A DNA stretch of 64,000 nt, from contig NZ_CP062165.1 in assembly GCF_014844075.1 (NCBI RefSeq), forward strand, positions 4,526,001 through 4,590,000, read 5' to 3'. Shown here in pieces: positions 1-64,000 of this stretch; position 1 is the first letter of the stretch, and every line of letters starts with the position of its first letter. The notes beneath the pieces were generated by a model. The model was not told where the DNA came from and ran no database searches. It worked only from the letters and a program-made list of their open reading frames with translations. This DNA comes from Paenibacillus sp. JNUCC-31. Its GTDB lineage: Bacteria > Bacillota > Bacilli > Paenibacillales > Paenibacillaceae. Both the position numbers and the translations under genes were made by a program.

Positions 1-3
1 GAA

Positions 4-513
4 TTATGAATCATAACGGTAGCAGATCGCTTTGCCTCCACTACTTTCGGAACTGAATTCCGGGTCTTCTACAAAACCGAAACGTTCGTATAATCGGATC
101 GCGTTCACCATCTGGCCACCCGTATATAAATACACCGTATTTTTGCCCATGTCTTTGGCAGATTCAACACATTGTTGAAGCAGTTCTCTGGCAATGCCGT
201 GACCTCTCCACTTGGGATCAACGCCCAACAGTCGAATAAACGGATAATCAATAGGCAGCTCGAAGTTCGGGTAAGCCTTATGTGCGGTCTCAAACAATTG
301 AACCGTTCCAACAATCTGATGTTCTATTTTGGCAATCCATAATTGCTTAATATAAGGATTGCTCGGCGATTCCCGAATATCCTTCAAATAATGTTCCCAT
401 TGTTCCTGTGTTTGGAAAGTGTCCCGGTACTCGGAGTAACTTTCAATGAGAATATGTACAATTTCTTCATGGTCAGCTTCTGTAGCGGGATGAATCGTTA
501 CTGCCGTTGTCAT
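4..513 (-). CDS. GNAT family N-acetyltransferase
   Basis: Predicted cytoplasmic acetyl-CoA-dependent N-acetyltransferase of unknown substrate. The 169-residue product shows the GNAT order: an N-terminal strand (VTIHPATEADHEEI), a central beta-bulge (IVGTVQLFE), the acetyl-CoA pyrophosphate loop LGVDPKWRGHGIARELL (Q/RxxGxG/A type), and the late helix-strand VYLYTGGQMVNAIRLYERFGF. The frame is open 20 codons further upstream, but ATG at 513 is preceded by GAAGGAGAA at the right distance, so I start there. It is complete (stop at 4-6). Monocistronic as far as visible, transcribed towards the window edge. Family call is firm; substrate unknown. Confidence 0.9.
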   Translation of the reverse strand: MTTAVTIHPATEADHEEIVHILIESYSEYRDTFQTQEQWEHYLKDIRESPSNPYIKQLWIAKIEHQIVGTVQLFETAHKAYPNFELPIDYPFIRLLGVDPKWRGHGIARELLQQCVESAKDMGKNTVYLYTGGQMVNAIRLYERFGFVEDPEFSSESSGGKAICYRYDS

Positions 514-681
514 CTCAAGTTCTCCTTCTGTTCTTGGTTTGATAAGAGATATAGCTGACTTGAATTGTAACACACCTGATGGTGCTGGATTAATTCAAAT
601 TTTCTATATATGACTCATGAAATTCTATGAGTTGGTGCATTCGCACAAGCACATCCAAGGTTCGCGCCCGTACAAGATTCA

Positions 682-1449
682 TTATAAGCGGTTGAGCTGT
701 GTGGAATACAGATTATTGCGATATTCGGTGGGTGTATTGCCCTCGTATTGTTTGAACATACGCAGGAATAGTTTGTAATCGGAAAAACCGCATTGTCCCG
801 CAATTTCTTTCACACTGGCATTGGTATTGAGCAGCATCTGCTTGGCCCGGTGAATCCGTTCCGTGAGGATATAGGTTTTGAGTCCGATGCCTTTCTCGCG
901 TTTCACCATTTTGGAGATATAGTCCTTGTTAAAATTAAAGGTCTCCGCAATTTTGCCTACCGTAATCTCAGTATGAAGATGAATATCCACCCACTTGCAG
1001 ATATGGTCAACGATTGCATTGTGTGGCCGATAACCAGCTTGAGTGTTGCGTTCCAGCTCTTTGAGCAGCAGTAACAATGCCGCATCTGCTTCTTCCGGTG
1101 AGAACGATGAACTGTGCAGCAGCTGCTTGAACAGCTGATTAGCCGTGGACGGAACCTGAATGGTCGCATGGGTGGGATACTGGTCGAACTCTCCCTCATT
1201 CGAATCATAATGAACCCAGTAAAAGCTGACGGGAGCATCGCTGACCTGATAGCCATAGTGGATGCGTCCAGCCCTCAGAAATAGCAGATCATTCGTACGC
1301 ACCACGTACTGCTGTTCCTCCTCCGCAATGTACATCTCGCCTTCCAGCATCAAAATGACCTCGTGAACAGGCATGCTGCGCTTCATGTGGCTCCAGTTGC
1401 CTTCGGATATGAATTTGCCGCACAGGTAATGCTCCAGTGGTTTTGGCAT
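682..1449 (-). CDS. AraC family transcriptional regulator
   Basis: Sugar-responsive DNA-binding regulator, 255 residues. The N-terminal half is a cupin-like AraC binding domain (EVILMLEGEMYIAEEEQQYVV, LLFLRAGRIHYGYQ). The C-terminal 100 residues carry the two helix-turn-helix motifs: ITVGKIAETFNFNKDYISKMVKRE and ASVKEIAGQCGFSDYKLFLRMFKQ, followed by the usual TPTEYR. The frame stays open to 1602, but ATG at 1449 has an AGGTGGAG ribosome site just upstream and gives a normal family length. It is divergent from the GH127 gene across about 200 bases, the classic layout for a dedicated activator of that glycosidase. The inducer (an arabinose-containing sugar) is inferred only from the neighbour. 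Confidence 0.92.
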   Translation of the reverse strand: MPKPLEHYLCGKFISEGNWSHMKRSMPVHEVILMLEGEMYIAEEEQQYVVRTNDLLFLRAGRIHYGYQVSDAPVSFYWVHYDSNEGEFDQYPTHATIQVPSTANQLFKQLLHSSSFSPEEADAALLLLLKELERNTQAGYRPHNAIVDHICKWVDIHLHTEITVGKIAETFNFNKDYISKMVKREKGIGLKTYILTERIHRAKQMLLNTNASVKEIAGQCGFSDYKLFLRMFKQYEGNTPTEYRNNLYSTQLNRL

Positions 1450-1648
1450 AGGACGGATTTCTCCACCTTTTCTTGGATTATGAGTCTGATGTAGTTGTAT
1501 TTTATTTGATAATATGAGGATATTCAAGGATTGGATTGAAAAAGAACGCAAGGAATATATGAACCGCAACACGGATTTTATCCTTATCCTTCGTACATCC
1601 ATTAAAGTACATCTGAATATCGACTACATTTCGAGGAGGAGCGAGATA

Positions 1649-3970
1649 ATGATTGAAACGAAAAAAGGTTTTTTGGGACCTGAGCATGTAGATCTGTTAA
1701 ATGGCGTTTTCCAAACGTCACAAGAGGTTGGGGAACGTTATCTGTTAACACTGGACATTGATCGTTTTCTTGCGCCGTGTTTTGAAGCCCATGGATTACC
1801 TGCCAAAAAGGAACGGTACGCGGGTTGGGAAGCACGCACCATCAGCGGGCATTCTCTCGGACACTATCTGTCTGCCCTGGCTGTAACCTATCAGGCGACA
1901 GGGAATGAAACGCTAAAACAAACCCTGGATTATGCCGTCAGCGAGCTTGCATCCATTCAACAGACAACAGGCAGCGGGAACATCGGCGGATTGTCCGAAG
2001 AAGCTTTCCAGATGGCTTTTCGAGCAGAAAATATTGGTGGCTTCAACATCGGCGAGTACTGGGTACCTTGGTACAGTGTACACAAAATCTACCGCGGTCT
2101 GATTGACGCTTATAAATTAACGGGGAATCAGCAGGCACTTGAGGTGGTAACACGTTTTGCAGACTGGGCGGTAGAAGGCTTGCTGCCGATGACAGAAGAA
2201 CAGGTACAGACGATGCTTCAAAGTGAGCACGGGGGCATGAATGAAGTATTTGCACATTTGTATGGGATTACGGGCAAAGCCTTATATCTTGAGATAGCTA
2301 ACAAGTTCACCCATCAATTGATTCTCAGACCGCTCGAACACAAGCAGGACGATCTTCAGGGCAAACATGCCAATACGCAGATTCCGAAAGTCATCGGTGC
2401 AGCCGAAATTTACAATCAGGACCATACCCATGAGAGTTATCGGACAGCGGCGGAGTTTTTCTGGGATACCACGGTTCATCATCGTTCTTACGTGTTTGGT
2501 GCGACGAGTATTTCCGAGCATTATGAAGCCAAAGGTATGGAAAGTCTGGGCATCAAAACCGGAGAGAGCTGCTGTACCCACAACATGTTGCATTTGACGA
2601 AACAACTCTATACTTGGAACCACGACAGTGCCTATATGGATTATTATGAAAACGCTATCTACAATCATATTCTGGGCACACAGGACCCGGATACGGGGAA
2701 CAAAACGTACTTTGCGTCAACGCTGCAAGGCCACTACAAAATCTATGGTACTCACGATACCGCCTGGTGGTGCTGCACAGGATCTGGCATGGAGAACCCG
2801 GGCAAATACGCCGAGGCGATCTATTTCGAGGATGAACAGGATCTGTACGTCAACCTGTATATCGCTTCACAGCTGGACTGGAGATCCCAAGGTCTATCGC
2901 TGAAGCTCGAAACCGACTTTCCTTATTCGGAAAAGGGTACCCTGACGATCACCGAAGGCAGCGCTTCGGCCAATCTTAGACTACGTGTGCCCTCATGGCT
3001 GCAAGAGCCAATGACGGCAACGGTCAACGGGGATACGGCGCATCCGTATACCCGGATGGAACCCGGATACCTCGACATCGACCGCAATTGGAACGCAGGC
3101 GATGTCATCACCATCACGCTGCCGATGTCGCTCCACCAATACACGTCCCGGGATGATGCGCACAAGGTGGCATTCCTGTACGGTCCGATTGTACTGGCAG
3201 GGGCTTTGGGAAGCGAAGGGCTGCCCGAGGATACCATCGTGGACGAAACAGCACTGAATCCCAAGACCGCACCTGTTCCTGTAATCTGGACAGAGCAGGA
3301 GGACGTGAGCGAATGGATCAAGGTGGTAGACGCAAGTGCGTTAACATTTGAGATCAGCAAGGATGTCACCTCGGATGGCAAACCGGTGAAGCTGATTCCG
3401 TTCTATGATGTACATCATGAGTTCTATACGGTATATTGGCCGTTCAACGATGAAGGGGATGCGCTGGAAAAGGAATTAAATGATATCACCATCGACAGGG
3501 TACAGCCTGACGGACAGCAGGATGAGATTGGACATCTTCTGGATAGCAATTGCCGTGCGGAACATCATAACGGTTCCTATACAGACGGCCGCAACAAGCT
3601 GCATATGTGGCGGGAAGCATTTGGTGTCAGCGGGGCCTATTTCAGCTACCAGCTGGCGGTGGATGGTTCCGTACCGAACGTTCTATGCGTGGCATACTGG
3701 GGCGGGGATCATTCTCCTTTTGAACGAAAGGGTACGAAGTATGAGAGAACATTTCATATCACTGTCGATGGAACGGTAGTCGGTGAACAGCGGATTCATA
3801 TGAACAAGATTGGCGAAGTGTTCTACGTTACCTATGATATCCCTGGGAAGGTTACGTCAGGCAAAGATAGCGTTCGGGTTGCATTCCAGGCATTGGACGA
3901 CAACGGCTGTGCCGGGAAAGTCGTGGAAGTACGTACAACGCGTAGCAAACCGGAGTCCATCTTTTCGTAA
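1649..3970 (+). CDS. GH127 beta-L-arabinofuranosidase
   Basis: Predicted intracellular glycosidase (773 residues, no signal peptide) releasing L-arabinofuranose from beta-linked arabino-oligosaccharides. The N-terminal part is the DUF1680 (alpha/alpha)6 barrel (EARTISGHSLGHYLSALA; YWVPWYSVHKIYRGL). The zinc-thiolate centre known from Bifidobacterium HypBA1 is intact: GESC gives Glu306 and Cys308, WWCCTGSG gives Cys375-Cys376, and SEH gives Glu290, sixteen residues before Glu306 as for the HypBA1 acid/base. Beta-sandwich modules follow (residues about 430-773). An upstream ATG exists at 1514, but ATG 1649 follows GAGGAGG. Probably controlled by the divergent AraC protein. A related GH127-clan activity (GH146) cannot be excluded. 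Confidence 0.93.
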   Translation: MIETKKGFLGPEHVDLLNGVFQTSQEVGERYLLTLDIDRFLAPCFEAHGLPAKKERYAGWEARTISGHSLGHYLSALAVTYQATGNETLKQTLDYAVSELASIQQTTGSGNIGGLSEEAFQMAFRAENIGGFNIGEYWVPWYSVHKIYRGLIDAYKLTGNQQALEVVTRFADWAVEGLLPMTEEQVQTMLQSEHGGMNEVFAHLYGITGKALYLEIANKFTHQLILRPLEHKQDDLQGKHANTQIPKVIGAAEIYNQDHTHESYRTAAEFFWDTTVHHRSYVFGATSISEHYEAKGMESLGIKTGESCCTHNMLHLTKQLYTWNHDSAYMDYYENAIYNHILGTQDPDTGNKTYFASTLQGHYKIYGTHDTAWWCCTGSGMENPGKYAEAIYFEDEQDLYVNLYIASQLDWRSQGLSLKLETDFPYSEKGTLTITEGSASANLRLRVPSWLQEPMTATVNGDTAHPYTRMEPGYLDIDRNWNAGDVITITLPMSLHQYTSRDDAHKVAFLYGPIVLAGALGSEGLPEDTIVDETALNPKTAPVPVIWTEQEDVSEWIKVVDASALTFEISKDVTSDGKPVKLIPFYDVHHEFYTVYWPFNDEGDALEKELNDITIDRVQPDGQQDEIGHLLDSNCRAEHHNGSYTDGRNKLHMWREAFGVSGAYFSYQLAVDGSVPNVLCVAYWGGDHSPFERKGTKYERTFHITVDGTVVGEQRIHMNKIGEVFYVTYDIPGKVTSGKDSVRVAFQALDDNGCAGKVVEVRTTRSKPESIFS

Positions 3971-4052
3971 AAGAAGTATGGTATGAAAATGGGCAAACAC
4001 AAAGGTATATTAAAAGCAAAATGCTCGTTAGGTAAAAGAGGAGGTAGGAAGT

Positions 4053-4511
4053 GTGGCCAAACCGGATAATAAAGGCATCTATACTTTTCAGGATTGGCTG
4101 ACTTGGGAGGGTGCATGGGAATTAATTAACGGGAAAGCCTATGGCACGTCTCCAGCACCCACCTCATTACACTCGTTTATTGTGGGTGAGCTGCACTTCT
4201 CATTGCGTACTTTTTTTCAGAATCGAAAATGTTTTGTATTTGTTGCCCCCTTTGACGTGTATTTCAGCGAGAATGAACAGTATGACGTACCTGACCATGT
4301 TGTCCAACCGGATTTATCGGTGGTTCTGTATCAGAAATATGGTGTGAATGAATATGGGATTGTTGATCCTGGGAATCAGACCGTTCATGTGTACACATTG
4401 GAAGAAGGCAGTTACCAAAACCGTCATCTGTACACGGAGCAAGAAACGATTCAATCGGAGTTATATCCGGAACTGGAGATTCCGCTTCGGAATTTATTCA
4501 AGCTGAATTAG
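4053..4511 (+). CDS. Uma2 family (DUF820) endonuclease-fold protein
   Basis: 152-residue protein of the Uma2/DUF820 family, which has a PD-(D/E)XK nuclease fold; cellular role is unsettled for the family. Visible hallmarks: the opening YTFQDWLTWEG..WELINGKAY, the S.LHSFIVGELHFSLRTFF segment, and the VPDHVVQPDLSVVLY strand carrying the acidic metal-binding PD motif, then YGIVDPGNQTVHVYTLEEGSY. GTG at 4053 is chosen as start because GAGGAGG (4038-4044) sits eight bases before it. It lies 82 bases after the GH127 gene in the same orientation and is followed by a strong terminator, so it may be the last gene of that transcript. Confidence 0.88.
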   Translation: MAKPDNKGIYTFQDWLTWEGAWELINGKAYGTSPAPTSLHSFIVGELHFSLRTFFQNRKCFVFVAPFDVYFSENEQYDVPDHVVQPDLSVVLYQKYGVNEYGIVDPGNQTVHVYTLEEGSYQNRHLYTEQETIQSELYPELEIPLRNLFKLN

Positions 4512-4563
4512 ATTAAAAGAGATTTGCTCTAAGGAGCCAATAAGAAGAACAAAACATCATAAT

Positions 4564-4594
4564 CACTCCGGCGCTGGCGTCGGGGTGTTTTTTT
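4564..4594 (+). terminator. Intrinsic terminator after the Uma2 gene
   Basis: Long GC-rich hairpin, CACTCCGGCGC paired to GCGTCGGGGTG with two G-T wobbles, followed directly by seven T residues. It closes the GH127-Uma2 transcription unit. Confidence 0.9.
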
Positions 4595-4895
4595 AAAATT
4601 TTTATCAAATAAGCCCTATATAAAAAATGACACGCACTCCGTATTACCACGTATTACCTGATAACATTTATTTTTCCGTCACCGTTTGTTCAAGGGCGCC
4701 AGGCTCTTTTTCCAAAGGTTACAAAATCGGTTCCACGTTGTCCCTCTAAAGATGAAATGGGATAAGCCCATGCCACGTATATTATGAATATCCATATTAA
4801 TCCACCCGAATGCGACGACATCATGTACAATGAAATAAAGTTCCAATGGGGAATATCGACATAAAAGTCCAACACATAGCGCGAAAGGAGGTCTG

Positions 4896-5636
4896 ATGAT
4901 TTACATGATAAAGTACATAAAACTGCTGGGGCTGATCTTCGGCGTTGTCGTCATGGATGTGCTGCTGTTCTCGCCAGGATTCATCGGACTGGGGTTTAGT
5001 GGGGGAGCCTTTACGACAGCGCTCTCGGTGACATGTCTGTTCGGCAGTGTGCTTGCTCTCTTCTATGGAAGCTACACCTTGTTGTTCAGGCAGCCTGTAG
5101 TTCTGCCCGTGAAGCAGATCGAAACCCATGAAGATTATGTGGAAGCGTTATCCTTTTATCGACGCATTAAAGTGCTTGAGGAAGATATCACACTGGGGTT
5201 GTCCCAATTGAACCGCATGAAGAAAAAGAAAGAAACCCTCCTGAACGTGCTGAATCAGCGATTTGATCCGGGGGAACTGAGTTACAAGAAGTTTGCTTCG
5301 GTCACCCTCGAAGTGGAGAAGCTGTTATACCTCAACATCCGAAGTGTACTTAACCGGCTCAATGTGTTCGATGAAGTGGAGTACGCCAGCCTGATGAAGT
5401 CCAAATCCGCTACACTTCCCCAGAAGCTTTTTCAGGAAAAGACCAAAGTATATAACGACTATCTAAGCTATGTGAAGAACTCGCTCCATACCAATGAGGA
5501 AATTTTGTTAAAGCTTGACCAGCTGATGCTGGAAATCTCCAGGCTGGACAGCTTTGAAGCCGGAGACATTGAACAGATGCCTTGTATGCAGGAAATTGAC
5601 CAATTAATCAAGCACACCAAATTATACAGACAGTGA
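4896..5636 (+). CDS. XpaC-like membrane-anchored protein
   Basis: 246-residue protein with two N-terminal membrane segments (residues about 5-30 and 38-62) and a long charged, helical cytoplasmic tail (RRIKVLEEDITLGLSQLNRMKKKKETLLNVL). Its position before a TelA gene matches the Bacillus xpaC-yaaN pair, whose XpaC family (5-bromo-4-chloroindolyl phosphate hydrolysis protein) has the same layout; the biological role is unclear. AAAGGAGG precedes ATG 4896 by four bases. The stop is eleven bases before the next gene start, so the two are cotranscribed. I assign the family mainly by topology and neighbourhood; sequence identity was not tested. Confidence 0.68.
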   Translation: MIYMIKYIKLLGLIFGVVVMDVLLFSPGFIGLGFSGGAFTTALSVTCLFGSVLALFYGSYTLLFRQPVVLPVKQIETHEDYVEALSFYRRIKVLEEDITLGLSQLNRMKKKKETLLNVLNQRFDPGELSYKKFASVTLEVEKLLYLNIRSVLNRLNVFDEVEYASLMKSKSATLPQKLFQEKTKVYNDYLSYVKNSLHTNEEILLKLDQLMLEISRLDSFEAGDIEQMPCMQEIDQLIKHTKLYRQ

Positions 5637-5647
5637 GGGGTTGCCTT

Positions 5648-7336
5648 ATGGCGAAGAAGGGGAAGTTTTTTTTCATATCGATCATGATGCTGTTGCTCGT
5701 GTTTGGCCTGGTATATGCAGGGATTACGCTGACATCGAACGTTGGTAAATCCAGTACACAGGTGACGACAGAGAATGCAGGCAAAGAATTAGGGAAGCTG
5801 TATGCGGACATTGCACCGGCAACGGCTGAACCGGTCAAAGGACAGATCGATCTCGATCCGGTCGATGTGGCAGAGTCTCTGCCGGATATCTCCAAATTCC
5901 CGATTACGGTCGAGAATACAACGAATGATTATGTAGAGATTTTCTCTTCGATTGAGAAGGCGGGAACCGGAGCCGATGGCTGGTTAACCGAAGTAACCGA
6001 GGAGTTCAACAAGGCTAACATTACCGTTGGTGGCAAACAGGTCTCAGTGAAATTACGCAATATCGCATCCGGTACGGCTGCTGATTATATCAAGTCTGGC
6101 AAATATGTGCCTGATGCATTTACCCCTTCGAATGAGTTATGGGGCGAGATGGTGGCCGCGAGCGGTGTAAAGACAGATCTCGTATCCAAAAGACTGGTGG
6201 GGAACGTTCCCGGTATTGTGATCTCCAAAGCCAAATATGATGCACTGGTCGACACGTACGGCTCGGTTAATGTAAAAACCGTGACCGAAGCGATAGCCAA
6301 CAACGAACTTGCAATGGGGTATACCGATCCGTTTGCCAGTTCCACGGGGCTAAACTTTCTCGTGACTGCACTCAACACATATGATAGCTCTAATCCGCTC
6401 GGAAAGAAGGCCATTGAGGGTTTTGAGAAGTTCCAGGCCAATGTGCCGTTTACAGCATCAACCACCATTCAGATGCGTGAAGCAGCCAAGTCGGGGCGTC
6501 TGGACGCCTTTGTACTGGAATATCAGACTTACGTAAACACCGCAGATCTGAAAAGCGGATACGTCTTTACACCGTTTGGCGTAAGACATGATAGCCCGCT
6601 GTATGCACTGGGACAATTGCCACAGAACAAGCAGGAGATCATCAAGAAGTATGCGGAATTCGTAACCCAAGCGAAGTATCAACAATCGGCTGAAGAATTT
6701 GGATTCAACGGCTTGCAGGATTACAAGTCCGAGTTGGCCACAGTAGATGGCGATACGCTGCTGTCTGCGCAGAAAGTATGGAAAGAGAAAAAGAACGGCA
6801 GCAAACCGATCGCAGCCGTATTTGTCACCGACGTGTCTGGAAGCATGGACGGCGAACCGCTGAACCGACTCAAGGAATCCTTGCGCAAAGGTCAAAAGTT
6901 CCTGGGCACAGACAACAGTATCGGCCTCGTCTCTTACTCCAGCGGGGTGACTGTGAACCTGCCGATTGCGAAGTATGATACGAATCAGCAGTCCATGTTT
7001 GTCGGTACGGTGGATAGCCTGCAAGCGGGTGGCGGTACGGCAACCTTCGATGGCATCGTTGTAGCGATGAAGATGCTGGAAGATTATATGGCTGCCAATC
7101 CGAATGTGAAACCGCTAATCTTTGTCCTCAGTGATGGCGAGACCAACGAGGGTCATACCCTGAAGGATATCCGTGATCTGGTCGAGACGTACAAAGTACC
7201 GATCTACACGATTGGTTACAATGCGGACATTAAAGCTTTAGAGAGCATTTCCAGCATTAACGAAGCGGCGAGCATTAACGCGGATACTGACGACGTGGTG
7301 TACAAAATCGGTAACCTGTTCAACGTGCAGATGTAA
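5648..7336 (+). CDS. Extracellular binding-protein-like domain fused to a von Willebrand A domain
   Basis: 562-residue membrane-anchored or secreted protein. One N-terminal hydrophobic segment (FFFISIMMLLLVFGLVYAG), then a periplasmic-binding-protein-like region (residues about 90-350, including AMGYTDPFASSTGLNFLVTAL and FTPFGVRHDSPLYALG), then a C-terminal VWA domain with the metal-ion adhesion motif DVSGS (Asp395-Ser399), a downstream Thr (GGGTATFDG) and LSDGETNEG. GTG at 5633 overlaps the upstream stop but lacks a ribosome site; ATG 5648 follows GAGGGG, so I use it. It sits between XpaC-like and TelA genes. The fusion suggests a Mg-dependent interaction module with a ligand-binding ectodomain; ligand unknown. 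Confidence 0.85.
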   Translation: MAKKGKFFFISIMMLLLVFGLVYAGITLTSNVGKSSTQVTTENAGKELGKLYADIAPATAEPVKGQIDLDPVDVAESLPDISKFPITVENTTNDYVEIFSSIEKAGTGADGWLTEVTEEFNKANITVGGKQVSVKLRNIASGTAADYIKSGKYVPDAFTPSNELWGEMVAASGVKTDLVSKRLVGNVPGIVISKAKYDALVDTYGSVNVKTVTEAIANNELAMGYTDPFASSTGLNFLVTALNTYDSSNPLGKKAIEGFEKFQANVPFTASTTIQMREAAKSGRLDAFVLEYQTYVNTADLKSGYVFTPFGVRHDSPLYALGQLPQNKQEIIKKYAEFVTQAKYQQSAEEFGFNGLQDYKSELATVDGDTLLSAQKVWKEKKNGSKPIAAVFVTDVSGSMDGEPLNRLKESLRKGQKFLGTDNSIGLVSYSSGVTVNLPIAKYDTNQQSMFVGTVDSLQAGGGTATFDGIVVAMKMLEDYMAANPNVKPLIFVLSDGETNEGHTLKDIRDLVETYKVPIYTIGYNADIKALESISSINEAASINADTDDVVYKIGNLFNVQM

Positions 7337-7734
7337 CACGGGGATTGCACTCGAAATGACCTGGAGCGTGTTTTCAAACCTTGTTATGAAAATCTGAACC
7401 GGGCCGAACGTGTCCGGGGCACTAACGAACATGAGACACGTTATTCAAGGGTTTGAAGCAGTTGCAGAAGACTAAAGGAACCTGAGACACGTTATATCGG
7501 GATTTAGTGCCGCATGTCGCATTTTTTGAGGGGGGTTAGGAAATAACGTGTCTGGTGTTCCTTACGATTGAAAAAGAGGGTCTGGAGTCCGAATAAGACG
7601 TCTCATGTTCCTTGGAAAAGGGCAAAGCATGGGTCGAGCGAGTGCGTGTGTGTTCTTGCCTGAGTTTGAAGGTACGCCTTGGTATATGGTTCATTATTTC
7701 ATTTATACAGCACGTAATTGAAGGGGGAACTTGG
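7337..7734. repeat. Intergenic cluster of four short repeats (two direct, two inverted)
   Basis: The 398-base gap before telA contains four copies of a unit close to GGAACCTGAGACACGTTAT. Forward copies lie near 7428-7446 and 7478-7496; reverse-complement copies near 7541-7560 (ATAACGTGTCTGGTGTTCC) and 7593-7611 (AAGACGTCTCATGTTCC, eroded). The outer and inner copies can pair and would form large stem-loops in RNA or single-stranded DNA. No other gene is convincing here; an upstream in-frame extension of telA through this region lacks a ribosome site. Confidence 0.7.
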
Positions 7735-8874
7735 ATGTCGTTTTCGATGGAGATACCTAGCCAGAAGGAAATTCAGAAGGTGATTGAGGAAGAAGTAAAA
7801 CCCGTACCTGCCGAGGTAGCGGAGCTGCAACAAGTGGCGAATGCCAACGTGGAGATGATCATGACACTGGATCTTGAATCGTTGGAGAAACGCAAAGAGA
7901 TTCTGCAATCCATTGACGGCTTTGGCATGAACACGATGAGATCATCTTCCGAGAAAAACGCGTTGCTTCAAGTCTCCGTTGGACATCTGTCCAAGACGGG
8001 AGACGAGGGCGGTCAGGTCGCCAAAGGCTTAACCGAGCTGCATATGCAGCTGAAGGATCTCGACCCGAGCGTCGTCGATTTTGCCAAGACCGGATTCCTT
8101 GGCAAATTGTTCAATCCGCTGCGGGCCTACTTCCTGAAATACCAGAAGGCGGATGCGGTAATTGCCGACATCGTGACCTCGCTGGATAAAGGCAGATCAA
8201 CCTTGAGAAACGACAACACCACACTGGAGATTGAACAGCAAAATCTGCGGGAACTTACGAAACGATTGCAGAAGGAAATTCAGCTTGGCGTGCTCATGGA
8301 TGAGTCGATTGATGCGCAGATCGAAGCTGCCAAGGTGCGTAACGAGGACCCGGAGAAAGTCCGCTTTATTACGGAAGAAGTCTTGTTCCCGCTGCGTCAG
8401 CGGGTCATGGATTTGCAGCAGATGTTGGTCGTGAACCAACAGGGCATTATGGCGATTGAAGTCGTGATCCGTAACAATAAGGAGCTGATCCGAGGTGTGG
8501 ATCGAGCCAAAAATGTAACGATCTCGGCATTGAAAATTGCCGTTACTGTAGCGAGTGCTTTGTATAATCAGAAGATTGTATTGCAGAAGATTGAACTGCT
8601 TAACCGGACAACCAACGACCTGATCGCAGGTACGTCCAAAATGCTGAAAGATCAGGGCATTGCCATCCAGAAGCAAGCTTATGAGGCCAGCATTTCCGTT
8701 GATACGATGAAGCAGGCGTTCACGGATGTGCTTTCCGCGCTCGACTCTATCAGTGTGTATAAGCAGGAGGCCTTGCCACGGATGCGGGAGACCATTAATC
8801 AGTTCCGTGAACTGGCGGATACCGGGGAGCAGCAGATTCAGCGGTTGGAGAAAGGGCAGAAGTTGGGGTTATAA
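7735..8874 (+). CDS. TelA/KlaA (YaaN-like) toxic anion resistance family protein
   Basis: 379-residue cytoplasmic, almost entirely helical protein of the TelA family (tellurite/toxic-anion resistance in plasmids; the housekeeping Bacillus homologue is YaaN). Typical segments: IPSQKEIQKVIEEEV, a long coiled coil in residues 140-260 (DNTTLEIEQQNLRELTKRLQ), EEVLFPLRQRVMDLQQMLVVNQQGI, and the end ALPRMRETINQFRELAD. The frame runs 41 codons upstream, but ATG 7735 is preceded by GAAGGGGG. Length agrees with the family. It probably works at the membrane with the XpaC-like partner; the real physiological role of chromosomal copies is not established. Confidence 0.92.
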   Translation: MSFSMEIPSQKEIQKVIEEEVKPVPAEVAELQQVANANVEMIMTLDLESLEKRKEILQSIDGFGMNTMRSSSEKNALLQVSVGHLSKTGDEGGQVAKGLTELHMQLKDLDPSVVDFAKTGFLGKLFNPLRAYFLKYQKADAVIADIVTSLDKGRSTLRNDNTTLEIEQQNLRELTKRLQKEIQLGVLMDESIDAQIEAAKVRNEDPEKVRFITEEVLFPLRQRVMDLQQMLVVNQQGIMAIEVVIRNNKELIRGVDRAKNVTISALKIAVTVASALYNQKIVLQKIELLNRTTNDLIAGTSKMLKDQGIAIQKQAYEASISVDTMKQAFTDVLSALDSISVYKQEALPRMRETINQFRELADTGEQQIQRLEKGQKLGL

Positions 8875-8895
8875 TTTTAATTTTCATAAATATAC

Positions 8896-8939
8896 AAAGC
8901 GGCCGTTCCTTGTTAATCATTGGGGAACGGTCGCTTTTT
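8896..8939 (+). terminator. Terminator between convergent telA and tetR-type genes
   Basis: AAAGCGGCCGTTCC pairs with GGAACGGTCGCTTT (one G-T wobble) around a 13-base loop and is followed by a T run. It can serve telA, and its complement the converging regulator gene. Confidence 0.88.
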
Positions 8940-8968
8940 GGCATACATGCATACTCGCATCATTGAAC

Positions 8969-9571
8969 TCATTTTAGGGTAGACTGAACCACCATATCAC
9001 CGGGTTTGAAATTAATGATTTTGAATAATTCTTCTGCCATATAAGCGGGGCTATGTTTGAATTCCTGCCGAATCCATTCAATAATCATGCCAAAGATCGC
9101 ATGGGATTGATAACTTGCCAGCAGCTCGCGATTGATGTGGGACGGAAAGACTTCGTTTAGGTCCTGAAGGGCAAGGTCACGCAGAACATCGCAGATCATC
9201 TGCTGAAAATTGGACGATGCCTCCGATTTCACGACAAGGGTGTAGAATTGCGCATGCTGATGTACATGTTCGAAAATTTTGATTGCCGAAGAGGGCATAT
9301 GACTTACTTCAAATATTTCTTTATCCAGATAAGGTTCACGATAGGAGAAGACCAGATCCTTAATGATGTCATCGATGATCTCATTGAACAGGTCTTCCTT
9401 GTATTGATAGTGTCTATAAAAGGTTCCCCGATTCAGATCCGCCAGCTGTACGATATCGGTAATGGATATTTCTTTGAATGACTGCTTTTGCATCAATTGG
9501 ATGAGGGCATCCTTCAGTGCCGCTTTGGATTTCTTGATTCTTCGATCCATGGAACTCGGAAATTCGGTCAT
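8969..9571 (-). CDS. TetR/AcrR family transcriptional regulator
   Basis: 200-residue repressor. The N-terminal helix-turn-helix is clear (FKEISITDIVQLADLNRGTFYRHYQYKEDLF, residues about 33-63), preceded by the basic arm RRIKKSKAALKDALIQLM. The C-terminal ligand-binding half ends with the TetR_C-like IFGMIIEWIRQEFKHSPAYMAEELFKI. ATG 9571 follows GAGGAGT. It is divergent from a short-chain dehydrogenase gene with 190 bases between the starts, so it most likely represses that gene (and itself) in response to an unknown small molecule. Complete and unremarkable. Confidence 0.93.
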   Translation of the reverse strand: MTEFPSSMDRRIKKSKAALKDALIQLMQKQSFKEISITDIVQLADLNRGTFYRHYQYKEDLFNEIIDDIIKDLVFSYREPYLDKEIFEVSHMPSSAIKIFEHVHQHAQFYTLVVKSEASSNFQQMICDVLRDLALQDLNEVFPSHINRELLASYQSHAIFGMIIEWIRQEFKHSPAYMAEELFKIINFKPGDMVVQSTLK

Positions 9572-9761
9572 AGGCAGTACTCCTCGTAAATAGGTATTTT
9601 AAGATAAAGTACATTCGGAATTAGAAGTGTTGATTAACGTACAATTGGACAAGCTTTTACTGATTGAAGAGGAATGCTATGACTTATTATACTAAGGATA
9701 AGAGTTAATGAACATTTGTTTGTTAACTTATTGTAAACGAATACATGGAGGATGATACAAC

Positions 9762-10520
9762 ATGAGACTTCAAGATAAAGTAGCTGTAGTAACAGGGGCA
9801 GGTTCAGGCATGGGTAAAGCAATTGCAACACTGTACGCGCAAGAAGGTGCTAAGGTGGTTGTATCGGATATCAATGAAGCTTCAGCGCAGGCGGTTGCTG
9901 AGGATATCAAGGCAAATGGTGGAGAAGCGACGGTTGTGGTTGCCAATGTGGCGAAGGAAGAGGATATTCAGAACCTGATCGATACGACGGTTAACACCTA
10001 TGGAACAGTGGACATTCTGGTCAATAATGCAGGCATTATGGACGGCATGGAGCCAGTTGCCGATGTTCTGGATGACAAGTGGGAAAGAGTATTTGCAATC
10101 AACACGACCAGTGTCATGCGTGCGACACGCAAAGTGCTGCCAATCTTTCTGGAGAAACAAAAAGGAGTCATTGTGAATATCGCCTCAGCAGGTGGGTTAA
10201 ACGGTGGACGAGCAGGTGCAGCCTATACAGCCTCCAAACATGCAGTGGTAGGATTAACGAAAAACACTGGCTTCATGTATGCCGAACAAGGCATTCGTTG
10301 TAATGCAATTGCTCCAGGTGGGGTGGCAACCAACATCAGTTCGTCCATGGACGGGATAAGCCCATTTGGTGCAGGGCGACAACAGCTGGGCATGGCGATC
10401 AATCCACGTGTAGGGACGAGTGAAGAAATTGCACAGGTGGCGCTGTTCCTTGGTTCGGATGAATCCAGCTTCGTGAACGGAACAGTCGTAACGGCAGATG
10501 CAGGATGGAGCTCTTACTAA
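9762..10520 (+). CDS. Short-chain dehydrogenase/reductase (SDR)
   Basis: 252-residue NAD(P)-dependent oxidoreductase of the classical SDR family. Rossmann motif TGAGSGMG (residues 12-19), NNAG after the fourth strand, catalytic Ser in IASAGG, YTASK with Tyr and Lys, and a final GTVVTADAGWSSY. Asp at the end of beta-2 (VVSDINE) favours NAD over NADP. Such proteins are often annotated glucose-1-dehydrogenase or 3-oxoacyl-ACP reductase, but substrate cannot be read from the sequence. ATG 9762 follows GGAGGATG. Regulated probably by the divergent TetR protein; followed by a terminator at 10625. Confidence 0.94.
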   Translation: MRLQDKVAVVTGAGSGMGKAIATLYAQEGAKVVVSDINEASAQAVAEDIKANGGEATVVVANVAKEEDIQNLIDTTVNTYGTVDILVNNAGIMDGMEPVADVLDDKWERVFAINTTSVMRATRKVLPIFLEKQKGVIVNIASAGGLNGGRAGAAYTASKHAVVGLTKNTGFMYAEQGIRCNAIAPGGVATNISSSMDGISPFGAGRQQLGMAINPRVGTSEEIAQVALFLGSDESSFVNGTVVTADAGWSSY

Positions 10521-10624
10521 TCCATCGTTCAGTGCAGGGGCTATCAGGAATGGGAAGATGTCATAATGAGGCCTTCTTGTTTCTGTTCTGCTAGCAAGTA
10601 AAGTTAAATAACTGAAATATGAAA

Positions 10625-10654
10625 GAAGCTCATACCAGTGTATGGGCTTCTTTT
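10625..10654 (+). terminator. Terminator in the gap after the SDR gene
   Basis: GAAGCTCATAC pairs with GTATGGGCTTC across a four-base loop and is followed by TTTT. It ends the SDR transcript. In the rest of the 10521-10844 gap I see no gene and no other structure. Confidence 0.8.
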
Positions 10655-10844
10655 GAACGTTCATAAAAGAACTTCGTCATGGATAAATACATTTTAAAGT
10701 CTGGGCAGAGCAATTAAAGAATCTTGATTAATTGAGCAAGGTTTCTGGAATAGGAAGAATCCCGGTGATAAAATAGAAGATTACTGAAGAGGATTCTGCA
10801 TTAATAGGTGAGAATAAAGAGAAATAGATTGATTTTTAAAGGAG

Positions 10845-11354
10845 TTATTTCTCTTCAAAACTGCGTTCTGTTTTCCAATACCAGAACTTTGAGCCTTGAG
10901 AAATGATGAAACGCTCCAGCCAAGTCTCAAAGTTGCTGTAGAATCGTCCTGTGTGTTCAACAGAAAATAAACTCTCACAAAGCAACAAATATTGCTCATT
11001 GCCGGAACGCCAACGTTCTAAATCAATTAGGATTCGATCATCAAGAATATTAGCGACCACAATCTTATTATCTGATGCTTCATTGTAATGTATGACATCC
11101 TGGACTGAGTATAAGAAATTTCCCCCGCCATATTCAGGGTCTGCAAACAAGGACGCTCCATTACATAATTGTAAAAAGCTTATGTAGTCTGGAGGCAAGG
11201 GAGTAGAAAAATAATCGGAAAGCTCTTTGATTTTATCTTCTGATGCACTTGGTTAAAATTTATTAATAGCAGGTGTTTTCCCAGCAGGAGTAAGTATTTC
11301 AATGTGACCTTCATTTTGGTCAGACCATTTCTTAAAGTCTTTGAATACATCCAT
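10845..11354 (-). pseudogene. SUKH (SMI1/KNR4) immunity protein, one nonsense codon
   Basis: Reading from ATG 11354 (preceded by AAGGAGC), the frame runs 33 codons (MDVFKDFKKWSDQNEGHIEI..), hits TAA at 11255-11253, then continues in the same frame with ASEDKIKELSDYF and the SUKH core PPDYISFLQLCNGA, YGGGNFLYSVQDV, ILIDLER and a C-terminal FETWLERFI. This is the fold used by immunity proteins that neutralise contact-delivered nuclease toxins. A single point nonsense mutation splits the gene; an internal start at 11198 would make only a core fragment. It lies directly downstream of the HNH toxin remnant, its expected partner, with a terminator between them. Confidence 0.8.
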
Positions 11355-11371
11355 TTACATTGCTCCTTCTT

Positions 11372-11410
11372 AAAAAAACTGACTTCACAAAAAGCCTGTG
11401 AAGTCAGTTT
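11372..11410 (-). terminator. Terminator between toxin tail and immunity pseudogene
   Basis: On the minus strand AAACTGACTTCACA pairs perfectly with TGTGAAGTCAGTTT and is followed by a T run. It sits seven bases beyond the toxin-remnant stop. Confidence 0.88.
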
Positions 11411-11416
11411 ATCATA

Positions 11417-11640
11417 TTAATACCCTGTGAACCAAGGACTTACAATCGACTCATGCACTCTAGCAGGGATAGGTATTAAATTGTCAAAAGCATTAGTTCC
11501 GCCATATTCACGTGGTCTAACATGGTGTATATGGGTCACGGCTCCAGCCCAGTTCCAGCCACTACTTGGATACAATTCGATGTATTTTTTATGTATACAC
11601 CGCGTTCAGTTTTACCCCATATAACATAGGCCAGTCGGAT
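11417..11640 (-). pseudogene. C-terminal remnant of an HNH-type polymorphic toxin
   Basis: Not a full gene. On the minus strand one frame reads RLAYVIWGKTERGVYIK, then shifts by one base in an A-run (about 11585-11592) into KYIELYPSSGWNWAGAVTHIHHVRP and REYGGTNAFDNLIPIP, ending PWFTGY and TAA at 11417-11419. The HHVRPREYGGTNAFDNLIPIP segment is the HHxRP..GG.N...NLIPL signature of HNH nuclease domains at the ends of WapA/Rhs/LXG-type toxins. The body of the toxin is missing. The SUKH gene downstream supports the reading as a decayed toxin-immunity pair. Confidence 0.75.
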
Positions 11641-11814
11641 GGGCGAACCCTTTAACTCTCAGTCCTACCTACTGCCTCTTTCCACGGTGTGTTTTGTTTT
11701 ATCAGGACTCTCTTTTGCATAACTATTTTCCTTTCTCCTGAACATAAAAAAGCCGCTAAAATAGCGATTTCATTGGGAATATGTTCTTGTCCCTCGACAT
11801 TTTCTTCTTTTCAA
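11641..11814 (-). terminator. Terminator for the 11815 gene; otherwise empty spacer
   Basis: On the minus strand at 11768-11745, CGCTATTTTAGCG followed by GC and six T residues forms a short intrinsic terminator about 50 bases past the stop of the 106-residue gene. I see no gene in the rest of this stretch. Confidence 0.65.
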
Positions 11815-12135
11815 CTACTCTTTATCACTGTGTTCTGTAACGATTGACCATCCGTTACCCTTGCCACTCAAAAAATCTTGCTCATAGAAATCTATGCCAT
11901 CAGAAGTTATGCTTATTTCAACCATCTCAGGCTCATTTTCTACTGAATTTGCGACTATGTAGCCTTTATTTAATAGGTAAGTTATTGCTCTATGCTTCTC
12001 GATGTGTTCTCGTTGATAAAACTTTTCCTTCGGAAATACTAAAGTAGGGTTTTCAGTAAACCACGATGAATACAGTGCTTCTACTATATCGTATCTTTCT
12101 TGTATACGTTGTTTTATTTGACTTTCTCTTTCCAT
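11815..12135 (-). CDS. Small hypothetical protein (winged-helix-like)
   Basis: 106 residues, acidic, not recognised as a named family. The middle (HRAITYLLNKGYIVANSVENEPEMVEISITSDGIDFYEQDFL) has the recognition-helix-plus-wing look of small winged-helix proteins found near mobile or phage genes, with the wing strand ISITSDGIDFYEQ. ATG 12135 is preceded by AAGGAGGAAAAC, a strong ribosome site, and a terminator follows, so it looks like a live gene. It lies among decayed toxin/immunity remnants. DNA binding is inference only. Confidence 0.6.
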   Translation of the reverse strand: MERESQIKQRIQERYDIVEALYSSWFTENPTLVFPKEKFYQREHIEKHRAITYLLNKGYIVANSVENEPEMVEISITSDGIDFYEQDFLSGKGNGWSIVTEHSDKE

Positions 12136-12160
12136 AAATAGTTTTCCTCCTTAATGGAAT

Positions 12161-12182
12161 AAGGAGCCTCATAAGGCTCCTT
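12161..12182 (-). terminator. Hairpin after the 12192 remnant
   Basis: AAGGAGCC pairs with GGCTCCTT over a six-base loop; on the minus strand it is followed by ATTCC, so the T tail is weak. It lies ten bases past the stop of the upstream remnant. Confidence 0.5.
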
Positions 12183-12191
12183 TCAAATCTA

Positions 12192-12641
12192 CTATTTTGC
12201 TTCTGGTTCGTCTGAAATAATAATTCCCCCTCCATCATAACTTCTTGCCCCTGACCAAAGCAAAACGTCATGGTGTCCGCCTATATATGAGACTTGACCT
12301 ACAAGCTTAACGCGATATTGACCTTTTTCAGAAATTCGGAAGGTATGTTCATTTCCCTCATGGTCACTCAAACCACCTCCATATACAAAAGCGTAGGAAT
12401 CGATAGTTTCCCAAGTGAAGTCAAGAAAGCTTGTTCTGTATTCTAGTTCCATGGCTAGAGCAACTTTACTGACAATTTTACCGGGATTATCATAAGTCCA
12501 CGAACCCCTAACTGTTCCATTTTTTGGTTCAGATATATCAAGATTATAAGGGCCTGTTGCTTGGATTTCTACGCTGTCATTTCCGGGCGCGGCTGTAATC
12601 GTAGATGTTTGACCACTATCGTCTACCGAGAAACAGGTTAC
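12192..12641 (-). pseudogene. Headless beta-rich (probably secreted) protein
   Basis: A 150-codon open frame with no usable start: it begins right after TGA (12644-12642) and reads FSVDDSGQTSTITAAPGNDS, VEIQATGPYNLDISEPKNGT, VRGSWTYDNPGKIV and on to the end DEPEAK. The only in-frame ATG (12452) lies 63 codons in and lacks a ribosome site. The beta-strand pattern, Gly/Ser/Thr content and absence of a hydrophobic core fit an extracellular protein that has lost its signal peptide. No family recognised. Confidence 0.5.
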
Positions 12642-12660
12642 TCAATACAAAAATATATTA

Positions 12661-12787
12661 AAAGGAGTCATGTCTAACGAAAAAAACTATGCTTATATTA
12701 GCTGCCATGTGTAGCTTTGCATTTATCTCCATTGTGGGAACAAGCACAACAACTTACACTACAAATAATTACAGGTCTGGCTACTGA
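12661..12787 (+). pseudogene. Possible frameshifted small secreted peptide
   Basis: AAAGGAGTC followed by ATG 12671 is a good initiation region, but that frame ends after 14 codons. The +1 frame encodes KKTMLILAAMCSFAFISIVG, then TSTTTYTTNNYRSGY and TGA (12785-12787), which looks like a cleavable signal peptide plus a short Tyr/Thr tail. One lost base near 12675 would explain it. Low certainty; it could be chance. Confidence 0.35.
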
Positions 12788-12798
12788 TCATACCCTTT

Positions 12799-12844
12799 AA
12801 AAAAAGAATCGACTCTCTTCTTATAGAGAGTCGATTCTTTTTTT
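12799..12844. terminator. Bidirectional terminator
   Basis: Perfect 16-base stem AAAGAATCGACTCTCT / AGAGAGTCGATTCTTT, with an A run before and a T run after, so it works on both strands. From 12845 to 12947 I see only AT-rich spacer. Confidence 0.9.
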
Positions 12845-12947
12845 GTAATCTTACAAGGGCGAAAAATTTAAAAGATTTCTTTTCGGTGAATAATTGCTTT
12901 ATTAATTTGACTAATCAGACGAGAGTATAGGACAGCAGAATAGTAGG

Positions 12948-12960
12948 ACAAACGTTTGCA
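12948..12960. promoter_or_regulatory. Third LacI-type operator, 3' of the repressor gene
   Basis: ACAAACGTTTGCA shares the AAACGTTT core and flanks of the two operators upstream of the binding-protein gene. It sits ten bases beyond the stop codon of the repressor gene, an unusual place. Confidence 0.55.
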
Positions 12961-12969
12961 CATGCATGT

Positions 12970-13998
12970 TTAAGGGTTCCCGGACAGCGTAAACAGGGAC
13001 GAATCTCGAACAATTAAGCGGTGCGGGATGATGACCGGGTTCTGAGGCAGCTGCTCCCCATTCAGAATTTTCAACAGTACCTGAACCGCGGTATAGCCCA
13101 GCTGATAAGTTCCGATATCAATCGAACTAAGCGGCGGCGATGCAAGTTCCGACAAGGCAATATTGTTGAAGCTCACAACACTTATATCTTCAGGAACGTT
13201 ATATCCCAATTCGGCCAAAGCGCGAAGTACGCCAAAGGCAACATTGTCGTCAATAACAACGAGGGCGGTGGGCCTGTCGGGTAGCGACATGAACAGGGAC
13301 ATCGACCGGAAGCCGCTTTCCTGCAAGAATTCTCCCTCCACGATCCAGTCATTGTTAGCATCAAGACCCGCTTCTTCAAGCGCATTTTTGTATCCAAGCA
13401 GGCGATCATGAGACAACGTCAAGTCTGGTGGTCCGCTAACAAATCCAACTCGTTTATGCCCTTGGGCAATCAGATGTGTGGTTGCATCGAAAGCCGTCTG
13501 TACATTGTTATTGTCCACCATCGGAGCATCAGGATGCGTTTCGCTGCGGCCAATCAGTACAAAAGGAAACTTTTCCGCCTCCAAAAACGAAATAATCGGG
13601 TCTTCCCGTTTGGAGCCAAGCAGCAAAATGCCATCCACGCGCCGCCCATGTACCAGGCGAGATATGGCATTCAATTCATCGCTGGAAGACGTTTCCGTTG
13701 AGAGAAGAAGTTCATAATTCATGCGGGTGGCATGGGTAATGATTCCCCGAAGCAATTCTCCGAAAAAGTAGTTCTGAAACAGCTCTTCAGCAGGTCGGGG
13801 CAGCATGATACCCAGGGTTTGAGTCGTTTTGGAAACAAGGCTTTTAGCCATCATATTTGGATGATAATTCATTTCTTTCATGATTTGCTTCACTTTGAGT
13901 GATGTTTCCGAACTTATTCTGGGATGGTTGGAAATAACCCGTGAGACCGTAGAAGGGGATACACCCGCCAATTTGGCAATATCTTTGATTGTAATCAT
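12970..13998 (-). CDS. malR: LacI family repressor, MalR-like
   Basis: 342-residue regulator, predicted to repress the maltodextrin genes until a maltosaccharide binds. DNA-binding head: ITIKDIAKLAGVSPSTVSRVISNHPRIS, with the hinge helix NMMAKSLVSKTTQTLGIMLP. The core is a type I periplasmic-binding-like sensor (DGILLLGSKREDP, RVGFVSGPPDLTLSHDRLLGYKNAL, ALVVIDDNVAFGVLRAL, SVVSFNN). It is divergent from the mdxEFG-like operon; two palindromes with the core GCAAACGTTTG lie in the 459-base gap, and a third copy lies after its own stop. The length and opening resemble MalR of streptococci and staphylococci. The gene symbol is by context. Confidence 0.9.
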   Translation of the reverse strand: MITIKDIAKLAGVSPSTVSRVISNHPRISSETSLKVKQIMKEMNYHPNMMAKSLVSKTTQTLGIMLPRPAEELFQNYFFGELLRGIITHATRMNYELLLSTETSSSDELNAISRLVHGRRVDGILLLGSKREDPIISFLEAEKFPFVLIGRSETHPDAPMVDNNNVQTAFDATTHLIAQGHKRVGFVSGPPDLTLSHDRLLGYKNALEEAGLDANNDWIVEGEFLQESGFRSMSLFMSLPDRPTALVVIDDNVAFGVLRALAELGYNVPEDISVVSFNNIALSELASPPLSSIDIGTYQLGYTAVQVLLKILNGEQLPQNPVIIPHRLIVRDSSLFTLSGNP

Positions 13999-14190
13999 GT
14001 GAAAAATCCCTTCTGTACAAGCATTTCAACATGTCTCCTATGTTAATTCAAAGACTTCGATAAATCAATTGCTAACTACTTCATGGTAAAGAGGAGAAAC
14101 GAAAAATAAAGGAAGATGGTGGGAGATCAAGCAAATAGGAAATTACAGAAAGAAACACCACAAAAGTGACGGAAAATGAACGAAAATGAC

Positions 14191-14210
14191 TTGTGCAAAC
14201 GTTTGTACAA
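14191..14210. promoter_or_regulatory. LacI/MalR operator O1
   Basis: Near-perfect palindrome TTGTGCAAACGTTTGTACAA, the typical LacI-family half sites around a CG centre. It ends just before the -35 box of the mdxE promoter and about 195 bases from the malR start. Confidence 0.85.
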
Positions 14211-14217
14211 ACAAAGT

Positions 14218-14256
14218 TTGCTGTTGTATGATGTTATTGTTATTATAGCGCTTACA
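14218..14256 (+). promoter_or_regulatory. Promoter of mdxEFG with an overlapping cre site
   Basis: TTGCTG (14218-14223) and TATTAT (14241-14246) are 17 bases apart, a good sigma-A promoter. Overlapping the -10, TTATAGCGCTTACA (14243-14256) read on the other strand is TGTAAGCGCTATAA, one mismatch from the CcpA cre consensus. Glucose repression on top of MalR control is inferred. Confidence 0.7.
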
Positions 14257-14330
14257 TGAATTAAATCAACATACTTCCTAGAATATTCATCCCGATTACA
14301 TAAGGATTGGACCAGTCTGAGGTTGATATG

Positions 14331-14349
14331 AGCAAACGTTTGTATTGCT
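14331..14349. promoter_or_regulatory. LacI/MalR operator O2
   Basis: AGCAAACGTTTGTATTGCT carries the same GCAAACGTTTG core as O1. It is in the transcribed leader, 140 bases downstream of O1, a spacing compatible with looping or roadblock repression. Confidence 0.8.
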
Positions 14350-14456
14350 TTCAAACGGAACCACGGCGAACTTCGGAGTACAGGAACAGTACACAGAAAA
14401 ACGGGTGAAAAGCGCGAGTACAGCATCGATCAAGACTACGAAAAGGGGGAAATTCA

Positions 14457-15743
14457 ATGAGAAAATGGCAGCAAGCAGCACTTGCAGGTTTCATGGCACT
14501 TGCACTTACCGCATGTTCAAGCGGAGGTGGAGGCGCTGCGCCGACCACAACAGACAGCGGTGAGACTGGGGAAACCATAGTGACCGCGGAAAATATTCAG
14601 CCAGAAGAGGGCGCGAGCCTTGTCATATGGGAGGATAAAAATCAGCGCAGCTTTATCGAGGAGCGTGCGAAGAAATTTGAAGAGGAGTACGGCGTTACTG
14701 TAAAGATCGAGGAATTGCCGCCGACCGATCAAGTGACCAAGCTCACTACGGACGGACCCGCAGGATTGGCTGCGGATGTAGTCGTTTTCCCGCATGACAA
14801 GATTGGTAGCGCTTCAGAAGCTGGACTGATCTTGCCGAACGATATTTTTGAGCAACAGACCACACAATCTACCAGTGACAATGCGGTTAAAGCCGTAACT
14901 TTCAAAGACATCTTATACGGATATCCCTACAGCGTAGAAACCTATGCGTTATTTTATAACAAAAAGCTTTATCCCGAAGCACCGAAATCATTTGATGACA
15001 TTATCAGCTTTGCCAAAACCTTTAATGACACCAAAAACAACAAGTACACTCTGATGTGGGAACTCCAGCAATTTTATTACAACTTTGCTTATCTGGCTTC
15101 TCAGGGCGGATATATCTTTGGCGATGAAGGCATGAACAGCGAGGACATTGGCCTCAACAATGAGGGAGCTATCAAGGGTGGTCAGTTCCTGCAAACGCTG
15201 AAATCGGAAGTACTGCCTGTGAAAATGGGCGATGTGAACTATGACATCAAAAAAGGTCTATTTTCAAGTGGAAAACTGGCCATGGATATTAACGGACCTT
15301 GGTCCATCGCCGATTATCGCAATGCTGGCATTGACTTCGGTGTGGCTCCACTCCCGGCCATTGAAGGCAAACCGATGACCTCCTTCTCTGGAGTCAAGGC
15401 GTATTACGTCAATGCATTTACAACCTATCCGAATGCTGCCAAGCTGTTTGCGGCCTATCTCTCCAGTGCCGAATCCCAGATGGTCAACTTTGAGCTGAAC
15501 GGAACGCTCCCGGCCAATAAAGACGTGGCGGCAGATCCGAAGATTCAAGGGGATGAAATCACGAAGGCATTCCTTGAGCAATTCAACAACTCCACCCCAA
15601 TGCCTTCGCTTCCTGCCATGGATAACGTATGGGGTCCCATCAGCGCGGCAATTACCGACATATGGGATGGAGGCAAGGATGTAAAAACCTCTCTGGATAA
15701 CGCAGTGAAACAAGTCAAGGAGAGCCTTGCAACCGTCCAATAA
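14457..15743 (+). CDS. mdxE: Maltodextrin/cyclodextrin-binding lipoprotein of ABC importer
   Basis: 428-residue extracellular solute-binding protein (family 1). A lipoprotein signal is plain: MRKWQQAALAGFMALALTAC with the lipobox LTAC, then a Gly/Ser linker. MalE-like blocks: LVIWEDKNQRSFIEERAKKFEEEYGV, KIGSASEAGLILP, YGYPYSVETYALFYNKKLYP, GKLAMDINGPWSIADYRNAGIDFGVAPLP. AAAGGGG precedes ATG 14457. First gene of mdxEFG; under two operators and a cre-like site. Given cgt and a cyclomaltodextrinase nearby, cyclodextrins may be the true ligand, as for CycB-type proteins. The import ATPase is not in the window, so a shared MsmX-type ATPase is likely. Confidence 0.9.
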   Translation: MRKWQQAALAGFMALALTACSSGGGGAAPTTTDSGETGETIVTAENIQPEEGASLVIWEDKNQRSFIEERAKKFEEEYGVTVKIEELPPTDQVTKLTTDGPAGLAADVVVFPHDKIGSASEAGLILPNDIFEQQTTQSTSDNAVKAVTFKDILYGYPYSVETYALFYNKKLYPEAPKSFDDIISFAKTFNDTKNNKYTLMWELQQFYYNFAYLASQGGYIFGDEGMNSEDIGLNNEGAIKGGQFLQTLKSEVLPVKMGDVNYDIKKGLFSSGKLAMDINGPWSIADYRNAGIDFGVAPLPAIEGKPMTSFSGVKAYYVNAFTTYPNAAKLFAAYLSSAESQMVNFELNGTLPANKDVAADPKIQGDEITKAFLEQFNNSTPMPSLPAMDNVWGPISAAITDIWDGGKDVKTSLDNAVKQVKESLATVQ

Positions 15744-15838
15744 AAAAAGAAAGAGCAGGTGCAGAGGAAGCTAACATGTCCTCTGCACTCTGTTATAACT
15801 GATCGGTAACTTCGCTTGCCGGGAAGGAGTAGGAATGA

Positions 15839-17194
15839 ATGAAACAACAGCATGTTCCAGTCACTGTTAAGCCGAATAGAGAAAGACAGCATCGCATGAC
15901 AGCAGCTGTGTTGTCCGTTGTCCTCCAAGGACTTGGACAGTTGTATAACCGTCAGTGGATCAAGGGAATCTGTTTTCTGATCTTAGAGGCAGTGGGACTC
16001 GCCTATCTGATTCCCCGTTTGAATCAGGCCGTATGGGGCGTATGGACGCTGGGCGAGCAGACGCAGCGTTTCGTCAAGGTCAATGGATCAACGGTGCTGC
16101 AGCAGGGCGACCACTCCATCTTTTTGCTGCTCAACGGAATCATAGTACTTTTGGTATTTTTCGTTTTTCTTCTTCTGTATATCTTCAATATTCGGGATGC
16201 GTACCTCACGGGAAAATTAAGAGAGGAAGGCAAGCAGGCCACCGGAGCTTCTGCTTCCCTGAGATATCTGCTCGATAAACAATTTCCGTATCTTTTCTTA
16301 TCCATCCCTGCACTGGGCATCCTGTTTTTCACGATTATGCCGATTTTGTTTACGATTACCTTGGCCTTCACCAATTACTCGGCACCGGATCATATTCCGC
16401 CCGCCAAGCTGGTGGACTGGGTCGGTTTCAAGACATTCACGGATCTGGTCCAGCTTAAATCGTGGAGCCATACCTTCTTTGGGGTATTAACGTGGACCGT
16501 GATCTGGGCCATTCTGGCAACGGTCACCACGTATTTCGGCGGGGTGCTGGTTGCGCTTCTTATTGAACAAAAGGGTATTCGCTTCAAAAAGGTGTGGCGG
16601 ACGATCTTCATTCTTCCTTATGCCATTCCGCAGATTATCTCACTGCTTCTGATGCGTAACCTGTTCAACGGACAGTTTGGTCCGATTAATACGTATATGA
16701 AGGCTTTTGGCCTCGAGGGGTTGCCATGGTTAACTGATCCATTCTGGGCAAAAGTTACTGTTGTTATTGTAAACATGTGGATCGGAATCCCGGTCAGCAT
16801 GGTGCTCATACTGGGCGTGCTGACGGCGATTCCACGGGATTTGTATGAAGCGGCTGAGGTAGACGGTGCGTCCGGATTTCAGAAGTTTCGCATTATTACG
16901 CTTCCTTTTATCATGTTCGCTACGACACCGGTGCTCATTATGCAATTTGCCGGGAATTTCAACAACTTCAATGTCATCTTCCTGCTAACAAACGGCAATC
17001 CGCTGCGTGGTGATTATCAATACGCGGGATCAACCGATCTTCTCGTGACCTGGTTGTATAAATTAACGTTGGATAACAACAAGTTCAATATGGCTTCGGC
17101 GGTCGGCATCATTATTTTCCTGATTATTGCGTCGTTCTCCATCTGGAATTTCCGTCGTTCCAAATCGTTCAAGGAGGAGGACATGATCCAATGA
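15839..17194 (+). CDS. mdxF: ABC importer permease MalF/MdxF-like
   Basis: 451-residue membrane protein, eight predicted membrane segments. As in Bacillus MdxF, it has a long N-terminal extension (residues about 20-125, starting AVLSVVLQGLGQLYNRQW, a region with similarity to small Gly-rich membrane motifs) before the core permease domain. The ABC-coupling EAA loop is present: YEAAEVDGASGFQKFRIITLPF. The typical MalF segment NFNNFNVIFLLTNGNP precedes the last helices. GGAAGGAGTAGG precedes ATG 15839. Its stop overlaps the next start (ATGA), so mdxF and mdxG are translationally coupled. Confidence 0.92.
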   Translation: MKQQHVPVTVKPNRERQHRMTAAVLSVVLQGLGQLYNRQWIKGICFLILEAVGLAYLIPRLNQAVWGVWTLGEQTQRFVKVNGSTVLQQGDHSIFLLLNGIIVLLVFFVFLLLYIFNIRDAYLTGKLREEGKQATGASASLRYLLDKQFPYLFLSIPALGILFFTIMPILFTITLAFTNYSAPDHIPPAKLVDWVGFKTFTDLVQLKSWSHTFFGVLTWTVIWAILATVTTYFGGVLVALLIEQKGIRFKKVWRTIFILPYAIPQIISLLLMRNLFNGQFGPINTYMKAFGLEGLPWLTDPFWAKVTVVIVNMWIGIPVSMVLILGVLTAIPRDLYEAAEVDGASGFQKFRIITLPFIMFATTPVLIMQFAGNFNNFNVIFLLTNGNPLRGDYQYAGSTDLLVTWLYKLTLDNNKFNMASAVGIIIFLIIASFSIWNFRRSKSFKEEDMIQ

Positions 17195-18027
17195 AAAAGC
17201 GCAACAATCCCATGCGTCTGGCGATCAGTTATGTGCTGTTGGTCATTATTGCCATCGTATCGGTGTATCCCGTCTTGTGGATATTTCTCTCGTCACTGCG
17301 TCCAGGGGCGGCGCTGTACAGTGAACGTCTGTGGCCTGAAGCGTTCACGCTGGCCCATTACGTGGAACTGTTTACCAACCCGTCGTTCATGTATGGCACA
17401 TGGTATCTGAACACGTTGAAGATCGCCTTTTTCACGATGATTTTCTCAACGCTTATGGTCACTTTGGGCATGTATGCCTTATCCCGTTTCCGTTTTCGCG
17501 GGCGTAAGACCATTCTATCCACCATGCTGATCCTGGGGATGTTCCCCAGCTTCATGAGCATGATTGCCATTTATATTATTTTGCTTCAGATCAAATTGCT
17601 GGACACTCATGCCGCGTTGATTCTGGTCTATTCGTCCGGGGCTGTGCTGGGTGGATTTATTGTCAAAGGGTTCTTTGATACCATCCCGCGCAGTTTGGAT
17701 GAAGCAGCACGAATTGATGGTGCCAGTCATCTGCGTGTGTTCACCAGTATCATTCTGCCGTTGTCCCGGCCGATGCTGACTTATGTAGCCTTAACCAGCT
17801 TCACTGGTGCGTGGATGGACTTTATCTTTGCCCGGCTGGTACTTCGGACAAAAGAGAACTGGACACTTGCAGTTGGCATGTGGGATCTGGTTAGCCGTTA
17901 TCAGGACAGTAACTTTACGATGTTTGCTGCCGGTGCTGTACTGATCGCCATTCCGATTACGTTGTTGTTTGTATTCCTGCAGCGCTTCCTGGTGCAGGGG
18001 CTGACCTCTGGCGCCTCCAAAGGATAA
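17191..18027 (+). CDS. mdxG: ABC importer permease MalG/MdxG-like
   Basis: 278 residues, exactly the length of Bacillus MdxG. Six membrane segments; opening RLAISYVLLVIIAIVSVYPVLWIFLSSLRPG; EAA loop LDEAARIDGASHLRVFTSIILPLSRP; end FLQRFLVQGLTSGASKG, the standard MalG terminus with the ATPase-contacting GLTSGA. It pairs with mdxF to form the membrane channel for maltodextrin import. ATG 17191 overlaps the mdxF stop by four bases with AAGGAGGAGG upstream. Confidence 0.94.
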   Translation: MKKRNNPMRLAISYVLLVIIAIVSVYPVLWIFLSSLRPGAALYSERLWPEAFTLAHYVELFTNPSFMYGTWYLNTLKIAFFTMIFSTLMVTLGMYALSRFRFRGRKTILSTMLILGMFPSFMSMIAIYIILLQIKLLDTHAALILVYSSGAVLGGFIVKGFFDTIPRSLDEAARIDGASHLRVFTSIILPLSRPMLTYVALTSFTGAWMDFIFARLVLRTKENWTLAVGMWDLVSRYQDSNFTMFAAGAVLIAIPITLLFVFLQRFLVQGLTSGASKG

Positions 18028-18082
18028 CGTGATAAACAATTAACCGCATAGACAGCCTGTAGAACATATCCAGGCCACCAAT

Positions 18083-18135
18083 CAGGCGCTTCTGAGAGGT
18101 TCCATTCATCGCTGGAACTGTTCCGGAAGCGCCTG
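18083..18135. repeat. Inverted repeat between mdxG and the MFS gene
   Basis: CAGGCGCTTC and GAAGCGCCTG form a perfect ten-base stem, with GGTTCC/GGAACT as a second, inner pairing. There is no T tail, so it is more likely an mRNA processing or stability element than a strong terminator. Confidence 0.6.
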
Positions 18136-18177
18136 CCTGCTGTTTGAGATCCGAATGACAAGAGGAGGAAAAGATCG

Positions 18178-19464
18178 ATGGGAACGTTACAGTCCCCGGA
18201 ACCGGAAGTGGGGCCAAACGGGGCTCTTGCTGCTGCGGAGAGTCAGAAAATGGCCAACAGGGCGCTTTGGCGCAATGTTGCTTATCGCAGAATTTTGTGT
18301 GGCTATGGCATCTCCGTATTTGGTGATTGTTTCAACGGCATTGCCATCAGTCTGTGGGTATTGCAGACCACGGGAAGTGCGAAGAGTATGGCAGCTGTAC
18401 AAGTATGTAATATGGTCGTCAGTTTTTTGTTCGGATCATTCGCGGGTACGTTTGCCGACAGACTGGATCGCAGAACATTGATGTTGTCGTCGGATTTGTT
18501 TCGCGGGGCCATGGCATTTATCATCGCAGTGAGTCTGTTTGTGCTGCAAGCTCCTTTTCCAATCGTTCTGCTTATGCTTTCCCTTTCGATGTTCTCCAGC
18601 CTGTTTCAGGCGCCTGCATTTCATGCTTCGGTAACCAGTCTGGTGGGGAGGGAGCATCTGCAGCAAGCTACAGGAACCATTCATCTGGTCGATAATATTG
18701 CCCGGATCAGCGGATTGGCCGCAGCGGGCATTGCGGTTTCTGCATTTGGAGGATTTACGGCTATTATGATTACGGGTGTGACCTTTCTGCTGTCTGCGAT
18801 ATGTGTAATGTTGGCCGGACGTTTTCCGGATGTACAGCGCTCTTCCATGCATAGAGGATCGTTCGTAAAGGAGTGGGGCGGTTCGTTCTCCTATATCTTT
18901 GCACATCCCCTGATTCGCTCAATCGTTATCCTAAATCCGCTGCTGATTCTCTTCTTCATGTCAGCCATCATGCTTGTTCAAGTTATGGCCGTCAAAGTAT
19001 GGCAGGCGAATCCTGTCCAGTTCGGACTGATCGAGACATGTATTCCGCTGGGGTACATGCTAGGCTCCGGGATTCTGATTGCCTCAGGAAATCGGCTGAA
19101 ACGGAGGGGACGATGGGTGTTTATCGGTCTACTGGTCCTTGGTCCACTGTATATGCTGTTATCCAATGTATCTTCTCCTTTGGTGGCCTTGCCGCTGATC
19201 ATTGCCGGGGGAGCCATGTTTGCGTGCTGTACGATGTTAACCCAGATCATGATGCGTGCCGAGGTTCCCGATGAGCTGCAGGGGAGAATCTACGGGGTGC
19301 TCGGAACGATAACAAGTACAGCCCCGATCCTGGGATTAACGGTAGTTTCCGTTTTGGCTGATCAGTGGGGTGCCCAAACTGTGCTGGAGAGCCTGGGAGC
19401 ATTGCTGCTGGGGGTAGGGATTATTGCGGCAGCAGGATTAAAATCCATTCGGACCTATCAATAG
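18178..19464 (+). CDS. Major facilitator superfamily transporter
   Basis: 428-residue integral membrane protein with about twelve hydrophobic segments and the MFS_3 (enterobactin-exporter/macrolide-efflux-like) pattern: GYGISVFGDCFNGIAISLWVLQTTGSA and the inter-helix loop GSFAGTFADRLDRRTLMLSSDLFRG (motif A variant). The middle loop VQRSSMHRGSFVKEWGGSFSYIFAHPLIRS separates the halves. ATG 18178 follows GAGGAGGAAAA. It lies 150 bases after mdxG in the same direction, with an inverted repeat between, so it may be read through from the mdx operon; whether it moves sugars or drugs is not decidable here. A terminator follows. Confidence 0.88.
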   Translation: MGTLQSPEPEVGPNGALAAAESQKMANRALWRNVAYRRILCGYGISVFGDCFNGIAISLWVLQTTGSAKSMAAVQVCNMVVSFLFGSFAGTFADRLDRRTLMLSSDLFRGAMAFIIAVSLFVLQAPFPIVLLMLSLSMFSSLFQAPAFHASVTSLVGREHLQQATGTIHLVDNIARISGLAAAGIAVSAFGGFTAIMITGVTFLLSAICVMLAGRFPDVQRSSMHRGSFVKEWGGSFSYIFAHPLIRSIVILNPLLILFFMSAIMLVQVMAVKVWQANPVQFGLIETCIPLGYMLGSGILIASGNRLKRRGRWVFIGLLVLGPLYMLLSNVSSPLVALPLIIAGGAMFACCTMLTQIMMRAEVPDELQGRIYGVLGTITSTAPILGLTVVSVLADQWGAQTVLESLGALLLGVGIIAAAGLKSIRTYQ

Positions 19465-19502
19465 TAAATGCATGCCATATGTAAGGATGAGCCTAATCAA
19501 AG

Positions 19503-19541
19503 AACCCGGAGCAGGCGCTTATCGCGTCTGATTCCGGGTTG
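19503..19541. terminator. Convergent terminator between MFS gene and cgt
   Basis: AACCCGGA pairs with TTCCGGGTT, and GCGCTTATCGC gives an internal hairpin. It sits midway between two converging stop codons; T runs are weak on both strands. Confidence 0.6.
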
Positions 19542-19569
19542 AATGATAGGGCAAGGAAGGAAGGAATGA

Positions 19570-21726
19570 CTATTGCCAGTCCACTGTAACGGTCGCGGTT
19601 CCACTGGTTGGTGTGGTAAAGGTATGATTGTTGCCATTTTCCCACGTAATGGTAGAGCCGTTCTTTTTGAAGAACTTGAATTCCAGATTCGTTCCGGCAG
19701 GCACGCTCACGTCATAATACCAGGTTGGATAAGAATAGATCACCTGATTGAACGCCGGACCAATGGCGAGAGGGCCTGTGGACCAGTTACCCAGCTCCGC
19801 AACATTGCCCGTCAGATAGAGATTCTGGCCGAGTGTCGTGGATGCATTGTTGATGACAAACCGAACGGAAACCTGGTTGCCACTAAGAATCGTGAAATTG
19901 TTATAAGTGTTGCTGTTGACTCCACTCGCTGCGACTTTAACTGCATAGTTGCCGGCGGCAACAGCAGGGATGGTCACTTTGATCTGAGTATCTTCCCATG
20001 ATGTGATGGCTGAACCGGTAACAGCGGTTGTACCGAAATAGACAGTGCCTTTGGTAGTACCAAATCCACGACCATCAATGGTAACGGTATTACCCGCTTT
20101 GCCCATTACAGGGCCCACATGCCCGATGGTTGGTGTAGTGGTATTGGCTGTATACTGCCAGACTGCTGTAGCTCCTGCTGCCAAAGTGAAGTTAGCGACG
20201 TTACCTCCTGTAGAGGTAATGTTATTACCACTTAATGCACCTGCAAGAACATCGTTGTATGTACCCGAAGGGAGTGAAGTGGTAAGGCCACTGATGGATG
20301 TGGAAGTCGAAAGATTACGGTTAACCGCTACGACGGCCACGTTGTTGCCGAATTTACGTTCATACACATACACATCATTGTTAATCCAGCGCTGCTGGGT
20401 TGTTCCATAGGCGATGGCTGGATTAGTTTTGCGCAATGGAGCCAGCTTGCTGATGACGTTAAAAGCAGTTGTTGTTTTGGAGAACGAAGGCATTTTGGCA
20501 CGGTTATCCGGGTCACCGTTACCTGTCATATACTGCTCAGTGCCATAATAGATGGCTGGTACGCCCCGAGAGGTAAGTGTAAATGCAAGAGCTTGTTCCA
20601 GGCGACGGTTGTTAACGGCACTTGTTTTGAAGCGATCCATGTCATGGTTATCAATAAAAGTCACTTGGTCATTCACCTGGGCATAATCAGCGGCAGTGCT
20701 GGTGATCATGGAATCCAGGGCAACCATCGTGGATGTGTTATCACGGAACACGTTACGTACTTCATTGTTGAAACGGAAGTCGAGCAGACTCATGCCGGAT
20801 TGGTTGGCGAAGTTGGTGTTGTCCGCATCGGATGCGGATGAACCCAGGAACCATTCACCAAACGTGAATACCGGTTTGTAGCCATAGATGGAAGACATCC
20901 AGTTCTTTTGCCATCCCATCGGCATATGCTTCACCGCATCTACCCGGATTCCGTCAATGCCCATATCCAGCCAGAGCTTGATCGCATCCTTGAAGTAGGT
21001 GTCAATGGTGCTGTTATTGTGGTTCAGGTCAGCGAGATCATAGAGATTTTTGTAGATGCCATTCTCCAGTGTGGAGAAGTCAGAGCCGCCATTGTGGTGG
21101 AAGTATTTGTTCGTATCATTGGTGTAGCCACCAAGCAGAGTGCCGTTATTGTACAACTTTCCATTCTCTGCGAACGAGGTGTCAGTCTCCATGGCAGGAG
21201 AGGTATGATTGGGAGCGAAATCAATGATGACTTTGATGCCCTTGGCATGGGCTGTGTTGATCAGGTTCTGGAAGTCGGTCATCGTACCGAATGCCGGATT
21301 GGTCTTCTTGAAGTCCCGTGCCCAGTATCCGTGATAGGCCGTGTTGTTGACACCGGAGTAGTTGATCAGCGAGTATATGTTCTCGACAGGCTGGGAGATC
21401 CAGAGTGCCGTAATGCCCAGATCGGTAAAATAGTTATCATTGATCTTGTTGATCAATCCCTGCCAGTCGCCGCCGCAATAGAGCTTCAGGTTGGTACAGG
21501 AGGAATCAGAGGCCCCCCCGGTAGGATTATTCGAGGGATTGCCATCCAGGAATCGGTCGGTAAACACCTGATAAATGACATCGGTGCTGAAATTCTGCTT
21601 GTTGGTTACTGCCGTATCGGCATCTGCGAATACAGAGGCAGCCGGGAATAATGGAAGTGCGCTGCCAGCCAGCAAGCTGAGGGTTAGCGTGGTACTGAGG
21701 ATAATTCGCTTGGTCCAATTGAACAT
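19570..21726 (-). CDS. cgt: Cyclodextrin glucanotransferase (CGTase), GH13
   Basis: 718-residue secreted enzyme that cleaves starch and cyclises the glucan chain into cyclodextrins. Signal peptide 1-34 (cleavage SVFA/DADT). Domains A/B (to about 440), C, D ([27 protein letters not shown]) and E, a CBM20 starch-binding domain ending TATVTVDWQ. Catalytic residues are Asp263, Glu291 and Asp362, which equal 229/257/328 of the B. circulans 251 enzyme with offset 34. Tyr229 matches its Tyr195, the central residue that favours cyclisation, separating it from plain alpha-amylase. All five domains are intact. A cre-like site and a leader hairpin lie upstream. Confidence 0.97.
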
Positions 21727-21773
21727 GGTAATCCACCCTTCGTTTATTAGATGTGTATTCTCTTCCTTGATCA

Positions 21774-21787
21774 GAAAAGCGCTTTCA
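21774..21787 (-). promoter_or_regulatory. Possible cre site upstream of cgt
   Basis: On the minus strand TGAAAGCGCTTTTC has the cre-like core AAGCGCTT, two mismatches from consensus. It lies 48 bases before the cgt start, where CcpA could block transcription. Confidence 0.5.
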
Positions 21788-21839
21788 AGTCAGTCGTTGA
21801 CCGATTATCCCTAACGTGTCCCCTCCTTTTTGAATGCCA

Positions 21840-21877
21840 ACAACCCCGGCACCTCCTGCTGGAGTTACCGGGGTTGT
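21840..21877. repeat. GC-rich hairpin in the cgt leader
   Basis: ACAACCCCGG pairs with CCGGGGTTGT, and ACCTCC/GGAGTT extends the stem. It lies 114 bases before the cgt start in the region divergent from the esterase gene. No T run follows on either strand. Its stem core is shared with hairpins at 22081 and 28430. Between the hairpins (21878-22080) is AT-rich promoter-like sequence without a gene. Confidence 0.65.
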
Positions 21878-22080
21878 CCTAAACCGAATGGGTTTAAAAG
21901 CATGGCCCTCTAGTTATAATCACAACGTTATGATAATTAAATAATGGCGGAGTTGTCAATAACTTTTTGTTGAGCATTTTTTTTCTATTTCCATATTTAC
22001 AAACAAGCCTCAACAGATTTAAACTATTCGCAGACACACTAATATAAGGGCTATGCATTTTAGAACATCTCGGTGTTTTA

Positions 22081-22114
22081 AAACAACCCCGTCTCTTCTG
22101 AGACGGGGTTGTTT
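22081..22114. terminator. Perfect 15-base hairpin upstream of the esterase gene
   Basis: AAACAACCCCGTCTC pairs perfectly with GAGACGGGGTTGTTT around TTCT... loop bases. On the plus strand it lies 54 bases before the first possible start of the esterase; on the minus strand TTTTAAAA follows. It could be a terminator or leader attenuator. Confidence 0.65.
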
Positions 22115-22167
22115 GTCGATGCAGCCGAGGGCAGAGCACGAGCAGGAGGCATATCGAAAACCCGGTA

Positions 22168-23583
22168 GTGTACCGAGGAAAATCCATAGGAGAGGCGGTT
22201 GATGGCTCAGTGAACACTCATTCTGTCATCGAATGTGTGGAAGGTTTCAATGCATCCCGGCTGGGTAACATGAGAACGATATTTATCTATTTGCCACCAG
22301 GCTACAAGGAGCATGTGAATCATCGCTATCCAGTGTTATACATGCATGCGGGTCAGAGGGCCTTTGGTCCTTCGGCTGCGGGAAATGAAACGTGGAATGT
22401 GGATCAGGTGGCAGACCGGCTGATTGCTCAAGGCTTGATGGACGGGCTGATCATTGTCGGGATAGCCCATGTGCGTCCGGTTACACACAATGAATTCTAT
22501 CATTTCATCAGGCCTACAAGAGAAGCGGTGAGTGTGGGATGCTCAGGCCTGGACTATGAACACTTTATCATTCATGAACTGAAGCCATACATTGACGAGC
22601 ATTACCGCACGCTTCCGGACAAGGACAACACGGGACTGCTTGGTTCTTCCGCAGCGGCACTCAGCACCTTCCATATCGGAACACGTCATCCTGATATTTT
22701 TGGCAAACTGATGATGCTCTCGCCTTTCTTCGTGGACGTGCAGCTGGATGAAACGTCGGAGAGCAGGCTGCAGGAAGAGAACATGTACCTCATGCCTGAG
22801 AGTAATGCTCCGGTTCAAATGTGGATGGATATTGGAGACGCAGAAGGACTGTTTCTGCCTTCCCAGGTAAGGGATATGGTTCATCAGTTGCTTGCTCTGG
22901 GATACAAACCTGGCAAGGATATCGCATTTCTGGAACAACCGGATGCCGGTCATCAGGAAGCGGATTGGGGAGAGCGTGTTCATCTGCCTTTATTGTACAT
23001 GTTTGGCCGAATCGGTAACCCAACTTCTCTGGAGCTGAAGGGAAGGGATGTTATCGGATTGAAAGGCGGAATGAGTTGTCACATCAATGCACTGCTTCAT
23101 TACGACAGCGGGTTCACCATGAGTGTGATTGAAGGGGACTATAAGTCCGATCATCCTGAGGTGCTGGAGGTACGACCAACCGGGGAACTGGTTCCTTTAC
23201 GACCTGGTAATTCAGTGGTCACCCTGACGGTGGGAGAGCTGTCGGCATCATGCATGTACACAGTCTTGGAAGAATTATCGGGGTATGTGAGCGTATGTAT
23301 GAGTGTAGAAGCACCGCCCCAGGATATATATGATGAGTCTATCTACGGAGGAATGGGTATGAAGCTTCTGCATACAGGTGGTGGGCGGTATGAGGGCTGC
23401 TTCGAGGTTCCGCGTGATAGCGGCTTTCGGTTCAGGTTCACGCGCGGCTTTCGGCAGTTCGAAACCGATGCTGATGGCAAAGCGCTGCCCAATCGGGTGT
23501 TCCGAGCCCGTGATAACCTGTCTCTTCATTATCAAATCCAGTCTTGGGGCAGCGCGGCTGCCAAAGCCGGGAACAGGAGGTAG
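22168..23583 (+). CDS. BesA/IroE-like esterase with C-terminal Ig-like and E-set domains
   Basis: 471-residue alpha/beta hydrolase of the putative-esterase (esterase D) family. Segments: YLPPGYKEHVNHRYPVLYMHAG, nucleophile elbow GSSAAAL, acid region DIGDAEG, and His in PDAGHQEADW. Residues about 288-365 look like a Big_2-type Ig domain (HPEVLEVRPTGELVPLRPGNSVVTL); the last 100 resemble the E-set module that follows some such esterases (FRFTRGF..FETDADGK..PNR). No signal peptide. Start unclear: GTG 22168, or GTG 22210 nearer AGGAGAGG. First gene of an operon with the BtrH-ACP and acyl-ligase genes; probably hydrolyses or transfers an ester made by them. Confidence 0.78.
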   Translation: MYRGKSIGEAVDGSVNTHSVIECVEGFNASRLGNMRTIFIYLPPGYKEHVNHRYPVLYMHAGQRAFGPSAAGNETWNVDQVADRLIAQGLMDGLIIVGIAHVRPVTHNEFYHFIRPTREAVSVGCSGLDYEHFIIHELKPYIDEHYRTLPDKDNTGLLGSSAAALSTFHIGTRHPDIFGKLMMLSPFFVDVQLDETSESRLQEENMYLMPESNAPVQMWMDIGDAEGLFLPSQVRDMVHQLLALGYKPGKDIAFLEQPDAGHQEADWGERVHLPLLYMFGRIGNPTSLELKGRDVIGLKGGMSCHINALLHYDSGFTMSVIEGDYKSDHPEVLEVRPTGELVPLRPGNSVVTLTVGELSASCMYTVLEELSGYVSVCMSVEAPPQDIYDESIYGGMGMKLLHTGGGRYEGCFEVPRDSGFRFRFTRGFRQFETDADGKALPNRVFRARDNLSLHYQIQSWGSAAAKAGNRR

Positions 23584-23585
23584 CC

Positions 23586-25001
23586 ATGATCATTCATTCG
23601 TTTCAACCAACGATGGATATTCCGTATTATTATCCCTGCAATTTTCCTATGATTCATGAAATCCTTCAGCGTCAGGGCTTAATAAGCAGTCTGGGCCTGT
23701 TGGCCTCCAGCCGCTTGTATAGTCTGCCTTCCTGTTCAGATCGTGGCCTGATCAAGCCTTATTTTCACAAGCTGAATTATGGTGAGTCGGTGTGGGAAGT
23801 ACGTGGAGAACGGGAGTTTGGCAGCTTCGAGCAAGGAAAGGAACATATTGAGCAGCGGCTGCGGGATGGGGAGCTTTTTATCGCCACAGGTACAAGCTAC
23901 TGCCTGCCTTATGGGGAGGATTACCGTAATCCTGAGTATATTCATAAACTCGTTAAACAAGGCTCGCGCCTGCATCTGGTCGACCATTGGCTGGCCGTGT
24001 ACGGAATGGATGAGAAGCAGTTCTATGTCTATGATCCCGTTCCTTCCAAATACATGGGAGCTGTATCGTCTGCAGACTTCCAGGAATTCTGGAAAGGGAA
24101 CAAAAATATTTCCGAGCTGGAGGTAGCCCGGCGTAAAGAAACATTGCGGACATATGGCACGATGGAGATCTGTGCTGTGGAACCACTTGACTCTGCGGGC
24201 TACCGGGACATGTTGCGCACTGCGCTGGCAACGCAGGCTCATGAATTCATCACGGGCAGAACGGTCTGGCAAGGAAAGCGAAGCTATTATTTTGGACAGG
24301 CTGTATCCCTACAATTGTTACAACGTCTACATCCGGATGCTGAGGTGGATCGGGAACAAGAGAAGGCCGTCTCCGCGTTCTTGTTCGATATGCGCTGGAG
24401 TCGCTATTTTTTTCGCGATTTGCTGGAAGAGGCCGCCAGATGGCTGGATTCTCCCCATGATCGATATGTTGAGGGGTTCCGTGCAATCATAGCCCGCTGG
24501 GAACAGGCGCACAAGTTGCTCCAGATCGCCAGGATGAAGCGAAGCGCGGATTGGCGGGAGCAGTTGACGGGTATCGTTCAACAATTGGCGGCGGACGAAT
24601 TGCGCTGGTACGAAGCGCTGATGACGACACATCAGCATGCTGACCGATTCAGACAGAACTCTTCGACTGCAGAGAACCCCGGGCCTTCACAACGGGAAGT
24701 TATTGAGCGGATCGTACTGGGGAGCTGCGAAGAGCTCAATCGATACCATAACGCGCCCATTCTTCTGGAGCAAGGCATGCAATCGCCTCTGTATGGAAGC
24801 CGGGGGAGACTGGACTCTCTTGAACTTGTCACCTTGCTTGCGATTGTAGAGCAAGGGGTTGAGGATGAGTTCGGTGTAGGAATAGCTCTCGCGGAAATGT
24901 CGGCTGCTACCATGCCGGAAAGCCCTTATCGGACCGTGGAATCGTTGGTTAATTATCTGGAGGCGCAATTGGAACGTTGCTCAAAGGGGGACACGGGATG
25001 A
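23586..25001 (+). CDS. BtrH-like (C39-peptidase-fold) protein fused to an acyl carrier domain
   Basis: 471 residues. The N-terminal 180 match the BtrH N-terminal family (acyl transferase from butirosin synthesis): catalytic-type Cys18 in YYYPCNF, His134 in VDHWLAVYG, followed by FYVYDP. A helical middle of about 220 residues (DUF4872-like) follows. The last 90 look like a carrier protein: GRLDSLELVTLLAIVE, where Ser411 is a likely phosphopantetheine site, and YRTVESLVNYLEAQL. ATG 23586 follows AGGAGG. It overlaps the downstream ligase by four bases (ATGA). Inference: the ligase charges Ser411 with an acyl group and the BtrH domain passes it to an amine or hydroxyl acceptor. A transferase carrying its own carrier is unusual. 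Confidence 0.8.
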   Translation: MIIHSFQPTMDIPYYYPCNFPMIHEILQRQGLISSLGLLASSRLYSLPSCSDRGLIKPYFHKLNYGESVWEVRGEREFGSFEQGKEHIEQRLRDGELFIATGTSYCLPYGEDYRNPEYIHKLVKQGSRLHLVDHWLAVYGMDEKQFYVYDPVPSKYMGAVSSADFQEFWKGNKNISELEVARRKETLRTYGTMEICAVEPLDSAGYRDMLRTALATQAHEFITGRTVWQGKRSYYFGQAVSLQLLQRLHPDAEVDREQEKAVSAFLFDMRWSRYFFRDLLEEAARWLDSPHDRYVEGFRAIIARWEQAHKLLQIARMKRSADWREQLTGIVQQLAADELRWYEALMTTHQHADRFRQNSSTAENPGPSQREVIERIVLGSCEELNRYHNAPILLEQGMQSPLYGSRGRLDSLELVTLLAIVEQGVEDEFGVGIALAEMSAATMPESPYRTVESLVNYLEAQLERCSKGDTG

Positions 25002-26407
25002 ATATCACTTTTCTTCTCGAACGGTTCGCTGCATATGGTAATTGCCCTGCGTTGATATGGGAGGGTGAGCAATATAGTTATAGCTGGCTATTGAATCAGG
25101 TACACACCCTTAACCAGTGGATATCCAGAGAAGGGCTTGAAGGGGCGATCATTGCGCTTGAAGAAGATTACTCCCCTTATTCGGCAGCGGCGTTGATTGC
25201 TCTTTTGGAACGGGATTGTATTGTGGTTCCGCTGGATCGTCATCTGGTTGAGGCCAAACGGAATGAATATATAGCGCTCGCACAGGTAGAATGGCGTATG
25301 AGTGTTGGGAACGGAGAAGTAGTGGTCAGACGCTGCTCTGTGCAGGGCAGTCGATCCCCGATATTGGCCAGGCTGGTTCAGGAAAAGAAAGCAGGTCTGG
25401 TGATCTTCTCATCCGGATCGACAGGGCGAAGCAAAGCTGCTGTTCACTGCGCGGATCGACTCCTGGACGGTTTCAGACGGCAAGTCCGGCCGCTCTGTAC
25501 CATTCCGTTCATGATGTTTGATCATATTGGCGGGTTAAATACAATGCTGCAATCCCTGTCCAGCGGCGGGTGTTTATGTGTCATACCGGATCGCTCACCT
25601 GTGGAAGTATGTCGAGCCATTGAGAAGTACCGCGTTCAGGCGCTGCCTGTCTCACCAACGTTCATGAATCTAATGCTCCTTAGCGGAGTCTATCGGGAGT
25701 TCGATCTATCCAGTCTCGAAGTGGTCTCTTATGGTTCAGAGGTTATGCCAGAGACGCTGCTCAGCGCATGGAATCGCCAGTTTCCGAATGTACGCACAGT
25801 GCAGGCTTATGGCATGTCGGAGCTTGGCATCCTGCCCACTCGTTCCAAAGATTCGGGTTCATTGCTATTTACGGTTCGTGGTGAAGGAGTCAATTATAGG
25901 ATTGTGAACGGGTTGCTTGAGATCTTGACCGAAACGGCCATGATCGGGTATCTGAATGCTCCATCTCCATTCACGGAAGATGGTTGGCTTCAGACTGGGG
26001 ACGAAGCAGAGATGGAGGATGGGTACATTCGCATTTTGGGCCGCCGCTCCGAGATCATTAATGTTGGTGGGCGTAAGGTTTACCCTGCGGAAGTGGAGAG
26101 TATTCTGGAGCAAATGGATTCCATTGAAACGGCTGTCGTGAGCGGGGAGCCCAGTGGAATTACGGGGCAGATGGTCAAGGCCACGATCAGACTTACAAGT
26201 GAGCAGTCTCTTAAGGAACTGCGAAGACAAATCTGGGACTTTTGCCAAGACAAGCTGCCACCCTACAAAATCCCGCAAAAGATCGTCGTTACCCAGGAGA
26301 CTTTAACAAGCCCAAGAATGAAGAAATTAAGAAATGCCGGTCCAATCTACTCCGTTCGGGATGAGGTTGCGGCCAGTATGGAGGAAAATTTGGGAGGGAC
26401 AAATTAA
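24998..26407 (+). CDS. Acyl-AMP ligase (ANL superfamily)
   Basis: 469-residue adenylate-forming enzyme that activates a carboxylic acid with ATP for thioesterification. Core motifs: P-loop FSSGSTGRSKAAVH, AYGMSELG, TGDEAEMEDGYIRILGRRSEIINVGGRKVYPAEVE, and a C-terminal lysine region TSPRMKKLRN. It is shorter than NRPS A-domains and has no carrier domain of its own, so the ACP tail of the upstream gene is the natural partner. ATG 24998 overlaps that gene (ATGA), with AAAGGGGG upstream. Substrate cannot be read. Terminator at 26462. Confidence 0.9.
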   Translation: MNITFLLERFAAYGNCPALIWEGEQYSYSWLLNQVHTLNQWISREGLEGAIIALEEDYSPYSAAALIALLERDCIVVPLDRHLVEAKRNEYIALAQVEWRMSVGNGEVVVRRCSVQGSRSPILARLVQEKKAGLVIFSSGSTGRSKAAVHCADRLLDGFRRQVRPLCTIPFMMFDHIGGLNTMLQSLSSGGCLCVIPDRSPVEVCRAIEKYRVQALPVSPTFMNLMLLSGVYREFDLSSLEVVSYGSEVMPETLLSAWNRQFPNVRTVQAYGMSELGILPTRSKDSGSLLFTVRGEGVNYRIVNGLLEILTETAMIGYLNAPSPFTEDGWLQTGDEAEMEDGYIRILGRRSEIINVGGRKVYPAEVESILEQMDSIETAVVSGEPSGITGQMVKATIRLTSEQSLKELRRQIWDFCQDKLPPYKIPQKIVVTQETLTSPRMKKLRNAGPIYSVRDEVAASMEENLGGTN

Positions 26408-26461
26408 CGGAGTGGCTAATAAATGCCAACGCAGGATGGACACAGCGGGTTGCAATGGGAG

Positions 26462-26508
26462 AGGGGAACCGTAGGCTGCATTACGCGCCAAGGGTTCCCC
26501 TTTTTTTT
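26462..26508 (+). terminator. Terminator of the esterase/BtrH-ACP/ligase operon
   Basis: AGGGGAACC pairs with GGGTTCCCC and eight T residues follow. A strong end point 55 bases past the ligase stop. Confidence 0.92.
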
Positions 26509-26615
26509 GTCTTTAAGTGATAAACATATCTGCATATTAATGTGCTTAACAAAAAGCATGACTTTACTCCTGACCGGAAGTAGCATCGAGAAAGCCTCAT
26601 AATTCAAGTGGAATA

Positions 26616-28385
26616 TTAAGCGTTCACATGTGATTTGACATCCAGCTGCAACAGGGAGAAACCGTACGCATCCAGCGCCAGCGCCAGCTTGTTATGCTGA
26701 GTCTCCTTGGTGGTGGCTGAGAATACATCACGCCAAGTCCCTTGGTGCAGCGGCAGTTCCATGCTGCGGGGTTCTTCGCTTGCATTCAGAACGAGTACAA
26801 ATTGTTCCCCGGTATCCCGATCCTTGCGTCCAATGGCAATGCACGGATCTCCAGCTTCAGCGTATATCATCGTAATGTCCGCACTGCGCAATGCAGGGTG
26901 TTGTTTGCGCAGGGCAATGGTTTGGGTGAAGAAGTCGAGCAGATCCTTGTTCTGCTTCTGTTCGTCCCACTCCATACATTTGCGGCAACCTGGATCATAG
27001 CCTCCATCAAGCCCTACCTCGTCACCATAATAAATACAAGGAGCACCTGGATACGTAAGCAGCAGGAGGACGGCCAGCTTCATTTTGCGTACATCTCCCT
27101 CACATAAGGTGAGGAGTCTTGGCGTGTCATGACTACCGAGCAGGTTGAAAGCAGCTTCCGTTACAGGCTGTGAATACGCAGCGAGCAGTTTGCCAATCTC
27201 GTTGGCGAATCCGAGACCGTCCAGCTTGCCGAGAACGGCAAAGTCCATAACTGAATTCGTGAACGGGTAGTTCATGACCGCGTCAAATTGGTCCCCTTGC
27301 AGCCACATGATGGAATCATGCCAGATTTCGCCGAGCAGATAGGCATCCGGATTAAGTGATTTGACCGTTTGCCGGAATTCACGCCAGAATTGATGGTCCA
27401 CCTCATTGGCAACATCCAGTCTCCACCCGTCGATTCCCATATCCTGAATCCAGTAGCGAGCTACTTCCAGCAAGTATTCTTTGACCTCGGGATGCTCCGT
27501 GTTCAGTTTGGGCATAAGGGGTTCAAAGGCAAAGGTATCATACGTGGGAATACCGTCCTCGATTCGAGCCGGCCATTCTCTGACGTGGAACCAATCCGCA
27601 TAACGAGAAGCCGCCCCTTTTTCAAGCACATCCGCAAATGGAAGAAACTCTCTCCCGGAGTGGTTGAACACCGCGTCCAGAACAACCCGTATGCCACGTG
27701 CATGGCATGCATCCACGAGTTCCTTCAATTTCTCATTGGTGCCAAAGTGGGGATCGACCCTCATATAGTCTGCGGTATTGTACTTATGGTTGGTTGTAGC
27801 CTGGAATACCGGGCAGAAATAAATGGCGGTAATGCCAAGCGCACTTAGATGGTCGAGGTGGTCCAGAACTCCTTGCAGATCACCTCCAAAAAAATTGACA
27901 GGGGTCGGCTCACCGCCCCAAGGCTCAGCGTTCTTCGGACTGATCGACGGATCACCATTGGCAAAACGTTCAGGAAAGATCTGATAAAATACAGCGTCCT
28001 TGACCCACGCTGGCGGTTCGAAGATATCTGCCGGATTCATAAATGGAAAATCGAAAAATTCCAGCGGATGATCGGGCAGAGCCTGCTCAAATCCCCGTTC
28101 CGTCATCCAGACCGATTCCTCTCCCTTAATCAGTTGGAAGCCGTAGCGTAATCTCCGGTAAGGTGGTTGCGCGTCCACTTCCCAATAATCGAACAAGGCA
28201 TCACGGGCAAAGATTCGCATCGGAAGGTGGAGAACCGTACGATCCCAGGCATATTTATCCCCGATGATGGCAATTACGGCATCCAGATCGCCCCGCTTGG
28301 AACGGAGTCTCAGATGCATGGTTGAACGGTCATACACGTAGGACCAATTCATTTTGGGACGATGATAAATGGCTTCAAGTAACAT
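26616..28385 (-). CDS. GH13 cyclomaltodextrinase / neopullulanase / maltogenic amylase
   Basis: 589-residue intracellular enzyme (no signal peptide) hydrolysing cyclodextrins, pullulan or maltodextrins imported by mdxEFG. The N-terminal CBM34-type domain (residues 1-125, YHRPKMNWSYVYDRSTMHLRLRSKRGD) mediates dimerisation in this family. Catalytic barrel: DAVFNHSG, GWRLDVANEVDH (nucleophile Asp), LLGEIWHDS (acid Glu), LLGSHDTPR (Asp). ATG 28385 follows AAGGAGTG; an in-frame upstream extension to 28448 would run through the leader hairpin and is rejected. Together with CGTase and the importer it completes an extracellular-cyclise, import, linearise pathway. Confidence 0.95.
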   Translation of the reverse strand: MLLEAIYHRPKMNWSYVYDRSTMHLRLRSKRGDLDAVIAIIGDKYAWDRTVLHLPMRIFARDALFDYWEVDAQPPYRRLRYGFQLIKGEESVWMTERGFEQALPDHPLEFFDFPFMNPADIFEPPAWVKDAVFYQIFPERFANGDPSISPKNAEPWGGEPTPVNFFGGDLQGVLDHLDHLSALGITAIYFCPVFQATTNHKYNTADYMRVDPHFGTNEKLKELVDACHARGIRVVLDAVFNHSGREFLPFADVLEKGAASRYADWFHVREWPARIEDGIPTYDTFAFEPLMPKLNTEHPEVKEYLLEVARYWIQDMGIDGWRLDVANEVDHQFWREFRQTVKSLNPDAYLLGEIWHDSIMWLQGDQFDAVMNYPFTNSVMDFAVLGKLDGLGFANEIGKLLAAYSQPVTEAAFNLLGSHDTPRLLTLCEGDVRKMKLAVLLLLTYPGAPCIYYGDEVGLDGGYDPGCRKCMEWDEQKQNKDLLDFFTQTIALRKQHPALRSADITMIYAEAGDPCIAIGRKDRDTGEQFVLVLNASEEPRSMELPLHQGTWRDVFSATTKETQHNKLALALDAYGFSLLQLDVKSHVNA

Positions 28386-28429
28386 GGTATTCACTCCTTG
28401 GTTGGGATGAATCATGCAGCTATAAACGC

Positions 28430-28469
28430 AAAAAAGGCACAACCCCAATGTTTACGAGGTTGTACCTTT
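28430..28469 (-). terminator. Terminator-like hairpin in the leader of the GH13 gene
   Basis: On the minus strand AAAGGTACAACC pairs with GGTTGTGCCTTT (one wobble) and six T residues follow. It lies 45 bases before the GH13 start, downstream of a TATAAT box at about 28498-28503 (minus), so it may act as an attenuator, or as a distant terminator for the 28640 gene. Confidence 0.7.
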
Positions 28470-28639
28470 CGGCAGCATAGCCTTTTGATTATACTGCTAT
28501 TATACGAAGTAACTTGGAAAAAGAAAACACTTTTTTTTCCTTAATTCTCAATTTATCGAATTCAAAACGCAAGATGCGTTTTCGCTTCATATATGGGATA
28601 AGGTGATTTGGAATCACCAATCCATTTGGGTTCTATTTA

Positions 28640-29218
28640 CTAAAATTCATACCCAAGTTTATTGGCATAAGCAGAGATTTCTTTGTGATACTTTTCGATG
28701 CTTTTCTTGCCGACATCAATTTTGGCGTTAGCTTGTTTCAGGACAGCACTGTTTACCGTTGTTTTGGAGACGGATTTTTTAGCGAGTTGGAATCCCTCCA
28801 GCTGTGTATAGCTACCTTTGATCAAGTTGGCATGGATTTTTTGCAGCTCCACATTTTGCGGTTTAATGAGCTTCAGCTGGGATACATATTTGGTGTAGTT
28901 AGGAATCGCTGTGTTGGTCAATTTCAGGAAAACGGACTTGCGATTGGAAGATGTAATGTAAAATCCCCCTCCCAAAGCATTGAAGGCTTTCTCCTCATAT
29001 ACGGCTGCGATATCCAGTTGATCCAGGTAGTTCAAGAAATCCTCTTCGTCGGCTGTAAGTTCCGGCTCTTCTTCTGTCGTGTCAACTTCGGTGTATCCGT
29101 CTTCCGAATATGTAGTCGTTGAGTCATCCGCAGCAGCGGCATAGGACCCTGCAGGTGCGAATACCCCGCCGAGCAAAACAAAACTCATAATGATGGATAG
29201 TACCCATGATTTCTTCAC
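28640..29218 (-). CDS. Secreted hypothetical protein
   Basis: 192 residues with a clear Sec signal peptide (KKSWVLSIIMSFVLLGGVFAPAGSYAAA), an acidic linker (TEEEPELTADEEDF) and a helical body of about 130 residues (NYTKYVSQLKLIKPQNVELQKIHANLIKG; IDVGKKSIEKYHKEISAYANKLGYEF). No family recognised; the helical-bundle pattern recalls small Firmicute exported proteins of unknown role. Start is GTG 29218, preceded by AGGGGAA. A short hairpin (GGTGATTTGGAATCACC) lies just past the stop. Monocistronic. Confidence 0.75.
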   Translation of the reverse strand: MKKSWVLSIIMSFVLLGGVFAPAGSYAAAADDSTTTYSEDGYTEVDTTEEEPELTADEEDFLNYLDQLDIAAVYEEKAFNALGGGFYITSSNRKSVFLKLTNTAIPNYTKYVSQLKLIKPQNVELQKIHANLIKGSYTQLEGFQLAKKSVSKTTVNSAVLKQANAKIDVGKKSIEKYHKEISAYANKLGYEF

Positions 29219-29582
29219 GTTCTAATTTCCCCTATCTATATATGTGATATTATTCCAATGGATAATCTAACATAGCACGACAAGAAATTACAGGAATTGA
29301 TTGCCATAAATTCAGACGTAAGGGATATCCGTGAGTTTAAATGGTTCTTGATCGGATAGGAAAATTACAGAGAGAAAGGACAGGAGCAGACGACCAGTTA
29401 AATATTTTGTTCATAAAACTTATCAAAAAAAGTGCAATAAATGGACGTACAAACGCGGGGCAGATGATATAATCGGGGAAGTGTTAATGTTTCATCATAT
29501 TATGTTCGAAAAGGTTTTCGGGGATAAGTCTATTTTTGTTTGTAACCGCAATCATAAATACACACAGGAAGTGAGAACTGAG
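29219..29582 (+). promoter_or_regulatory. GH2 promoter region with a consensus cre site
   Basis: This 364-base gap holds a TATAAT box (29468-29473) for the GH2 gene and, at 29540-29554, TTGTAACCGCAATCA, which fits the cre consensus WTGNAANCGNWNNCA at every position. Being downstream of the promoter it would act as a CcpA roadblock. No gene seen in the gap. Confidence 0.7.
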
Positions 29583-32500
29583 ATGAATCAGAAAAAGCTT
29601 TTTACAGATGGATGGCAATTTGCGAAAAGTAAGCTGGAGGTTTCGGAACCTGCAGGGTTAACGTTTGAACCGGTCGAACTTCCTCATGATTGGCTAATCT
29701 ATAATACGCTTGAACTGTATGAGGACAGCATTGGCTGGTATCGCAAGACATTCCCGTATACGAAGGATGAGCAGCAGGTTCTGCTTTGCTTTGACGGGGT
29801 GTACATGGATTCTTCCGTATATGTGAACGGTCAGCTTGTCGGGGAATGGAAGTACGGCTATTCAGCTTTTGAGCATGAGATCACGAGTGCTTTGGTGGAA
29901 GATGACAATGAAATTGTAGTCAAAGTGGTGCATCAGAGCCCGAACAGCAGATGGTATTCCGGGGCCGGAATTTACCGCAATGTGTGGCTGAAAACGAGAG
30001 AGCGGAATCATATCGTCACAGACGGTACCTATGTATCCATTCAGCAGCAGCCAGAAGGTTGGCAGGTGGAAGTGGATACGGAGCTGAATCTCGACAAGAA
30101 CGCACAACTGGTGCACACGATTTGGTATCAGGGTAAGCAGATTGTATCCAGCAAAGCGAACGTTACCGCCAGAGCGGATAAAGACGCTGGACATGGAGAG
30201 ATACAATTGAACAGCCAACAGCTGACGGTCGATCATCCGAAGTTATGGAGCCCGGATGAACCGAATCTGTATGATCTGGTAACGGAGCTGCAAGTAGCTA
30301 CAGGTGAGCAGGGCTATGAGACGATCGAGACCGTCACACAGCGGATTGGCTTCAGGGATATCAAGCTGGATGCAAACGAAGGCTTCCACCTGAATGGGAT
30401 CAAGATGAAGCTGAATGGCGTGTGTGAACACCATGATCTTGGGGCGCTGGGGGCTGCTTTTAACCTGACGGCGCTGCGCAGAAGATTTGGGCTGTTGAAG
30501 GAAATGGGCGTTAACGCCATCCGGACCGCTCATAATATGCCTGCCAAAGAGTTCATGGAACTTGCGGATGAGATGGGGATGCTGATCGTTTCGGAAGCGT
30601 TCGATATGTGGGAGAGAGCCAAAACTCCTTACGACTATGCGAGATTTTTCCCGGAATGGGCACATACCGATGTGAAGAGCTGGGTGAAGCGTGACCGTAA
30701 CCATGCCAGTCTGATCATGTGGAGTATCGGTAACGAAATCTATGATACCCATGCGGATGAGCGGGGGCAGGAAGTCACTCGCATGCTGATGGAGTATGTA
30801 CTGGAATTTGACCCCAAAGGGAATGCAGGCGTGACCATTGGTTCGAACTACATGCCGTGGGAAAACGCGCAAAAGTGCGCCGATATTGTAAAGCTCGCAG
30901 GCTATAACTACGCGGAAAAATACTACGACAAGCATCATGAGGAACATCCGGATTGGATTATCTATGGTAGTGAAACGTCGTCTGTGGTGCAGAGCCGTGG
31001 GATCTATCACTTCCCGTTTGAGCAATCCATTCTGGCAGATGATGATGAGCAATGCTCGGCGTTGGGGAACAGTACAACAAGCTGGGGCGCGAAGTCGGCA
31101 GAATACTGCATTTTGGCAGAACGGGATACCCCGTATTCCTTGGGTCAATTCCTGTGGACCGGATTCGATTATATCGGGGAGCCGACACCGTATCATACGA
31201 AGAATTCGTATTTTGGACAGCTGGATACAGCAACGTTCCCGAAAGATTCCTATTATATCTACCAGGCAGCCTGGACGGATTATAAGAAAAGTCCGATGGT
31301 TCACCTGTTCCCTTACTGGGATTTCAGCCCTGGTCAGCTGATCGATGTACGCGTGTGCAGTAATGCGCCGAAGATTGAATTGCAGCTGAATGGCAAGACA
31401 ATTGGCACGTATGATATCGATCATGCAAAGGGAACCCAGCTGGCAGGCTGGTGGAAAGTGCCGTATGAAGAAGGTGAGCTCAAAGCCATCGCTTATGATG
31501 AAAACGGAAACGTTATTGCAACGGATGTGCAACGATCCTATACCGATGCGAAGAAGATTCGCCTGCAAGCGGATCGGGAGCAGCTGCAAGCGGATGGTAC
31601 AGATCTTATGTTCGTAGAAATTCAAGTGGAAGACGAAGCAGGCAATCCCGTGCAAAATGCAAATAACCGGGTGCAGGTCCAAGTGACTGGTGCAGGCCGT
31701 CTGCTGGGTCTGGATAACGGCGATAGCACGGACTATGATCCATACAAAGGACTGAGCAGAAGATTGTTCAGCGGTAAGCTGATGGCAATCATCGGAGCAA
31801 CGAACGAGCCGGGAACGGTACGGATCGAGGTGACTTCGGAAGGGTTAGAAAGTGCGGTTGCCGAGTTCGAATCGCGAGCCGTTGAAGGCGAAGGGAATCG
31901 TAACTTCATTGATTCCGGGGCCGCCGCCAGTCAGGAGCAAACCGTGCTCATGAGTAATACGGATCGTCCGGTATTGACGGGACGCGCGCAGGAGATTCCT
32001 TTGCGGAAAATTGAGATTATCAGCGCAGGTGGGCAGCTATTCGATCCATCAAAGCAGGAGATGACGGTGAGCGCCAAGCTGTATCCAGAGAACACATCCT
32101 ACCGGGATATCGAGTGGGCCGTGGTGAACGATGCAGGGATCGAATCCAACATTGCTAAGGTCGAAGTGATTCATGCGGAATCGGACGTGGATGGAGATAG
32201 TCAACATGTAGTGAAGGTCATGGCGCTGGGGGATGGAAAATTCCGACTTCGTGCGACAAGCAGCAACGGTACGGATAAAACGAAACTCATCTCCCAGCTG
32301 GAATTCAAAGCAACGGGTCTGGGCACGGCTTACAAAGATCCATACAGTTTTATTACGGGCGGACTGTATGATTACACCAAAGGGGAAGTCGGTAACGGTA
32401 ATGAACGCGGGGTAGCGACAAGCCGGGATGGGGAGACGCATGTGGGCTTCCGAAATATCGACTTCGGGCCGTATGGCTCCGATACCCTTACGATTCCGAT

Positions 32501-33092
32501 CTTCGCGTTGTCCAGTGAGGATTACTTCATTCAGATCTGGGAAGGCATGCCGGATGAAGAGGGAAGCACACTGCTTGCGGATGTGGTGTATCAGAAGGAA
32601 TCCAGATGGAATGTATATCAGGAAGAGACCTATCAACTGTCCAAGCGACTTAGCGGGATTACGTCGATCTGTTTTGTACTGAAGCAGAAGATTCATATCA
32701 AAGGCTTCTCGTTCGAGCGCCAAAGCCGTGCATTCGAGCAGAACACAGCTGCATCATGTGATCATCTCTACGGGGATACATTCAAGATCGAGGGCGATCA
32801 TGTTGAGGGGATCGGAAACAATGTGTCGCTGGAGTTTGAAAATATGGACTTCACGGCAGAAGGCACGTCCAAGCTTGTGATCTATGGCCGTTCGCCGATT
32901 GATAAAAACACGATTCATATCCGCTTTGCGGGTGAGGATGGACAGAGTAACCAACTGGTTGAGTTCACACAGTCCGATGGATATGAGGAGCGGGTGTTTG
33001 CGCTTGAGCTGGTAAAAGGTGTGCAGAAGGTGACCTTTATTTTCCTGCCGGGTAGCCAGTTTGACTTTGGCTGGTTCCGGTTCGAAAAGTAG
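29583..33092 (+). CDS. GH2 beta-galactosidase-type glycosidase with DUF4982 and accessory domains
   Basis: 1169-residue intracellular retaining glycosidase. Jelly-roll N-domain (DGWQFAKSKLEV, ELPHDWLIYN), Ig-like domain, then a TIM barrel with acid/base Glu385 (LIMWSIGNEIYD) and nucleophile Glu464 (YGSETSS), and NAIRTAHNMPAKEF. DUF4982 (DVRVCSNAPKIELQLNGKTIG) follows. The tail (about 800-1169) contains a bacterial Ig-like part and two beta-sandwich, CBM-like parts (SLEFENMDFTAEGTSKLVIYGRSP). ATG 29583 follows AGGAAG. It is longer than LacZ; galactosidase is likely but a related hexosidase is possible. A perfect cre site sits in its leader. Confidence 0.92.
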   Translation: MNQKKLFTDGWQFAKSKLEVSEPAGLTFEPVELPHDWLIYNTLELYEDSIGWYRKTFPYTKDEQQVLLCFDGVYMDSSVYVNGQLVGEWKYGYSAFEHEITSALVEDDNEIVVKVVHQSPNSRWYSGAGIYRNVWLKTRERNHIVTDGTYVSIQQQPEGWQVEVDTELNLDKNAQLVHTIWYQGKQIVSSKANVTARADKDAGHGEIQLNSQQLTVDHPKLWSPDEPNLYDLVTELQVATGEQGYETIETVTQRIGFRDIKLDANEGFHLNGIKMKLNGVCEHHDLGALGAAFNLTALRRRFGLLKEMGVNAIRTAHNMPAKEFMELADEMGMLIVSEAFDMWERAKTPYDYARFFPEWAHTDVKSWVKRDRNHASLIMWSIGNEIYDTHADERGQEVTRMLMEYVLEFDPKGNAGVTIGSNYMPWENAQKCADIVKLAGYNYAEKYYDKHHEEHPDWIIYGSETSSVVQSRGIYHFPFEQSILADDDEQCSALGNSTTSWGAKSAEYCILAERDTPYSLGQFLWTGFDYIGEPTPYHTKNSYFGQLDTATFPKDSYYIYQAAWTDYKKSPMVHLFPYWDFSPGQLIDVRVCSNAPKIELQLNGKTIGTYDIDHAKGTQLAGWWKVPYEEGELKAIAYDENGNVIATDVQRSYTDAKKIRLQADREQLQADGTDLMFVEIQVEDEAGNPVQNANNRVQVQVTGAGRLLGLDNGDSTDYDPYKGLSRRLFSGKLMAIIGATNEPGTVRIEVTSEGLESAVAEFESRAVEGEGNRNFIDSGAAASQEQTVLMSNTDRPVLTGRAQEIPLRKIEIISAGGQLFDPSKQEMTVSAKLYPENTSYRDIEWAVVNDAGIESNIAKVEVIHAESDVDGDSQHVVKVMALGDGKFRLRATSSNGTDKTKLISQLEFKATGLGTAYKDPYSFITGGLYDYTKGEVGNGNERGVATSRDGETHVGFRNIDFGPYGSDTLTIPIFALSSEDYFIQIWEGMPDEEGSTLLADVVYQKESRWNVYQEETYQLSKRLSGITSICFVLKQKIHIKGFSFERQSRAFEQNTAASCDHLYGDTFKIEGDHVEGIGNNVSLEFENMDFTAEGTSKLVIYGRSPIDKNTIHIRFAGEDGQSNQLVEFTQSDGYEERVFALELVKGVQKVTFIFLPGSQFDFGWFRFEK

Positions 33093-33103
33093 AGTAACAG
33101 AGC

Positions 33104-33166
33104 AATCCCCTTCAAGTAAACGGTGTTCGTTAAGAACAAGACGTTTATCTGAAGGGGATTTTTTCT
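33104..33166 (+). terminator. Strong terminator after the GH2 gene
   Basis: AATCCCCTTCAAGTAAACG pairs with CGTTTATCTGAAGGGGATT (one mismatch) and TTTTTT follows. It also separates the converging RCC1 gene. Confidence 0.92.
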
Positions 33167-33182
33167 ATGCTATGCGGCTCGT

Positions 33183-34751
33183 TTAGCGTCCTGAATCTTT
33201 CTGATCAGCATCGTCAATGGTCAGCATAGCTTTTTCTGAATCCCAGGATACGTTCAATCCCAAGTCGCGTAATACCTCGAAAGGCACTGTGGTTGCTCCT
33301 GAGTAATTGCCTATAGGTTCCGATAGTGTCCTGACTTGCTCCCCAGACGCAATTGCGTGTGTTACAAGATACTTTGTTTCATTGGGGCGGAGTGTAATTG
33401 TTCTGCCTTCATATTTCAACGTATAGTGGTCTGCGCTACCTTCCGTCTTATGAACCTCAAATTCTGCACCGAGTGCTAAGGCGATGGCCTTAATTGGCAG
33501 CTGCACGGTCTTAGGCGTTTCAATAGCAGCATACATCGACTGGAACAGTTCACCGTTCAGATATACATCTGTACCAATTTTGGCTTGAACGGGTTTATAA
33601 ACCATGCCTCCAGATGATGTTGCAGGTGCCCCCGCTTCCTCGTATTTATCACTTCCCCAGCCCCATACGGTTCCATCCGAGGATAAGGCAAGACTGTGGT
33701 AATATCCTGCTGAAATATCAGTAATGCCGGATAGATGGTTTACTTTTCCTTCTTTGCCGTTCACGGTCCTTCCGTAGCTGTACACCTCACCGGATGTCGT
33801 GAGTAATAACATATATTGCGAATTTCCATCCATCTTCTTCACCTTGAAGTCGTAATGAAAGCCGAACGCTTTCCCTTTCTCGTCCACCCCCCAAACTTTC
33901 CCGTTCTTATCCAATGCAAGCAGGGATGTATCTGAACTTGTGATCGATGATATGTTGGTCAGGCCTTTTATCTTGGTAGGTTTGGACAGGGTTTTACCGG
34001 GTTCGTCGGGCTCGTTCCACGTCCATACGGACCCATCTTTCTTCAGAGCATATCCATGCAGACCTGCCGTTCCAACCTGGATGATATCTTTCAGTCCACT
34101 GATCGCATGCGGTTTACGTAAGTGATCAGAATCGCTTACTTGAGCCGCCGGGCGCTGCCATGACCAGACTGTCCCGTTCTGGAGAAGGGCAACGTTGAAA
34201 GTACCAGTCACCACATCCTTCGCAGAGTGGATGCTTTCGACTTTGCTGGGTAGTTTACCAGCACCCCACTCCCAGACGGTTCCATCCGCCTGAACGGCTG
34301 CGTTGATTCCACCACTGGCGGCTGAAATGGCTATTACATTGGATAGTTCCGGTATGCGGGTTGGACCAGATGTATGACGATATCGAACCTTTTCGCTCAC
34401 ACCCAGCTCTCCCCACAAATTACGGCCCCAGGTCCAGACCGAACCATCACTTCTCAAGGCAACAGTGTAATAATAAGCTCCCTCTACAGCGGTATAGTAG
34501 AGTTTCTTCTCTGTGTTTGCTGCATTCGATTGAACAGAAGGATTACTGGCTGAATGCTGTACGATGGTGGCTGCGTGAGTCGTTGGTACAGTAGTCAGCT
34601 CAATCAGCAGGCCTGACGCAACTAATGCGGCAGCCATTGCAATGGCGAATCGCCGGGCTGATTTATTTTTACCCTTGGGTCTATGATTCAAGCGTGAAGT
34701 GGAGCGTTGTTTGTCTTTTGCTGTATCATCAAATGGGTTAACCGAACGCAT
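33183..34751 (-). CDS. RCC1-repeat protein with copper-amine-oxidase-N-like domain
   Basis: 522-residue exported protein. A basic N-terminus precedes one membrane/signal segment (RRFAIAMAAALVASGLLIELTTVPTTHA). Residues about 85-375 are RCC1/alpha-tubulin-suppressor-type propeller repeats (LRSDGSVWTWGRNLWGELG; ALSSDGTVWGWGSDKYEEAG). The end is a copper amine oxidase N-terminal-like module (VQLPIKAIALALGAEFEV, VPFEVLRDLGLNVSWDSEKAMLTI), common in Paenibacillus surface proteins and thought to bind the wall or other proteins. ATG 34751 follows AAGAGGCG. Function unknown; likely cell surface. Confidence 0.85.
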   Translation of the reverse strand: MRSVNPFDDTAKDKQRSTSRLNHRPKGKNKSARRFAIAMAAALVASGLLIELTTVPTTHAATIVQHSASNPSVQSNAANTEKKLYYTAVEGAYYYTVALRSDGSVWTWGRNLWGELGVSEKVRYRHTSGPTRIPELSNVIAISAASGGINAAVQADGTVWEWGAGKLPSKVESIHSAKDVVTGTFNVALLQNGTVWSWQRPAAQVSDSDHLRKPHAISGLKDIIQVGTAGLHGYALKKDGSVWTWNEPDEPGKTLSKPTKIKGLTNISSITSSDTSLLALDKNGKVWGVDEKGKAFGFHYDFKVKKMDGNSQYMLLLTTSGEVYSYGRTVNGKEGKVNHLSGITDISAGYYHSLALSSDGTVWGWGSDKYEEAGAPATSSGGMVYKPVQAKIGTDVYLNGELFQSMYAAIETPKTVQLPIKAIALALGAEFEVHKTEGSADHYTLKYEGRTITLRPNETKYLVTHAIASGEQVRTLSEPIGNYSGATTVPFEVLRDLGLNVSWDSEKAMLTIDDADQKDSGR

Positions 34752-35177
34752 GGTATCGCCTCTTTTTCGGATGAGATGGATGTGAATGATGCATTGTTAT
34801 ATAAACGCCTTATGAAGGATTGAAGTTACATACCAATGATAAAATTTCTTTTATATTGAAGATCCGTGCTGAGTGTGTTTAATTTCTTTCTAGCAACCAA
34901 TAGGAAACATATACGGAGTCGTAACTTAAACGTGGGGGGATAGAATGAGAAAAAATATATATCATATCGTTAGCGTTAATCCTGTTAACTTCAATATCCT
35001 TTTGACCCTTCATAAGCAGACAATGAACGCATATCGGTAAGACAAAGGACTATGGCAGGAGCTGTTGTCTTTTTTATTGGGCATCCTTCCTAGTTATACG
35101 CACACTCTCCGAATGTGCTAATGACATATATATAGGGCATATACACTGTGTGCTTTGGCCTAAGGAGAGTGAACGTT
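34752..35177 (+). promoter_or_regulatory. Gap with a possible sigma-K-type promoter
   Basis: No gene seen. Just before the collagen-like gene, CACTCTCCGAATGTGCTAAT then CATATATATA (35101-35132) resembles a mother-cell sigma-K promoter (AC...CATANNNTA), and a similar arrangement precedes the next DUF4183 gene. Inference from the spore-type products. Confidence 0.35.
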
Positions 35178-36191
35178 TTGAAGTATCTAAATAAGAGGAT
35201 AGCTACGCCTAAACGATTAAGATCCAGACGTTCAACATCGAAATGCAGAAACAAATCCCCAGGAAAACGCAGGATATGCCATATTATCCGTAAACCTTGC
35301 CGGAAAAAGCGGCGCTACCTCCGACCGAAGCGCCCAATCAGACAACTGAAAGTAGTCTGTGGCAAAAAAGTCATTGCTTTGCCGAGGGGGATTGGCGTCA
35401 ACCCGGTATTTCCGGAGCCCGGGTCCCGGCTCGCTCCGACGAGACAACATGAAACGGAGACGGTCGGACCTCGTGGAACACAAGGTCTGGTAGGGGAGCA
35501 AGGTGCCAAAGGCCCTGCTGGCCCTCACGGCGAGCATGGCCCACCGGGATTTCCCGGAGCCCAGGGGCTCGTCGGCCCTCCCGGAGCGGAAGGTCCTGTC
35601 GGTCCTCCTGGAGTGCCGGGCGCGCCAGGGCTTCCCGGCTCCCAAGGCCCCGTCGGCCCTCCGGGCAAGCAAGGCGAACCGGGCCTGCCCGGAGTACAGG
35701 GTCCCGCCGGACCTGCTGGTGAGCAGGGCGTGCCGGGGCCTCCCGGCTCCCAAGGCCCCGCCGGCCCTCAGGGAGAGCGAGGCGACCCGGGCGTGCCCGG
35801 AGCGCAAGGCCCCGTCGGTCCTCAGGGCGAGCAAGGCCCTGCTGGTCCTCCAGGTGAGCAAGGTCCGCCGGGCAGCGTACCCGGAATTGAGATCATTCCT
35901 ACGGTAAACCGTTACTTCTATTTTCCGGAAACCGATCTGGATTTATCTGACTCGGTTACGATTCCCGTCGGGGAATTCGTGAATGACGAAGGCGGTAGCG
36001 CAATCGAATTTGCTGGACTTGGACTTACCAGCTTCAGCAATCTTTATATCAACGGGATTGTCCAGCCAGGCAACTCCTACGACGTAAGTGTTGATATGTT
36101 GTTCTTCCCGTCACAAAGCGGTGTGCTCTTTGCTGGAACGCCAATCATTGTGGAGACAATTCAACTAACAGCAAATATAACAAATGGTTAA
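35178..36191 (+). CDS. Collagen-like protein with DUF4183 C-terminus
   Basis: 337 residues. A very basic, Arg/Lys/Cys-rich N-terminus ([20 protein letters not shown]), then about 130 residues of uninterrupted Gly-X-Y triplets ([16 protein letters not shown]... to ...PGEQGPPG), then a DUF4183 domain ([35 protein letters not shown]). This layout matches exosporium/spore-surface filament proteins of spore formers. Start: TTG 35178 lies ten bases after AAGGAG; GTG 35169 is too close to it and ATG 35148 precedes it. The triplet region uses GC-rich codons unlike the flanks. Located 82 bases before a stand-alone DUF4183 gene. Confidence 0.85.
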
Positions 36192-36273
36192 ATTTGGTCA
36201 AACCTCCTCGTGACTTCGCCTTCACTACTCTCGAATCTACCACATATACTATGTCAGGTAGGAGGTGAGAACT

Positions 36274-36558
36274 ATGCCACTCGTAACCCCATTTCAGAAC
36301 AGTGTAAGATTTGCTGCAACCATTGGTGACGGAACAGGTACCGGAGCAACGTTTGCGATTGCTGCAACTGCTTTTACAAACGACGCCGGTGCAGCTGCAA
36401 CGGCATTTCCAGGCACGTTCAATTATTACAATCTTTATATTAACGGCATTATGCAAACAGCGGATACATCTACCGTAACAACCACCACAATTACGATTCC
36501 TGGTGGAGACGCACTGAATGCTGGAATTCCAGTTGTCGTACAATTCGTCGTGTCTTAA
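36274..36558 (+). CDS. Stand-alone DUF4183 protein
   Basis: 94 residues, essentially one DUF4183 domain (FNYYNLYINGIMQTADTSTVTTTTITIPGGDALNAGIPVVVQFVVS), homologous to the end of the collagen-like protein just upstream. Rich in Ala/Thr, no signal peptide. ATG 36274 follows GGAGG; GTG 36265 lies inside that site. CATATACTA at 36242-36250 may be a sigma-K -10 box. Probably a spore-surface component; function of the domain is unknown. Confidence 0.85.
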   Translation: MPLVTPFQNSVRFAATIGDGTGTGATFAIAATAFTNDAGAAATAFPGTFNYYNLYINGIMQTADTSTVTTTTITIPGGDALNAGIPVVVQFVVS

Positions 36559-36592
36559 CGCTTACCTGAATCATGATGCATCATTATCTTGT

Positions 36593-36629
36593 TCGGCTTC
36601 TATCTCAGATAGAAGTCGTTCTTTTTTTG
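36593..36629 (+). terminator. Terminator after DUF4183 gene
   Basis: CGGCTTCTATCT pairs with AGATAGAAGTCG (one wobble) around a tight loop; a run of seven T residues follows two bases after the stem. Confidence 0.85.
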
Positions 36630-36660
36630 TACAAGGCATCAGCCAACTTAAGGTATTCAT

Positions 36661-36810
36661 GCACTAATGCGCAAAATAGCAACCTAAGGGATGTTGCCCA
36701 ACGACCGAATAACCGATGAGAAAATGAATCCTCCGTTTGATTCCAATTCCCTTTCTGACTTGTTAAAATTTAGGTACATACACTACGGACAGGTTGGCGG
36801 TGAAGAGGGA
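36661..36810 (+). repeat. Promoter-leader copy 1 of the toxin genes
   Basis: This stretch is duplicated at 41625-41777. Both contain AATGAATCCTCCGTTTGATT, ACTTGTTAAAATTTAGG and ACAGGTTGGCGGTGAA, ending in the ribosome site of a toxin gene. The frame is open through it but it is leader, since both copies lead to MQRI(E/Q)VHP. The conserved promoter marks recent duplication. Confidence 0.75.
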
Positions 36811-37992
36811 ATGCAACGAATCGAGGTACATCCCGTTGTATTGGACGAAAAAGCCCGGTTGGTCCAGCAAAAGAAACAGGAACTGGAGCGAATGGTCCGA
36901 GAACTGGAGAAATCCATCTATCTGTTGCAATCCGAATGGTCGGGTGTGACAGGGGAACGTTTCTTTTGGGATTTTATGCAGGTGAAAGAAGTGTTCCCGG
37001 CCACACTCGGGCTGCTGGACGACATTCAGAATGAGTTTACCTTTATTGCGAGAAATTTCAGGACAACCGATGGCTCAGGTGAGGTTGCGCTGTACATCCC
37101 AGAAGAACTAAAGCGAAATTTCGCTGTAGGACTGCTTGATAAATCCATTGGCGAAACGATAACCGGAATGGGCCAGACGGCAGAAGCGCTCTTCTATAAT
37201 CCGTTCAGTACATTAAGCAGTGTGGCATATGCCATGACAGTGGGGAAAGTGGTTGACGTTGGACGAGGTATTGGATTCGCATGGGATGCAGCCTGGGGCA
37301 CGGGAACAGCTAGGTCTGATATAGAACAATTTGTGGATGAGCAGAAGAAGCAGATTGATGAGAGTGGAGCAGGATATTACGGTGGAGCGATGACGGGCCA
37401 GGCCCTGGCCTATGTTTTATTTGGCAAAGCTTTTCGTTCGGTGGAGAATAAGCATAGCGATCTGGGTGGATCGGGTGGAGGTAAGGGCAAAGAGGGGAAT
37501 GTTGGTAGTATAGTTAGGGATGGAAACAAAACAAAATATACGAACCCTGCTGGGAATGATCTGACGTTTGTTGACCAACACCCTAAAAATATTAATCGTG
37601 ATGTTGTTAACTTTTTGAAAAGTCCAGACGTAGGTAAAGCCACTGAAGCCAAGGTTGCCGACTTTATTAACAAAGAGCAGCAAGTCACAGCATTTGGGCA
37701 AAAAATCCTGAAAGAGAATGGCGAAGCGGCAGGTGATCTAGACGTAGTTACCAAAAGTGCAATTATTGAGGTGAAGGCTTCAATTAAAGCTGTAAAAGAA
37801 GATCAATTTAATAAATTCATGGATAAAAACCACGAGTTATTCTTTAATCCAGAGCAAAAGCAGGTAATTCTATATATTGATAAGCCGTTAACCAATTTGA
37901 GATCAGAACATTCACAAATGTTAGAACGCATTGAAAAGCAAGGTGTAACTGTTGTAAATTCATTGGAAGAATTAAAGGGGGTATTAAAATAA
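36811..37992 (+). CDS. WXG-type polymorphic toxin A, PD-(D/E)XK nuclease C-terminus
   Basis: 393 residues. The N-terminal 90 form the helical WXG100-like export head (YLLQSEWSGVTGERFFWDF, Trp43-Ser-Gly45). The middle (110-215, KSIGETITGMGQTAEALFYN .. GQALAYVLFGKAFRSVENKHSDLGG) is a conserved pre-toxin segment. From about 230 a variable C-terminal domain ends in a restriction-like nuclease motif, GDLDVVTKSAIIEVKAS (Asp309/Asp311, Glu320, Lys322). Predicted type VII-secreted antibacterial nuclease. ATG 36811 follows GAAGAGGG and matches the start of toxin B. It overlaps the next gene by one base, as expected for an immunity partner. Secretion genes are not in the window. Confidence 0.82.
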   Translation: MQRIEVHPVVLDEKARLVQQKKQELERMVRELEKSIYLLQSEWSGVTGERFFWDFMQVKEVFPATLGLLDDIQNEFTFIARNFRTTDGSGEVALYIPEELKRNFAVGLLDKSIGETITGMGQTAEALFYNPFSTLSSVAYAMTVGKVVDVGRGIGFAWDAAWGTGTARSDIEQFVDEQKKQIDESGAGYYGGAMTGQALAYVLFGKAFRSVENKHSDLGGSGGGKGKEGNVGSIVRDGNKTKYTNPAGNDLTFVDQHPKNINRDVVNFLKSPDVGKATEAKVADFINKEQQVTAFGQKILKENGEAAGDLDVVTKSAIIEVKASIKAVKEDQFNKFMDKNHELFFNPEQKQVILYIDKPLTNLRSEHSQMLERIEKQGVTVVNSLEELKGVLK

Positions 37993-38474
37993 TGGGAACT
38001 TCCGCATTTATATTAACGGATCGAAAAAAATATACAACTGAAAAGTTATTATCAGATTCTATAGTTGCAGCTTTTAATGCAGATGTTATGCTCAACTTTC
38101 ACAATAGTAAGAATTATTCAGCAGACGGTCATTTTCTCTCAACTACCATGAACATAAGCCATAAATTAGTGAAAGAAAATAACTATTCGTTTATCTTCTA
38201 CGTTGATGCAACAGATAATCCGGGATTGGAATTTTACTATAATGATGATGTTGGACTAGAAGCAGACAGAGAACTTTTTCAGGTCGGCTGCATAGAAGAA
38301 ATATACGGTGTTCAAGAACTTGTTTTTGAATTTATTTACCATTACCTCAAGTTAAACCCTGATGATTATTTTTGGGTAGCAGACTATGACTGGGTTTATA
38401 GTTGGGGGGATATGGAAAAATTAAAGGCTCTACCGTACGACCCGGATTGGTGTTATAAGAATCCGCGATCTTAA
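37992..38474 (+). CDS. Immunity protein for toxin A
   Basis: 160-residue acidic cytoplasmic protein starting at the stop of toxin A. No named family recognised. It is about half identical by eye to the product at 44407 (both open MGTS(A/S)F and end DPDWCYKNP), and each follows a toxin domain of the same type (GSIV.DGNKTKYTNPAGN). That co-variation supports a cognate immunity role. A shared C-terminal motif Y/FDPxWC links all three immunity proteins of the locus. Confidence 0.75.
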   Translation: MGTSAFILTDRKKYTTEKLLSDSIVAAFNADVMLNFHNSKNYSADGHFLSTTMNISHKLVKENNYSFIFYVDATDNPGLEFYYNDDVGLEADRELFQVGCIEEIYGVQELVFEFIYHYLKLNPDDYFWVADYDWVYSWGDMEKLKALPYDPDWCYKNPRS

Positions 38475-38579
38475 AGAAGATTATTAACATGTGACATGTT
38501 AAACAGCCTATTCCTATTAAGAATATATGAACAAAAGAGAATCTTTTCTTTGATAAAGATGAAGAAACTTACAATAGCG

Positions 38580-38641
38580 AAGGTGCATTAAAATATACTC
38601 GACTATAATAATTGGTGTTATATAGATCCAAACAAAATTTA
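38580..38641 (+). pseudogene. Immunity-gene scrap
   Basis: Frame ending NNWCYIDPNKI then TAG (38639-38641), like the DxWCYxxP ends of the neighbouring immunity proteins, preceded by GCATTAAAATATACTCGACTAT, which recurs in altered form near 43592. Likely remnant of a lost cassette. The rest of 38475-38805 holds only the next terminator. Confidence 0.4.
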
Positions 38642-38666
38642 GGTGAAACACAATAATTAAGATTCA

Positions 38667-38702
38667 GGCACTTCTACCAGACCCTAAGTAGAGGTGCTTT
38701 TT
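38667..38702 (+). terminator. Cassette terminator 1
   Basis: GCACTTCTAC pairs with GTAGAGGTGC (one wobble) followed by TTTTT. Almost the same hairpin recurs at 45570 and a relative at 43492. Confidence 0.85.
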
Positions 38703-38805
38703 CTATAAAATCACAACAACTAGATTGGATAGATAACGAGATTAAAACCTTAGAGAAGGAGAAAAAAATATGTTTGGTAATTTTTATTTTGGAGGGGATT
38801 AAGAA

Positions 38806-38928
38806 ATGTCCATCAGTGCTGTGATACTTGAACCACAGAATGATTATGAAAAGAGTTTTTTTGTTGCAGTAGCAACAGAAGCTTTTTTCAAAGAGTGCTG
38901 GCAACCTGCTGTTGAATCATTAGATTGA
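38806..38928 (+). pseudogene. Truncated copy of the 45079 gene
   Basis: Starts MSISAVILEPQNDYEKSFFV, with a GGAGGGG ribosome site, and is nearly identical to the first 39 codons of the intact gene at 45079, but a lost G near 38922 brings TGA at 38926-38928. The following sequence to 39110 is unrelated and I see no gene there. Confidence 0.8.
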
Positions 38929-39120
38929 CGCCAAGTCTTCTAATTTTCCAATTGAGCTGCCTATATTCATTTTGATCCTTTTCAGACACTCAGCCATAAC
39001 TGTATTTTCACATTTATATTCCTATTGTTTTTAAATTTTAAAAGCATAGGGTTTATAAACTAAAAATCAGGTTGCTGATCATATACCCTAAAGGTTACCT
39101 TTCTTTATAGACAAAAGAAA

Positions 39121-39159
39121 GGTACTTGCCCTAAGCTGCTAAAGCTTAGGGCAAGTACC
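39121..39159 (-). terminator. Terminator of the lipoprotein gene
   Basis: Perfect 16-base stem GGTACTTGCCCTAAGC / GCTTAGGGCAAGTACC; on the minus strand TTTCTTTT follows. A second overlapping hairpin (ACCTTTCTTT/AAAGAAAGGT, 39098-39123) lies next to it. Confidence 0.85.
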
Positions 39160-39175
39160 CATGAACTACTATTAC

Positions 39176-39814
39176 CTATTGTTGATTCTCAGCAACAATA
39201 CGTTTGATTTCTTCTTTAAATGTAGCTAGATCCTGGCCACTTATCATAGCTTTTGATTTCTCCTGTTGATTTACTGAAAATACCCTGTCGCCTTGGATTT
39301 CATATTTTCCCTGAAACTCACCTGCAACATAATAAAGTGGGCCAATCTCTTCATCATGTCCAGCTTTCAAAAATAATACGTAACTGTCACCCGGTTTCAT
39401 AAGTGGGTTATCACGCTGAATAGTGAGTTCGCCTGTTTTTTCCCTTTCCTCTTCTACACCAACTTGTGTTAGAATAACTTCTTTCTGCTCACCATCGCCC
39501 TTTAACTGGTCTGTAATTGTAGCGTTATAAAATGTAGAGTCCTTTTCAACATCTTCGCTACGAACATCCTTTATCTTCACTTCAGCAATGACGACCGAAG
39601 CCGCTTCAAGTTCCTCTATACTATCATAAGAGTATGCCAAACTTCCGGAGGTCCCTCCAGTGACAGCCTTAGATTTAGGATCACTTGTTATTACTGATAC
39701 TTGATCTGCCGCTGGAGCAGTTGTTTTTTGACTCACTTGGGAGGGAGTCGCAGAACATCCTGCAATTACTGCAACCGCTGCAATAGATCCAACAATTATC
39801 TTTACAGATTTCAA
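39176..39814 (-). CDS. Putative lipoprotein
   Basis: 212 residues with a lipoprotein signal (KSVKIIVGSIAAVAVIAGCSA, lipobox VIAGC) and a beta-rich domain of about 140 residues (EAASVVIAEVKIKDVRSE; NATITDQLKGDGEQKEVILTQVG; DSYVLFLKAG; YEIQGDRVFSV). This resembles Firmicute lipoproteins of unknown function that bind or regulate exported enzymes. GTG 39829 overlaps the ribosome site; TTG 39814 lies eight bases after GGAGG and makes a proper signal peptide. It starts 21 bases after the matrixin stop, so the two are one operon. Confidence 0.75.
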   Translation of the reverse strand: MKSVKIIVGSIAAVAVIAGCSATPSQVSQKTTAPAADQVSVITSDPKSKAVTGGTSGSLAYSYDSIEELEAASVVIAEVKIKDVRSEDVEKDSTFYNATITDQLKGDGEQKEVILTQVGVEEEREKTGELTIQRDNPLMKPGDSYVLFLKAGHDEEIGPLYYVAGEFQGKYEIQGDRVFSVNQQEKSKAMISGQDLATFKEEIKRIVAENQQ

Positions 39815-39835
39815 ATTTACCGCCTCCACTTTCGT

Positions 39836-40399
39836 TTAATAAAGAGAATTAATACCACTTAAATCATCGGATTGAGGTGTATAAACGCCACATGTATCAT
39901 ACCGAGCAGGTGTGTTGTCCCTCATCAGAACACATCCTGATGCATGGTCAAGTCCTAGTACATGGCCGATCTCATGTGCTGCTACGGAACGTGCCTTAAG
40001 ACTAGAATAGCCGCTAGTGTAGTATGTGTTTATCCAAGTGTAGGAGTAATATGTTGTTCCGTTAACGTCGGTATACCACTGTGCTTTTCCATCATAGTCA
40101 GTATTGCTTAGGTGTACACCTTGAAATTCAACATTAGGACTTGATGTTGTTTGCGTAGAAAAATTAGGTTTGGTTGATTGCTGGTTCCAGTTATAGATAG
40201 CATCATTCCAAATAGAATTAACCGAATCAGATCCGGTTTTATTATAGCTTAACTTACTGACTTGATTAGTAGACCATTTAGCTCCAGTGGGAACCCATGC
40301 GTGCGTTACATCAGTAAATCCACTAAACGGAACGAGAAGGCCCGACATCATTGCTGCGACGGCAATTTTCACACCTATACGTAATTTCTTTGTTTTCAT
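39836..40399 (-). CDS. Matrixin-type (M10A) zinc metalloprotease
   Basis: 187-residue secreted protease. Signal peptide MKTKKLRIGVKIAVAAMMSGLLVPFSG, then the small matrixin catalytic domain with zinc motif HEIGHVLGLDH and the following Met-turn-like VLMRD. No propeptide cysteine switch or hemopexin domain, so it is a minimal enzyme. The frame opens 16 codons upstream, but ATG 40399 follows AAAGGAGG. Cotranscribed with the downstream lipoprotein, and divergent from an ECF-type sigma factor. Confidence 0.9.
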   Translation of the reverse strand: MKTKKLRIGVKIAVAAMMSGLLVPFSGFTDVTHAWVPTGAKWSTNQVSKLSYNKTGSDSVNSIWNDAIYNWNQQSTKPNFSTQTTSSPNVEFQGVHLSNTDYDGKAQWYTDVNGTTYYSYTWINTYYTSGYSSLKARSVAAHEIGHVLGLDHASGCVLMRDNTPARYDTCGVYTPQSDDLSGINSLY

Positions 40400-40757
40400 A
40401 CTAAAACACCATCCTCCTTTTGTTGGATTCCCTGAACAGGTCTGCAATGGATCGGGCTTTCATTCTCTAAACGATCCATCCATGAGAAATGTTTCCAATT
40501 TCCAAAAATTCGCAACACCTAACCCCCTCTGATAATATTCACTCTCACTGTACAGGAAGAACGGAAAGCTCCTTTAGATCAGAGCCTATTGATTATAACG
40601 TATAAAATACCAAATCCTGACCGTTTCTACCAATTTTTTTTATAAATAAGGTATACTATGTTTACCAAATATATGATCTACCGCACTTTCATAATTTAAT
40701 CCTGTATTTAAAGTGAACCATCATTACATATGCAAAATGGGAAGGAGTATACACCAG
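40400..40757. promoter_or_regulatory. Divergent control region, matrixin versus sigma factor
   Basis: 358 bases without a gene. TATACT (40653-40658) could be the -10 of the sigma gene. I see no convincing ECF-type -35 motif for the protease gene by eye. Confidence 0.4.
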
Positions 40758-41312
40758 TTGACGAGGGAAAAATGGTTTTATTTATTACGCAGGCCAATGG
40801 AAGAATTGGAAAATGATCAACATGAAGAAATCTACCAATCATATTATAAATTTATCTATGGAAATTTGTATTCGCTGCTTGGAGATCATGCACTCACAGA
40901 AGATTTAATTCATGAGAGTTTCCTTAAAATTATTGTAAAGGGACCCGATCTTCAGTCAGAACAAAATATCCCCGCTTGGATTAGAAAAGTTGCCTACAAT
41001 ACCACTATTGATTTTTTAAGAAAGAAAACTAAAGAAAATCAAACATTAAAAGCCCTTATTCCCTTGTACGAGTGTGATACTCATAGGACCAATAATGTCG
41101 AATCTGAACTGGAATTAAAATGGAGGAACGAGAAGCTTTATCAAGCTATTGGGGAATTAAAATTAAATCATCAGATAATGCTCAAAATGTTCTATGTAGA
41201 GGGGAAGACCTGTAAGGAAATTGGGGAATCTATTTCTCTGACAGAAGCTACTATCTCTAAGAGATTATCGAGAGTCAGGAAATATCTACGCGAACTTATT
41301 ATAAATCAGTAA
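40758..41312 (+). CDS. ECF-like RNA polymerase sigma factor
   Basis: 184 residues. Region 2 (YYKFIYGNLYSLLGDHALTEDLIHESFLKII.. AWIRKVAYNTTIDFLRKK) and region 4 (LYQAIGELKLNHQIMLKMFYVEGKTCKEIGESISLTEATISKRLSRVRKYLRELI) are both intact. TTG 40758 lies ten bases after GGAAGGAG; further upstream starts lack such a site. No anti-sigma gene adjoins it in the usual place. The divergent matrixin-lipoprotein pair is the obvious target; the lipoprotein could take part in signalling. AT-rich codon use relative to the sugar genes. Confidence 0.88.
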   Translation: MTREKWFYLLRRPMEELENDQHEEIYQSYYKFIYGNLYSLLGDHALTEDLIHESFLKIIVKGPDLQSEQNIPAWIRKVAYNTTIDFLRKKTKENQTLKALIPLYECDTHRTNNVESELELKWRNEKLYQAIGELKLNHQIMLKMFYVEGKTCKEIGESISLTEATISKRLSRVRKYLRELIINQ

Positions 41313-41624
41313 TTATTAGCTCTGGGATAGCGCCCGTTGGAGCCTATAGAGTATTGAAGAAATACTGCTACAGCTAATTTCTATGGACAAATTGTTCCAT
41401 ACAATAGTTCTGGATCAACAGTTGAACCAGATGACTATTGGAACTATACCGCAGTTTTATATATGACCATATAATGAGGGCAATCGCTGCTGGAGAAGTT
41501 AACAGTAAGTGGCCTTCTTTTCCATGAGAATGTGGATTGTTCTGTTTCAGATCAACTTAAATTATGAATTTTAGGAGGATTTGTATGAGGGAAATTCAAA
41601 GCATCACAGTATAATTAGCGTCAA
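41313..41624 (+). pseudogene. Spacer with a protein-tail remnant
   Basis: At 41361-41474 a frame reads NTATANFYGQIVPYNSSGST, then VEPDDYWNYTAVLYMTI and TAA, which looks like the tail of a secreted protein with no start. I recognise no family. The remainder holds nothing I can support. Confidence 0.35.
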
Positions 41625-41777
41625 ACATGCACTATTGCGCAAAAGAGCTGGCTTAGGAATGTTCCCCAACTACCGGATAACCAATGAGAAAATGAATCCT
41701 CCGTTTGATTCCAATCCCTCTTCTCACTTGTTAAAATTTAGGGATAATTACTACGAACAGGTTGGCGGTGAAACGAC
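41625..41777 (+). repeat. Promoter-leader copy 2 of the toxin genes
   Basis: Second copy of the 36661-36810 segment, about four fifths identical by eye, ending at the toxin B start. A stray open frame from 41581 runs through it. Confidence 0.75.
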
Positions 41778-42977
41778 ATGCAACGTATTCAGGTACATCC
41801 TGATGTGTTGGAGGAAAAAGCCCGGTTGGTCCAGCAAAAGAAACAGGAACTGGAGCGAATGGTCTGGGAACTGGAGAAATCCATTTATATGTTGCAATCC
41901 GAATGGTCGGGTGTGACGGGAGAGCGTTTCTTCTGGGATTTTATGCAGGTGAAAGAAGTCTTCCCTGCTACACTGGGTATTTTGGATGATATCCAGAAAG
42001 AGTTTACCTTTGTAGCGAAAAATTTCAGGACAACGGATGGTTCGGGTGAGGTTGCTCTATATATTCCTGAAGAGCTGAAACGAAACTTTGGTGTAGGGCT
42101 GCTCGACAAGTCGATTGGAGAGACAGTAACTGGAATGGGTCAGACGGCGGAGGCACTCTTCTATGATCCGTTCGGCACGGTGGCCAGTGTGGCATATGCG
42201 ATGACGGTGGGAAGGGTGGTCGATGTTGGGCGAGGCATTAAGTTCGCATTTGACACAGCCTGGGGAAACGGTACGGCCAGATCGGATGTGGAGCAGTTTG
42301 TGGAAGAACAGAAGAAACAGATTGATCAGGATGGACTGGGTTATTACGGCGGCTCCATGATGGGTCAAGTGTTGGCCTATGCTTTCGTTGGTAAGGCGTT
42401 TCGTTCGGTGGAGAACAAGCATAGCGATCTGGGCGGATCGAGTGGGGGGAAGGCGGAGCCGGGGAAAGGGAACACTTATACTAATGATGCTAGGTTAAGA
42501 ATGGAAGGGAATAAAACTATATACCCTAATCAATTCGGTAATGAGATATCTTGGACCAAACAAGGTTCTAAAGATATAGATGCTATTATCGAGAAGAATT
42601 TAAAAAGTTCAAAAGCTGGTGATGTTTTAGAGGGTGAAGTAGCACAGACTGTAAAAGGTACAGGAAGATTACAGGGGACTGGAATACAGTTGAAATTGCA
42701 AGATGATACAATAGCAGGGGATATTGACGTGTTAACAGATTCACATCTTATTGAAGTGAAAAAGTCTTTAAGTGCAGTAAGTAAAAAACAATTTGATAAG
42801 TTGACTGATCCGTTAAATGAGAAATACTTTAACTACGATAACAAGGAAATCATATATTATATTGAAGATATTACTGTAAATAATAGAACCCAGGAAAATC
42901 TAGTTAAAATGATTCAGAATAAAGGAATAAAAATAATAAGTTCTGCTAACGAATTAGAGGAGGTCTTGAAGAAGTGA
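41778..42977 (+). CDS. WXG-type polymorphic toxin B, PD-(D/E)XK nuclease C-terminus
   Basis: 399 residues. Residues 1-222 are nearly the same as toxin A (WSG at 43-45, KSIGETVTGMGQTAEALFYD, YAFVGKAFRSVENKHSDLGG), then the sequence changes completely. The C-terminal domain has its own nuclease motif AGDIDVLTDSHLIEVKKS (Asp315/Asp317, Glu326, Lys328) and differs from the A and C type. Constant head with variable tail is the mark of polymorphic toxins diversified by recombination. ATG 41778 has only GGCGGTGAAA upstream, weaker than for toxin A. Its stop overlaps the next start by four bases. Confidence 0.82.
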   Translation: MQRIQVHPDVLEEKARLVQQKKQELERMVWELEKSIYMLQSEWSGVTGERFFWDFMQVKEVFPATLGILDDIQKEFTFVAKNFRTTDGSGEVALYIPEELKRNFGVGLLDKSIGETVTGMGQTAEALFYDPFGTVASVAYAMTVGRVVDVGRGIKFAFDTAWGNGTARSDVEQFVEEQKKQIDQDGLGYYGGSMMGQVLAYAFVGKAFRSVENKHSDLGGSSGGKAEPGKGNTYTNDARLRMEGNKTIYPNQFGNEISWTKQGSKDIDAIIEKNLKSSKAGDVLEGEVAQTVKGTGRLQGTGIQLKLQDDTIAGDIDVLTDSHLIEVKKSLSAVSKKQFDKLTDPLNEKYFNYDNKEIIYYIEDITVNNRTQENLVKMIQNKGIKIISSANELEEVLKK

Positions 42978-43456
42978 GTTCTTTGATTTTTTTGAAAAAG
43001 ATAGAAAATTACGTTCCTGAAAAAGCCATTGAGGATTTTAAGAAAGCAGCTCAAAAAGCGAATATGTTTTGCATTTTGATAAAAGATAAATATCGTGATG
43101 ATCTTTTTATATCTGCTGAAGGGACACTATCAGAAGTTGATGAATCTACTTTTAAAAGCGTAGAGAATAAGGACAACTTAAAGTACTTCACATTTAATGT
43201 TAATCAAGTAGAAGAAGATTCAATTGATAGTTTCACTTGGCTTACTCAAGACGAAAATTACTTCTGGGCTATGGATATTGAAAATATAAATCATGAGTAC
43301 AAGTTTATCTTTAGATTCGTTGTAGAGTACTTCAAAGATAATATTCAAGATTATCTATGGTTTGATGATGCTGAATGGTATTACTCCGCTGACGATATTT
43401 TAAAATTAAGTCAGATGCCATATGACCCGAAGTGGTGCAGTGAAAAGATTATATAG
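42974..43456 (+). CDS. Immunity protein for toxin B
   Basis: 160 residues, GTG start overlapping the toxin B stop (GTGA). Sequence differs from the A and C immunity proteins in line with the different toxin tail, but keeps the C-terminal MPYDPKWC motif and equal length, so all belong to one family. Acidic, no signal peptide. Exact fold not recognised. Confidence 0.72.
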   Translation: MSSLIFLKKIENYVPEKAIEDFKKAAQKANMFCILIKDKYRDDLFISAEGTLSEVDESTFKSVENKDNLKYFTFNVNQVEEDSIDSFTWLTQDENYFWAMDIENINHEYKFIFRFVVEYFKDNIQDYLWFDDAEWYYSADDILKLSQMPYDPKWCSEKII

Positions 43457-43491
43457 TCTTATACATCTATAGATAATTCATTAAAGTGATT

Positions 43492-43533
43492 AAGCACTTC
43501 TACAAGAGAGATTCAAAATTAGAAGTGCTTTTC
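43492..43533 (+). terminator. Cassette terminator 2
   Basis: AAGCACTTCTA pairs with TTAGAAGTGCTT and is followed by TTCTT; related to the hairpins at 38667 and 45570. Confidence 0.75.
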
Positions 43534-43704
43534 TTCATGAACGGGTGCAAAAGAAAAATCAGACATCAGTGATGAAATGCCACAGTGTAGGGCATATTAA
43601 AACATACTCGACTATATATAAGTCACACGCCATTTAGGGAGACCTTTATTTCAGATCTTTATTATAACGATAGTAACAATTGAAATTTTCGTATATATAG
43701 TCCC

Positions 43705-44406
43705 ACGGCCAGATCGGATGTGGAGCAGTTTGTGGAAGAACAGAAGAAACAGATTGATCAGGATGGACTGGGTTATTACGGCGGCTCCATGATGGGTCAA
43801 GTGTTGGCCTATGCTTTCGTTGGTAAGGCGTTTCGTTCGGTGGAGAATAAGCATAGCGATCTGGGAGGATCGGGTGGAGGTAAGCCGGAGTCTGGGAAGG
43901 GAACAGATGCGTATATTGGTAGTATAGTTAAAGATGGAAACAAAACAAAATATACGAATCCAGCCGGAAATCAATTAACTTGGGTTGATCAACATCCGAA
44001 AAATATTAGTCGTGATATTAAGTCATTTGTTGATAGTCCCAATATTGGTAAAGCAACAGAAGGAAAAGTTGCAAAACTTGTTTCGGAACAAAAAGAAGTT
44101 ATAGGCTTTGGACAAAAGGTTCAGAGGGAAGATAAAACACCAGCCGGTGATTTTGATGTGTTAACAAAAGATGAAATTATTGAAGTGAAAGCTTCTGCTG
44201 GCGCTCTAAAAGTTGATCAAATTGAAAAATATACAAATGTAAATCACAAAGATTTTTTGAATTCAGAAAACAGAAAAGTTATTGTATACATTGAAGAGCC
44301 ACTAATTAATCTAGCGCCTGAACAATTACAAAAATTGAATAAGATTAAGGATATGGGCGCAATTATAGTAAACTCAGATGAAGAATTGAGAGGAGTTTTA
44401 AAGTAA
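43705..44406 (+). pseudogene. Orphan toxin cassette C (headless)
   Basis: Begins abruptly at ACGGCCAGATCGGATGTGG, which is nearly identical to 42273-42445 of toxin B (residues about 167-222) for some 170 bases, then encodes a different nuclease tail (GTDAYIGSIVKDGNKTKYTN; GDFDVLTKDEIIEVKAS) closely related to toxin A. There is no WXG head, promoter or ribosome site. GTG 43720 could start a 228-residue product but without export signal. This is the layout of a silent, recombination-ready cassette; homology to the constant region would let it replace the tail of B. Followed at once by its immunity gene. Confidence 0.8.
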
Positions 44407-44889
44407 ATGGGAACCTCATCATTTTTTTTAGTTGAAAGAGACAAATATTCACCAGATAACTTACTATCATCCATAATGTTAGCAGCTTTTCATTCTGACG
44501 CTATGCTTTACTACAGGAATGAAAAGTATTTTACCGAAGAGAAACAATTCAAGTATACAACGATCAGTATCATGCAGGATCCAGATATGGATGATAATAA
44601 ATTTTTAATATACATTGATGGAGTTAAGAACGATGGGTTAGAGTTTTATAATAATGGACAATTTTCAGGATTAGAAACCTCCCTTTCCTTATATCAAGTT
44701 GGTTGTATCGAGGATGTGTATGATAACGAGAAGTTACTTTTTAGTTTTGTGTATGAATACTTGAAATTAAATCCCCATCAATATTATTGGTTGGGAGGTT
44801 ATAATTGGGTTTACAGTTGGGAGGATATGAAAAAACTTAAATCATTACCGTTTGATCCGGATTGGTGTTATAAAAATCCCCAACACTAA
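44407..44889 (+). CDS. Immunity protein of orphan cassette C
   Basis: 160 residues, starting one base after the orphan toxin stop. Homologous along its length to the toxin A immunity protein (VAAFNADVML versus LAAFHSDAML; YWLGGYNWVYSWEDMKKLKS versus FWVADYDWVYSWGDMEKLKA). An intact frame kept beside a headless toxin suggests selection for immunity against kin carrying that tail. Fold not recognised. Confidence 0.72.
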   Translation: MGTSSFFLVERDKYSPDNLLSSIMLAAFHSDAMLYYRNEKYFTEEKQFKYTTISIMQDPDMDDNKFLIYIDGVKNDGLEFYNNGQFSGLETSLSLYQVGCIEDVYDNEKLLFSFVYEYLKLNPHQYYWLGGYNWVYSWEDMKKLKSLPFDPDWCYKNPQH

Positions 44890-44928
44890 ACACCCTGATG
44901 CATGTGATGAATTCTTGAAAAACTTCAA

Positions 44929-44973
44929 AAAGCCTATTCCAACTTGATTAAAAGTAGGAATAGGTTTCTTTTT
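44929..44973 (+). terminator. Cassette terminator 3
   Basis: AAGCCTATTCC pairs with GGAATAGGTTT, followed by CTTTTT. A sequence AGCCTATTCC also occurs after immunity gene A (38502). Confidence 0.75.
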
Positions 44974-45078
44974 ACAAGGCTAGCTCACAGAAATGAAATC
45001 TAGTTAGCAAGAATAAAGAACAATGCATACCGTCCACCGGACTATTTTAGTTCGGTTTTTGGGGGGGGGGATTAAGTA

Positions 45079-45408
45079 ATGTCTATCAGTGCAGTAATAC
45101 TTGAACCACAGAATGATTTTGAAAAGAGTTTTTTTGTTCCAGTTGCCACGGAATCCTTTTTTAAGGAGTGTTGGCAACCTGCTGTTGAATCATTAGGATT
45201 AAAATGGATTGACCTCTTTCCATCAGGTGTTGATATAGAGAAGGAAGATGTAACCTTAATTATTGGGGAGCTAATGCTGATAAAAGAATGGGCGGCAGAA
45301 AACTTAAATGAGGAACAAAGAGATAAAATATTCGAAAGGATAGCAGGACTTCGAGATAAACTGCCACTTGCATTTCAACGTAAGGATACAGTTATTTTTA
45401 TAGGGTAG
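45079..45408 (+). CDS. Small immunity-like protein
   Basis: 109 residues (MSISAVILEPQNDFEKSFFV.. DLFPSGVDIEKEDVTLIIGEL .. AFQRKDTVIFIG), unrecognised family but typical of small immunity genes trailing polymorphic-toxin cassettes. A truncated copy follows cassette A (38806). Its ribosome site is replaced by ten consecutive G residues (45061-45070), where the copy has GGAGGGG, so translation could vary if the tract slips. Confidence 0.65.
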   Translation: MSISAVILEPQNDFEKSFFVPVATESFFKECWQPAVESLGLKWIDLFPSGVDIEKEDVTLIIGELMLIKEWAAENLNEEQRDKIFERIAGLRDKLPLAFQRKDTVIFIG

Positions 45409-45477
45409 ACGGATTTATATTCTATGAAAGTTTAATAGGATTTGAATAAGATTGAAGGAAAATGAGGCTTTGTTTAT

Positions 45478-45540
45478 TCAGAAGAGAAAACACATTCAAA
45501 GACATATAACCCTAAGTGGTACAGTAAAAAGATTGTTTGA
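45478..45540 (+). pseudogene. Immunity-gene C-terminal scrap
   Basis: Frame SEEKTHSKTYNPKWYSKKIV then TGA, aligned with the end of immunity B (YDPKWCSEKII). Only the tail survives. The rest of 45409-45735 holds the next terminator and the promoter side of the helicase gene. Confidence 0.6.
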
Positions 45541-45569
45541 GTCTACTCTTCCTCATAAAACAAATAAGT

Positions 45570-45607
45570 AAAGCACTTCTACCAGATCACAAGTAGAGGT
45601 GCTTTTT
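45570..45607 (+). terminator. Cassette terminator 4
   Basis: AAAGCACTTCTACC with GTAGAGGTGCTTTTT, nearly identical to terminator 1. Marks the right end of the toxin locus. Confidence 0.85.
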
Positions 45608-45735
45608 CCTATGAAATCAAAACAACTAATGAAATCTTCCACAGGTTGGTCGATAATATAGAAGAAGTAATTTTTAGCTCACCATATACATAGAGAACTA
45701 TCCACAACCATCCTACACCCACACGAGGTACATTC

Positions 45736-48700
45736 ATGAAACAAGGCATATATGAACAGCTTATCAACACCATCACCAGACAGGAGATTTCGGCGCTGGA
45801 CCCGGATGTGTATAACATTGGGACCGAGAAGCTGGATGCAGAGGAAGCACGTAAACTGCTGTCCACGTATTTGGCGGCGGTGACCCGGCGAGCGCTCAAG
45901 ATTGTACGGGAACAGACAGAAGATAAGACAGCTGTGTTGGCGCAAATCCGAACGTGTAATGAGATTATTGCTACCCTGAAAGGTACGCTTGGGGAAGAAG
46001 AATACAACGAATTGCAACTGGATGAGCAGGGGGAAGTGCTGACCCATGTGTATTCCAAGCTGAACAGCATTCGTGCGGTCCGGGATACCAAAATCGTTCG
46101 TCCAGATACGCCCATCTCCCAAAGCTCTTTATTCACAGGTGCAAAGTCCGAGCCGAGTATGTTACTGGAGTTGCAAAAGGAGATCGTGACCGCCGATCGG
46201 ATCGACTGGTTGGTGTCATTTATCAAATTTAGCGGGCTTCGCCTACTGCTGGAACAGCTTGAACAGTTCACGGCTAGTGGAGGGAAGCTGCGGATCATCA
46301 CAACTACATACATGGAAGCAACCGACCTTAAGGCCATCACTGAACTTAGCAAACTGCCCAACACGGAAATCCAGATTTCCTATGATACCAAAGTGACTCG
46401 GCTGCACGCCAAAACGTACATTTTTCACCGCGATACTGGATTCACCACAGCCTATGTCGGCTCCTCTAACCTGTCCAACCCGGCGCTAACCAGTGGTATG
46501 GAGTGGAACCTCAAGGTGACGGAGAAGGATTCACTCGATGTGCTGCGCAAGATTGAAGCGACCTTCGAGAGTTACTGGAATGACCGCGAATTTACTCGGT
46601 ATGTAGCTGAAGATGAGGGACATGAGGCACAGTTGAAGGCGGCTCTGAATCGCAAAAAAGATCAGTCCAACCACTTTCATCTCGACATCCAGCCATACGA
46701 TTATCAAAAGGAAGTGCTGGAGCAGCTGGACGCTGAGCGTACGCTGTACGGACGAACCCGCAACCTGATCGTCGCCGCCACAGGCGTTGGCAAAACGGTC
46801 ATCTCTGCCTTTGACTACAAACGATTCCGTGCATGTCATGCGGGAGCTAAGCTGCTTTTTGTCGCCCATCGGGAAGAAATCTTGAAGCAAAGCCGGGATA
46901 CGTTCCGGTATATCCTGAAGGATATGAATTTTGGTGAGCTGCATGTCGGGAATCACCGAGCGGAGGCGCTGGACCAACTGTTTGTTAGTATTCAGAGTCT
47001 TAACTCCATGAAGCTGACGGAGATCACCAGCCCAGACTATTACGATTACATCATTGTGGATGAATTCCACCATGCCGCTGCTCCTTCGTACCAGAAGCTG
47101 TTATCCCACTACGAACCGAAGATTTTGCTAGGACTCACTGCAACTCCGGAACGGATGGATGGCAAAGACATTACAGCCTACTTCGATCATACGATTGCCG
47201 CCGAGATCCGTCTGACTGATGCGATTGATCGGAAGCTGCTGAGTCCTTTTCAATATTTTGGCGTCACCGATACCGTTGATCTATCTCAGGTGAAGTGGTC
47301 GCGTAAAGGCTATGATCTGAATGAATTGGAGAAGCTGTATACCCATAACAAAATCCGTGCCAACCAGATCATCCAAAGTCTGAACAAATACGTAACCGAT
47401 CTGGACGATGTGAAGGGACTTGGGTTCTGCGTAGGGGTGGATCATGCAATGTATATGGCAAAAATATTTAACGAAGCCGGCATTCCATCCATGGCCCTGC
47501 ATGGCGGGTCGAACGAACAGGAGCGTCATTCTGCGAAAGGACAGCTGGTAAACGGGGAACTGCGCATGATCTTTGTCGTTGATCTGTACAATGAGGGCGT
47601 GGATATCCCTGAGGTGAACACCATCCTGTTCCTGCGTCCTACCGGAAGTCTAACCGTATTCCTGCAACAGTTGGGACGTGGACTACGGATGGCGGATGGA
47701 AAAGAGTGCCTGACCGTGCTCGACTTCATAGGACAAGCGCATCAGGAGTACAGGTTTCAAGATAAGTTCCGTGCTCTGATCGGCGCCACCAAACATTCCA
47801 TCTCGTACTACGTCGAGAACGGCTTCTCTAAACTGCCACGCGGCACGTTCATTCAATTGGAAAAACAAGCGAAGGAATACGTCATGCGCAACCTCAAGCA
47901 GATGAGTCGTAATCGCAGAGCGTTGATCCAGAAGCTGCAAACGTTCCAGCAAGACACCGGACTGCCGCTGACACTGGCTCATTTTGTAGAGCATCACGGG
48001 ATGACACTATATGAATTGTATGGTGGACGTACGGGCAAAAGGTATTTCCGCGGTATGTTGGCCGAAGCCGGATTAATAGCACCCATCGAAGATGAACACG
48101 AGGAGTATATCCGCCGACTACCGTCTGTGCTGACGATTAACTCCCGAAGCTGGCTGACGTTCCTGATCGACTTTATTGAAAAAGGCCAAGAACCGACTAC
48201 CGCCGATGAACAGCGCATGTTGATTATGTTCTATTACACCTTCCATCGGGCTGCGCCTGAGAAACTAGGACTGAGCAGCATCGAAGAGGGTGTGCGGCGT
48301 GTGTTGTCTTGTGAGGCATTCCGAGCAGAGCTTGTGGATATTTTCAAATATAATTGGGCTCATCTGCGATTTGTGGATAAAAGTAATTCGTTCCCGTACA
48401 CTTGTCCACTGGATATCCACTGTATGTACTCCATAGACCAAGTGCTTGCCGCCTTTGGTTATTGGAATGCCCAGCAATCGCCCGCCTTCCGCGAAGGTGT
48501 GAAGTATTTTGCCGATGAACAGACGGATATTTTCTTCATTACGTTGAACAAATCAGACAAAGATTTCTCACCCTCAACGCTGTACGAGGATTATGCGATC
48601 AACGAGCGTTTATTCCACTGGCAGACTCAGAGCCGGGTGTCGGAGCATACGGCTACCGCGCAGCGGTATATCCATCATCGAGAGACGGGCAACCGGATCG

Positions 48701-48873
48701 CGCTGTTCGTGCGGGAGTATAAGGAGGAGCATGGCTATACGTCTCCATTTGTCTTTCTGGGCGAAGCGGATTATGTGAGTAATGAGGGGAACAAACCGAT
48801 GAGTTTTGTTTGGCGGTTAAGGGAAGAGATGCCCGCGAAGATGGTGGCGGTGGCGAATAAGTGTATTGTTTGA
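45736..48873 (+). CDS. PLD-nuclease / SF2 helicase / DUF3427-type protein
   Basis: 1045 residues. After an N-terminal helical part, a phospholipase-D-like nuclease domain shows HAKTYIF (His224, Lys226) and GSSNLSNPAL; one HKD half-site, so it would dimerise. Then an SF2 helicase: Walker A AATGVGKT (347-354), DEFHH (442-446), GLTATPER, and motif VI QQLGRGLR. The last 400 residues match the DUF3427-type tail (ITLNKSDKDFSPSTLYEDYAI, LFVREYKEEHGYTSPFVFLGEADY). Such proteins occur in defence islands as putative DNA-cutting translocases. ATG 45736 has only a weak site (ACGAGG). Codon use is GC-richer than the next operon, so I keep them separate. Confidence 0.9.
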   Translation: MKQGIYEQLINTITRQEISALDPDVYNIGTEKLDAEEARKLLSTYLAAVTRRALKIVREQTEDKTAVLAQIRTCNEIIATLKGTLGEEEYNELQLDEQGEVLTHVYSKLNSIRAVRDTKIVRPDTPISQSSLFTGAKSEPSMLLELQKEIVTADRIDWLVSFIKFSGLRLLLEQLEQFTASGGKLRIITTTYMEATDLKAITELSKLPNTEIQISYDTKVTRLHAKTYIFHRDTGFTTAYVGSSNLSNPALTSGMEWNLKVTEKDSLDVLRKIEATFESYWNDREFTRYVAEDEGHEAQLKAALNRKKDQSNHFHLDIQPYDYQKEVLEQLDAERTLYGRTRNLIVAATGVGKTVISAFDYKRFRACHAGAKLLFVAHREEILKQSRDTFRYILKDMNFGELHVGNHRAEALDQLFVSIQSLNSMKLTEITSPDYYDYIIVDEFHHAAAPSYQKLLSHYEPKILLGLTATPERMDGKDITAYFDHTIAAEIRLTDAIDRKLLSPFQYFGVTDTVDLSQVKWSRKGYDLNELEKLYTHNKIRANQIIQSLNKYVTDLDDVKGLGFCVGVDHAMYMAKIFNEAGIPSMALHGGSNEQERHSAKGQLVNGELRMIFVVDLYNEGVDIPEVNTILFLRPTGSLTVFLQQLGRGLRMADGKECLTVLDFIGQAHQEYRFQDKFRALIGATKHSISYYVENGFSKLPRGTFIQLEKQAKEYVMRNLKQMSRNRRALIQKLQTFQQDTGLPLTLAHFVEHHGMTLYELYGGRTGKRYFRGMLAEAGLIAPIEDEHEEYIRRLPSVLTINSRSWLTFLIDFIEKGQEPTTADEQRMLIMFYYTFHRAAPEKLGLSSIEEGVRRVLSCEAFRAELVDIFKYNWAHLRFVDKSNSFPYTCPLDIHCMYSIDQVLAAFGYWNAQQSPAFREGVKYFADEQTDIFFITLNKSDKDFSPSTLYEDYAINERLFHWQTQSRVSEHTATAQRYIHHRETGNRIALFVREYKEEHGYTSPFVFLGEADYVSNEGNKPMSFVWRLREEMPAKMVAVANKCIV

Positions 48874-49164
48874 TGGAATATAATTGAATATAATATTTAT
48901 TAGTTATATATTTTGCACTAATGGATTATAATAGTGCAAATTTGCCCCAGATCTGTGTTGTTCCGTTTTCAAAGGGAATAAAGTTGAGTTATTTGCTTAA
49001 ATATATTATTTTTTGTCGATTCAGCTTAGGAGTGTAAATCTTAATTGCGGCATTGTTTTAGAGTTCAATAACCTTTAGCTATTAAAAGTTATTTGTTACA
49101 TTTTTAGTCCAATATCGAGTTAAGTTCGGTTTTTATTATAATATTTTTAAAGGAGGAAAAGAGA
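48874..49164 (+). promoter_or_regulatory. AT-rich promoter region of the GHKL-REC-HNH-MTase operon
   Basis: Base composition drops sharply after the helicase stop. TATAAT at 49137-49142 is a likely -10 and AAAGGAGGAAAAG is the ribosome site of the first gene. No gene in it. Confidence 0.5.
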
Positions 49165-51546
49165 ATGCCGCAAATCCCATTCAAAGTTTCAGCAAGGGCT
49201 GCAAGACTTATAGGTAGAGAAAATGTTAGCAATGCAGATGGTGCACTTATCGAGCTTATAAAAAATTCTTACGATGCTGGGGCTAGTATCTGTGTGGTTT
49301 ATTTTGATTGTACGAATCAAGATGATAATTCTATTTATATAATAGATAATGGTCATGGTATGAATGCGCAAGTGATCGAGGACAATTGGATGACGATTGG
49401 GACTGACAATAAGGAGCATGATTATTTAGGCGAAGATGGAAGGGTAAAAGCGGGCGCCAAGGGAATAGGTCGGTTTGCACTCGATCGATTGGGTGGTAAA
49501 GCTGAGATGATTACCCATCCCAAAAGTGGTAAAGAGACTTACTTTTGGAATGTTAACTGGGAAGACTTTGAAGAAACAGGGACTACCATTGAGAATGTGT
49601 ATGCTAATATTGAGATAAATCAAGGGTTTGATTTTCAGAACAGTGTAAAGAATCTATTGGATCTTTTTGAACAGAGGATAGATTTTAAAAGACATAAATT
49701 CAATAACGGAACAATTCTAAAAATAAAGGAGTTAAGAGATGATTGGAGTGATTATTACATTGATAAAATCAATACAAATTTAGAATTCCTAGTTCCAGCT
49801 AAAGAGCAAACAATATTTGAATTATATGTATTTAATAAGGAATTTCCTAAAAAGTATGGACAAATAAGTTCACTTGCCGAATATGATTTTGACTACAAGC
49901 TTCGAGCAATAGTTCTACCGAATAAGAATATTGAAATTGAGATACATAGGAATGAGCTAGACTTAAAGTTAGTTGACATGGACTTGTTTGAACTTGAGGA
50001 AATGAAAGCAGCACCTTACGATATTGACACGTTTAAAAGAGGCTTTTTTCAAAAGTCAACAACATTAAACTATTTACTACCTAACTTTGAGAAGGAATTT
50101 AATAAAAATGTTTTAGATAATTTAGGTGGGTTTGAGTTTACTATGTACTTTATTAAAAGATCTTTCTCCAATAATGATAGGAAAAAGTTTTTCTATAGAA
50201 ATTTTGATTCTGGAAAACGAGATAGTTGGATGAATACGTTCTCTGGAATTAAGGTATATAGGGATTATTTTAGAGTAAGACCTTATGGAGAAATGGAAGG
50301 AAGTTCATTTGATTGGCTGATGCTTGGGGAAAGAGCTGCAAAAAGTCCAGCAGCTCCAAGTCACAAAACAGGTTCTTGGAGAGTACGTCCCAATCAAATA
50401 TCTGGTAGTATATCTATATCCAGGCTTAATAATCTTAATTTCGAAGATAAATCAAGTAGAGAAGGTTTTCAAGAGAATAAAGAGTTCCAAGCACTAAAAG
50501 AAATAATAAAAAAAATTGTCCACGAATTTGAATATGATCGTCAGTACGTAATGAGAGCCTTAGATAAATTGTATTCTAAGAAGAATTTTGATGAACAAGA
50601 TAGAAAACAAGCAGATAAAATAGCAAAAAATATCTTAAATAAGATGGTAGATAATGAGCATGAGGATATTGGTACATTAACCGAGAAGAACATAAAGTCA
50701 TTAAATGCTCATAACGTAAATATTTTGGCTAAATCGTATCTGGCACAACAGCGCTCATTTAAAGATCTGATAACTGAGAACCAGTTGCTAAGGGCTCTCG
50801 CAAGTACAGGACTAACTCTGACTTCATTTGCACATGATTTAAGCAATTTAAGTTCAAACATACTGCATAGAAATAATAATGTAAAAAAAATGATGTCGAG
50901 GTTAATTGATGATCATCAATTATTAGAGTTAAAAGAATATCAAAATCCTTTTGTATTAATTGATGATATGGCAAAAGAAGATGAAAGATTGAAAAATTGG
51001 CTAGAGTTTTCTTTGAATACTATAAAAGTTGACAAAAGGAAGCGTAATAAAGTTGATTTATACAAATATTTTGAGGTTTTTGAAAGATCTTGGAACCCTG
51101 TTTTGACATTTCAAAAAGTAAATATTGTGGTTCCTTCATCTATGGATAATGAAAGATTCTATTTTAGAATATTTGAAATTGATTTTGATAGTATATTTAA
51201 TAATTTAATATCTAACTCACTCTCTGCGTTTCGACGAGAGGATGCATCAGAAAAAAGGGAAATCCGTATTGAGTTGTATGAAATTAATGATGAATTAGTT
51301 ATTAACTATTCTGATTCGGGCCCTGGTTTGTCTCAAGATATTAATGAGCCTTTTAAAATTTTTGATCCATTATTTACAACTAAGAGAGATAAAGCGGGGA
51401 AAGAAGTTGGTACTGGTTTAGGAATGTGGATAGTAAGGTCTACAGTCGATTATTATAATGGACTCATAAAGATTACCAATATCAGACCAGGCTTTTCATT
51501 ACAACTTGTTTTTCCTAAAAGAAAAGATGAAGGAGTACTAAATTAA
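49165..51546 (+). CDS. Double-GHKL ATPase / histidine-kinase-like sensor
   Basis: 793-residue cytoplasmic protein without membrane segments. Residues 1-130 are an Hsp90/MORC/MutL-like GHKL ATPase: ELIKNSYDA (Glu30, Asn34), DNGHGM (61-66), GAKGIGRFA (97-105). The C-terminal 250 form a histidine kinase module: H-box-like TSFAHDLSNLSSN with His557, N-box FNNLISNS (Asn680-Asn684), DSGPGL (717-722), GTGLGMWIV (from 749). Between is a transducer-like domain and a long coil. Two nucleotide sites in one chain, one sensing and one signalling, is unusual. First gene of a tight AT-rich operon with receiver, HNH and methyltransferase genes. Probably senses invading or damaged DNA and phosphorylates the next protein (inference). 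Confidence 0.85.
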   Translation: MPQIPFKVSARAARLIGRENVSNADGALIELIKNSYDAGASICVVYFDCTNQDDNSIYIIDNGHGMNAQVIEDNWMTIGTDNKEHDYLGEDGRVKAGAKGIGRFALDRLGGKAEMITHPKSGKETYFWNVNWEDFEETGTTIENVYANIEINQGFDFQNSVKNLLDLFEQRIDFKRHKFNNGTILKIKELRDDWSDYYIDKINTNLEFLVPAKEQTIFELYVFNKEFPKKYGQISSLAEYDFDYKLRAIVLPNKNIEIEIHRNELDLKLVDMDLFELEEMKAAPYDIDTFKRGFFQKSTTLNYLLPNFEKEFNKNVLDNLGGFEFTMYFIKRSFSNNDRKKFFYRNFDSGKRDSWMNTFSGIKVYRDYFRVRPYGEMEGSSFDWLMLGERAAKSPAAPSHKTGSWRVRPNQISGSISISRLNNLNFEDKSSREGFQENKEFQALKEIIKKIVHEFEYDRQYVMRALDKLYSKKNFDEQDRKQADKIAKNILNKMVDNEHEDIGTLTEKNIKSLNAHNVNILAKSYLAQQRSFKDLITENQLLRALASTGLTLTSFAHDLSNLSSNILHRNNNVKKMMSRLIDDHQLLELKEYQNPFVLIDDMAKEDERLKNWLEFSLNTIKVDKRKRNKVDLYKYFEVFERSWNPVLTFQKVNIVVPSSMDNERFYFRIFEIDFDSIFNNLISNSLSAFRREDASEKREIRIELYEINDELVINYSDSGPGLSQDINEPFKIFDPLFTTKRDKAGKEVGTGLGMWIVRSTVDYYNGLIKITNIRPGFSLQLVFPKRKDEGVLN

Positions 51547-51548
51547 TT

Positions 51549-52169
51549 ATGTATAGAATCGCGTATATAGACGACGAAACTAATATAGTAAGACAATTTC
51601 AAGCGACTATGGATGAGGATTTCGATGTAATTGAAATTGATCTAAAAGAGAATATTGAAGATATGATTGAAGATATCATAGAATCAAAAGTATCAGCAGT
51701 GGTAATTGATTTTAATTTAAATAGTTCTAAATCTGAAATTCATTATAACGGAGTGGATTTGCTTAATTATTTGTTTGGTGTAATGGAGAATTTTCCGGGT
51801 TATATTCTAACATCATTTGAATCTGAGGCAGAGGGGACTCTGCTTGATCCTGATCTAATTCGTGCTAAAGAATTTGTTAGAGACCATAAAGATTGGTTTG
51901 TTCATAAGCTAAAAAAGAAAATTGAGAGTCATAATAAACAGATAGATTTATTCAAGTCTGAATTATCTAACTTAAATAGAAAATTCCCTAATTTGAATTC
52001 TAAAGAAGAAGAAAGACTTATTTTTTTGGATGATTATTTAGAGAAAAATTCTAATGGTTACAAGTCATTACCTAGTGAAGTTAAAAAAATATCAAACGAT
52101 GCAAGGTTAGATAGGCTGATATTGTTATCTCAGAGATTAATAGATGAATTTAAAAATGAGAGGGAATGA
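51549..52169 (+). CDS. Stand-alone receiver (response regulator) protein
   Basis: 206 residues. The N-terminal 120 follow the receiver pattern: acidic pocket YIDDE (Asp8, Asp9), phospho-acceptor Asp54 in AVVIDFNLN, Thr/Ser88-89 in YILTSF; the usual conserved lysine is not obvious. There is no DNA-binding domain; the rest is charged helix (HKLKKKIESHNKQIDLFKSE; SKEEERLIFLDDYLEK), suited to protein contact. It starts two bases after the kinase stop and ends one base before the HNH start, so it is the expected phospho-partner of the upstream kinase, perhaps gating the nuclease. AAGGAG lies upstream. Confidence 0.82.
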   Translation: MYRIAYIDDETNIVRQFQATMDEDFDVIEIDLKENIEDMIEDIIESKVSAVVIDFNLNSSKSEIHYNGVDLLNYLFGVMENFPGYILTSFESEAEGTLLDPDLIRAKEFVRDHKDWFVHKLKKKIESHNKQIDLFKSELSNLNRKFPNLNSKEEERLIFLDDYLEKNSNGYKSLPSEVKKISNDARLDRLILLSQRLIDEFKNERE

Positions 52170-52170
52170 C

Positions 52171-52788
52171 ATGAGCACCAGTAATCTTAGAACTAGAGAT
52201 CCGATAAGAACTTGTAAAAAAACTTACACTAATTATAGAAGTTTTAAGAAGTATTTAGCTCAAGATTTCAATAATAGGTGTGGGTACTGTGATGATTTTG
52301 ACGGATGGATTGGTGGGACTTCAACCTATCATATTGATCATTTTGCTCCAAAAATAAAATTCCCACTATTGGAAAACGATTATACTAATTTAGTATATGC
52401 TTGCTCATTTTGTAATAGGTTTAAAAGTGATGATTGGCCCTCCGAAGATCATACTATAAGTGTTGTAAAAGATAAGGGTTACATAGATCCTTGTGATGCT
52501 AAATATAAGGGTCATTTTGAAAGAGACCTGTATGGAAACATCATTCCATTAAACAATGTGGCGGATTATATGCACAACAAGCTACAATTTTTCTTAGCAA
52601 GACATCGTATTATATGGAATTTAACTAGGTTAAAAATTCAATTAGATGAGTTAGAAGGACTTGCTACTCGTTATAAAGCTGAGAAAGAAAAATATGATAA
52701 GATACTTCATTTGTATTTTGAATTAAGTATTGAATTTCAAAATTATCTAAGATATTTGTTAGGGGAAAACTTCCAAGATGGAACATAA
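52171..52788 (+). CDS. HNH endonuclease, PtuB-like
   Basis: 205 residues. Zinc-ribbon HNH: NNRCGYCDD, then YHIDHFAPKIKFPLLENDYTNLVYACSFCNRFKSDD, i.e. CxxC, HxxHF.PK, N and CxxCN...K, the pattern of HNH nucleases such as PtuB of the Septu defence system. The tail is helical (HNKLQFFLARHRIIWNLTRLKIQLDELEGL). ATG 52171 follows GAGAGGGA. It overlaps the methyltransferase gene by eleven bases. In this context it is the probable DNA- or RNA-cutting effector, either as the restriction half of an R-M pair or under control of the kinase/receiver. Confidence 0.88.
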   Translation: MSTSNLRTRDPIRTCKKTYTNYRSFKKYLAQDFNNRCGYCDDFDGWIGGTSTYHIDHFAPKIKFPLLENDYTNLVYACSFCNRFKSDDWPSEDHTISVVKDKGYIDPCDAKYKGHFERDLYGNIIPLNNVADYMHNKLQFFLARHRIIWNLTRLKIQLDELEGLATRYKAEKEKYDKILHLYFELSIEFQNYLRYLLGENFQDGT

Positions 52789-54391
52789 GAAAAAAAATGG
52801 GGTTTATTATACACCTGATTCCTTGGCGAACTTTGTCATAAATCACTTGTATTTTAATTTCCTCGAAAACAAAAAAAAAATAAACGTCTTAGAGCCAAGT
52901 TGCGGTGATGGTATATTCATCAATGCCATTGTTAACAGTAAAACTGAAAAAAAACAAAAACTGAATATTACTGCGGTAGAACTGGATGAACTAGAGATTG
53001 GCAAGATATCTCAAGAAATGTCTGATAAAGTTGGAACAGATATAAATATTACTTTTCATAATAGAGATTATCTTGAATTTCAGGTGTTAAATAAAGACAA
53101 ATATGATTTAATCATCGGAAATCCACCATATATTAGTCACAAGCATCTAACTGAACATCAAATCTCTTTAAGTAATGAAGTATTAACTAAGGCAAAAGTG
53201 AGTCCACCTAGAACAAAGAATCTATGGATTTCCTTTTTAATAAGTTCAGTTCTATCATTAACCAATAATGGAACTATCTGTTTTATATTACCCTCTGAGT
53301 TGTTACAGGTTAAACATTCGTTATCTATTAGAGATTTCCTATTTAAACATTTTAATTATATTGAAATATTTACTTTTGGAGAGATAGTTTTCGAAGGTAT
53401 TGAGCAAGATACTATTATATTCATAGGTTCTAATTCAAAAGGTAAAAGAGGTTTTAAATACAGCAATATTGACAATTTGAAGGATTTAAACATAGATGTA
53501 ATAAATGAGAGCGAAAATTTAGCGGATATTCAAATCAGCGAAAAATGGACCTCCCTAATATTAACGAATAGCCATATCGATAAGTTAACTGCTATGAAAG
53601 AAAGAGTTTATCCCCTCGACTTTTACTGTAGCTCTGGTGCAGGTATTGTAACAGCGGCTAACAAAAGTTTTATTGTTGATGATAATTTAGTTGAGAAATA
53701 TAAGCTGGAAGAATTTAAACTCCCTATAATTCAAAAAAGTTCACAAATAAAAAATTTAATAAACTTCACTAAAAATGATTTCGAAGTGATACAACATTCA
53801 GGAAAACCTACTAACTTACTGCTTTTTAAAGATCAGGATTATGAACTCTTCACCCCTGAGAGTAAGTTATATTTAGACCTTTTAGTGAAAGATAAAGTAC
53901 ATCAGAGATATAAATGCACAAAAAGAAATAGGTGGTATGTTGTACCTTCAGTATGGAAATCTGATGGTTTTTTCTTTAAAAGATCATTTTTGCATCCCAA
54001 AATAATTGTAAATGATGCTGAGGTATTGGTAACTGATACAGCTTATAGAATAACCATGAAAGAGGGGTATGATATTAAATCATTAGCATTTTCGTTTTAT
54101 AATTCCTTGACGCTTGTATTTACTGAATTATTCGGTCGATATTATGGTGGTGGGGTCTTAGAACTTACTCCGAATGAATTTAAAAAAGTACCGATACCTT
54201 ACGTTAATGTTACCAATGAAGTGTTAATACAATTAGACGATATGTTCAGAGATGAAGAAGATTTCAGTAAGATTTTAACCTTTACGAATGATATTGTATT
54301 AAAACAAAGTTTTGGTTTCACAAATGATGAGATTGAATTTTTAAATACTATAAGAGAACGGCTAATAAATAGGCGGTTAAAAAGATACTGA
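52778..54391 (+). CDS. Eco57I/TaqI-like N6-adenine DNA methyltransferase
   Basis: 537 residues, gamma-class amino-methyltransferase. YTPDSLANFVI (motif X), VLEPSCGDGIF (motif I), and LIIGNPPYISH (motif IV, NPPY catalytic). The C-terminal 250 residues are the target-recognition domain (RYKCTKRNRWYVVPSVWKSDGFFFKR; GRYYGGGVLELTPNEFKKVPIP). It modifies adenine in a site that the sequence does not reveal. It would protect the host against the adjacent HNH nuclease. Overlaps the HNH gene, last of the four-gene operon. AT-rich codons like its partners. Confidence 0.92.
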   Translation: MEHKKKNGVYYTPDSLANFVINHLYFNFLENKKKINVLEPSCGDGIFINAIVNSKTEKKQKLNITAVELDELEIGKISQEMSDKVGTDINITFHNRDYLEFQVLNKDKYDLIIGNPPYISHKHLTEHQISLSNEVLTKAKVSPPRTKNLWISFLISSVLSLTNNGTICFILPSELLQVKHSLSIRDFLFKHFNYIEIFTFGEIVFEGIEQDTIIFIGSNSKGKRGFKYSNIDNLKDLNIDVINESENLADIQISEKWTSLILTNSHIDKLTAMKERVYPLDFYCSSGAGIVTAANKSFIVDDNLVEKYKLEEFKLPIIQKSSQIKNLINFTKNDFEVIQHSGKPTNLLLFKDQDYELFTPESKLYLDLLVKDKVHQRYKCTKRNRWYVVPSVWKSDGFFFKRSFLHPKIIVNDAEVLVTDTAYRITMKEGYDIKSLAFSFYNSLTLVFTELFGRYYGGGVLELTPNEFKKVPIPYVNVTNEVLIQLDDMFRDEEDFSKILTFTNDIVLKQSFGFTNDEIEFLNTIRERLINRRLKRY

Positions 54392-54398
54392 AACCATA

Positions 54399-54587
54399 TT
54401 AATCTGGTAGTATTTTGATTAGGTCGATAACATTTTTTAGTTGTTGATTGGATATAGAATATGCTTGGAAAATAGTTAGTGGGTTAGCCTCATGGGCTTC
54501 AATTTTACATTTTTGTAGTTCGAGGAATTGTTTATTTGAGGAATAGTTCTGTTCTAAAATTTTTAAAATTTCCTGTTTATAATCCAT
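54399..54587 (-). CDS. Small hypothetical protein
   Basis: 62 residues (MDYKQEILKILEQNYSSNKQ ... ISNQQLKNVIDLIKILPD), helical, acidic-neutral, convergent with the methyltransferase and only seven bases from its stop. ATG 54587 follows AGAGGTG, so it is probably real. Could be a small regulator of the defence operon; no family recognised. Confidence 0.55.
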   Translation of the reverse strand: MDYKQEILKILEQNYSSNKQFLELQKCKIEAHEANPLTIFQAYSISNQQLKNVIDLIKILPD

Positions 54588-54747
54588 AATTCACCTCTAA
54601 ATTTAACTTATTGTATAAAGTCAGTATTATCCATTGAGTGCGATGTATTCATTTAGATTTTTGATCTAGTCTGTTATTGATCAATACTTCCTAAATTTGT
54701 TCTGAATTATACAGGGTATGTTTATTCTCTTTGTAAAAGACCGCAGA

Positions 54748-54790
54748 AACAAAGAAGCAAAGTAGCCAATAGCTGCTTTGCTTCTTTGTT
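54748..54790 (-). terminator. Terminator overlapping the XRE gene end
   Basis: AACAAAGAAGCAAAG pairs perfectly with CTTTGCTTCTTTGTT; the stem overlaps the stop codon of the regulator gene. On the minus strand TTTCTGCGG follows, so termination is moderate. Confidence 0.7.
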
Positions 54791-55133
54791 AACCTTTTAA
54801 AATCTCGCGTATCACATTTTTCGTTAGTTGAATACTTTCTGGAGAGGCGTCTCTCAACATTGTTACAATTTCTTGAATTACTACTTCTGACTCTGTGAAG
54901 TGAAAGTCCTCATCAACATAAGCGAAAAGCTGCATTAAGTTTACTTCAAGTGACTCAGCGATCTTTGCCAAGTTCACCAAAGAAACATTCTTTTCTCCAC
55001 GTTCGATCTGTCCTATGTATGAAAAATGAAATCCACCTTTTTCTCCGAGGGATTCCTGTGAATACCCTCTTTCTTTGCGTAGTGCGCGGATTCTGGCTCC
55101 CACCAGCTTCAAAACTTCTCTGTCCTCGTTCAC
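54789..55133 (-). CDS. XRE family regulator
   Basis: 114 residues with a Cro/CI-type HTH (LVGARIRALRKERGYSQESLGEKGGFHFSYIGQIERGEKNVSLVNLAKIAESL, residues about 9-63) and a helical tail. GTG 55133 follows AGAGGTG; the frame continues upstream to 55190 without a site. The HTH strongly resembles controller (C) proteins of restriction-modification systems and SinR-like regulators. It is divergent from the 55275 gene. May control the methyltransferase-nuclease operon or its neighbour. Confidence 0.88.
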   Translation of the reverse strand: MNEDREVLKLVGARIRALRKERGYSQESLGEKGGFHFSYIGQIERGEKNVSLVNLAKIAESLEVNLMQLFAYVDEDFHFTESEVVIQEIVTMLRDASPESIQLTKNVIREILKG

Positions 55134-55274
55134 GGTATTCACCTCTCTATGTTCAAAAGTGTAGACAAGTTTCCTCAAGGTAAACACCAAACGAAGAATA
55201 CAAATAATTTATTTGATTACTATAGGTATCATTTTATTGTATAATACTGGTATTAACTCTTTGGAGGGATGACA

Positions 55275-55790
55275 ATGGCAAGAAATTGGTCCATAACCGA
55301 AGCACATTTTAATCACCAAGTAGATTTTACTCCACGTTCGCAAGACCATGATATCTCCACACAACCTAGGTCCAAACACATTCCTGCTTACCATATGCTA
55401 CATACTACAACAAATGCCTATCACCAACATGCTAAGTATCATCTCAAACTTGCCGCCATCATGTGTAATCATAATCAGTTTAAAGCCTGCCTAATTCTAT
55501 GTGATTGGGCTCTAGCCTCCATGATTAAGGCGCTTTATATCCATAAGTATCATTCAGTTCATCCACCCAAGGAACTCACCATGAACGAAATCTTGCCTTT
55601 AGTGCATACGGACACTGAACCCGGACTGGATATTGCCTTGTTCATCGGCACGATGCAACATATGTCATCGCAAGCAGATTACCCACATGACCAGCCACTA
55701 GAACTGAACAACATCGAAAAGCTTCTTCAACGAACAGAAGAGATATTGTACGAGTTATCCAAACGAATAATGAATAATTCATCAGAGTGA
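55275..55790 (+). CDS. Helical, HEPN-like hypothetical protein
   Basis: 171 residues. The second half (QHAKYHLKLAAIMCNHNQFKACLILCDWALASMIKALYIHKYHSVHPPKELTMNEIL .. NNIEKLLQRTEEILYELSKRI) has the helix-bundle pattern of HEPN-domain proteins, which bind or cut RNA or partner nucleotidyltransferases; the RxxxxxH catalytic motif is not clear. Rich in His. ATG 55275 lies eight bases after GGAGGG; ATG 55269 is too close. A TATAAT box is at 55240-55245. Divergent from the XRE gene. Confidence 0.55.
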   Translation: MARNWSITEAHFNHQVDFTPRSQDHDISTQPRSKHIPAYHMLHTTTNAYHQHAKYHLKLAAIMCNHNQFKACLILCDWALASMIKALYIHKYHSVHPPKELTMNEILPLVHTDTEPGLDIALFIGTMQHMSSQADYPHDQPLELNNIEKLLQRTEEILYELSKRIMNNSSE

Positions 55791-55936
55791 GATTGATTTT
55801 GAAATGGCTTCTTAGGGTTAAATGCTTGAGTAATCTATGTTGCGCTTACAAGATGACATCATCCAAATAAAGGATATATGATGCAGAGAATACAAAGGAT
55901 GCTCCTTTCTCTGCATCTGGAAAGTAGGTGTACATT

Positions 55937-56209
55937 TTGAAAAGAGTAATCGCTATCTCGTTTCTTATATTATCTCTATTGGAATTGGTTACTTTAATCC
56001 TAGTCGGTAAAAGCATGATGAACGGGTATATGGAACCAAGCACGTTTAGAGGGATGATTTCATTCCCGTTATTCGCGATGTACCTATCGATCTGGATGTT
56101 CTTCTCACGACAAGAGTTTACCGGAGGACGAGTCGCGGGACAGATCAGTTTGACAGCGGCATTGTTGACGTCGTGCCCGTTGGTGTGTTTGTTGATTATT
56201 TTCTATTAA
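55937..56209 (+). CDS. Small membrane protein
   Basis: 90 residues with three hydrophobic segments (VIAISFLILSLLELVTLILVG; MISFPLFAMYLSIWMFF; GQISLTAALLTSCPLVCLLIIFY). TTG 55937 follows AGTAGGTG. No family recognised. It stands alone about 100 bases before the pyrophosphohydrolase gene. Confidence 0.6.
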   Translation: MKRVIAISFLILSLLELVTLILVGKSMMNGYMEPSTFRGMISFPLFAMYLSIWMFFSRQEFTGGRVAGQISLTAALLTSCPLVCLLIIFY

Positions 56210-56307
56210 ATCAACCCATCTCTTCCCATGGCAAATGGTATAATGGCAAAAAGGGAGATTCTGGCGCGAGGCTTGAAGCTCTCACAGCAGAAAGGATGTT
56301 ATACCAC

Positions 56308-56634
56308 ATGCCTACATACAACAAATTGGTGCGGGACAAGATTCCGCATATTATCACATCCAGTGGTAAGGAATGCCGCACACGCATTCTGGACCCGGAG
56401 GAATATAAGCAAGAACTAAGAACGAAGCTGCGTGAAGAGTCTGAAGAATACATGAGTGCAGCGAGTGATCAGGAAGCTTTGGAAGAACTAGCCGACATGC
56501 TGGAGGTGATCCAGGCGCTGGCGGAGGTGCATGGTGCGAATGCGGCCCAGCTAGACAAGCTTCGGGCAGACAAAGCCGAGGCGCGTGGTGGATTCCAGGA
56601 ACGGGTGTATCTGATCGATGTCGACGAAGCTTAA
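56308..56634 (+). CDS. MazG-like nucleoside triphosphate pyrophosphohydrolase
   Basis: 108 residues, all-alpha NTP pyrophosphatase (phosphoribosyl-ATP pyrophosphohydrolase-like). Family opening MPTYNKLVRDKIPHII; metal-binding EESEEYMSA and ELADMLEVIQAL (the EExxE and ExxD pattern). ATG 56308 lies 12 bases after AAAGGA; the frame runs further upstream without sense. The gene overlaps the second PLD-helicase by 17 bases, so the two are translationally linked; such small MazG proteins are known in antiphage settings as nucleotide-pool controllers. Confidence 0.9.
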   Translation: MPTYNKLVRDKIPHIITSSGKECRTRILDPEEYKQELRTKLREESEEYMSAASDQEALEELADMLEVIQALAEVHGANAAQLDKLRADKAEARGGFQERVYLIDVDEA

Positions 56635-59053
56635 CGTTAAACTCATTACAGATAACTTGGCAGACGAACTCATTTCCCGGATGCAGCATGCGTCCGGGAT
56701 TTATATTATGACTTCCTTTATCATGCAGTCTGGTGTGAAGCTGCTTGCTCCGCATTTGAAACGGGCAGCAGAACGTGGAGCCGAGGTACGGATGCTCGCG
56801 GGAGACTATCTGTATATTACGCAGCCGGAAGGACTGCGGGCGCTGTGTGAGGTAGATCCACGAATTGAGGCACGACTGTGGCGAAGTATGGGAACTTCTT
56901 TTCACCCAAAAGCCTATCTGTTCGATCATGACAACGGGGAAGGACTGCTGATCGTCGGCTCGTCGAACTTCTCATTCACGGCGCTGAAGACGGGGTATGA
57001 ATGGAATCTCGCGATGAATGCCGAGGCGGAACCGTATACGTTCCAGATGGCCTTGGACAAGTTCATGCAGAGCTTCTACCATGAGACGACATTACCAGTG
57101 AACCCGGATTCGATTGCGCTGTATGAAGAAGAGTACCGGAAGTATCACCAGAAGAACCCGGAGATGATCCAGCGGATCACGGAGATGGAAGAAGCGGAGT
57201 TCGGCACAGGGCTGCCGGAGGAAACAGAGGAGGAAACCGCCGAGCTGTCGCTTGTACCCATTCAGCCGCGGTTTGCGCAGCTCGATGCACTTGAAGCGTT
57301 GGAAGGCACGATGGAAGAGCAGTATGACAAGGCGATGGTCGTTATGGCGACCGGGCTTGGCAAAACGTATCTGGCGGGTTTCTTCGCCCAGCGGTTCAAG
57401 CGGATACTGTTTGTGGCGCATCGGGAAGAGATTTTGTTCCAGGCGAAGAAGTCTTTTCAGCGGATCATGCCGGAGCGCAGTCACGGTATTTACAACGGGC
57501 AGCATAAGGATGGAGCGGCGGATTGTGTGTATGCTTCGATCTTTACACTGAGTATGCAGCGACACCGGGATGGTTTTGCGGCGGATGCATTCGATCTGAT
57601 CGTGGTGGATGAGTTCCACCATGCGGCAGCTAAGACGTATATGTCGGTGATCGAGCATTTTCAGCCGAGGTTTCTGCTGGGCATTACCGCTACCCCGGAT
57701 CGACTGGATGGCAAGGATGTGTATGCGCTCTGTGATGGGAATGTGGCGTACCAGATGCATTTTATTGAAGCGATCCGGCGAGGTTGGCTGGCGCCATTTC
57801 AATATTACGGAGTATTCGATGATACGGACTATTCGCAGATCCGCTGGATCGGGACAAAGTATGATGAAGAACAGCTCATGGCCGTTCAGTTGCAAGAGGA
57901 GCATGTGGAGACGATCTATGCGGCCTGGGTGCGGCACAAGCAGACGAGAACGATTGGCTTTTGCTCATCGATCCGCCAGGCGGACTATTTAGCTGCCTAT
58001 TTCCGCAGTCAGGGCGTGAAGGTGCTCAGTCTGCATTCGCGCACATCGGAGATGTCGCGGGAGGAAGCCATTCGCCAGCTTGATGCGGGTGAGCTGGAGG
58101 TTGTGCTGACGGTGGATCTGTTCAATGAGGGGACAGATATTCCATGTGTGGACACGTTGTTGTTCGTGCGTCCAACGGAGTCACTTGCGGTATTCACCCA
58201 GCAGGTGGGGCGTGGTCTAAGGCTGGCGGAGGGAAAATCGCATTGTGTTATCATCGACCTGATCGGAAACTACCGAAATGCGGATGTGAAGCTGAGTCTG
58301 CTGGACGTGCGTGGAGATGAGGAACGAAGCGGGAAAGCGATGGATTCGGCTGTGCCTGAGGTTCCGGCTAACTGTGGGATTCATCTGGAGACCCGAGTGG
58401 TGAACCTGCTTCAGGAGCTAAGCCGCAAACGGCTACCGCGCCGCGAAAAGCTGCATCAGGATTTTCTGAATGTGAAGCGAGAACTGGGGCGTATTCCGAC
58501 TTATCTGGAACTGCATCTCATGGGGCATTCGAAGAGTATCGGGTACAGGAGCGAATTTGGTTCGTATGTAGGGTTTCTGCATTGGGCAGAACTGCTGTCC
58601 CCATATGAGGGAGAGATATACGTCCGGCATGAAACGTGGCTGCGGGATGTGGAGAAGACGGTTATGAACAAAAGCTATAAAATGATTGTGCTGCTGTACA
58701 TGCTGGAGCGAGGAGAAGCGCACTGGATGGACCCGATCACACCGGGGGAGATGGCAAGGTTCTTCCATACGTATCTGACGGAGAAGGAGTACCGGAAACG
58801 GAAAGACTTTTCGGACAAAGGCAAACTTGCGCTCTGGGAGTGGAATGAGAAGACGGCAACAGAGATTGAAAAGTTGATTGTTGATATGCCGATGACGAAG
58901 TGGAGCAGCGCGAAGGGCAGCATAACCCGGTTTGTGGATGGAGTCTTTTCGCTGAATGTGCAGGTGGAGGATGCGGAGGAACGTGCGGTCCTGTATCGCT
59001 GGACGAAGGAGATTTGTTTGTATCGGTTGCATGCGCATTTTGAGCGGGGGTAA
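56618..59053 (+). CDS. PLD-nuclease / SF2 helicase protein, second copy
   Basis: 811 residues, same order as the 45736 product but distinct in sequence: PLD-like domain first (SFHPKAYLFD; GSSNFSFTALKTGYEWNL), then helicase with MATGLGKT, VAHREEI, VVDEFHHAAA, GITATPDRLDGKDV, QQVGRGLR. The C-terminal part is a different helical region without the DUF3427 tail. Shared strings with the first copy (LLFVAHREEIL, DEFHHAAA) show common descent. ATG 56618 overlaps the end of the MazG-like gene. A scrap of its 3' end is found again at 61597. Probable antiphage nuclease-helicase. Confidence 0.88.
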   Translation: MSTKLNVKLITDNLADELISRMQHASGIYIMTSFIMQSGVKLLAPHLKRAAERGAEVRMLAGDYLYITQPEGLRALCEVDPRIEARLWRSMGTSFHPKAYLFDHDNGEGLLIVGSSNFSFTALKTGYEWNLAMNAEAEPYTFQMALDKFMQSFYHETTLPVNPDSIALYEEEYRKYHQKNPEMIQRITEMEEAEFGTGLPEETEEETAELSLVPIQPRFAQLDALEALEGTMEEQYDKAMVVMATGLGKTYLAGFFAQRFKRILFVAHREEILFQAKKSFQRIMPERSHGIYNGQHKDGAADCVYASIFTLSMQRHRDGFAADAFDLIVVDEFHHAAAKTYMSVIEHFQPRFLLGITATPDRLDGKDVYALCDGNVAYQMHFIEAIRRGWLAPFQYYGVFDDTDYSQIRWIGTKYDEEQLMAVQLQEEHVETIYAAWVRHKQTRTIGFCSSIRQADYLAAYFRSQGVKVLSLHSRTSEMSREEAIRQLDAGELEVVLTVDLFNEGTDIPCVDTLLFVRPTESLAVFTQQVGRGLRLAEGKSHCVIIDLIGNYRNADVKLSLLDVRGDEERSGKAMDSAVPEVPANCGIHLETRVVNLLQELSRKRLPRREKLHQDFLNVKRELGRIPTYLELHLMGHSKSIGYRSEFGSYVGFLHWAELLSPYEGEIYVRHETWLRDVEKTVMNKSYKMIVLLYMLERGEAHWMDPITPGEMARFFHTYLTEKEYRKRKDFSDKGKLALWEWNEKTATEIEKLIVDMPMTKWSSAKGSITRFVDGVFSLNVQVEDAEERAVLYRWTKEICLYRLHAHFERG

Positions 59054-59112
59054 TCTCTTACGATTAGATTTACTTGAAGATATTTTTTTGATCGATTAAT
59101 TGATCACAATAT

Positions 59113-59238
59113 CTAGTTTTTAAATTCATAAATAGCCAGAATTATAATGGCGATTAACGCTATAAGAAAAAAAATAGCCAGGGCAATTAAAAGACCGTAA
59201 CCTAGTACAGAGGCTAACTTGGTGATTAACTTTTTCAT
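59113..59238 (-). CDS. 41-residue hydrophobic peptide
   Basis: ATG 59238, preceded by GAAAGG, gives MKKLITKLASVLGYGLLIAL, then AIFFLIALIAIIILAIYEFKN and TAG. A single membrane helix with a Lys-rich N-terminus and a charged end, typical of small membrane proteins and of type I toxin peptides. It sits between two defence-like genes on the opposite strand. The longer minus frame overlapping it (to 59335) looks like noise. Confidence 0.55.
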   Translation of the reverse strand: MKKLITKLASVLGYGLLIALAIFFLIALIAIIILAIYEFKN

Positions 59239-59536
59239 AATAAACAACCTTTCTGGCGCTCGGTAAAGTTACTGTTACTTGGGCAACTGAAAAAGTAAGC
59301 GGAAATTGGAATTGGTACTTATTAGTATATAACAACGGAAAAAGAGTTTAGTTTCCCATTTTTGCAAAAGAGTGACTCTGAATATCGGAGTCTCTTTTTT
59401 TGAGTTAGCACCTGATAGATTTCGTCTGCAACGGAATGAAGTATAGATCCATATATAAATCTATTGTGGAAAATTGTGGTTTTATGGTGGATAATGTCTG
59501 TATAGCAATTATAGATTTTGACTAGGAGCGGTTCGC
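59239..59536 (+). other. Spacer before the NERD-helicase
   Basis: Contains a short hairpin region (GACTCTGAATATCGGAGTC with T run, 59372-59400, terminator-like) and the ribosome site GGAGCGG of the next gene. No gene seen. Confidence 0.5.
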
Positions 59537-61456
59537 ATGGCATATACAGTACCCGAAGCTATTCCGAAGAAAGCGACAGCTGGAGAAAGGCTGTTATTTG
59601 AGACACTGAAGAAACATCTTCCAGAAGACTACATCGTATATTATGAACCTGAGATTCGTGGAAGACGACCGGATATCGTGATTATCGGGCCAGACCTCGG
59701 CCTGCTTGTGCTTGAAGTGAAGGATTATACGAAAGGAACGCTGCATCAGGTGAACCGGGATGAATGGATATTGCGCAATACGGCAGGAGAGACGGTTACC
59801 GCCCGGAGTCCGTTGAAGCAAGCGAGAGACTACGCATTTCTCATTGCGGATCAATTGAAGAAGGACAAGAACCTAATTAAAGAGGGAACGCCGGGATATT
59901 TGAAATTCAATTATGGGTATGGGGTCGTCTTTACCCGCCTGAAGCAAAAGGATTTTCTGCACATGGATTTATACAGCGTCATTGATCCTGTGTTTGTGCT
60001 GACCAGGGAAGAGATCGACCCTGAGGATGAGGATTTCTCGGAAACAATCCTGATCGAGAAGCTGCTGAACATGTTCACGGTGCCGACTCGAAATCGATAC
60101 ACCTTGACCGATGAGGATGTGCAGGCGATCCGGTACCATCTGTTTCCCGAAGTGCGGATTAGCGCGGAGCGTAAAGAAGTCGTACCTCATCAAGACCAGC
60201 TATTATTATCCCTACATAATATCAAGACGATGGATCTGCATCAGGAAAAACTGGCGAAGCAAATCGGGGACAGGCACCGTTTGATCCGTGGAGTAGCGGG
60301 TAGTGGCAAAACGCTGGTGCTCGTCAGTCGGGCCCGGATGTTGGCCAAGGCCAATCCGAACTGGAATATCCTTGTTCTGTGCTATGGTTCTACACTGTCC
60401 CAATATTTGAAGCAGGCGATTGTACAGAAGATGGCGGAGCCTGAGGATTTATTTGATTTTGCCGATGGTGATGCGGCTTCAGCGCATACATCGAATATTC
60501 AGGTGAGCACGTTCCACTCGTGGCTGGGTAAACATTTTCGCATCATCGACAGGAAGTTGCCAGCGTTGCTGGAGAAGGTGGAGCAAGGGCTGGAAGAGTT
60601 GCCGGAATATGATGCCATATTGATCGACGAGGGGCAGGACTTCGAACCAGAATGGTTGAAGCTGGTGAGCGCTTGCCTGAATGCTGACACGCAGTCCTTG
60701 CTGCTGGTGGAGGATCGGGCACAAACCATTTTCAAACGAAAGAACAGCTTGGCCCAAGATACAGGGTTAAATTTTCGTGGCCGCTCCAAAATACTGACGA
60801 TCAACTACAGGAACACGGCTCAGATCGTGCAATTCGCATGGGATTTCTACAAGGAGTATTCCAAGCTACAGGAGAAAGTCATAAGTACTACGGTAGACGG
60901 AATCGAGATTATACCGCCTCAGTTCACGAAGCGTAAAGGGCCAGAGCCTCTGATCTACAAAAGCCGGAGCACTCAGGCCGAGATGGCGTTTGTTGCCAAG
61001 TCCATTGACTTTTTACGACGGGAAAAATCGTTTGCCCTGAAGGATATTGCAATCCTGTATAGGGTACAGGAACATCAAGGGATTAACATTATTGGTGAGA
61101 TGCAGCAAGCTCTAAACGATAACAGTCTTGCGTATAATTGGGTGACCAGAGATGACCAGAGCAAGAAGAGTTTTGATCGGGAAGAGGAAAGCATTAAAAT
61201 TCTAACTATCGATAGTGCAAAGGGCTTGGATTTCAGGGCTGTGTTTATCATTTCCATTGAAACGATGCCACGCAAGGTTGGCAAAACAGATGAAGTGGAT
61301 GAGCGGGAAGTGTCCCGCTTCTACATTGGAATGACTAGAGCCCTGGAATGGCTGTTCCTTAGCTACTCTGGCGAGTCCCGATTCACGCAGTATCTGGATG
61401 AGGTGCAGCAGCAACGAACGGAGAGGCAGATGGATAAGGCTGTAAGGAAAGTGTAA
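59537..61456 (+). CDS. NERD nuclease-domain / UvrD-like SF1 helicase protein
   Basis: 639 residues. N-terminal NERD domain (AGERLLFETLKKHL; PDIVIIGPDLGLLVLEVKDY, with the D..ExK nuclease-type triad). Then an SF1A helicase: GVAGSGKTLVLVSRA, IDEGQDFEPEWL, LTINYRNTAQIV, LTIDSAKGLDF and RFYIGMTRALEWL. All helicase motifs are intact. ATG 59537 follows AGGAGCGG. NERD-helicases are scattered in bacteria and enriched beside mobile and defence genes; whether this one is defensive is inferred from location. Confidence 0.92.
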   Translation: MAYTVPEAIPKKATAGERLLFETLKKHLPEDYIVYYEPEIRGRRPDIVIIGPDLGLLVLEVKDYTKGTLHQVNRDEWILRNTAGETVTARSPLKQARDYAFLIADQLKKDKNLIKEGTPGYLKFNYGYGVVFTRLKQKDFLHMDLYSVIDPVFVLTREEIDPEDEDFSETILIEKLLNMFTVPTRNRYTLTDEDVQAIRYHLFPEVRISAERKEVVPHQDQLLLSLHNIKTMDLHQEKLAKQIGDRHRLIRGVAGSGKTLVLVSRARMLAKANPNWNILVLCYGSTLSQYLKQAIVQKMAEPEDLFDFADGDAASAHTSNIQVSTFHSWLGKHFRIIDRKLPALLEKVEQGLEELPEYDAILIDEGQDFEPEWLKLVSACLNADTQSLLLVEDRAQTIFKRKNSLAQDTGLNFRGRSKILTINYRNTAQIVQFAWDFYKEYSKLQEKVISTTVDGIEIIPPQFTKRKGPEPLIYKSRSTQAEMAFVAKSIDFLRREKSFALKDIAILYRVQEHQGINIIGEMQQALNDNSLAYNWVTRDDQSKKSFDREEESIKILTIDSAKGLDFRAVFIISIETMPRKVGKTDEVDEREVSRFYIGMTRALEWLFLSYSGESRFTQYLDEVQQQRTERQMDKAVRKV

Positions 61457-61897
61457 ATGCTCGTGGTTTGAACAGAGGAAAATAAAATACTCACTGAACT
61501 ATACTTGAAAAAACGTACCTTTCATACATTTTGTTATGGAAATGCGTTTTTTCGTTTTGTGTTCTTTTAAGAGGTGCATTCATACAGTTCCAGAATGAGG
61601 TGTTTCGTTAGAATTTTCAGGTGCAGGATACGGAGGAACGGGCGGTGCTGTAATGTTGGATGAAGGAGATCTGTCTATATCCGTTGTGTATACATTTTGA
61701 GTGGGGGGCGGAATATATTTTATTTAAGAAGAGGATAAATGTAGTTGAAAAACGTCTATTTTAAGTAAATTTAGTGAAATTAAAAATTTATCTTGACACA
61801 GAACTCACACAAAAAAATAAAGACTGGTGATTGAATAAAAGAAAACAAAATGTATAATTGTATTATAATCCCAGTTGGAGATGAGAAAGGAGCACAA
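61457..61897 (+). pseudogene. Gap holding a duplicated scrap of the PLD-helicase 3' end
   Basis: At about 61597-61710 the sequence CAGGATACGGAGGAACGGGC and onward to TACATTTTGAGTGGGGG aligns base for base with 58942-59052 of the second PLD-helicase (GAGGATGCGGAGGAACGTGC .. GCGCATTTTGAGCGGGGG), with substitutions and in-frame stops. The rest of the 441-base gap has a short hairpin (AAAAAACG...CGTTTTTTCG, 61510-61555, terminator-like) and AT-rich leader of the next gene. Confidence 0.75.
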
Positions 61898-62254
61898 ATG
61901 AAAAAATATGTTGGTTTGAATGTTCTTTTAGGGGTAATTGTGATTTTATGCTTTGTGACTATAGAAAATCTTTGGCCTGATCTAAACTATAAATTCCTGA
62001 TTTATCTAGGTCTCATTGTGGCTATATTGTATATTCTCAAAGATTTTTTCTTAACCAATAAACTTTCTTACAAAACGAGTTCTACTATTTTATTGATATT
62101 TCTAGCTGTTACTATAGTCGCGCATTTTATATTTTCCGTCTTAATTATGGACAAAGGTTTTTTTGATAACAATTATATTGTTTTTTTAGGATTAATTTAT
62201 TTGTTAGTATGGATTCGTCTAATGTACACCAATAAATCTAAACAAAGGGCATAG
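61898..62254 (+). CDS. Small four-helix membrane protein
   Basis: 118 residues with four hydrophobic segments (VGLNVLLGVIVILCFVTI; FLIYLGLIVAILYIL; SSTILLIFLAVTIVAHFIF; YIVFLGLIYLLVWIRLMY). ATG 61898 follows AAAGGAG; the frame extends 16 codons upstream. It lies 80 bases before the bacteriocin precursor in the same direction, so it could be an immunity or regulatory membrane protein of that cluster, but no family is recognised. Confidence 0.65.
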   Translation: MKKYVGLNVLLGVIVILCFVTIENLWPDLNYKFLIYLGLIVAILYILKDFFLTNKLSYKTSSTILLIFLAVTIVAHFIFSVLIMDKGFFDNNYIVFLGLIYLLVWIRLMYTNKSKQRA

Positions 62255-62334
62255 AAGGAAATTTTCAAAATGATTTTAAAGCTCTACTAAGTGGAATTTT
62301 AAAATAAATAATAACACGGAAATGAGGTGATCGC

Positions 62335-62499
62335 ATGTCAGAGATTACGAATTCCGATGTTACTCCAACTTGGAGTAAATGTACAACTGGTTGTTTAGTG
62401 TGTGTAGGGACTTGTGTTGCCGACGGCCCAGTCCCATTGGTTGATGTAGCAGGTGCCATTATAGCTTCTGAATCACTTGACTGGTTTAATAATCACTAG
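62335..62499 (+). CDS. Subtilosin-like (sactipeptide-type) precursor peptide
   Basis: 54 residues: leader MSEITNSDVTPTWSK, then a Cys cluster CTTGCLVCVGTC (Cys16, 20, 23, 27), then VADGPVPLVDVAGAIIASES and LDWFNNH. The LVDGPIPDFEIAGAT core of subtilosin A (three Cys then DGPIP...AGA) is matched by VADGPVPLVDVAGAI. In subtilosin a radical SAM enzyme links Cys sulfurs to alpha carbons and a head-to-tail ring is closed. GAGGTG precedes ATG 62335. Followed by a hairpin and a gene cut off by an IS element. A heterologous small Cys-rich bacteriocin class remains possible. Confidence 0.75.
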   Translation: MSEITNSDVTPTWSKCTTGCLVCVGTCVADGPVPLVDVAGAIIASESLDWFNNH

Positions 62500-62516
62500 T
62501 GAAAGGAATGTATTTT

Positions 62517-62558
62517 GGGTTGGCTCTGCGTTAGTCAGCTATTCTGCGGGGCTGACCC
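62517..62558 (+). terminator. Stem-loop between precursor and downstream genes
   Basis: GGGTTGGCTCTG can pair with CGGGGCTGACCC using several G-T wobbles; no T run. Such hairpins often lower expression of maturation genes relative to an abundant precursor. Confidence 0.5.
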
Positions 62559-62618
62559 TCACCTTAATTAAGGAGGTAAAACCAAAGTGAACGTAAAGCT
62601 TAGCTTTGGTTACTGCTC

Positions 62619-62786
62619 ATGAAAAGGGGATTTTATTTTTCAACCAAGAAGAATAACTACTTTTACGATGATATAACAGGAAATGTTGATATAGTCAGAG
62701 ATGATTTACCTGAAAATGCTATTGTTTATGGAGATTCTAAATATACTCCATCAAATGTCGACACAATGGAAATCGAATATTCGTGA
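62619..62786 (+). pseudogene. N-terminal fragment of a gene cut by an IS30 element
   Basis: ATG 62619 opens MKRGFYFSTKKNNYFYDDIT, GNVDIVRDDLPENA... and ends at TGA 62784-62786, where the frame enters IS sequence after about 50 native codons. It overlaps (ATGA) a short GTG frame at 62587-62622 (VNVKLSFGYCS) that has the only good ribosome site, AAGGAGG; so it is translated by coupling or the start has a shift. The F..YDD.TG style opening recalls N-termini of peptide-modifying radical SAM enzymes and would fit the precursor upstream, but the catalytic part is missing, so this is inference. Confidence 0.5.
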
Positions 62787-63703
62787 GCGGTTCTCCAACC
62801 CAAGCATTTTCGTGGTCTGTGATTCATTAGATCGAGTGAATGGGCGAGATCTTCATCGTCCACTTGAGCGAGATCGGTACCTTTAGGGAAAAACTCTCGA
62901 AGCAACCCGTTTGCATTCTCGTTGGAACCGCGTTGCCAAGACGAATACGGATCAGCAAAATAAACGTGCAGGTTATGGGTCGTTTCCAGATTGGCATAGC
63001 ATGCAAACTCCTTTCCTCGATCAGCCGTAGCTGTGAGGAAGGTCCCTGTAGGGTACTGTGAGATAGCTACACCGAGCGCAATCTCCATCGACAACGCGGT
63101 ACGGTCGGGCATGAGAACAGCGGTATATAGGCGTGTTTTGCGTTCAATCAACGTCGCTACGCAGCCTTTACTTTTCCCACGACCCGATACGACGGTATCC
63201 AGTTCCCAGTGTCCAAACGTTTCACGGGAACGAACCTCTTTGGGGCGATCTGAAATGGATTGACCAATAGCGAATTTACCGCGAGTTTCTGCGGGTTTCT
63301 GGCGCTTCCCCTTGTGCCGAAGAACCTGTAATACACCTCGAACCAAGCGCCCAGCGTAGATCCAGCGATAGATGGTTTTGAAGGAGACTACACGCCGGCC
63401 TTCGGTACGGAAGCGTTGAGTGATCTGTTCCGGAGACCACGTTGCCTCCAGCTTTTCCTCCAGTGAAGCAGCCAAGCTGTCTGACCATTTACCTGGAGAG
63501 ACAGAGGCTTTACGACGCTCCTCATAAGCGTTCTGAGCGTGTTCTGCCTGATAGGGTTGTGATGAAGTAGCACGATCTAGTTCACGGCAAATCGTGGATG
63601 AGTGCCTTCCCAGCTCTTTTGCAATGGCTCTTGAGCTTTTTCCTTGTCTGTGGAGGATTTCTAGCTTGCTGCGTTCGATTATGCTAAGATGTGAATAACT
63701 CAT
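62726..63703 (-). CDS. IS30 family transposase (3' end replaced)
   Basis: 325-codon frame. HTH SIIERSKLEILHRQGKSSRAIAKELGRHSSTICREL, then a DDE catalytic core: HWELDTVV (Asp), TATADRGKEFACY (Asp), and SNENANGLLREFFPK (Glu). ATG 63703 follows AAGGAGAATC. The normal family end (NHRPRKCLGWRTAHE plus about ten residues) is intact only to AHE; the final codons (YSISIVSTFDGVYLESP) are read from the antisense of the truncated neighbouring gene. All catalytic residues are present, yet the element lacks its left end, so it is unlikely to move by itself. Confidence 0.93.
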   Translation of the reverse strand: MSYSHLSIIERSKLEILHRQGKSSRAIAKELGRHSSTICRELDRATSSQPYQAEHAQNAYEERRKASVSPGKWSDSLAASLEEKLEATWSPEQITQRFRTEGRRVVSFKTIYRWIYAGRLVRGVLQVLRHKGKRQKPAETRGKFAIGQSISDRPKEVRSRETFGHWELDTVVSGRGKSKGCVATLIERKTRLYTAVLMPDRTALSMEIALGVAISQYPTGTFLTATADRGKEFACYANLETTHNLHVYFADPYSSWQRGSNENANGLLREFFPKGTDLAQVDDEDLAHSLDLMNHRPRKCLGWRTAHEYSISIVSTFDGVYLESP

Positions 63704-63800
63704 GGACTGATTCTCCTTGTGTGAATGCTTGTGTGGTAACTTTCATTCTACACGAATCAGGCTATGAGCCATTTTTTATTTACAGTAGGTGTCGCACTTC
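62780..63800 (-). mobile_element. Partial IS30-family insertion sequence
   Basis: Right boundary lies near GTGTCGCACTTC (63789-63800), of the kind seen at IS30-family termini. The left boundary is abrupt inside the transposase C-terminus (about 62780), with no matching inverted repeat, so a deletion has removed that end together with flanking DNA. I cannot identify target duplications. Confidence 0.75.
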
Positions 63801-64000
63801 ATATTACAATCCGTCAATAAAAAAGAAAAAGGCTATCTGATGTCAAGAATTTCAGAGAGTTCGAATGTTTCTAATTTATTTTCCCCATCCATGATTAATA
63901 TGGTAGTAGGAGTTTTCGATTTTGTTATTTCTTTGATGATGATATTCAAAATTAACCTTTACTTATCTTTAGTTGTTGTGATCATGCTCCCCTTTTATGT
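63798..64000 (+). pseudogene. Headless ABC exporter, runs off the window
   Basis: Open frame from the IS edge: FILQSVNKKEKGYLMSRISE, SSNVSNLFSPSMINMVVGVF, DFVISLMMIFKINLYLSLVV and VIMLPFY, continuing past 64000. GYLMSRI followed by these membrane helices is the standard second-loop/TM3-TM4 region of ABC exporter transmembrane domains. The first roughly 100 residues are missing. Likely the exporter of the peptide encoded at 62335. Internal ATG 63840 could start a shorter product. The ATPase part lies outside the window. Confidence 0.7.

Follow-up and report, generated by a model that had tools for sequence, protein, structure and literature searches.

A MORC-type histidine kinase, a receiver, a PtuB-like nuclease and an adenine methylase form a candidate phosphorelay-switched restriction module in Paenibacillus

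Described relatives and the Paenibacillus operon

In Septu and in retrons, the effector PtuB works with an ATPase partner. Detocs, to our knowledge, has no methylase. It employs a phosphorelay in defence, with the kinase DtcA and with DtcB and DtcC, according to the accessible text of PMC11728103. The closest precedent is a kinase-receiver pair reported near restriction-modification (R-M) genes, HEF_HK (PF19191) and Response_reg_2 (PF19192) (PMC8011034). The accessible part of that paper reads the pair as a gene-expression regulator travelling with R-M genes, and its main text does not contain 'Eco57I', 'phage' or 'defen'.

Our analysis covered a 64,000-nt window of Paenibacillus sp. JNUCC-31 (NZ_CP062165.1). 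ORF calling in this window identified four packed AT-rich genes at 49165-54391, all on the plus strand (Table 1). The HNH gene may start at 52144 or 52171. Its relatives align with the latter, which gives intergenic spacings of +2, +1 and -11. The GC content of the operon, 30-32%, is the minimum in the window. A preliminary description of this DNA had reported four tight AT-rich genes with the same spacings, and the ORF coordinates and GC content agree with it. The promoter and terminator scan gave counts not above those in shuffled sequence. PADLOC places an XRE gene resembling restriction control proteins near the operon.

Table 1. Genes of the operon, numbered from the first nucleotide of the window
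Feature	Coordinates	Strand	Evidence
MORC-type ATPase / histidine kinase, 793 aa	49165..51546	+	ORF, Pfam, PDB profile, Foldseek, residues
Receiver protein, 206 aa	51549..52169	+	ORF, AF2 model, Foldseek, Asp54 conservation
PtuB-like HNH nuclease, 205 aa	52171..52788 (longer ORF from 52144)	+	ORF, PADLOC, PDB 8ee7
Eco57I-type adenine DNA methyltransferase, 537 aa, NPPY motif	52778..54391	+	ORF, Pfam, PADLOC, PDB

The operon and the HEF_HK pair have in common a soluble kinase with an N-terminal HATPase_c_3, an H-box and a C-terminal HATPase_c, a separate receiver, and linkage to methylase and nuclease genes, as far as the accessible text of PMC8011034 describes them. By hhalign, the MORC half of the window kinase is homologous to a HEF_HK kinase from Myroides (99.7%, E 8.2e-26, columns 9-459). 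The PF19191 model, which does score in a Myroides genome (E 6.7e-21), has no match in the window kinase at E≤10 and none among 34 kinases at E≤0.05. It also has none in 199 Bacillota genomes, where 14 controls were likewise silent and the result is uninformative. PF19192 does not match the window receiver at E≤10 and matches 3 of 71 receivers at E≤1 (best 2.1e-6). Profile comparison of the family receivers with the Myroides receiver gave no match (Prob 0.2). The Myroides locus differs further in its C5-type methylase (by sequence reading), its 563-aa receiver and its HNH gene of another kind.

The HNH protein of the operon resembles the PtuB of Septu and retron PtuAB in its PADLOC and PDB matches, with an NCBIfam score below the cut-off. 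However, the window kinase has no PtuA match, a kinase and a receiver stand in place of PtuA, and a methylase is present. The predicted phosphorelay is a feature in common with Detocs, whereas the HNH effector is encoded on its own, which sets the operon apart from Detocs as described in the accessible text of PMC11728103. MORC-type ATPases, paraMORC included, likewise occur next to R-M genes. Unlike the window kinase, they are not described with a histidine-kinase core and a paired receiver in the accessible text of PMC2292703. As in type II R-M systems, the operon includes a DNA methylase, identified by PADLOC, Pfam and PDB matches.

The operon had been said to match no named system. This holds for PADLOC, in which neither kinase nor receiver matches any family at E≤0.01, PtuA included. 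It does not hold fully for the kinase-receiver idea, which is not wholly new, as a related pair beside R-M genes is known from the accessible text of PMC8011034. We found no description of the four-gene set in the literature searched, including the accessible text of PMC7824862, PMC12839542, PMC3710099 and PMC7159879; subscription papers and preprints lay mostly outside this search.

Features of the four proteins

Sequence comparisons and Foldseek on the model indicated that the kinase is a MORC-type ATPase fused to a histidine-kinase core. Pfam domains HATPase_c_3 (25-141) and HATPase_c (674-784) flank the H-box. The C-terminal DHp and CA core (about 549-785) contains His557, so that both hallmarks of two-component kinases, the DHp His and the CA domain, are present. 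In the PDB profile search, MORC3 matches residues 27-191 (E 1.8e-7) and ZraS matches residues 532-779 (E 1.8e-25). The folds in the model resemble MORC2, SMCHD1 and MORC3 as well as ZraS and HK853, with low TM-scores (0.17-0.30 when normalised to query length, among the 50 matches listed). Likeness to the whole MORC GHKL and S5-like module is seen by Foldseek at these low scores, and the GHKL part is also matched by sequence, in MORC3. The model is weak near His557 (pLDDT <50 at 534-562).

Among the residues checked, His557, Glu30, Asn34 and Asn680 are kept in 80/80 kinases, as are Gly63, 65, 97, 100, 102, 719, 749, 751 and 753. Lys99 is found in 77/80, Asp717 in 72/80 and Gly721 in 72/80. The kinase lacks a membrane-type hydrophobic stretch (highest 19-residue Kyte-Doolittle mean 1.04). 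These data are in line with the preliminary description of a soluble double-GHKL ATPase with an H-box at His557 and two complete nucleotide sites.

The model of the receiver is a confident REC fold (AF2, pLDDT 90) that resembles PorX and KdpE in Foldseek. Asp54 is located at the end of strand 3, and the acidic pair, Thr88 and Lys107 complete the REC residues. Asp54 is kept in 71/71 receivers and Lys107 in 59/71. No output or DNA-binding domain was recognised by Pfam or in the AF2 model. The protein, which had been described as a receiver without output domain, is not bare: at about residues 107-205 the model shows a helical extension, with pLDDT near 60 at 171-190.

The third and fourth proteins had been assigned as a PtuB-like HNH nuclease and an Eco57I-like N6A methyltransferase, and the searches support both assignments. 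The HNH protein matches PtuB in PADLOC (E 9.4e-17) and, among solved structures, is nearest to PtuB (PDB 8ee7, E 3.4e-8). It scores 23.2 bits against the NCBIfam PtuB model, which has a cut-off of 150. His57 and Asn82 are kept in 82/82 HNH proteins. An HNH-seeded search of 299 genomes gave one strong match, the window's own, too few to judge kinase-free HNH genes. The methylase matches Eco57I (5e-16) and M_Eco57I_C (8.7e-36) in Pfam, MTase_II in PADLOC (4.9e-147) and the BseCI methylase in the PDB (E 6.9e-18).

Recurrence of the gene set and exchange of the methylase

We collected 80 loci via a kinase search, so the constant presence of the kinase is no evidence in itself. The order kinase-receiver-HNH is found in 72/80 loci from seven named phyla, and a methylase gene with an NPPY/NPPF motif adjoins 67 of these 72 core loci. 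Co-occurrence of the four genes in other genomes, which the preliminary description had proposed to check, is thus observed. Among the eight non-core loci, five are at contig ends (L011, L021, L054, L060, L070), one has an interrupted kinase followed by transposase-like ORFs (L047, by sequence reading) and one a truncated kinase (L052). The eighth, the recoded Patescibacteria locus L069, keeps the order and is complete only with TGA as a sense codon. A kinase match in another genome (G337) also runs across one TGA.

The core includes two loci for which the script chose no receiver: in L010 a readable start is followed by an undetermined base, and in L059 the gene is intact. It also includes two with the kinase in two frames (L045, L050), which are outside the 80-kinase residue set. 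The methylase is in split frames in L061 and L085. None is visible in L062, L065 and L087, whose contigs begin close by. The ORF downstream in L057 is a transposase and was not counted. Pfam was applied to 10 neighbour genes only (7 Eco57I, 2 without match, 1 transposase); the remaining methylases were called by similarity group and the NPPY/NPPF motif. No receiver-HNH fusion was seen among the loci.

The distribution is patchy. The kinase is carried by 8/394 genomes of the window's family, all 8 with the four genes, and by 1/299 in a second set. Copies are located on plasmids and within viral contigs. This pattern fits a defence gene.

Among 75 complete systems, pairwise identity correlations, uncorrected for shared descent, are 0.86 for kinase and receiver, 0.855 for kinase and HNH, and 0.81 for receiver and HNH. 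Those between the methylase and the other three are lower, 0.30-0.40. In addition, the methylase family switches at least 13 times on each of the two trees, that of the kinase and that of the HNH. Within the explanation that we prefer, kinase, receiver and HNH would form the core, and the methylase would be an exchangeable part. In the window-type methylase, the recognition half is at least as conserved as the catalytic half (42 vs 36% in 27 systems), and the same is true in 113/119 homologues. Methylase swapping therefore need not imply altered target sites, which weakens the argument for a non-specific HNH from swapped specificity. A structure lookup with the third-family methylase of L071 gave no match.

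Proposed mechanism and alternatives

The four genes probably form one anti-virus system, and we see an even chance that the operon is a phosphorelay-switched restriction or defence module. The preliminary description had put forward such a relay, with a DNA-sensing clamp and a receiver gating the HNH nuclease against unmethylated DNA; our data support it in part, through the recurrent gene set, the fused kinase and the conservation of His557 and Asp54. The MORC-type ATPase may dimerise or clamp on invading DNA. This would let the C-terminal core autophosphorylate His557 and hand the phosphate to Asp54; the strict conservation of both residues suggests phosphotransfer. The phosphorylated receiver, via its helical extension, could then release or activate the adjacent HNH protein. 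The adenine methylase would mark host DNA, so that the host either does not set off the system or is spared from cutting. If so, the MORC-type ATPase would be a phosphorelay sensor, and restriction would be under kinase control rather than constitutive. In eukaryotes, MORC proteins function in silencing, and the coupling of their ATPase to an output is still debated. This coupling would become directly testable in a bacterial MORC-type protein linked to a nuclease and to a phosphate transfer that can be measured.

With its recognition half conserved, the methylase would also fit a fixed site that the HNH recognises on its own. The operon would then be an ordinary type II R-M pair, an HNH and a same-site methylase. 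The kinase and receiver would have an accessory role, in which they delay or adjust cutting, for instance while the system becomes established in a new host. The nearby XRE gene and the weak resemblance of the HNH to PacI (E 2.6e-4) would suit such a pair. However, the HNH is closer to PtuB, and the methylase has changed family repeatedly on both trees. We consider this explanation unlikely. Slightly more doubtful is abortive infection, in which the kinase senses an infection signal instead of DNA, the HNH acts non-specifically on the nucleic acid of host and phage, perhaps RNA, and the methylase protects or brakes. The HNH matches include PtuB-class effectors from solved retron complexes, and next to a related kinase the effector position is taken by a metallo-beta-lactamase-fold protein. 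The methylase next to most core loci, on the other hand, argues for a mark on DNA.

Most kinase-receiver pairs are regulators, and the pair might be a two-component gene-expression regulator that merely travels with R-M genes. The same is proposed for the related pair in the accessible text of PMC8011034. The absence of a recognised DNA-binding output domain and the correlation of the receiver with the HNH make this very improbable. We give equally little credence to a role in DNA maintenance, as a unit for repair or of MutL/Vsr-like type. A MORC/MutL-type clamp with a nuclease, and a Vsr-like gene beside one related kinase, would be expected of such a unit, whereas a gene set so rare and patchy would not.

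Compared to the phosphorelay-switched module itself, a wider proposal is somewhat less secure: a MORC-clamp sensor kinase, a separate receiver, a swappable effector (the PtuB-like HNH in this operon, a metallo-beta-lactamase-fold protein and others among relatives) and a methylase self mark may define a broad defence superfamily, for which we put the chance a little below even. Candidate CHAT/caspase-like third genes in L133 and L176, based on a motif, were rejected, as Pfam and PADLOC gave no match and the motif is misaligned between the two. In L127, a related locus on a viral contig, a metallo-beta-lactamase-fold protein follows the receiver in the place of the HNH. In L158, by sequence reading, a Vsr-like gene adjoins a related kinase.

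The four-gene unit and its distribution

The four tightly packed, AT-rich genes proposed in the preliminary description are confirmed. Four forward-strand ORFs encoding a kinase, a receiver, an HNH protein and an adenine methylase occupy 49165-54391, with a GC content of 30-32% in a host genome of 7.55 Mb. The operon is located among defence-like genes, since a restriction-like PLD-helicase protein is encoded on each side of it.

Features of the operon and its surroundings (window coordinates)
Feature	Position	Strand	Basis
Kinase	49165-51546	+	ORF call
Receiver	51549-52169	+	ORF call
HNH protein	52171-52788	+	ORF call
Methylase	52778-54391	+	ORF call
PLD-helicase protein	45736-48873		Near PADLOC type IV methyl-directed restriction model, E 5.8e-218
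PLD-helicase protein	56618-59053		Near PADLOC type IV methyl-directed restriction model, E 2e-88
NERD-UvrD helicase	59537-61456		Pfam NERD, E 4.6e-12; PADLOC C3a187, E 9.3e-106
HEPN-domain protein, 173 aa	55269-55790		Pfam, E 2.5e-7
XRE-type regulator	54789-55190	-	PADLOC Control_protein, E 1e-16; convergent with the methylase

The loci compared were ascertained through the kinase. A scan of genome contigs identified at least 564 confirmed relatives among at least 589 pattern matches, and 80 loci were kept. The kinase gene is followed by an HNH gene on the same strand in 72 of them; each of the remaining eight loci runs into a contig end, has a broken kinase or comes from a recoded genome. A receiver ORF is located between the two genes in 70 loci. 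It is also intact in locus L059 and readable up to an undetermined base in L010. A methylase-length gene with an NPPY or NPPF motif adjoins 67 of the 72: in 39 it directly follows the HNH gene, and in 28 it directly precedes the kinase gene. A recurrent four-gene neighborhood, suggested as a check in the preliminary description, was thus found. In a partial check, same-sized contigs among the best 120 homologues of each protein numbered 18 for kinase and HNH, 14 for HNH and methylase and 10 for all three.

The unit is present in seven named phyla, yet it is rare in the window's family and in sampled Bacillota. The kinase was found at E<=1e-60 in 8 of 394 genomes of the family, all with the four genes, and among 299 Bacillota genomes only in the window's own. 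The HNH profile produced one strong match in the same 299 genomes, again in the window's own, and seven weak ones (E 2.5e-14 to 3.3e-11). The closest named kinase relatives are from Paenibacillus.

Kinase matches are found in 67 plasmid records, 41 of which are distant matches from Campylobacter, and the whole unit is carried by Bacteroides and Deinococcus plasmids. One Campylobacter plasmid that was opened (L091, 5992-10445) contains a distant kinase with an adjoining 340-aa response regulator and a dcm gene. A Patescibacteria contig (L069, 3839-9000) contains the entire unit, readable only with TGA as a sense codon. The 5550-bp contig L054 starts within the receiver gene and runs out within the kinase gene, as would be expected of a circular molecule with little besides this system.

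Kinase, receiver and HNH protein

Both ATPase domains of the predicted soluble kinase are found by Pfam, HATPase_c_3 at 25-141 and HATPase_c at 674-784, and hydropathy indicated no membrane segment. A profile of 34 relatives matched the solved structures of MORC3 over residues 27-191 (E 1.8e-7) and ZraS over 532-779 (E 1.8e-25), with other sensor kinases matched from 549 onward. The AF2 model has a pLDDT of 78.6, falling below 50 at 534-562 and in four shorter stretches. Foldseek matches listed for it include DNA-bound MORC2, SMCHD1 and MORC3, and ZraS and HK853 for the C-terminal half; their E values are 1e-12 to 1e-10, yet they come with low TM-scores (query-length values of 0.17-0.30) and high rmsd. 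The proposed H-box residue His557, together with Glu30, Asn34, Asn680 and nine checked glycines, is invariant in 80 of 80 aligned kinases, a count that excludes two systems with the kinase in split frames. Lys99 is present in 77, and Asp717 and Gly721 in 72.

The receiver model (pLDDT 90) has a REC fold followed by helices from residue 107, with PorX and KdpE as the top structural matches; the Pfam Response_reg match scores under the family cut-off. Strand 3 ends at Asp54 and strand 4 at Thr88. Asp54, the receiver residue named in the preliminary description, is present in all 71 receivers, Asp8 and Thr88 in 68 each and Lys107 in 59.

The HNH protein matches PADLOC PtuB (E 9.4e-17), and its best solved-structure match is also PtuB (8ee7, E 3.4e-8). 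Cas9- and IscB-type HNH domains and retron PtuB proteins come next, and PacI is a weaker match (E 2.6e-4). His57, Asn73, Asn82 and Lys85 are conserved in 82 of 82 HNH proteins. The zinc-type cysteines Cys40 and Cys81 are jointly absent from one set of nine.

A core with a loosely attached methylase

Sequence comparison suggests that the kinase, receiver and HNH protein are the core of the system and the methylase its loose part. Across the 75 systems that are complete, the correlation of pairwise identities is 0.86 for kinase-receiver, 0.855 for kinase-HNH and 0.81 for receiver-HNH; the methylase correlates less with the core proteins (0.40, 0.34 and 0.30). Loci L016 and L036 share core identities of 64, 61 and 61% but only 17% in the methylase. 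In quick trees of 66 loci, at least 13 switches of methylase family fall on the kinase tree, and likewise at least 13 on the HNH tree.

The window's methylase matches Eco57I and M_Eco57I_C (Pfam), and its closest solved relative is the BseCI methylase. Contrary to a simple reading of this turnover, the recognition half of this type is not the variable half: mean identity is 42%, versus 36% for the catalytic half (27 systems), and it is at least as conserved as the catalytic half in 113 of 119 homologues. This suggests that methylases of the system may keep one target site. The upstream genes of L071, L072, L073, L075, L077 and L084 form a third group of methylases, again with NPPY/NPPF motifs. 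For those of L071 and L084, the two scanned, Pfam gave nothing at E<=1e-4; the L071 gene weakly matches PADLOC mad2 (E 1.2e-10).

Proposed mechanism and related systems

The unit is a real and widely conserved system without a PADLOC name. Gene order, conservation, folds and joint divergence are directly seen. In the proposed relay, the kinase would pass phosphate to the receiver, the receiver would control the HNH protein, and methylation would mark self. Phosphotransfer is very likely and control of the HNH protein by the receiver somewhat probable; self-marking by methylation is about evenly balanced, and the mechanism as a whole, as stated, has an even chance of being right.

PMC8011034 describes HEF_HK kinases and Response_reg_2 receivers close to type II R-M genes, with the two linked in 91.6% of 644 regions, and proposes a tie to paraMORC ATPases; the MORC/paraMORC background is given in PMC2292703. 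Our system is a variant of this kinase-receiver/R-M association reported in 2021, and differs from it in its nuclease, methylase and kinase subfamily. The preliminary view that no known system covers it stood in part: PADLOC has no model for the window's kinase or receiver, but the association is related prior art. None of the papers and passages covered describes this four-gene unit. A Shedu-type GHKL ATPase-nuclease fusion is reported to lose phage defence when either the ATPase or the nuclease residue is changed (PMC12137116); in the literature covered, this comes closest to experimental backing for nucleases under GHKL control.

A Myroides HEF_HK kinase aligns with ours over its MORC half (Prob 99.7, E 8.2e-26), and its C-terminal half is outside the alignment. 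Its neighbors include a long receiver that matches PF19192 (E 1.1e-23) and an HNH gene (PADLOC HNH, E 5.8e-15). The methylase beside it we take to be C5-type from reading its sequence. Unlike the HEF_HK pair, none of 34 kinases of our system is matched by PF19191 at E<=0.05, and the window's receiver does not match PF19192 at E<=10. For three of 71 receivers, however, a PF19192 match at E<=1 suggests kinship with Response_reg_2 receivers. In L075, whose kinase is a distant one, the N-terminal part of that protein hits two REase_II models of PADLOC (E 8.1e-12 and 4.8e-10). PADLOC therefore has some sensitivity to this superfamily of kinases, although it misses the window's own.

Eighteen of 80 viral-contig loci (L102-L113, L115-L120) encode a PtuB-like HNH protein after the receiver. 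The other 62 lack it there, and nearly all have a more distant kinase. At such distant loci, kinases of this type are accompanied by methylases, by genes in the receiver position that encode up to about 520 aa, and by varied third genes; of the third genes scanned with Pfam, the five besides that of L127 gave no match. From reading the sequences, a gene of L158 is presumably Vsr-like and one of L177 HNH_2-like, and some methylases presumably C5-type. In L127 (5731-6735), a metallo-beta-lactamase-fold protein follows the receiver in place of the HNH protein (Pfam E 1.3e-5; nearest in PADLOC to RTasMBL and LmuA). The third genes of L139 and L141 are similar to it in size.
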